From IMG/VR virus record IMGVR_UViG_3300034064_000771, positions 1 to 24,104 of that record: DNA of 24,104 nucleotides; one strand, given 5' to 3'. Under the pieces are notes generated by a model, which searched no databases, had not been told where the DNA came from, and was given only the letters and a program-made list of their open reading frames with translations. This DNA is from a virus. Below are positions 1 through 24,104 of the stretch, piece after piece (position 1 is the first letter of the stretch; each line of letters starts with the position of its first letter). A program made the translations under genes and the position numbers.

Positions 1-1356
1 TTAGGTAGCACATTTCAGCTACAATTATTAAACCAAATCGTCATCGATAAAGACTTCTCTAGGTCAATTATTGATGTGATTGAAACAAGTTATTTTGAGA
101 ATAAATATTTTAAAATTATCATTCAGATGATTAAGGAATATTACTCAAAATACGAACATACACCAACATTTGATACGTTGGAACAAATTACTAAATCTGA
201 GCTACAACAGGCAACAGCGTCAAAAATAGTTATTGACACACTTAATAAAGTGAAAGAAGCCCCAACTGAAGGGGAAGAGTTTGTACAAGAAAAATCTATG
301 AAATTCTGTAAACAACAAGAATTACAGAAAGTAATGGTTAAGGCACAAAAAATCATCGATGGTGGTGAATTTGAAAATTATGACACTTTAGAACAATTGG
401 TTAGCAAAGCCCTTCAAGTGGGTGAGTTAGACAAGGGTACTGAAGATGTATTTCACAACTTGGATGATGTTTTAAATGAAGATTATCGTCATCCGATACC
501 AATGGGTATTCCGGGTATAGATAGACTCTTAAAAGGAGGTTTAGCTAAAGGTGAAATTGGTGTTATTTTGGCACCAACAGGTGTTGGAAAATCAACATTA
601 TTAACTAAAGTAGCTAATCACGCATTTAACTTGGGATACAATGTATTACAAATATTTTTCGAAGATAATCCAAAAATTATTCAAAGAAAACATATTACAT
701 TATGGACAAAAATTCACCCGGATGAATTGTCATCTAGAAAAGATGAGGTTATTCTCAAAGTGAATGAAGTTAAAGATTCGATGAGTAATAAACTTATCTT
801 GAAAAAACTTCCATCTGACACTATGACAATGATGCAAATTAAAAACCAAATTAGAAAAATGATTTCTGAGGGGGTTAAAATTGATATGGTTTTATTAGAT
901 TATATTGATTGTGTTGTCCCTGATAGAAATTTAGGTGATGAATGGAAATCTGAAGGTTCTGTAATGAGAGCGTTTGAGTCTATGTGTCACGAATTGGATA
1001 TGGTTGGGTGGACAGCAACTCAAGGTAATAGAAGTTCTATATCTTCAGATGTTGTAACTACTGACCAAATGGGTGGTTCTATCAAGAAAGCTCAAGTAGG
1101 TCACGTAATTATTTCGGTGGCAAAATCACTACAACAGAAAGAAATGAAACTAGCAACAATTGCAATTACTAAATCACGTATTGGTGATGATGGTGTTGTA
1201 TTTGAGAATTGTAAGTTTGATAATGGTATGTTAGAGATTGATACAGAAAGTTCTGTAACCTTTTTAGGTTTAGAAGAACAGACAGAAGAAAGAAATAGAC
1301 AACGAATTAAAGATTTGTTAGATAAAAGAAAACAAAAAGAACAACAAAAAAATTAA
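1..1356 (+). CDS. DnaB/gp41-type replicative DNA helicase, 5' end outside window
   Basis: A hexameric RecA-fold (SF4) helicase that unwinds DNA at the phage fork. The frame is open from base 1, and codons 1-25 read as helicase N-terminal sequence ([20 protein letters not shown]), so the GTG at 76 is not the start and the true start lies upstream. Visible length is 451 residues, close to T4 gp41. Counting codons from base 1, Walker A (APTGVGKST) is at 191-199 (bases 571-597). Walker B (MVLLDYID) is at about 296-303 (bases 886-909). A TQGNR motif near base 1020 matches the conserved TQxNR-type helicase motif. The first 150 or so residues are the helical N-terminal region, and the C-terminus is a charged Lys/Arg/Gln tail. 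The nrdB start follows 5 bases after the stop, so co-transcription is likely. The family call is firm; the bacterial DnaB versus T4 gp41 subtype is not settled. Confidence 0.93.
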
Positions 1357-1363
1357 ATAAAAT
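1352..1363 (+). promoter_or_regulatory. A/T-rich translation leader of nrdB (12-mer)
   Basis: ATTAAATAAAAT overlaps the helicase stop and runs into the nrdB ATG. The same 12-mer sits directly in front of nrdA. There is no purine-rich Shine-Dalgarno sequence. Bacteroidota ribosomes are known to rely on A-rich upstream bases rather than SD pairing, so this probably acts as the initiation context. That role is an inference. Confidence 0.4.
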
Positions 1364-2309
1364 GGAAAAAATATTAGAACCAAATAACGATAGATTTGTT
1401 ATTTTCCCGATTGAACATGATGATATTTGGGAGTACTATAAACAACACCAAGCGGCGTTTTGGACAGCGGAAGAAGTGGATTTGTCTAATGATATTAGAG
1501 ATTGGGAAAATTTATCTGATAATGAAAGATATTTCATTAAAAATGTATTGGCGTTTTTCGCAGCGTCAGATGGGATTGTTAATGAGAATTTAGCGGAAAA
1601 CTTTTTAAAAGAAGTTCAGTATGCTGAAGCAAAGTTTTTCTACGGATTCCAAATAATGATGGAGAATATTCATTCATTGATGTATTCATTATTAATTGAT
1701 ACTTATGTTTCTGACCCAACTGAAAAAGATGAGTGTTTTCATGCTATTGATAGATTACCAGCGGTTCAGAAAAAGGCTAGTTGGGCGTTAAAATGGATAG
1801 AAAGTAGTTCTTTCCAAGAAAGATTGATTGCTTTTGCTGCGGTTGAGGGTATTTTCTTCTCCGGGTCATTCTGTTCAATCTTTTGGTTGAAATCAAGAGG
1901 TATTATGCAAGGATTATGTAATGCTAATACACTTATTTTTAAAGATGAGAATTTACATTGTGATTTTGCTATCCATTTGATTAACAATCATATTGAGAGT
2001 AAACCAAGTGAAAAAAGAATTAAAGAAATATTATTATCAGCTTTAGAGATTGAAAAAGAGTTTATTACTGAATCATTACCTGTATCTTTAATTGGTATGA
2101 ATTCAAACCTAATGAAACAATACCTTGAATTTGTTACCGATGGCTTATTGGTTAAATTTGGTTGTAAAAAACATTTTAATGTTGAGCAACCATTTAAATT
2201 TATGGAACAAATTGCTATTGAGACTAAAGGAAACTTTTTTGAAAGTAGAACAATGGAATATCAAAAGGCTAAGTTAGGTGAATCATTAACATTTACCGAA
2301 GATTTCTAA
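1362..2309 (+). CDS. nrdB: Class Ia ribonucleotide reductase, small (beta, R2) subunit
   Basis: This subunit generates and holds the diiron-tyrosyl radical used by NrdA to reduce ribonucleoside diphosphates, supplying dNTPs for phage replication in the host cytoplasm. All expected residues are present. The iron ligands are D70, E101, H104, E162, E196 and H199, and the radical tyrosine is Y108 in ENIHSLMY. The stretches [16 protein letters not shown] and [11 protein letters not shown] resemble eukaryotic R2 more than the E. coli protein. The C-terminus (SLTFTEDF) matches the R2 tail that docks into the large subunit. At 315 residues it is full length for a phage R2. It lies between the helicase gene (5 bases upstream) and nrdA (11 bases downstream), so the three are probably one transcript. 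The beta-before-alpha order is the reverse of the E. coli operon. Confidence 0.97.
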
Positions 2310-2320
2310 TTAAATAAAAT
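2309..2320 (+). promoter_or_regulatory. A/T-rich translation leader of nrdA (12-mer)
   Basis: A second exact copy of ATTAAATAAAAT, starting at the last base of the nrdB stop and ending directly before the nrdA ATG. Two identical leaders before the two subunits of one enzyme suggest matched translation, but such A/T-rich words also recur by chance in DNA this AT-rich. Confidence 0.4.
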
Positions 2321-4735
2321 ATGATGTCATTAAAAATTAAAAAAAGAGGGGGAGAAGAGGTTTCCTTTAATCCCCAAAAAATATACAATAGAGTTAAACG
2401 AGCGGCTAAAGGTTTAAATGTTAATTCTGATGAGATATTCATTAAAGTAATAACCTCTGTACCAACAGAGGGTTTTATTACGACTAAAGAACTTGATAAA
2501 CTAGTTTATGAGATTGCTGCGGCTTACACCGGTAGTCATCACGATTATTCTCGTTTAGCATCTTCTGTGGCTATTTCTTCTTACCATAAAGAAACTGAAG
2601 AAAGTTTTAGTGCTACAATGGGTTTATTACACGTTGATGGTGTGGTAAATGATAAATTGATGGAAACTATTTTAAATTATGGTCCTTCTAATATTGATTC
2701 AGCAATTAATCACGAGAATGATTATAATTTTGACTATTTTGCTTGGAGGTCATTACAAGAAATGTATTTGTTAAAAACACCTCAAGGTAAAGTGATTGAA
2801 AGACCACAACATATGTATATGAGGGTGGCTTTATGGGTAACAAAATCATTTGAAGAGGCTATATCGTATTATCAATCATTATCTAATCAAATTATCTCTC
2901 CAGCAACACCTATTATGATTAATGCGGGCACAAAAACACCTCAATTGGCGTCTTGTGTATTACATTATAACAATGGGGATTCAAGACAGGGATTGTTAGA
3001 GACATTAAATGACATCTCAACATATTCTTCAGATGCTGCGGGAATTGGGTTGTGTATGTCTAATATTCGTAGTAAAGAGAGTCGTATTAATTCATCTGGT
3101 GGATTTGCAGGTGGATTGTTAAAATACCTTAAAATTGTTAATGAATCTCTCCGTTTCTTTAACCAACAAGGTAGAAGACCCGGAAGTGCGGCTATCTATA
3201 TAGAACCTTGGCATAAAGACATTATTGATTTACTTGAGATTAAGAAAAACACTGGGTCGGAAGAATTAAGAGCTAAAGATTTATTCACATCAATATGGTT
3301 ACCGGATAATTTTATGAATGCTGTTAAAAACAATTCTGATTGGTATTTGTTTTGTCCTAATGACATTGTTAAGGCGGGCATTAAACCATTACAAGAGTGT
3401 TATGGTGATGAATATGAAGATAATTATGGTAGAGCGGTTGAGTTAGGTCTTGGTAAAAAAGTGAAGGCTCAAAATATTTGGAATAAAATCATTGAATCTC
3501 AAGTTGAGACTGGTGTTCCTTATCTATGTTCTAAAGATAGTGCAAATAGAAAAACTAACCATCAAAATATTGGGGTTATCAAACAATCTAATCTATGTAA
3601 TGAAATTTATCAATATACTGATGAGAGTACGACAGCTATTTGTACCTTATCATCAATGGTGTTAAAAAATTTCATTGTTAATGGTAAATTTGATTTTAAT
3701 TGGTTATATAGTGAAGTTAAAAAAGTAGTGAGAGCCCTTAATAAGGTTATTGATATTAATAGTTATTCTACTGAACAAGGTAGAAAAGGTGGGTTAGAAC
3801 AAAGGGCTATTGCCATTGGAACTCAAGGACTTGCTGATGTATTCTTCTTAATGGACTATATTTTCACATCTGAAGAGTCAAAAAAGTTAAACAAACAAAT
3901 TTTTGAAACTATCTATTTTGCGGCGATAACTTCTAGTATGGAATTATGTAAATCAGGTGAATATAAACCTTACCAATTTTTTGAAGGTTCTCCGATGTCA
4001 AAAGGAGTGTTCCAATTTGATATGTGGGGGTTGGATTATGAAGGTTTAAGTAGTATGTGGGATTGGGATTCACTTAAATTAGAAGTATCAAAATATGGTG
4101 TTTGTAATTCGTTATTTACCGCTCAGATGCCTGTGGCGTCTTCAGCTAAAATTACCGGTTCATTTGAAATGATAGAACCAGCTCATTCGGCGTTGTTTAA
4201 TCGTAGAGTTGTTGGTGGGGAAATTTTAATTGTAAATAAATACTTAATTAACGATTTTGAGAAATTAGGTATTTGGGGTGAAGACTTGAAGAATGAGATT
4301 ATTATGAACGAAGGGTCAATTCAAAACATTAATTTTAATAACTATCTTGACCCTGAAGATAAAAATTATAAAAAGAAAGTTAAGAGAGTAGAACATTTAA
4401 TTCCTAAATACAAAACAATTTGGGAGATATCTCAAAGAGAATTAATTGATATGGCGGCTGATAGAGCTCCATTCATTGACCAATCACAATCAATGAATAT
4501 CTACATGTCAGAACCGACATTATCAAAAATTTCTTCATCTCACTTCCATTCTTGGGGTAAAGGATTAAAAACTTTATGTTATTATGTTAGAACAAAAGCG
4601 ATATCAACCGGAGCAAAACATTTGGCGATGGATATTTCAAAAATCCAACAACCAAAAATAGTTGAAAAACCAACGGTTGAATTAGTTAAGAAACCGGAGG
4701 ATTCGGACTTTGAATGTTTTGGATGTGGTTCTTAA
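2321..4735 (+). CDS. nrdA: Class Ia ribonucleotide reductase, large (alpha, R1) subunit
   Basis: The catalytic subunit that reduces NDPs to dNDPs in partnership with NrdB. An N-terminal ATP-cone (about residues 3-95) implies allosteric activity control by ATP/dATP. The active-site cysteine pair is C212 (QLASCVLHY) and C441 (AICTLSSM). The radical cysteine centre NLCNE is N424-C426-E428. The radical-transfer tyrosine pair is Y754-Y755 (LCYYVRT). The protein ends CFGCGS, giving the C-terminal shuttle cysteines C799 and C802 with the CxxC spacing of eukaryotic R1, not the wider spacing of E. coli NrdA. At 804 residues it is full length and apparently intact, with no intein or intron. Two adjacent ATGs (2321 and 2324) make the exact start ambiguous by one codon. 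A strong terminator follows, so this is probably the last gene of its transcript. Confidence 0.97.
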   Translation: MMSLKIKKRGGEEVSFNPQKIYNRVKRAAKGLNVNSDEIFIKVITSVPTEGFITTKELDKLVYEIAAAYTGSHHDYSRLASSVAISSYHKETEESFSATMGLLHVDGVVNDKLMETILNYGPSNIDSAINHENDYNFDYFAWRSLQEMYLLKTPQGKVIERPQHMYMRVALWVTKSFEEAISYYQSLSNQIISPATPIMINAGTKTPQLASCVLHYNNGDSRQGLLETLNDISTYSSDAAGIGLCMSNIRSKESRINSSGGFAGGLLKYLKIVNESLRFFNQQGRRPGSAAIYIEPWHKDIIDLLEIKKNTGSEELRAKDLFTSIWLPDNFMNAVKNNSDWYLFCPNDIVKAGIKPLQECYGDEYEDNYGRAVELGLGKKVKAQNIWNKIIESQVETGVPYLCSKDSANRKTNHQNIGVIKQSNLCNEIYQYTDESTTAICTLSSMVLKNFIVNGKFDFNWLYSEVKKVVRALNKVIDINSYSTEQGRKGGLEQRAIAIGTQGLADVFFLMDYIFTSEESKKLNKQIFETIYFAAITSSMELCKSGEYKPYQFFEGSPMSKGVFQFDMWGLDYEGLSSMWDWDSLKLEVSKYGVCNSLFTAQMPVASSAKITGSFEMIEPAHSALFNRRVVGGEILIVNKYLINDFEKLGIWGEDLKNEIIMNEGSIQNINFNNYLDPEDKNYKKKVKRVEHLIPKYKTIWEISQRELIDMAADRAPFIDQSQSMNIYMSEPTLSKISSSHFHSWGKGLKTLCYYVRTKAISTGAKHLAMDISKIQQPKIVEKPTVELVKKPEDSDFECFGCGS

Positions 4736-4754
4736 TTAAAATAAATTATGATAT

Positions 4755-4786
4755 AAATCACGACATATGTCGTGATTTTTTATTTT
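4755..4786 (+). terminator. Rho-independent terminator after nrdA
   Basis: A perfect 24-base palindrome at 4755-4778 (arms AAATCACGACAT and ATGTCGTGATTT) runs into a T-rich tract (TTTTTTATTTT). It lies 20 bases past the nrdA stop and separates the nucleotide-metabolism genes from the tail module. The symmetric stem could also work on the other strand, but no gene runs that way here. Confidence 0.85.
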
Positions 4787-4828
4787 GGGGTATTTATTAG
4801 AAATAATTGTGACACTATATTTATAGTT

Positions 4829-5287
4829 ATGAGTGATGGTAAAACATATGGAATTAATTTTCCTTTTAGAGATTCGTATGATGGTAAGTATTTAGACCTT
4901 TCTGATTATAATGACCAAGAGATTAGAAGTAGTCTGGTTCATTTATTATTAACAAGAAAAGGTACTAGATATTATTTACCTGATTTTGGAACTAGATTAT
5001 ATGAGTTTATTTTTGAACCTTTAGATGGTCCAACATTTTCGGATATAGATGCTGAAATTAGGTCTTCAGTGGAAGACTACATCCCTAATATCACAATAAT
5101 AAATATTAGTATTACCGCCGCGTCAGATGGTGAGGAGGATAAAGGTACTTATATTGATAGTAATGATGATAGAGTATATAGGGTTCCTGGTATAGGAACT
5201 AAAGAACATACCGCTAAAGTTAGAATTGATTATAGACTTAACAATGATGTGTTTAATCAAAAAGATTTTGTAATTATTAATATTTAA
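4829..5287 (+). CDS. gp25-like baseplate wedge protein
   Basis: A small baseplate protein of the T4 gp25 / TssE family, which links the wedge to the sheath in contractile tails. The family signature is visible at about residues 30-60: a basic RKGTRYYLPDFGTRLYEFIF stretch, then an EP pair (FEPLDG) and an alternating DI/EI helix before a final beta region. At 152 residues it is slightly longer than T4 gp25. A GTG at 4772 would extend the frame by 19 codons, but that codon sits inside the terminator stem and encodes a hydrophobic stretch atypical of the family. The ATG at 4829 (MSDGKTYGINF) is the likely start. The gp6-like gene follows after 6 bases, as in many contractile-tail clusters. Confidence 0.87.
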   Translation: MSDGKTYGINFPFRDSYDGKYLDLSDYNDQEIRSSLVHLLLTRKGTRYYLPDFGTRLYEFIFEPLDGPTFSDIDAEIRSSVEDYIPNITIINISITAASDGEEDKGTYIDSNDDRVYRVPGIGTKEHTAKVRIDYRLNNDVFNQKDFVIINI

Positions 5288-5293
5288 TGTTAT

Positions 5294-7132
5294 ATGGCAA
5301 ATAAAAAAATTTCATACACAACAAGAGACTTCCAAGCAATCAGAACGGAATTAATAAATTTTACAAAAACTTATTATCCGGATACTATTGAAAACTTTAA
5401 CGACGCTTCCGTATTTTCGGTATTAATTGATTTAAATGCTGCAGTAACGGATAACCTACAATTTAATATTGATAGAAGTATCCAAGAGACCGTATTACAA
5501 TATGCTCAACAGAGGTCATCAATTTATAATATTGCAAGAACTTATGGGTTAAAAGTTCCGGGTCAACGACCATCAGTTGCTTTAGTAGATTTCTCAATTA
5601 CAGTTCCCGCTTATGGAGATAAAGAAGATTTAAGGTATTGTGGTATATTAAGAAGAGGTTCTCAAGTTATTGGTGCAGGACAAGTTTTTGAAACTGTGTA
5701 CGATATTGATTTTTCATCACCATTAAATGCCGATGGATATCCTAACAGATTAAAGATACCAAATTTTGATTCAAATAATAAATTATTGAACTATACAATA
5801 ACTAAAAGAGAAACAATAGTTAATGGTATTACAAAAGTATTCAAAAGAGTTGTAACCTCAAATGATGTTAAACCATTTTTTGAGATGTTTTTACCTGAAA
5901 AAAATGTTTTGGGGGTAACGAGTGTTTTATTAAAAGACGGTACTCAATATGCGAACATCCCGTCTGCACAAGAATTTTTAGGGTTAGACGATAGATGGTA
6001 TGAAGTGCAAGCATTGGCTCAGGATAGAGTTTTTATCGAAGACCCAACTAAAGTGTCCGACCAACCTGGAATAAAAGTTGGTAAATATATGTCAACTAAT
6101 GATAAGTTCATAACAGAATATACACCAGAAGGGTTTTTTAAAATCACATTTGGTGGGGGTAGTCAATCTGCTGACGAACAATTAAGAGAGTTTGCTAGAA
6201 ATGGGTACGAAATGAACTTAAATAAATATTCCAATAATTTAGGGTTAGGTAGTATTCTTAAATCTAATAGTACAATCTTTATCCAGTATAGGATTGGTGG
6301 GGGTACAGGTTCAAATTTGGGGGTTAATGTTATTACTCAAATAGGGACTGTTTCATTTAGTGTTAATGGACCTTCAGATTCTATCAACACTAGTGTTATT
6401 AATTCATTAAGATGTACAAATGTTACTGCGGCAATCGGAGGAGGTAATTACCCAACAACAGAAGAAGTTAGAAATTTAGTTACTTATAATTTTGCTGCTC
6501 AAAATAGAGCGGTAACCGTAAATGATTATGAATCATTAATTAGGTTAATGCCGTCTCAATTCGGGGCGCCGGCAAAAGTTTCTATAACTGAAGAAAATAA
6601 TAAGATAAAAATCCAAATGTTGTCTTATGATGAAAATGGTAGTCTTACTGAAATTGTTTCAGATACTTTAAAACATAATGTGGCAAACTATTTGTCAAAT
6701 TATAGAATGATTAATGATTATATTTCTATTGAAGTTGCCAATGTGATTGATTTAGGGGTTAATGTTGATATTGTATTAGATAATACACAAAATCAGGGAG
6801 CAATCATTTCTAAAGTGATAAACATTGTGTCGGATTACTTCGCACCGACTAACAGACAAATGGGGGAAAATGTTAATGTATCAGAATTAAGACGATTAAT
6901 TCAAAGTGAGAATGGTGTAATTTCATTATCAGATATATTGTTCTTTAATAAAGTGGGGGGTCAATATTCTTCATCTCAAACATCTCAAAGATATTCTGAT
7001 TCTGAAACAAAACAAATTGAGTTGGTGGATGATACCATTTTTGCGGAACCAAAACAGACTTACCAAGTTAGATACCCTAGTAAAGATATTAACATTAGAG
7101 TTAAGAATCTTAAAACCGTTAATTTCTCTTAA
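5294..7132 (+). CDS. gp6/baseplate J-like wedge protein
   Basis: A central wedge protein of the contractile-tail baseplate (T4 gp6, P2 gpJ, eCIS Afp11 group). It forms the inner ring that holds the iris of the baseplate together. The 612 residues compare with about 660 in T4 gp6. Hallmarks include the N-terminal helical region with YTTRDFQAIRTEL at its start, an FGGG loop at 286-289, YRIGGGTGSN from residue 332, and the family motif RAVTVNDY at 405-412, followed by a C-terminal alpha/beta domain. It lies directly after the gp25-like gene. The order gp25-gp6 is conserved among myoviruses, which supports both assignments. The intact frame and typical length suggest a functional protein. Confidence 0.88.
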   Translation: MANKKISYTTRDFQAIRTELINFTKTYYPDTIENFNDASVFSVLIDLNAAVTDNLQFNIDRSIQETVLQYAQQRSSIYNIARTYGLKVPGQRPSVALVDFSITVPAYGDKEDLRYCGILRRGSQVIGAGQVFETVYDIDFSSPLNADGYPNRLKIPNFDSNNKLLNYTITKRETIVNGITKVFKRVVTSNDVKPFFEMFLPEKNVLGVTSVLLKDGTQYANIPSAQEFLGLDDRWYEVQALAQDRVFIEDPTKVSDQPGIKVGKYMSTNDKFITEYTPEGFFKITFGGGSQSADEQLREFARNGYEMNLNKYSNNLGLGSILKSNSTIFIQYRIGGGTGSNLGVNVITQIGTVSFSVNGPSDSINTSVINSLRCTNVTAAIGGGNYPTTEEVRNLVTYNFAAQNRAVTVNDYESLIRLMPSQFGAPAKVSITEENNKIKIQMLSYDENGSLTEIVSDTLKHNVANYLSNYRMINDYISIEVANVIDLGVNVDIVLDNTQNQGAIISKVINIVSDYFAPTNRQMGENVNVSELRRLIQSENGVISLSDILFFNKVGGQYSSSQTSQRYSDSETKQIELVDDTIFAEPKQTYQVRYPSKDINIRVKNLKTVNFS

Positions 7133-7133
7133 A

Positions 7134-7154
7134 GATTTATTTTTAAAAAAAATC
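7134..7154 (+). terminator. Weak A/T hairpin after the gp6-like gene
   Basis: GATTT and AAATC bracket a T-run/A-run pair that can fold into an all-A/T stem, followed by a T-rich stretch just before the hydrolase gene. It might attenuate or end transcription, but in DNA this A/T-rich such stems arise easily. Confidence 0.22.
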
Positions 7155-7169
7155 AATTATTTTTATTAA

Positions 7170-8081
7170 ATGGATTATTTAATAGAATTATTTGATGCGA
7201 TAAAAGGGAATAATGGGACTTGGGCCCAATGGTTTGTTATTAGTATAATTTTAAATATTAGAATATGGGTTGGGGTTCCAGTGTTTATTTATTATTTAAA
7301 AAAAATAATAAAAGAGGGTAAAAACAATACACTAAGAACATCAATAATGGTATTTCTATTAATCCAACTTATTGGTCACGAAATTGGTGTGGAAATTGTT
7401 GATAGAAAATTTGAAACCAAAAAATATAAGGTAGAATATGTGAAAAAAACTACAGATAATTTAGTGGTTGTTGTACAAGGTGCTAATAGTCCATTTAAAG
7501 ATTTTGTTGAAAAAAACAAAACTCAAGTTGATATTATAAAATCTAGAGATGAAAATGGGTTAGGGTTTATTAAATCAAATAAATTTAAAAATAATACACA
7601 AGTTTTAACATATGTAGGTTCTCATAGTGAGAATTTAACAACTGAAGATGTGTTTACAAATATCTATTATTATAAGTCATTAAACCCTAATGGTAAGGTA
7701 ATATTAATTGGACATAGTATTGGAGGGGATAATGTTTTACAAGTGGTTGATAGATTAAGTAAACAAAATATTTTTGTTGAGATGGTAATATTACTTGACC
7801 CAGCAAATAAAAAAAATAATAATATTGATTATATACTCCCAAAAAATGTTCAATACTTAATTAATTTTACATCACCAAAATGGACAGATAATTTTAAATT
7901 TTTCACTAATTCGGGTGGAAAACCATTGAGGGTTGATAAAAATCATATAACAATCGAAATCCCTAATACAACACATACAAGTATTGATAATGAAATATAC
8001 CCTATTTTATATAAATTGATTAAAAACTATGTTGAAAATAATCAAAATCCAATTACAATGGTTAAAAAATATAAATTTTAA
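7170..8081 (+). CDS. Predicted membrane-anchored alpha/beta hydrolase (lipase/esterase-like)
   Basis: Two hydrophobic segments near the N-terminus (about residues 19-43 and 58-76) enclose a short Lys/Arg-rich loop. By the positive-inside rule this places both termini in the periplasm if inserted in the inner membrane. The remainder resembles an alpha/beta-hydrolase. A strand VVVVQGA is followed by a nucleophile elbow GHSIGGD with S183. LLDPA then supplies a possible acid D210, and THTS supplies a possible base H269 in the correct order. The substrate cannot be read from the sequence; a lipid or ester in the envelope would fit. The gene is bordered by gaps of 37 and 74 bases in a module otherwise packed to within a few bases, so it looks like an inserted accessory gene. 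A lysis role or a change to the infected cell's surface is possible. The hydrolase fold is fairly likely, while function is open. Confidence 0.68.
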   Translation: MDYLIELFDAIKGNNGTWAQWFVISIILNIRIWVGVPVFIYYLKKIIKEGKNNTLRTSIMVFLLIQLIGHEIGVEIVDRKFETKKYKVEYVKKTTDNLVVVVQGANSPFKDFVEKNKTQVDIIKSRDENGLGFIKSNKFKNNTQVLTYVGSHSENLTTEDVFTNIYYYKSLNPNGKVILIGHSIGGDNVLQVVDRLSKQNIFVEMVILLDPANKKNNNIDYILPKNVQYLINFTSPKWTDNFKFFTNSGGKPLRVDKNHITIEIPNTTHTSIDNEIYPILYKLIKNYVENNQNPITMVKKYKF

Positions 8082-8110
8082 TCACAATTTATTTTGAAAT
8101 AATATGTATT

Positions 8111-8151
8111 ATCTTTTTAAAATAGTAAATAAACTATTTATTTAAAAAGAT
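8111..8151 (+). promoter_or_regulatory. Long hairpin directly upstream of the 1841-residue gene
   Basis: Arms 8111-8126 and 8133-8151 pair over 16 bp (ATCTTTTTAAAATAGT against ACTATT plus TTAAAAAGAT) with a 6-base loop and one 3-base bulge (TAT, 8139-8141). The stem ends 4 bases before the ATG at 8156. It lacks a following T-run, so it is not a classic terminator. It could stabilise the mRNA, mark an RNA cleavage site or restrict initiation. The pairing is seen; the role is a guess. Confidence 0.45.
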
Positions 8152-8155
8152 TAAT

Positions 8156-11100
8156 ATGTCAAACTCATATAGAATAAGAACGGAACCTGGTGTTGATAAA
8201 TCTATAAAAATTTTAATAGACCAAGAATTTGAGTATTTAGAAATATTATCTCTAAAAATATTACAAAGTCAAATTTATACAAGGCAATGTTCAGATTATG
8301 GTGTGCTTGTAGGTAGAGTAAGTGTTAATAATGGTTTTGGTATCCCAAATGCTAAAGTATCTGTTTTTATACCCTTAGATAGTGTTGACGAATTGGACCC
8401 AGAAATTTCTGAAATATATCCATACAAAACATTAACCGATTTAAATGAAGATGGTTATAGATATAATTTATTACCGTATAAACCATCCTATAGTGCTCAT
8501 ATACCAACAGGAACATTTTTCACAAGAAAAGATGTTTTAGTTGACCCACCTTTAATTAAAGTTTATGATAAGTATTATAAATATTCTACAGTAACAAATT
8601 CTAGTGGTGATTATATGATTTTTGGACTTCCAATTGGAAGTCAAACTATTGTAGTTGATATTGATTTATCGGATATTGGAGAATTTTCATTATCACCACA
8701 AGATTTAATTAGAATGGGGATTGCAACACCTTCACAAGTTGCGGGAATAACATTCAAATCGTCAACTAATTTAAGAGAATTACCTCAATTAATCACAATA
8801 AATAGAATTATTCAAGTCGAACCATTGTGGGGTCAACCTGAAATATGTAATTTAGGTATTACTAGAACAGATTTTGATTTATCTTCTGAATCAGGTATTA
8901 ATATAACACCTACAGCTATTTTTATGGGGTCTATAATTTCGACAAATGATGATGCTGCGATAAAAAGAACTTGTAAAGTCAGAGGTAAAGGGGGGTATTT
9001 GTGTAATTTAACTACAAATTCAGGTGAAATATTGGCAATTAGACAAACTATTTTACAGGACAGTGATGGTAGACCAATATTAGAATCAATTGATTTAGAG
9101 GCTGGTGGTAAAGTTATTGATGAAAATGGAACGTGGTTAGTGGATGTCCCAATGAATTTGGATTATTATATAACTAATGAATTTGGTGAACAAGTATTAT
9201 CCAATGACCCTAAAAAAGGAATACCGACTAGAGGTAAATATCGTTTTAAAGTTAAATGGACTCAACCACCATCATTATCGGAAAGAATTAAAAGAGGTTA
9301 TTTTTTATTACCAAATATTAAAGAACACGGTTGGTCAACAAGTGGGAGTGACCCTTTGATTAGTAGTAGTAGAGGTTTGAACACATCTTATGATTTGGCG
9401 ATGAAATCATATGCGTTTAGTTTAGATTGGGCGGATTATGGTTATACGGGGACAACATCAGGACCAAAAGCGGATATTGGTCGTAATATGATACAAGAGG
9501 CAATCAATTGTGATGATAAATTTTATATTATGCAATATAATAAAGTTTATACTGTGTCACAATTAATGGACAAATATAGAAACGGAACAGCGCCTGATAG
9601 ATTTATTGGTGTTAAAAATATTCTTGATGATAGTTGTGAGAGTGAAAATTATAAATTCCCAACGAATGATTCTAATATGAGATTTGATATTATCTATATT
9701 TTGTATTCATTTTTAATGATGATTTTTAGACCTATTTTATATATAGTGTTAGTTGTTACTCATGTTTTATATTTCTTGGTAATATTATTAAGAAAAATTA
9801 TTGTACCAGCGGCAATTCTGTATTTTATAGCTTTGATAATTATAAACGGTATTTTAATAATTGGAACAATTCCTTATGCGTTGGGATTAATTGCTGGTTT
9901 TTTACTGGAAATAGCTCAATATGTTGTTATTCTAATACTTTTAAGAGCGTTTTTAAAGGCTTTAAATAAGATGGAATTAAAAGGTATTTCAATTCCATTA
10001 ATAACTTATCCGGATTGTGATTTATGTGATTGTTCCGTTGGTCAAAATCCTAGTGAGAATGAAACAGTTCCTGAAGATTTAGCGGATGCAGCTAAAGATA
10101 TTAATAGTTTGGCTGATGAAAAACCTTGTCCTTATATAGTATTTGACGAATCGCCGGCAAATTCATTACTTTCATCCGCATTACTATTAGGGGTTAGTGG
10201 ACCAATTTACTCTATTCCTGGTAGAAGTATTGATTCGTCAGTAAAATATGCGGTAACATCTACCTTTGCGGGGTCTATAGCGGCAGGTCAAAATGACAAT
10301 AGTGCTGGAATTCCTGCTGTAAATGCTATTACTTATGACGCTGGTGGTCAAGAAACTGATTATGTGTTTACATCTAGTTTAACTTTGGCGGAAAGAATTA
10401 ACTTATTTAATACTAAGGCAAAATATTTTAATGTTTCCCCTAATAATCCTGGTGGTGGTGTTAATAGAATTAAAGTAAGTGTTGAACCAAGTAAAAATGG
10501 AGGAAATAATCCTACATCACATTTTGATAACACAATTATCATTATATGTGATAAGTCAACATTAATTAATTTAAAAATAGGTCAAATAATGACATTTCAA
10601 AACCCATTTTTAACAAAGGATGTTAATTTGTTTAGTGGATATACCGGAGAGGGTGGAAATCAATTTGGGAATGCCGCTGTAACAGGAACAACTTTAACTG
10701 GTAATACAACTATTGGTTTCAATTATGCTAATCCGGATGGGTCTGGTGATATTCCCGTTAGTTATAATGTGAATTTTACACAATCAGGTCAAACAGAATA
10801 CTATAACTACCCAATGGATTTAGAATACTTCCAAGTAATTACAGGAATGACTTATACTGATTTTATATCAAATAGTGGGTCAACAATGCCAGATTCATTT
10901 ATTAGTCGTTTTTTAAATAATGAGATGTATCTTCAAAGGTTTTATGGGGGAACCGTTTACACAGAGAATTGTTGGGGTGGGCCATTTAAAAAAGATGGGT
11001 CTGAAGGATTTCCAACTTTAAAAAACCCTATTACGTATATTAAAAATTTTGAAAAATCTTGTATTTTAATTTTAAATAGAGGGGTTGACCCTAATGCTCC

Positions 11101-13681
11101 GAGAGTTGAAATACAATATGATTTAAATGTTTTATTTGGTAAACCCATGGGTCAGGAACAAAAATTAATTGTTAAAGGTCAATATAAAATTAATTACCCG
11201 GTTCAAGGTAAGTTTTTAAATGTTAGTCATGATAACACTAAGATACCGACTAATTTATCTGCGGATAGTTATTCAGGTAATAAATTATATTATGATACAT
11301 TTACATTTACACCTAATTTAGGTGCGTCAGGGTTTACAACATTTAACTCCAACTTATGGAGTTATTATTCTGCTTTGGATAATAATCAAATTAATTTTAC
11401 ACCTACTTGTGATGCACCACCGGATGGATTGGTTTATCCTCTTGCGGTGAATAAAGGGGCTCAAACAAATTTTACATATGGGTTAAATGTTAATTCGCAA
11501 AATGATTTTACTAAAGAAAGTAATGTTCAAACAACAGGTTGTACTAGATACGGTTTTTCCCAAGGTGTTTTAGGATGTATAAGTTATTGTACTGTATATC
11601 GTCTTTCACAGAATTCGTTACCAAAAATAGGTTATTCAACAGATAGTATAAATTTAACAGGTTTAAATACTGGTAGTACTCAATCTTTAACAACATATTT
11701 AGGGTTATCTTATACAATAGGTCAAAACATAGTAGTATCTCATTCTAATTCGATAAAATTCATTGGTGATTGTGTTAATTATTCACCTTTAACGGGTTTT
11801 TTAACGGTTAAAGTATTGAGTAAGTTAGGTTCTGGTACATTTTCTTCATGGAAAACCGACATTGATGGGAACACACAATCATTTAATACTAATAGAGGTT
11901 ATTATGTTAATGAAATTGTTGAAGGAGCCTCATTATTTTATATGGATTTGACGGTTAATAATCCACTACAAGCAAAATATAGTTGGGAGGGTAATTATTT
12001 TTCACCTGTATATAATATGGTTGCTAATACATTAACATATAATTTAACAACCGCTAAGCCTAAACAAATGGTTATGAGGTCAGATAGATTACCAACATCT
12101 ACTAACCCACAAGCAAACTGTTGTAATTCGTTTGCATTACAACATAATGAGACTTTAATGATGTATGATATAGACGATGAGGGTCTTGCGGGAACGATTT
12201 CATCAATTGCGTCCGCTTCGTCAGGTGTAAGTAATCAAGGTAAGGATTTGGCTGAGGACACAACAAATTTCACTAGTGATGTTATTGATTCATTTAGTTG
12301 TCCAAAATCGGCTCCTTTGGCTTGTTATGGTAGTGATGGTCAAGGTAATGTTGTAATAAATGATGGTGATTGTAAAAAATTTAACGGTAGAACAATATTT
12401 AGTAAGGGTTGTTATATTCTTGTTACAAAAGCATTTACTTCTTTAGGTAGAGATTTTGAGTTGTTAACTGAGTGGATTTCTAGAACTAGTATAAATTTAG
12501 GTGCGTGTAGAAATGTGTGGTCACATACATTTTCAAACAATTGGATAAACGGTTGTTTATATGCGTATTCATTTACAAATAATGTTACCTTTAATAGTCC
12601 TACTGGTAATCAACCTAACACACCAAATTCAGAATATTGCACCAGTACATTAGTGTTACACCCAACAAATAATTTTTATTATAGATGTAGTCCATATAAG
12701 GATGATAGTACATCTATAAATTCGGGTAATTTTATTGGTAAAAGTAGAGGTTCATCAACAAGTGGTGATAACAATTTGTATTTATTAAATCCGACCACAA
12801 TCATTGATTTGGGGCCTAGAAGTGTTTTTTTACAAGAAATTAATATGTCAGATGATTATGATGGGTATGTGATGAAAAAATTAACATCAACGACTTATGG
12901 TGATGTTATTGAAATTTTAAACCTTTTAATAATTAGTCGATTGATTAATCAAAACTTTATAAATGATATGTTAAAATTATTGATTGGTTCTAATATTACT
13001 AAATATTTTAGTAGGACTAAATATAAAGTTGATGGTGACTATGCTCAATTAATTTCTATAAATTCTGAATTAGGTGTTGCAGCCTTTGAATCTATGGATT
13101 ATCCGGATTCAACGACAGGTGGTCAAAATCCTGTTTATTGGAATGGGTTTAATGAAAATACTTCGGTTATTGGAATTTTCTTTTCATCGGATACTCAAAC
13201 TAGAGATTTTATAACCCCAAAAAGAACAATTATTAATCCGACACTACCCAATTTATCACCATGTGGGTTTAGTTATTTTGAGGTTTTTAGTCAATCAGTA
13301 CCGCTTTACCAATGGGAAATAAATGGTTCGGGTAGTATATTTGGTGACCAAAACAACAATTGGAATACTAACCCAATTAATGATGGTTTTCTATCATTAA
13401 AGTATCAATCGTTAGATAGGTTACAGACATCCTCAAGATATTTTAGAGGTACTGCACAAAATCAATCACAAACTAATTATTATAAAGGTCATATTTATGC
13501 TGTTGACGGTAATGGAAATATAGATGAATCATATGGTAATTGGGACCAAAACACTCCTGACGAACCTAATTCAGTAACTGTGGGAGCTCCTTTTCATTTT
13601 TATTTTGGGTTAAAGAAAGGTAAATCGGCATTTGATAGATTTACCACTAAATGGATTGATACCACAACATTTGTTGATTAA
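8156..13681 (+). CDS. Giant tail/baseplate structural protein with internal membrane-like segments
   Basis: The 1841-residue product is not recognised as a named family. Residues 48-170 resemble a carboxypeptidase-regulatory-like beta-sandwich: GVLVGRVSVNNGFGIPNAKV, then after an insertion SGDYMIFGLPIGSQTIVVDI. Residues 511-600 are almost wholly hydrophobic, enough for three or four membrane helices. They are followed by a cysteine cluster CDLCDC at 621-626. The rest is Asn/Thr/Ser/Gly-rich, apparently beta-structured, with many cysteines between roughly 1130 and 1530. It ends with an aromatic FHFYFGLKKGKSAF segment. The position after gp25- and gp6-like genes and before five packed tail genes implies a virion structural role. 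The hydrophobic block might contact the host membrane during infection. A tape-measure role is unlikely because the protein is not mainly helical and lies after the wedge genes. Confidence 0.72.
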   Translation: MSNSYRIRTEPGVDKSIKILIDQEFEYLEILSLKILQSQIYTRQCSDYGVLVGRVSVNNGFGIPNAKVSVFIPLDSVDELDPEISEIYPYKTLTDLNEDGYRYNLLPYKPSYSAHIPTGTFFTRKDVLVDPPLIKVYDKYYKYSTVTNSSGDYMIFGLPIGSQTIVVDIDLSDIGEFSLSPQDLIRMGIATPSQVAGITFKSSTNLRELPQLITINRIIQVEPLWGQPEICNLGITRTDFDLSSESGINITPTAIFMGSIISTNDDAAIKRTCKVRGKGGYLCNLTTNSGEILAIRQTILQDSDGRPILESIDLEAGGKVIDENGTWLVDVPMNLDYYITNEFGEQVLSNDPKKGIPTRGKYRFKVKWTQPPSLSERIKRGYFLLPNIKEHGWSTSGSDPLISSSRGLNTSYDLAMKSYAFSLDWADYGYTGTTSGPKADIGRNMIQEAINCDDKFYIMQYNKVYTVSQLMDKYRNGTAPDRFIGVKNILDDSCESENYKFPTNDSNMRFDIIYILYSFLMMIFRPILYIVLVVTHVLYFLVILLRKIIVPAAILYFIALIIINGILIIGTIPYALGLIAGFLLEIAQYVVILILLRAFLKALNKMELKGISIPLITYPDCDLCDCSVGQNPSENETVPEDLADAAKDINSLADEKPCPYIVFDESPANSLLSSALLLGVSGPIYSIPGRSIDSSVKYAVTSTFAGSIAAGQNDNSAGIPAVNAITYDAGGQETDYVFTSSLTLAERINLFNTKAKYFNVSPNNPGGGVNRIKVSVEPSKNGGNNPTSHFDNTIIIICDKSTLINLKIGQIMTFQNPFLTKDVNLFSGYTGEGGNQFGNAAVTGTTLTGNTTIGFNYANPDGSGDIPVSYNVNFTQSGQTEYYNYPMDLEYFQVITGMTYTDFISNSGSTMPDSFISRFLNNEMYLQRFYGGTVYTENCWGGPFKKDGSEGFPTLKNPITYIKNFEKSCILILNRGVDPNAPRVEIQYDLNVLFGKPMGQEQKLIVKGQYKINYPVQGKFLNVSHDNTKIPTNLSADSYSGNKLYYDTFTFTPNLGASGFTTFNSNLWSYYSALDNNQINFTPTCDAPPDGLVYPLAVNKGAQTNFTYGLNVNSQNDFTKESNVQTTGCTRYGFSQGVLGCISYCTVYRLSQNSLPKIGYSTDSINLTGLNTGSTQSLTTYLGLSYTIGQNIVVSHSNSIKFIGDCVNYSPLTGFLTVKVLSKLGSGTFSSWKTDIDGNTQSFNTNRGYYVNEIVEGASLFYMDLTVNNPLQAKYSWEGNYFSPVYNMVANTLTYNLTTAKPKQMVMRSDRLPTSTNPQANCCNSFALQHNETLMMYDIDDEGLAGTISSIASASSGVSNQGKDLAEDTTNFTSDVIDSFSCPKSAPLACYGSDGQGNVVINDGDCKKFNGRTIFSKGCYILVTKAFTSLGRDFELLTEWISRTSINLGACRNVWSHTFSNNWINGCLYAYSFTNNVTFNSPTGNQPNTPNSEYCTSTLVLHPTNNFYYRCSPYKDDSTSINSGNFIGKSRGSSTSGDNNLYLLNPTTIIDLGPRSVFLQEINMSDDYDGYVMKKLTSTTYGDVIEILNLLIISRLINQNFINDMLKLLIGSNITKYFSRTKYKVDGDYAQLISINSELGVAAFESMDYPDSTTGGQNPVYWNGFNENTSVIGIFFSSDTQTRDFITPKRTIINPTLPNLSPCGFSYFEVFSQSVPLYQWEINGSGSIFGDQNNNWNTNPINDGFLSLKYQSLDRLQTSSRYFRGTAQNQSQTNYYKGHIYAVDGNGNIDESYGNWDQNTPDEPNSVTVGAPFHFYFGLKKGKSAFDRFTTKWIDTTTFVD

Positions 13682-13683
13682 TT

Positions 13684-15495
13684 ATGGGTAATAGAATAGA
13701 TACAAGAGTAGTTTTAGGGTCGTTAAGATATAAAACAGCGTCAAATACTAATTTGATGTTTAATGTCCCTTTAATACAAACAACTAAAGAAAATGTTGAA
13801 TTTGATAGAAATATTGACATTTCATTAGAACAAGTTTTTGATGATGAACGACAAAAATCTAATATATTTAGACCGTCTTGTAAATTTTCAGTTTTATTTG
13901 AAAATTCATATACTGGTTTAACAAATTACACACCATTAGAGAATAATTTAGTTTACGTTAACGAAACTCAAGCATCTATAAACCAATGTAATCTTAATCC
14001 CGAAGCGGTTTCTTGGTCAGGATTTCCCCAATATCACGAATTTGATTTTATTAGAAGTGATTATAATGTTGTTGGGTATACTCAACCACCTAATAATCAT
14101 AGAACATTTATTAGTAAAAGTGCTTCCACTTATAATTGGAATTTTTTTGTTAGCTATCCGTTTGAGAATCTTTATAATAAAAAAATGCAGGCGATAGAAA
14201 GTAAAACAACTCAAACTTTAGATTGGACTGCATCTGATGGAATACCATTTATTATTGAAAACTCGACAATAAATGGTTTAGATATTATATCATTTAGATG
14301 TCCTGTGAAACACGGTATAAATGTTGGTGAATTTGTTAAATTAAATTTTTCTTATAATACTATAGATACTTTTGAGGTATATACATTAGGTGATGGTAAA
14401 TCAAATAGTGATTTGTTTATTTTTAATATTTTTAATGTTGGGTTTACGGGGACAACTTTTGATGATAATGTTGAGGGAACATTTAAACGAATTATTAATA
14501 ATGAAATACCAAATGAAACAACTTCAAAATATTATGTTAGAAGACATAAAATATTAACAAATGCTAATGATGCTGTATTAGTTAATGCGGGGTTTGACCA
14601 AAATATTTTTGGTATTAATAAAAAGTTTGAGAGTAGTGGATATACTCCAAACAAAATAGAAAGAGTTTCTATTAAAGAAGGTTCCCAATCATATACATTG
14701 TCTTTTAATGCTGATATTGACATTAACCCTCTTAGAGATAATCAAAAAAGACCTATAACTGAATTATTTTTTACAACAATATGGAAAGGGTATTTTGGGT
14801 TAATGTTTGGTAGACCTAAAGGGGCTAATGATGGGTTTTATGGTATGAAACAAGGTTATGGGTTTAATTTACCGTTAGACCCAGACGATAAATTACCAAT
14901 TCTTTGGTGGGGTGATGGTATTCTTGATTCTAATACTAATTTTCCTTTAAGTAGTTATACTACACCATTAGGGGTAAAGTTAAACGGTGACCCAATAGAT
15001 TTTACGTATGTTGAAACATTAAAATTAGGTGATACATTAGATGGTGATTATTGTGAATGGAATGATTATGAACAAAAAGAAAGAATCATATCTAATTTAT
15101 ATCATAAACTTACCTATAATTCGGAAGTTTTTAATATTGGAACACCCTCACCTAATGGTGTTAGAATGAATAGAAATAATCCTTATGGGTATTATTATCA
15201 ACCTCATAACGGAATAACAATAAGTGAATATTCTGATTACATTGAGGAGGGTGATAAAATAAATGTTGCTGATATTCCATACTATTCTTATTACTCGGAA
15301 AGTAAGGGTAGGTTCATATGGAGAGATAAATACACTTATGGTTATATTGACCCTAAAGGGAATGGGGTTGATTATCCTTTTTTAAATGGTGTTCATTACC
15401 CATATAAGAATATAATTTTTAGAATAATACCGGAAGGGACTAATTATAGTCAACAGACCATAGTAGCTGAACCAATAATAGATAATTGTGAGTAA
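13684..15495 (+). CDS. Unrecognised tail/baseplate-associated structural protein (603 aa)
   Basis: I do not recognise a family. The protein is rich in aromatic residues, Asn, Gly and Thr, with alternating hydrophobic stretches typical of beta-structured virion proteins, and has no signal peptide or membrane helix. Recognisable blocks are a Cys/His segment FRCPVKHGINVGEFVKL, a central SKYYVRRHKILTN stretch, a TELFFTTIWKGYFG segment, and a Tyr-rich C-terminal third ending YPYKNIIFRIIPEG. The start (ATG at 13684) is 2 bases after the upstream stop, and the next gene starts within this one, so translation is probably coupled. Position suggests an outer baseplate or fibre-connector protein, by analogy with the place of gp8-gp10 in T4, but I see no clear sequence likeness to those. 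Confidence 0.72.
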   Translation: MGNRIDTRVVLGSLRYKTASNTNLMFNVPLIQTTKENVEFDRNIDISLEQVFDDERQKSNIFRPSCKFSVLFENSYTGLTNYTPLENNLVYVNETQASINQCNLNPEAVSWSGFPQYHEFDFIRSDYNVVGYTQPPNNHRTFISKSASTYNWNFFVSYPFENLYNKKMQAIESKTTQTLDWTASDGIPFIIENSTINGLDIISFRCPVKHGINVGEFVKLNFSYNTIDTFEVYTLGDGKSNSDLFIFNIFNVGFTGTTFDDNVEGTFKRIINNEIPNETTSKYYVRRHKILTNANDAVLVNAGFDQNIFGINKKFESSGYTPNKIERVSIKEGSQSYTLSFNADIDINPLRDNQKRPITELFFTTIWKGYFGLMFGRPKGANDGFYGMKQGYGFNLPLDPDDKLPILWWGDGILDSNTNFPLSSYTTPLGVKLNGDPIDFTYVETLKLGDTLDGDYCEWNDYEQKERIISNLYHKLTYNSEVFNIGTPSPNGVRMNRNNPYGYYYQPHNGITISEYSDYIEEGDKINVADIPYYSYYSESKGRFIWRDKYTYGYIDPKGNGVDYPFLNGVHYPYKNIIFRIIPEGTNYSQQTIVAEPIIDNCE

Positions 15496-16318
15496 TAAAT
15501 TTAAATTTGTTTTACCGGCAACCGACAAGTATATTGATTTACCAATAGAGTTAAAATGGGACTTTTATGGTAGAGACGATAGTATTGAGATATATGAACA
15601 TGAGGTTATTGAGGAAATTATTGGAACCGCTTACGATTTTGAGGTGTTTAGGTTTAGTCATGAATCGTATTCTAGCGATACAAAAACGGATATTAAATAT
15701 GATTTCCATTTTTTTAGTGTTGATGGTGATGTCCCGGATAACCCTTCAACACAAGTAATAACCTCAACAACTAATGATTGGGTAATTAGTTATATACCCG
15801 AAGGATTTACAAAATCGGAAGTGTACTATTATGAAAAACCATTTACCAAATCATTTTTTAAATTGGATTTTTATGATACAATTGATGGTAAATCTCAAAC
15901 AAATTATTTTACGGTAATTATCCCTGTCCAACAGGGGGCAACTGAATCAGTTAGTGTTTCACAATATACTCCAAATGTTGATATAAAAATACCGTCGTAT
16001 CAGTTAGATTTTGTGGGTGATAAAGAAGGGTTTTTTATATATTGGTTAAGAAAAAAAGAGTTTATAGATATAGACACTTTTTATATGAGTGCAAAATTCT
16101 TTGATGCTAGATTGGGTGTCTATGTTAAAATGAGTAAAACTCCCCAAATATTATTGACGCCAACCCTATTTCAATTTAATGATTCAAATTTTTATTATAA
16201 AGTAAAATTGGATTTAGATAAAAAAACATATCAAATTTTTGATAAAGATATTAACAATAATGATGTTAGAGTAGGAACAGATAGTTCCATAAAATGGTAT
16301 GAATATGTTAATCCTTAA
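15488..16318 (+). CDS. Unrecognised beta-rich tail protein (276 aa), GTG start
   Basis: No family recognised. Translation begins at GTG 15488 (MSNKFKFVLPATDKY) and overlaps the previous gene by 8 bases. No ATG lies nearby in frame, and the first codons read as sensible protein, so GTG initiation through coupling is the simplest reading. The sequence alternates hydrophobic and polar residues with many Phe, Tyr and Asp, contains no Cys, and has no membrane helix, consistent with stacked beta-domains. A boundary may lie around residues 150-170, where a VIIPVQQGATESVSVSQ stretch separates two beta-rich halves. Context suggests a virion component made in fixed ratio with its neighbours. The gene is certain from frame and packing; the role is inferred only from location. 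Confidence 0.7.
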   Translation: MSNKFKFVLPATDKYIDLPIELKWDFYGRDDSIEIYEHEVIEEIIGTAYDFEVFRFSHESYSSDTKTDIKYDFHFFSVDGDVPDNPSTQVITSTTNDWVISYIPEGFTKSEVYYYEKPFTKSFFKLDFYDTIDGKSQTNYFTVIIPVQQGATESVSVSQYTPNVDIKIPSYQLDFVGDKEGFFIYWLRKKEFIDIDTFYMSAKFFDARLGVYVKMSKTPQILLTPTLFQFNDSNFYYKVKLDLDKKTYQIFDKDINNNDVRVGTDSSIKWYEYVNP

Positions 16319-16320
16319 TT

Positions 16321-17448
16321 ATGGAAGATAGAAATCGTTATATTAAAATTTCTCCGGAAGTTATTAAGGGTGATATTTTTAAAGTTATGTATCAAAACAC
16401 CGATGTTTATGTGTATTCATCTATGACGCAGATTTTATCTGGTGGTACGTATAATTCGGAGACAAATCAATATGATTCCTTATTAACAGGATTAACAATT
16501 CCAATTTTATTTACGGAAAATACTGTAGATATAGGGTATTATTCAGTGTTTGATGGTATGGTTTTACAAAAAGAAACTATGACCAATTTTTTATTTTCGG
16601 CAAATACATCAGAACCTTATAAATATAATTTTTATAATACTTCAGATACTGAATTTAAAAAATATTTGGAGTTTTCTAGTTATAAGATAGATTGGGGGGA
16701 TAATACTTCTCAACAAATCATAACACAAAATTCACCTAATTTTTATTCCCACCCATATCCGTTTACAACTACGCCAAAGGATTATACAATAACTATGTCA
16801 GGAATGAGTCCTTGGGGTTCTAATGTGGTGGTTAAAACCGTGACGGTACCTTTTACTAATAGTGTTATTACAAACCCAAAAGGGACAGCTTATTTTATTC
16901 CTGCTGGTGGTAATTGGTCGGGAACTCCTTTAATGTATGATTACATTTTTAATGGTGATGAGACTTGTGATGTTTATCCAGGTGAAACAGACCCGTTTTC
17001 ATCATCACCTTTAATCATTAGTGGATATACTAAATCATCGGTTAAAGATTTACAAGTTTATGGTAAAAAGTCTGATTTAACAGATGGGGGTTATAAATTA
17101 GGGATTCAAGTCACTGGTACATCGGGTGTTGTTGGAATATATTCGGGAATATCAAGAGATGGTTTAAACATTGGATATAGTATTAATAATATTGATTATT
17201 ATGACTATGAAGATGGTACAACAATATTTGTGGTTAGTAATGTTGCGCCAATTGAGACGGATTGCTCGATAATTACAAAAAATGAAGTATTATTAAATGT
17301 AATTGATGAAGCAGAAGTGCAATCTAATGTATTTATTGATAGAGGAAAACAATCAGGGTTAGAGAGAATGGAAAGAATGGGTGAAATTGATAATATAGGT
17401 GACCTTGAAAAATATGGTTACGGATTTTTTAATATAATAACAATATAA
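16321..17448 (+). CDS. Tail protein with PKD-like domain (375 aa)
   Basis: A probable virion protein carrying one Ig-like PKD-type domain at about residues 115-181. YKIDWGDNTSQQ starts at 121, a His follows at 144 (FYSHPYPF), and a strand KDYTITMSG comes after it. This fits the WGDG...H.Y...YTVTL pattern of PKD repeats, which serve as spacer or adhesive modules on surface proteins. The N-terminal part (ISPEVIKGDIFKVMYQNTDV) and middle are beta-rich and unassigned. The C-terminus is a distinct charged segment from about residue 337 (VFIDRGKQSGLERMERMG, then a YGYGFFN ending) that looks like a conserved attachment or assembly peptide. The gene starts 2 bases after the preceding stop and ends 1 base before the next start. 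Confidence is good for the gene, moderate for the PKD call. Confidence 0.72.
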   Translation: MEDRNRYIKISPEVIKGDIFKVMYQNTDVYVYSSMTQILSGGTYNSETNQYDSLLTGLTIPILFTENTVDIGYYSVFDGMVLQKETMTNFLFSANTSEPYKYNFYNTSDTEFKKYLEFSSYKIDWGDNTSQQIITQNSPNFYSHPYPFTTTPKDYTITMSGMSPWGSNVVVKTVTVPFTNSVITNPKGTAYFIPAGGNWSGTPLMYDYIFNGDETCDVYPGETDPFSSSPLIISGYTKSSVKDLQVYGKKSDLTDGGYKLGIQVTGTSGVVGIYSGISRDGLNIGYSINNIDYYDYEDGTTIFVVSNVAPIETDCSIITKNEVLLNVIDEAEVQSNVFIDRGKQSGLERMERMGEIDNIGDLEKYGYGFFNIITI

Positions 17449-17449
17449 T

Positions 17450-18358
17450 ATGGCAACAGGAACGTATGGTACTATAAGACCGGCAGATGTATCTCCGGCA
17501 GATGTGGAGATAATTTTAAATTATACGTCATCAAGAGATGAAACAGATAATTTTGTTTTAACAACATTAAATTCGGCGGATATATTAAGACCCTATTTTA
17601 ACTCTCAAACCACTGGTGGTGTTGCAGATGTTGAAATATTGGGTGGATTATACAATTTAAGACTCCCTGCTGACCAATTTAACAAAATAGGTATCTATAC
17701 CTTATTTATTAGACCGGCTCAAATTAGAACCACTATTTTAGATTGTGGGGTGTTGTCGGCATTACCTAATGTTAAAGGTATTATCATTGACTTGAATGCT
17801 GTACCGGCACAATTTAAAAACAAATTTGTTAATCAAGGATTAGTTGGTTTTAGGGTTGAGTATTTAAATTCTGATAACACAAAAATACCTAATTTTTTCA
17901 GATTAATCACATCTTCTTTCTTTTGTGAACCGGTTGTTCAAAATTTGGTTAATACATCTCAAAAGGCGATAAGATATAGATATACGGATAATAGTACTAA
18001 TTTGATATTTTGCACTATGTCCCCATCGTCAGCACCAACTAATAAACCAAATGCGACACCATATATTGGACAGCCAAATCAAAATATTATTATTAGTAAT
18101 ACTTTCTTTAACCCAATAACATTAGATGTTGAGATTGCAGAACACGATTTCTCAACTCTTGCAATTGCGTTGTTTGGTAATCAAACTAAATCAATGGATG
18201 ATGGAATCTACACTCTATATGACACAGCTAATAACATATACAAACAATATAACTTATACGAAATTAGAGACCAATTTAATACCTTGTTATATGAAGTTAG
18301 ACAAGATAGAGGTAGCAATATTGATTATAGTAAAAACTTTACAAATATAACTGAATAA
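17450..18358 (+). CDS. Unrecognised tail-module protein (302 aa)
   Basis: No family recognised. The protein begins MATGTYGTIRPADVSPADVE, where PADVS/PADVE is a five-residue duplication matched by an 11-base direct repeat in the DNA (17480-17490 and 17495-17505). The middle is hydrophobic/polar alternating, with FNKIGIYTLFIRPAQIRTTI and a Pro/Asn-rich stretch near residues 190-210. The C-terminal third is more charged (YNLYEIRDQFNTLLYEVRQD). There is no signal peptide or membrane segment. It starts 1 base after the PKD-domain gene and its TAA shares its last A with the next ATG (TAATG), so it is translated together with the gpI-like gene. A baseplate or fibre-adaptor role is inferred from position. 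Confidence 0.7.
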   Translation: MATGTYGTIRPADVSPADVEIILNYTSSRDETDNFVLTTLNSADILRPYFNSQTTGGVADVEILGGLYNLRLPADQFNKIGIYTLFIRPAQIRTTILDCGVLSALPNVKGIIIDLNAVPAQFKNKFVNQGLVGFRVEYLNSDNTKIPNFFRLITSSFFCEPVVQNLVNTSQKAIRYRYTDNSTNLIFCTMSPSSAPTNKPNATPYIGQPNQNIIISNTFFNPITLDVEIAEHDFSTLAIALFGNQTKSMDDGIYTLYDTANNIYKQYNLYEIRDQFNTLLYEVRQDRGSNIDYSKNFTNITE

Positions 18359-21300
18359 TGGCGTTAATAAAATATACTTGTCCCCCACAATCGGCAACAG
18401 GTGCTGGTACATTTTCCGATGATTTAGTTGGTTTCCAATTAGTCCAAGGAGGTGGTTTAACGCAGGGGAATTTTGAATTTACAACATCAATTACTGAAAA
18501 GAACAACAGGACATTTAACACTGGTAATTTTTCAGAACCAATTAATTTGGACGGTCTTGGGATTAGTAGTGTTGCTCAATCTAGATTAATATTTGAGAAT
18601 AATTTCAAAGTATATCCAAATTTCGACCTTACCCAAGTTACCAATTTCACCCAATATGGGTCAATGGTTAAAAGAATCTCAACATCAGTTGAGACTATTA
18701 TTAGTAAATTTCCTGCGGCATTAGAGGTGACTTTAATGGATGAAAATTATGTGACTGGTGTAACGGCATCAAATATTACATATATTGGTTCTGACGATGA
18801 AACTAGTTTTGAACTAAATGTTTCTAGAATTAGAAACCCTTTTGATGTTGATTTTACGGTTAACGCCACAAGAAATTTACAATTAAGGGAAGTTCAAGTA
18901 TCGGTGTTAAGAAATATGACAATGCAATACGCAAAGTATTCGTTATATTATAACAATAATGGATTTGATGTAGTTGCGATAGTTCCGACAACATCATTGT
19001 CTTCGGGAGTATTAAAAATATATGTTAAGGGTAATCCATTTTCGGGTCAAACTAACACTTATGATGATTTAGTTATTAGACCTAATGATTCTGAAGTTAA
19101 TCAGGTGTTTAATGAAAGTTTAGATGAGGTTCAAAGATTTTTATTAAATAGAAATGTTGTACCAAAATACACAGCGACATTTCAAGTACCGGCAGATGCT
19201 GATGATGGTACATATTATGTTTTAAATCAAAATGTTACTTGGCCATTATATGGTAATTGGAATCTTGATATTATTACACCAGCCTTTACCAACTATTTAA
19301 CAACATTAAATGGTTTGAGTGAATCATTTGATTTGTATAAAACAAATTTAATATCAAGATTTTTAACAACAGGCGCCTTTAAGGACTTTGATACTATAGG
19401 TCAAAAGATGGAGTCTGTTCTACAAATATATGGTAGAAGTTTTGACGAAACAAAAAAATTCATAGACGCTTTAGCATATATGAATTCGGTTAATTATAAT
19501 GTGGGTAATGATATCCCATCTCAATTATTAAAAAATTTAGCACAAACTTTAGGGTGGAATACTAATATATCACCAATAACAAATGATGAATTTTTAACAT
19601 CAGTTTTTGGTGAGAAAAACAAAAATGTGTCTGAATTTGCGGGGAGTAGTGACCAACAAACTCCGGATGAATTAAATTATCAATATTATAGGAATTTAAT
19701 TCTTAATTCGGCTTATTTGTTTAAATCTAAAGGAACAAGAAAATCTGTTGAGATATTATTAAGATTGATTGGTGCTCCGGATGCGTTAGTAGATTTTAAC
19801 GAATACATATACTTGGCAGACCAAAGAATTAGTGTAAGTGATTTTAATTCTAGTTATGCTGCAATATCTGGAGGAACATATGTTAAAAATGTACCAACAA
19901 TAGAGGTTGGTAACACATATAGATTCCAAGGTGTGGTATATACAGGATTTACCTCAACAACAATAATGAAGGATGTTAATGTTTCATTAAGTGATTACCC
20001 TATTGATAGTGAAGGTTATCCATCAACACCTCCAAATACAGAAGATTATTATTATGAAAAGGGTAGTGGTTGGTTTGAATCAACTCCTCAACATAGAGCA
20101 CCGGAAGAAGTTAATCTTACTAATAGCGTTTTTACAGGGTCAAACCCTGATTATCAAACAACATTAACACCATATACCTATGGTCAAGAATATTTGGATA
20201 GATATGTTAAATTTCCATTTATGTCGTTAGGGTATGACATTAGACAAACAATTGATAATAATAAAAGTTGGGTTGATGATGAAATTGGTTTACGACAAAA
20301 TTTAGATGGTAATTATAACGCAAGGTATTATACGGAAAGTGATAAATTAGTTTTAAACGCTAAAAATACTGATTTATTCTTAAATCCTGGACAAGGATTA
20401 TCATATGATGTTTGGGTGATGTCAAGACAATATAATTTCCCAATACCAAATGAGGGGTTAAATTATGTCGCTCCGATTTATTGTAATCCAAATCCTGTGT
20501 CAAATTATCCGGATAGGGGTGGTATTGATAATACGGTTATTAATCCACAACCAAAGAATAAAACATTTTTTGAATTTGCTCAAACTTTTTGGTTAAACAC
20601 AATTAATGTTAGAAATAGACAATATATTAGTGATGGTAAAACAATGGGTTATCCAACATTAGAATCTATTTATTGGAAATATTTAGAATCAGAAAAACTT
20701 GCCGGATTGGAGAACGATAATTTTAATTATCAGACGATGATTCAGTATGTTAATGGTCTTGGTGATTATTGGGTTAGATTAGTCGAACAGATGATACCAG
20801 CGACAACAATATGGAATACGGGTGTTAGATATGAGAATTCAATTTTCCATAGACAAAAGTTTGTGTGGAGAAGACAAGAAGGTTGTAAATTTATTCCGAT
20901 TCTTTGTAGACCTTGTTCTCTAACATCAAATATTTTTACATATGATTGCCCAATTGAATCGGTGTCTTGTGGTGCCTATCCTGATGATTCTTTTGGTATT
21001 GTTTTAGCTAATACGTTAACGGCTTATTTAAGTGATACAACTTATACTTTAAATGACTGTTTGTATGAAGAATTAAAAAGTGTTTGGTATGTTGAAATGA
21101 AACTTAATGGTGAGGATATCGTAAAAATCCCATTTTTTATAGGGTCGGGGTATACCACAAGTATAAGTGTTCCTAGTGATGCTCAATGGACAGAAGCTTT
21201 GGTAACTAATTTAAAAAGTTTACTAAATTATGGTTACGCGTATTATTTTACTAAAGATAATGTTGTTGTAGAAGAGTTTGAACCATTTAACCAAATAGTG

Positions 21301-21396
21301 GTTTACGATTCGATATGTTCTGTAAACTCAACCGGTATTAATTTTGAATTAAATGTCGGAATAAATTTTGAAATTTTATGTACACATGGCTTGTAG
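18358..21396 (+). CDS. Baseplate/tail protein with central gpI-like domain (1012 aa)
   Basis: Residues about 335-490 resemble P2 gpI-type tail proteins and the matching wedge proteins of contractile tails. The segment has SQLLKNLAQTLGWNT (a loop of the LxxLAxxLGW type) and then YYRNLILNSAYLFKSKGTRK with a following helix ILLRLIGAPDAL, the characteristic R...KGT...GAP pattern. In such systems this protein sits between the wedge (gp25/J-like) and the fibres. The first 330 residues are beta-rich and the last 500 are Tyr/Asn-rich with a cysteine-containing end (CRPCSL, then C-terminal CSVNS and CTHGL), so the protein is much longer than gpI and may itself bind the adhesin encoded next. The start overlaps the preceding stop by one base, and the next gene begins 11 bases before its end. 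The gpI relation is by motif only. Confidence 0.7.
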   Translation: MALIKYTCPPQSATGAGTFSDDLVGFQLVQGGGLTQGNFEFTTSITEKNNRTFNTGNFSEPINLDGLGISSVAQSRLIFENNFKVYPNFDLTQVTNFTQYGSMVKRISTSVETIISKFPAALEVTLMDENYVTGVTASNITYIGSDDETSFELNVSRIRNPFDVDFTVNATRNLQLREVQVSVLRNMTMQYAKYSLYYNNNGFDVVAIVPTTSLSSGVLKIYVKGNPFSGQTNTYDDLVIRPNDSEVNQVFNESLDEVQRFLLNRNVVPKYTATFQVPADADDGTYYVLNQNVTWPLYGNWNLDIITPAFTNYLTTLNGLSESFDLYKTNLISRFLTTGAFKDFDTIGQKMESVLQIYGRSFDETKKFIDALAYMNSVNYNVGNDIPSQLLKNLAQTLGWNTNISPITNDEFLTSVFGEKNKNVSEFAGSSDQQTPDELNYQYYRNLILNSAYLFKSKGTRKSVEILLRLIGAPDALVDFNEYIYLADQRISVSDFNSSYAAISGGTYVKNVPTIEVGNTYRFQGVVYTGFTSTTIMKDVNVSLSDYPIDSEGYPSTPPNTEDYYYEKGSGWFESTPQHRAPEEVNLTNSVFTGSNPDYQTTLTPYTYGQEYLDRYVKFPFMSLGYDIRQTIDNNKSWVDDEIGLRQNLDGNYNARYYTESDKLVLNAKNTDLFLNPGQGLSYDVWVMSRQYNFPIPNEGLNYVAPIYCNPNPVSNYPDRGGIDNTVINPQPKNKTFFEFAQTFWLNTINVRNRQYISDGKTMGYPTLESIYWKYLESEKLAGLENDNFNYQTMIQYVNGLGDYWVRLVEQMIPATTIWNTGVRYENSIFHRQKFVWRRQEGCKFIPILCRPCSLTSNIFTYDCPIESVSCGAYPDDSFGIVLANTLTAYLSDTTYTLNDCLYEELKSVWYVEMKLNGEDIVKIPFFIGSGYTTSISVPSDAQWTEALVTNLKSLLNYGYAYYFTKDNVVVEEFEPFNQIVVYDSICSVNSTGINFELNVGINFEILCTHGL

Positions 21397-24104
21397 TTTA
21401 TCATATATATCAAGTATAACTGGGGATTGTTCTAATCTCTCATTAGGGTCTTTCTCAATTGACATTCAAGGGGTTGCTCCTGACTATACAATCCAATGGT
21501 TATCGCCAGCTTATGGGACAATACCATTAGGTGCTGGCGTGACGGGATATACTATTAATAGTTTATCGGCGGGGACGTACTCGTTTAATATTCTTGATTC
21601 ATGTAATAGTCCCGGAATTACGACAGTTCCGGTAAATATTTACATATCAAGTGGTACTTGTGTTAGTATAACGAACCAAAGAAATACTACTTGTAATTTT
21701 AATAATGGGTCGATAACTGCTCAAACTCAATATCAATATGGGACTTCGAAATTTTATTTATACGAAAACACTATTGGATATTTATCTTCAGGGTCTACAT
21801 TAAATTCTAATTTTTCTTTTAATTCTTTATCGCCTGGGATTTATTATGTTATTGGTGATGATGGCGGTGGATGTACGGGTAAATCAGAAACTTGTATAAT
21901 TAAATCGTCTACCACTCTAGATTATGGTTTTTACGTTGTTAATGATGCGGGATGTAATGTAAATTCAGGTAAAATATTTGTAACAGGATTGATTGGTAAT
22001 CCTCCATATACTTATCTATGGTCTAATGGTGGTACATTATCGTCAATTACAGGATTAACTAATGGTCCTTATAGTGTTACAGTAACTGATAATACGGGGT
22101 GTTCAATATCTAAAAGTACTGAAGTTATTAAAGTACCTCAAATAGGGTTAGGTGGGTTTACATCCATTAGTCCTGGTTGTTTTACAAACAATGGTGAATT
22201 AACGGTTTTTATAACGGGAGGTACTGCACCATATTATTATTCAGCCTCAACCGGAGAATCAAATGTTTCGTTTGACACCCAATACACATTTACTAATGTG
22301 CCAGGAGGAAGTATTTCGGTGTATGCTCAAGATGCTGGTTTATGTAGTTTTGTTGCTTCAACAACTTTACAAACACCATCAGGGTTTAATGTAACATCGG
22401 TGACGGTAACTAATTCAAAATGTAGTAATTCAAATGGAATTATATCTATAGTGTTATTTGGTACTAATGGTAATATTGTTTATAAATTGACTGACTCAGA
22501 TAACAATTCTATTGAAGAACCAACCGATAGTAAAACATGGTCATTTAATGGTTTAAAATCTGATACATATACTTTAACCATTTCAAATGGTGTGTGTGTT
22601 TATACTAATACATATACGGTTATTAATGAGTCGTTATATGATATTAATATTTTAACCACAGGAACGACTTGTAATACACCTAATGGTGTTGTTAATATAG
22701 AAATAGTTGGAGGTGTTCCACCTTATTATGTTAATGTAGGTTTCCAATCAGAACAAATTACCCCACCATATAGTTCTATAACTTTTAATAGTGTAATTTC
22801 AGGTTCATATACTGTTCAGGTAAGAGATTCTAGCCCAACTCCGTGTCAACAAACTAAAGATTTTGAAATAGATTCGTCCGAGAATGTTGGTATTTTATTA
22901 GTTAAAACTGATATTGTAAATGGTAATGATGGGACTATAAATGTTTTTATAACTGGAGGCACGCCAACATTTGATTTACAATGGAGTCCTAATGTGAATG
23001 GGCAAACCGGTTATACTGTAACTAATTTAAGCGCGGGGACATATACCTTAACTGTCACTGATTCAGATAATTGTGTTAAAGAAAACTCAATAACAATTTA
23101 CGGGTATGAAAAATTATCGTCTTATGAATCTTACACTATTTGTGATAGTGATTTTGAGGATATTGGAGAATTAGGTAAATACGGAATATATGAAATGTAT
23201 TATGATGGGTATTATACTCATGTGTCGGGATTCACTAATTGTATTTTAGATTCTGCTACGTTTAAGTTAATTGTTACAATTGGAAATGTGGAAAAATATA
23301 ATGATTTTTATGTAAGTAATTCATTAAATGATTATCCATTCGATAATGAGTATTATGATGTATTAAAGGGGTTGGTTGATAGTTTTGACCAGGTGTCTCA
23401 AACTATTATTGACCCTGTAAATAATCAAATTCAAATAATTACTAAATGTGATGAGGAATTTTTAGTTCCTGCTCATGTTGTTGTGAGTTTGTATATTGAT
23501 TATAGTATTTCGTGTCAATATTGTGGTTCTGTACCCTCATTATCACCAACTCCTACACCTACAAACACTCAAACACCAACTCCTACACCAACACTAACTA
23601 GTGTACCTGCTTGTGACGTTAATTATAGTATTGCTGTAAATAAAGGTGTGGATTGCGGATTATATATTCAAGGAATACAACCTAACTGTCAATTGGCATC
23701 TTTAAGTGTTGGAGCATTATCGTCTAGGTCGGGATGTACAATTGGCACATATGTTATTGACTGGTATTTAAATGATATTAATGGTTCTCCATCATTTACG
23801 TCAGGTTCTAACGTTAATGCGTCACCGGATGTTACTGTCGTACAACCATTCAGTGATGAACCTGCTCAAGGTGGTACATGGTTTCCAGTTATTAGGTTTG
23901 CGTATTTAAATGGTGTTCAATACACTTCAGATATTAATTTAGTTAATGGTAGTGTTAAATATAGTCCTGATTTAATTACAGTTCTTAACAGCGTCTGTGT
24001 TGAGGCATATTCTTGTTCTTCAGGTATATCAGGAAATACATATCCTGTAACAGTATCGTATGTTAATACCACTCAAAATTCGACACGAGCAGAAAGAAGT
24101 ATTA
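21386..24104 (+). CDS. SprB-repeat-like tail fibre/adhesin protein, 3' end outside window
   Basis: An open frame of 906 codons starting at ATG 21386 (MACSLSYISS), overlapping the upstream gene by 11 bases and running off the window end. An ATG at 21378 in another frame stops quickly. Residues from about 28 to 563 hold about seven repeats of the SprB type. The clearest are PPYTYLWSNGG...VTVTDNTGC and a late one ending LSAGTYTLTVTDSDNC. SprB is the mobile surface adhesin of gliding flavobacteria. A non-repeat domain follows, then a Pro/Thr linker at 721-738, then a Cys-containing domain starting CDVNYSIAVNKG. No signal peptide is seen, as expected for a virion protein assembled in the cytoplasm. 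As the distal gene after the baseplate set, it is probably a receptor-binding fibre. The repeat call is strong; the adhesion role is inferred. Confidence 0.8.
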   Translation, partial: MACSLSYISSITGDCSNLSLGSFSIDIQGVAPDYTIQWLSPAYGTIPLGAGVTGYTINSLSAGTYSFNILDSCNSPGITTVPVNIYISSGTCVSITNQRNTTCNFNNGSITAQTQYQYGTSKFYLYENTIGYLSSGSTLNSNFSFNSLSPGIYYVIGDDGGGCTGKSETCIIKSSTTLDYGFYVVNDAGCNVNSGKIFVTGLIGNPPYTYLWSNGGTLSSITGLTNGPYSVTVTDNTGCSISKSTEVIKVPQIGLGGFTSISPGCFTNNGELTVFITGGTAPYYYSASTGESNVSFDTQYTFTNVPGGSISVYAQDAGLCSFVASTTLQTPSGFNVTSVTVTNSKCSNSNGIISIVLFGTNGNIVYKLTDSDNNSIEEPTDSKTWSFNGLKSDTYTLTISNGVCVYTNTYTVINESLYDINILTTGTTCNTPNGVVNIEIVGGVPPYYVNVGFQSEQITPPYSSITFNSVISGSYTVQVRDSSPTPCQQTKDFEIDSSENVGILLVKTDIVNGNDGTINVFITGGTPTFDLQWSPNVNGQTGYTVTNLSAGTYTLTVTDSDNCVKENSITIYGYEKLSSYESYTICDSDFEDIGELGKYGIYEMYYDGYYTHVSGFTNCILDSATFKLIVTIGNVEKYNDFYVSNSLNDYPFDNEYYDVLKGLVDSFDQVSQTIIDPVNNQIQIITKCDEEFLVPAHVVVSLYIDYSISCQYCGSVPSLSPTPTPTNTQTPTPTPTLTSVPACDVNYSIAVNKGVDCGLYIQGIQPNCQLASLSVGALSSRSGCTIGTYVIDWYLNDINGSPSFTSGSNVNASPDVTVVQPFSDEPAQGGTWFPVIRFAYLNGVQYTSDINLVNGSVKYSPDLITVLNSVCVEAYSCSSGISGNTYPVTVSYVNTTQNSTRAERSI
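21467..23073 (+). repeat. Array of about seven diverged SprB-like protein repeats
   Basis: Each unit runs roughly 60-85 codons. A typical unit has C..NNG near its start, then a GG.PPY strand, an aromatic/W..G loop, a turn such as LSAGTY or LTNGPY, and a VTVTD..GC end. Units begin near 21467, 21670, 21953, 22165, 22395, 22655 and 22920. The first, third and last are the best matches; the others have drifted. The DNA is not conserved between units, so the array is old rather than a recent expansion. Confidence 0.75.
23544..23589 (+). repeat. Direct repeat coding for Pro/Thr linker
   Basis: CACCAACTCCTACACC occurs at 23544-23559 and again at 23574-23589, exactly 30 bases (10 codons) apart. It encodes most of an 18-residue linker made almost only of Pro and Thr (residues 721-738) between the domain after the SprB-like array and the next domain. 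In-frame spacing means copy number could change by slippage without a frameshift. Confidence 0.7.

Follow-up and report, generated by a model that had tools for sequence, protein, structure and literature searches.

In crAssphage, an Ig-like module shared with Bacteroidota proteins is arrayed in tandem within a phage protein of the tail region and, in the portion of PMC6949934 that deals with this array, every position forms its own clade and the order is conserved. We found a gene of similar arrangement in a 24,104-nucleotide stretch (the window) of the IMG/VR virus record IMGVR_UViG_3300034064_000771, the host of which is probably a member of the Bacteroidota. The two differ in their module, which is BACON (PF13004) in crAssphage (PMC6949934) and SprB (PF13573) here. 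In the crAssphage tree one BACON domain lies near bacterial domains (PMC6949934), whereas no such point of contact was fixed for the present units. The exchangeable heads that we observed behind Pro/Thr-rich linkers are a further contrast with the BACON protein as that portion of PMC6949934 presents it. SprB would be a second bacterial surface-protein module, after BACON, that Bacteroidota phages use in fixed arrays within their tail-region proteins.

Bacteroidota proteins with PF13573 carry the same domain family across about 75 aa. Unlike them, the window protein has no apparent signal peptide (by eye) and no T9SS sorting domain, and its seven fixed positions are followed by a phage-only domain. 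Its N terminus, MACSLSYISSITGDCSN..., is without a basic-hydrophobic stretch (judged by eye only), and the consensus start of the alignment is similar. With NCBIfam models, a T9SS sorting domain was found neither in the window protein nor in its continuation on contig L244, nor in the fibres of L103 and L034; the L054 fibre matched TIGR04183 at 24.4 (cut-off 23), but within the repeats (residues 356–405) and not at the C terminus. The best Foldseek rows (2.4e-19) were for the Aureispira grappling hook protein GhpA (PDB 9flp and others), which also headed the profile matches to PDB sequences (1.4e-5, the composition bias being large); GhpA differs in being bacterial and very long, its PDB sequence having 5898 residues. 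We rejected a special kinship with it from structure alone because VIA-align did not place it above fibronectin and other Ig/FnIII chains. A sequence search of solved structures with the window protein alone gave a best E of only 0.11.

Among annotated phages, relatives of the fibre occur in three records, all of uncultured huge phages. The protein A0A6J5LD72 of an uncultured Caudovirales phage (714 aa) belongs to the same family (33% identity over 722 alignment columns) and already carries the label 'SprB repeat'; it differs in that, to judge by its length, it probably stops at the core and is headless. A 41.8-kb region of the cultured Flavobacterium phage immuto contained nothing that matched the profiles of the eight fibre domains (D1–D8) or of the neighbouring protein at E 0.01. 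Searches of a library of open-access papers gave no account of this fibre. The 'Moraphages' (PMC12619734), the main text on which does not mention SprB, may be related to the present phages.

Seven SprB-type units in the window protein

The fibre gene (21386..24104; this and all features below are on the plus strand) starts with ATG, shares its first 11 bases with the end of the preceding gene and encodes 906 visible aa in a frame still open at the contig end, so that it is incomplete; a TTG lies in frame upstream, at 21368. The last 50 bases of the window are shared exactly with contig L244, in which the frame runs on for 712 aa. TRF detected no DNA-level tandem repeats in the window, and Rfam and tRNA scans of it returned no matches.

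The first-pass annotation had proposed that this tail protein is an adhesin of about seven SprB-like repeats. Pfam analysis of the fibre protein detected PF13573 (E 8.4e-11, 41.8 bits against a cut-off of 28) in four stretches, one of which reached 28 bits alone (29 bits). The Ig-like families listed all fell below their cut-offs (CarboxypepD_reg 18.9/32.3, Y_Y_Y 15.6/26.6, PKD 14.9/27 and Ig_J 13.9/29), and at Pfam cut-offs the match is therefore to SprB and not to generic Ig-like repeats only. A hidden Markov model (HMM) of 297 bacterial units, themselves gathered by means of a phage profile, resolved exactly seven units, at residues 12–83, 93–176, 182–251, 259–333, 335–416, 421–499 and 512–572, with i-E values between 5.8e-23 and 3.2e-7 for a database size of 1. 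With a threshold of E < 1e-3, this model matched 71 of 71 aligned fibres, 0 of 71 reversed controls and 0 of 71 shuffled controls (best shuffled 0.0073). A second HMM, built from 115 units cut solely around the peptide GTYTVTVTDANGC with no phage profile involved, likewise matched all 71 fibres and none of the reversed or shuffled controls, and it found the same seven window units. The bacterial loci came from a peptide-motif scan of genome contigs and are the best 80 of 119 stretches, so this sample is biased to SprB-type units; scanning the contigs with profile A2 (one pattern) gave 23 stretches, none of which was confirmed.

D1 (21386..21661, residues 1–92) is a predicted beta-sandwich that scored 2.9e-9 with the bacterial-unit HMM and 0.0031 with the motif-only HMM. 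The divergent D2 (21662..21919, residues 93–178; 1.8e-7) and D5 (22385..22633, residues 334–416; 3.2e-7, with PF13573 at 19.1 bits at 22400–22504) did not individually reach significance with the motif-only HMM (0.53 and 0.078, respectively), which recognized D3, D4, D6 and D7 clearly. D3 (21920..22141, residues 179–252) was the top scorer of the window units against bacterial units, with 66.9 bits by the bacterial-unit HMM, 52.3 bits by the motif-only HMM and 22.7 bits by PF13573 at 21935–22036. D4 (22142..22384, residues 253–333; 1.8e-13) contains the 29-bit PF13573 stretch at 22178–22255. D6 (22634..22882, residues 417–499) scored 1.7e-11 with the bacterial-unit HMM and 1.8e-5 with the motif-only HMM, and D7 (22883..23107, residues 500–574) scored 60.1 and 51.6 bits, with PF13573 at 24.2 bits at 22919–22996. 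Both cysteines of the SprB domain are conserved in D1–D6. Profile–profile comparison joined the repeat units at 85–99.5% probability, except for D1–D2 (42.8%), and the predicted model contains seven beta-sandwiches with 10-residue pLDDT means of 78–93.

The repeats occupy only part of the interval that had been read as a repeat adhesin, which also holds a non-repeat domain, a linker and a partial head. The phage-only domain D8 (23108..23524, residues 575–713; folded at about 601–713 in the model) was not linked to the repeat units by profile–profile comparison (at most 1.9%) and had no matches among the bacterial ORFs sampled. It is homologous to the C terminus of the preceding 1012-aa protein (hhalign 96.6%, E 5.7e-10, 94 columns). 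A Pro/Thr-rich linker (23525..23620, residues 714–745), assigned from sequence and with pLDDT under 50, leads to the incomplete start of the exchangeable head (23621..24103, residues 746–906), for which no Pfam family was matched and no fold was predicted (pLDDT under 50).

A near-constant core and exchanged heads

In those of the 71 aligned fibres that reach the core end, the core (D1–D8) spans 706–736 aa, with three exceptions that have about 70–90 aa more. Ten of the 61 complete distinct fibres stop at D8, and the other 51 have 118–690 aa beyond it. The fibre thus combines a conserved, presumably proximal part with a variable, exchanged and presumably distal part. The heads of L045, L051, L047, L049 and L046, the cores of which are 75–84% identical to that of the window, gave no BLAST match to the window head, and the L244 continuation of the window fibre matched none of the other heads. 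In one fibre pair, cores that are 92% identical carry heads that are just 41% identical.

Heads have also moved between proteins. The window encodes a 276-aa protein (15488..16318), a homologue of which (27.8% identity, E 4e-17, 245 aa) forms the N terminus of a 1610-aa protein in L243; a C-terminal part of that protein shares 49% identity with the window head across 154 aa. Homologues of the window head sit on other proteins in both L243 and L245. In L015 the core ends at D8, and a gene shortly downstream encodes a head resembling those of L026 and L103. Heads do not turn over as a rule: they still matched over at least 60 aa in all 13 pairs whose cores are at least 90% identical, in 30 of 37 at 80–90% and in 29 of 33 at 70–80%.

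Baseplate setting and proposed function

Upstream of the fibre gene lie genes for a gp25-like baseplate wedge (4772..5287; PHROGs 1.9e-17) and a gp6-like baseplate wedge (5294..7132; PHROGs 9.1e-25), the latter 25.6% identical to the wedge of phage immuto. In 75 of 80 IMG/VR loci (related loci included) the fibre gene directly follows the same neighbour, which encodes 1012 aa in the window (18358..21396); the remaining five contigs stop there. This arrangement bears out the tail-fibre-like gene position noted in the first-pass annotation. A baseplate role for the neighbour is putative and comes from gene position: it gave no usable family match in Pfam, PHROGs or NCBIfam (its relatives were also searched with the latter two), its model (mean pLDDT 51.6) gave no fold match at E <= 0.001, and it has no relatives among annotated phages.

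We consider it likely that this gene specifies a tail fibre, composed of an SprB-type stalk and a swapped receptor-binding head, on a phage whose baseplate is T4-like. The seven SprB-type Ig-like domains and the phage-specific D8 would make up a conserved stalk seated at the baseplate or close to it, the Pro/Thr-rich linker would connect this stalk to the C-terminal head, and the head, swapped among phages and among baseplate-region proteins, would bind the receptor. We infer that the fibre is in the virion, attached via conserved parts (D1–D3 and/or D8). That D1–D8 are instead a spoke or brace of the baseplate or tail, with the extensions as optional decorations and not the main receptor binder, seems unlikely: the almost fixed domain order and length, the D8 common to fibre and neighbour, and the members that end at D8 would suit such a component, but most complete members have large extensions, some of them exchanged between phages and anchors like receptor-binding heads. 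A PHROGs scan of two relatives' fibres pointed to the category head and packaging, with phrog_2973 'Hoc-like head decoration' for L034 (4.8e-12) and phrog_26672 'virion structural protein' for L103 (1.7e-6), matches that would fit a virion site other than the tail. Profile A2 also retrieved proteins named decoration protein (2.3e-5 and 2.0e-4) and a neck whisker gp24 (4.2e-4) from PDB sequences. However, PHROGs yielded no match at 0.1 for the window protein and the adjoining gene is the same baseplate-region gene in nearly all loci, which makes a Hoc-like decoration or neck-whisker protein of the head or neck quite improbable.

The repeats themselves could bind what SprB-type proteins bind, and their homology over the full domain, including the two conserved cysteines, would be consistent with such mimicry of a host adhesin. 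We regard this as highly improbable, as the repeats are conserved and fixed in position while the C terminus turns over, and the fold is common: in VIA-align the GhpA chains (best Z 10.2) were mixed in with rows for fibronectin and other Ig/FnIII proteins, which run from 11.2 downwards. The suggestion of the first-pass annotation that the fibre shares the binding target of the host adhesin is unsupported, the variable, exchanged part being the head, whereas its other option, a simple stalk, is supported. Receptors of Flavobacterium phages have been proposed, in the part of PMC7345892 that concerns them, to belong to the gliding machinery. We give almost no credence to a scheme in which the SprB-type stalk touches the moving SprB-type filaments of the host sideways and the gliding/T9SS track carries the virion while the head seeks its receptor. 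For a tail fibre with a stalk and a swapped head, the specific part would be the hopping C-terminal head, and the receptor-binding part of uncultured phages could be sought behind the core and the Pro/Thr-rich linker.

Origin of the repeats and the gliding link

In a tree of units from 14 diverse phages, each repeat position formed its own group, or nearly so, suggesting that the array is old and fixed in this phage group. A single phage clade was not rejected (p-AU 0.818; 76–81 columns). As judged from their sequences, the phage modules and the bacterial surface-protein units share ancestry, and a host origin of the modules is plausible. Recent capture from a host was rejected, as the array positions predate the divergence of the sampled phages.

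The link of the domain to gliding is mostly a name: of 148 sampled genomes, 36 had a PF13573 match, and in 17 of those 36 GldJ exceeded its cut-off. A gliding-specific role for the fibre was considered and dropped, and a phage protein labelled automatically as 'SprB repeat' should not be taken for a gliding adhesin. Some phages, either related ones or huge ones, also possess SprB-repeat proteins that bear T9SS signals, so the module may serve on virions and on infected cells alike.

SprB-type repeats in the fibre ORF

The last open reading frame (ORF) of the window (21386-24104, + strand), of which 906 residues precede the contig end, matched the SprB repeat family of Pfam (PF13573) with a score of 41.8 bits (cut-off 28), and the other Pfam families listed for it were all below their own cut-offs. 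PF13573 spans just 37 residues, and we therefore tested the whole domain of ~75 residues. With a profile built on domain three of the phage fibres, 1422 domain matches fell in ORFs from 118 of the 119 bacterial loci that an SprB-type motif had selected. Conversely, a profile of 297 bacterial units, gathered with a phage profile, found seven domains (D1-D7) in the window protein and matched 71/71 phage fibres, with 0/71 reversed and 0/71 shuffled fibres. A second profile, of 115 bacterial units cut solely around the SprB-type motif, also matched all 71 fibres and none of the reversed or shuffled ones; at 1e-3 it had no match among nine other window proteins or 134 ORFs of the cultured Flavobacterium phage immuto. 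Window D2 and D5 were individually not significant with this profile. D1-D6 each contain two cysteines, kept in 94-100% of the phages at positions as in the bacterial units printed; in D7, only the second of the two is kept. The SprB-like repeats that the first-pass annotation had read in this ORF are thus real, as the Pfam score and both bacterial profiles with their empty controls attest.

A structure model contained seven beta-sandwiches and a folded eighth domain (D8, residues 575-713), with the remainder unpredicted (mean pLDDT 73.3; pTM 0.33, the orientation of the domains to one another not being fixed by the model). D8 is unrelated to the repeats and had no match in bacterial ORFs; it matched the C-terminal region of the preceding 1012-residue protein (18358-21396, + strand; 96.6%, 5.7e-10, 94 columns). 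Foldseek placed the Aureispira grappling-hook protein (GhpA) first (2.4e-19), followed by cell-adhesion proteins. A D3-D7 profile from 20 of the 71 sequences matched the grappling-hook sequence at 1.4e-5, with a large composition bias, and a phage decoration protein was a close second (2.3e-5). With VIA-align, fibronectin was the best row (Z 11.2) and GhpA chains (10.2) ranked amid many Ig/FnIII proteins; the repeat fold is therefore a common one.

Constancy of the core and variation of the heads

Among the best 80 of 160 stretches encoding relatives of the 1012-residue neighbour, many of them closely related and thus not independent, a fibre relative was the next ORF in 75; four of the other five end inside the neighbour gene and one has 427 bases past it. 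The fibre set, including loci found by the fibre itself, comprised 114 ORFs, from which 43 were removed (41 contained in longer ones, two near-identical), leaving 71 distinct fibres, 61 of them complete. In the alignment (window + 70), the core D1-D8 measured 706-736 residues where its end was reached, and four of the 71 stop before that end. Three fibres (L026, L032 and L042) have cores of 802-805 residues, apparently with one extra domain. Ten of the 61 complete fibres end at the core and 51 continue for 118-690 residues, often through Pro/Thr-rich linkers.

Extensions of at least 40 residues occurred in 57 of the 71 aligned fibres. BLAST sorted them into groups of 26, 12, 5, 4 and 2 plus eight singletons, including the window's, although linker residues may swell the biggest group and several extensions are cut by contig ends. 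Pfam at 1e-3 identified few of the 57: PKD_4 (three), DUF285 (three), Fib_succ_major (one) and PBP (one). Most pairs with close cores retain related heads: 13/13 at core identities of at least 90%, 30/37 at 80-90%, 29/33 at 70-80%, 26/34 at 60-70% and 43/238 at 50-60%. In five relatives the core shares 75-84% identity with that of the window and the head does not match the window's own, which is incomplete; head and core can be uncoupled.

The window's head recurs in the C-terminal part of a 1610-residue protein (contig L243), whose first ~250 residues are homologous to the window's 276-residue protein, and in a free 666-residue ORF from a phage of 735 kb. The final 50 bases of the window are shared with contig L244, where the reading frame runs on for 712 residues to a stop; these residues match the same two proteins and none of the other 56 heads. 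Window and L244 are likely from one phage, and if L244 continues the window, the complete fibre would be about 1618 residues long, with a second linker and domain. The next fibre-like gene of probably the same phage (L244:2710-6048) combines repeats of the IGGG type with GTSGSSG stretches that resemble collagen (Pfam Collagen, 6.7e-27).

A FastTree analysis covered 76 columns, with 98 units from phages and 111 from bacteria. Units of each position from D1 to D7 grouped together over 14 phages at a cost of one or two changes, and the bacterial label required seven. In a smaller IQ-TREE set (35 phage and 40 bacterial units) it needed three; a single all-phage clade was not rejected (p-AU 0.818) and scored above the free search. 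By this grouping, the repeat array is old and fixed in these phages.

Host and role of the fibre

The ORFs considered in this 24,104-base virus record all lie on the + strand. A helicase-like ORF and the small ribonucleotide reductase subunit were read from the sequence, the large subunit was recognised by its matches in annotated phages, and gp25-like and gp6-like baseplate wedges were assigned with PHROGs; also present are several large unassigned proteins, the 1012-residue protein and the fibre ORF. For the large reductase subunit, the best matches in annotated phages came from those of Cellulophaga and Tenacibaculum (38-40%). The gp6-like protein was 25.6% identical to that of immuto, and equally to that of a Microcystis phage, and 27.5% to that of an uncultured phage. 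These two proteins, together with a repeat type common in the Bacteroidota, make a host from that phylum probable. A 303-residue ORF amid the baseplate-region genes (7170-8081) has a hydrophobic N terminus; its matches to alpha/beta-hydrolases are weak and none reaches the cut-off.

We consider a tail fibre with an SprB-type stalk and an exchangeable receptor-binding head the probable reading. That both relatives scanned match head-and-packaging PHROGs takes a little weight from it and lends a little to a Hoc-like decoration protein, which we still regard as very unlikely; a brace, that is, a structural component of baseplate or tail, is improbable but less so. Among described systems, the one nearest to the tail fibre is found in crAssphage tails, whose BACON array repeats an Ig-like domain of Bacteroidota type in stable order with one clade per position (PMC6949934). 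The window's fibre looks similar, with a different module and, in addition, exchangeable heads. The BFVD library already attaches the label 'SprB repeat' to one protein of this family.

SprB repeats outside the fibre

Of 148 genomes sampled from the phylum to which a Flavobacterium belongs, 36 had a PF13573 match, 33 of them over cut-off; the 36 include the centre genome, picked for its motif. GldJ, used as a stand-in for gliding, was over cut-off in 17 of these 36, whose completeness is not established. GldJ-like matches of some kind were present in 34 and may stem from divergent GldJ or from paralogues; the other two genomes had none, and one of this pair contains 29 repeat matches. Weak GldJ-like matches also occurred in 2/14 control genomes. 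An SprB repeat thus does not mean gliding. SprB repeats are also described in type IX secretion system (T9SS) substrates next to toxin genes (PMC7073777).

In ten large related phage records, of unestablished completeness, PF13573 matched in all ten (nine over cut-off), many matches lying in the fibre gene and others elsewhere. Four further phage proteins (L250:974-2773, L251:1492-2064 and L252:1626-2285, - strand; L253:4087-5472, + strand) have one or two SprB-like units scoring 22.5-30.9 bits, mostly under the cut-off of 28; their C termini vary, that of L250 being a Fib_succ_major head. T9SS sorting domains exceeded cut-off in 2/11 (type A) and 3/11 (type B) of the ten records plus LR756502.1. 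In the latter, a 642-kb uncultured phage, a 1670-residue ORF (L246:6894-11906) looks like a complete secreted adhesin, with an N terminus hydrophobic by eye, 13 SprB stretches (311 bits), PKD and, scoring 50.1 bits for TIGR04131 against a cut-off of 35, a type B sorting domain. Phage-encoded T9SS cargo is reported for 'Cryophage', SprB going unmentioned in the passage concerned (PMC7468147). A 203-kb relative of the window's phage (G005) encodes, alongside a virion-type fibre, a 1855-residue ORF (L248:3925-9489) whose N terminus looks hydrophobic by eye. This ORF has PKD_6 stretches (seven), SprB stretches (four) and a T9SS sorting domain of type A, which scores 34.7 bits where 23 is the cut-off.
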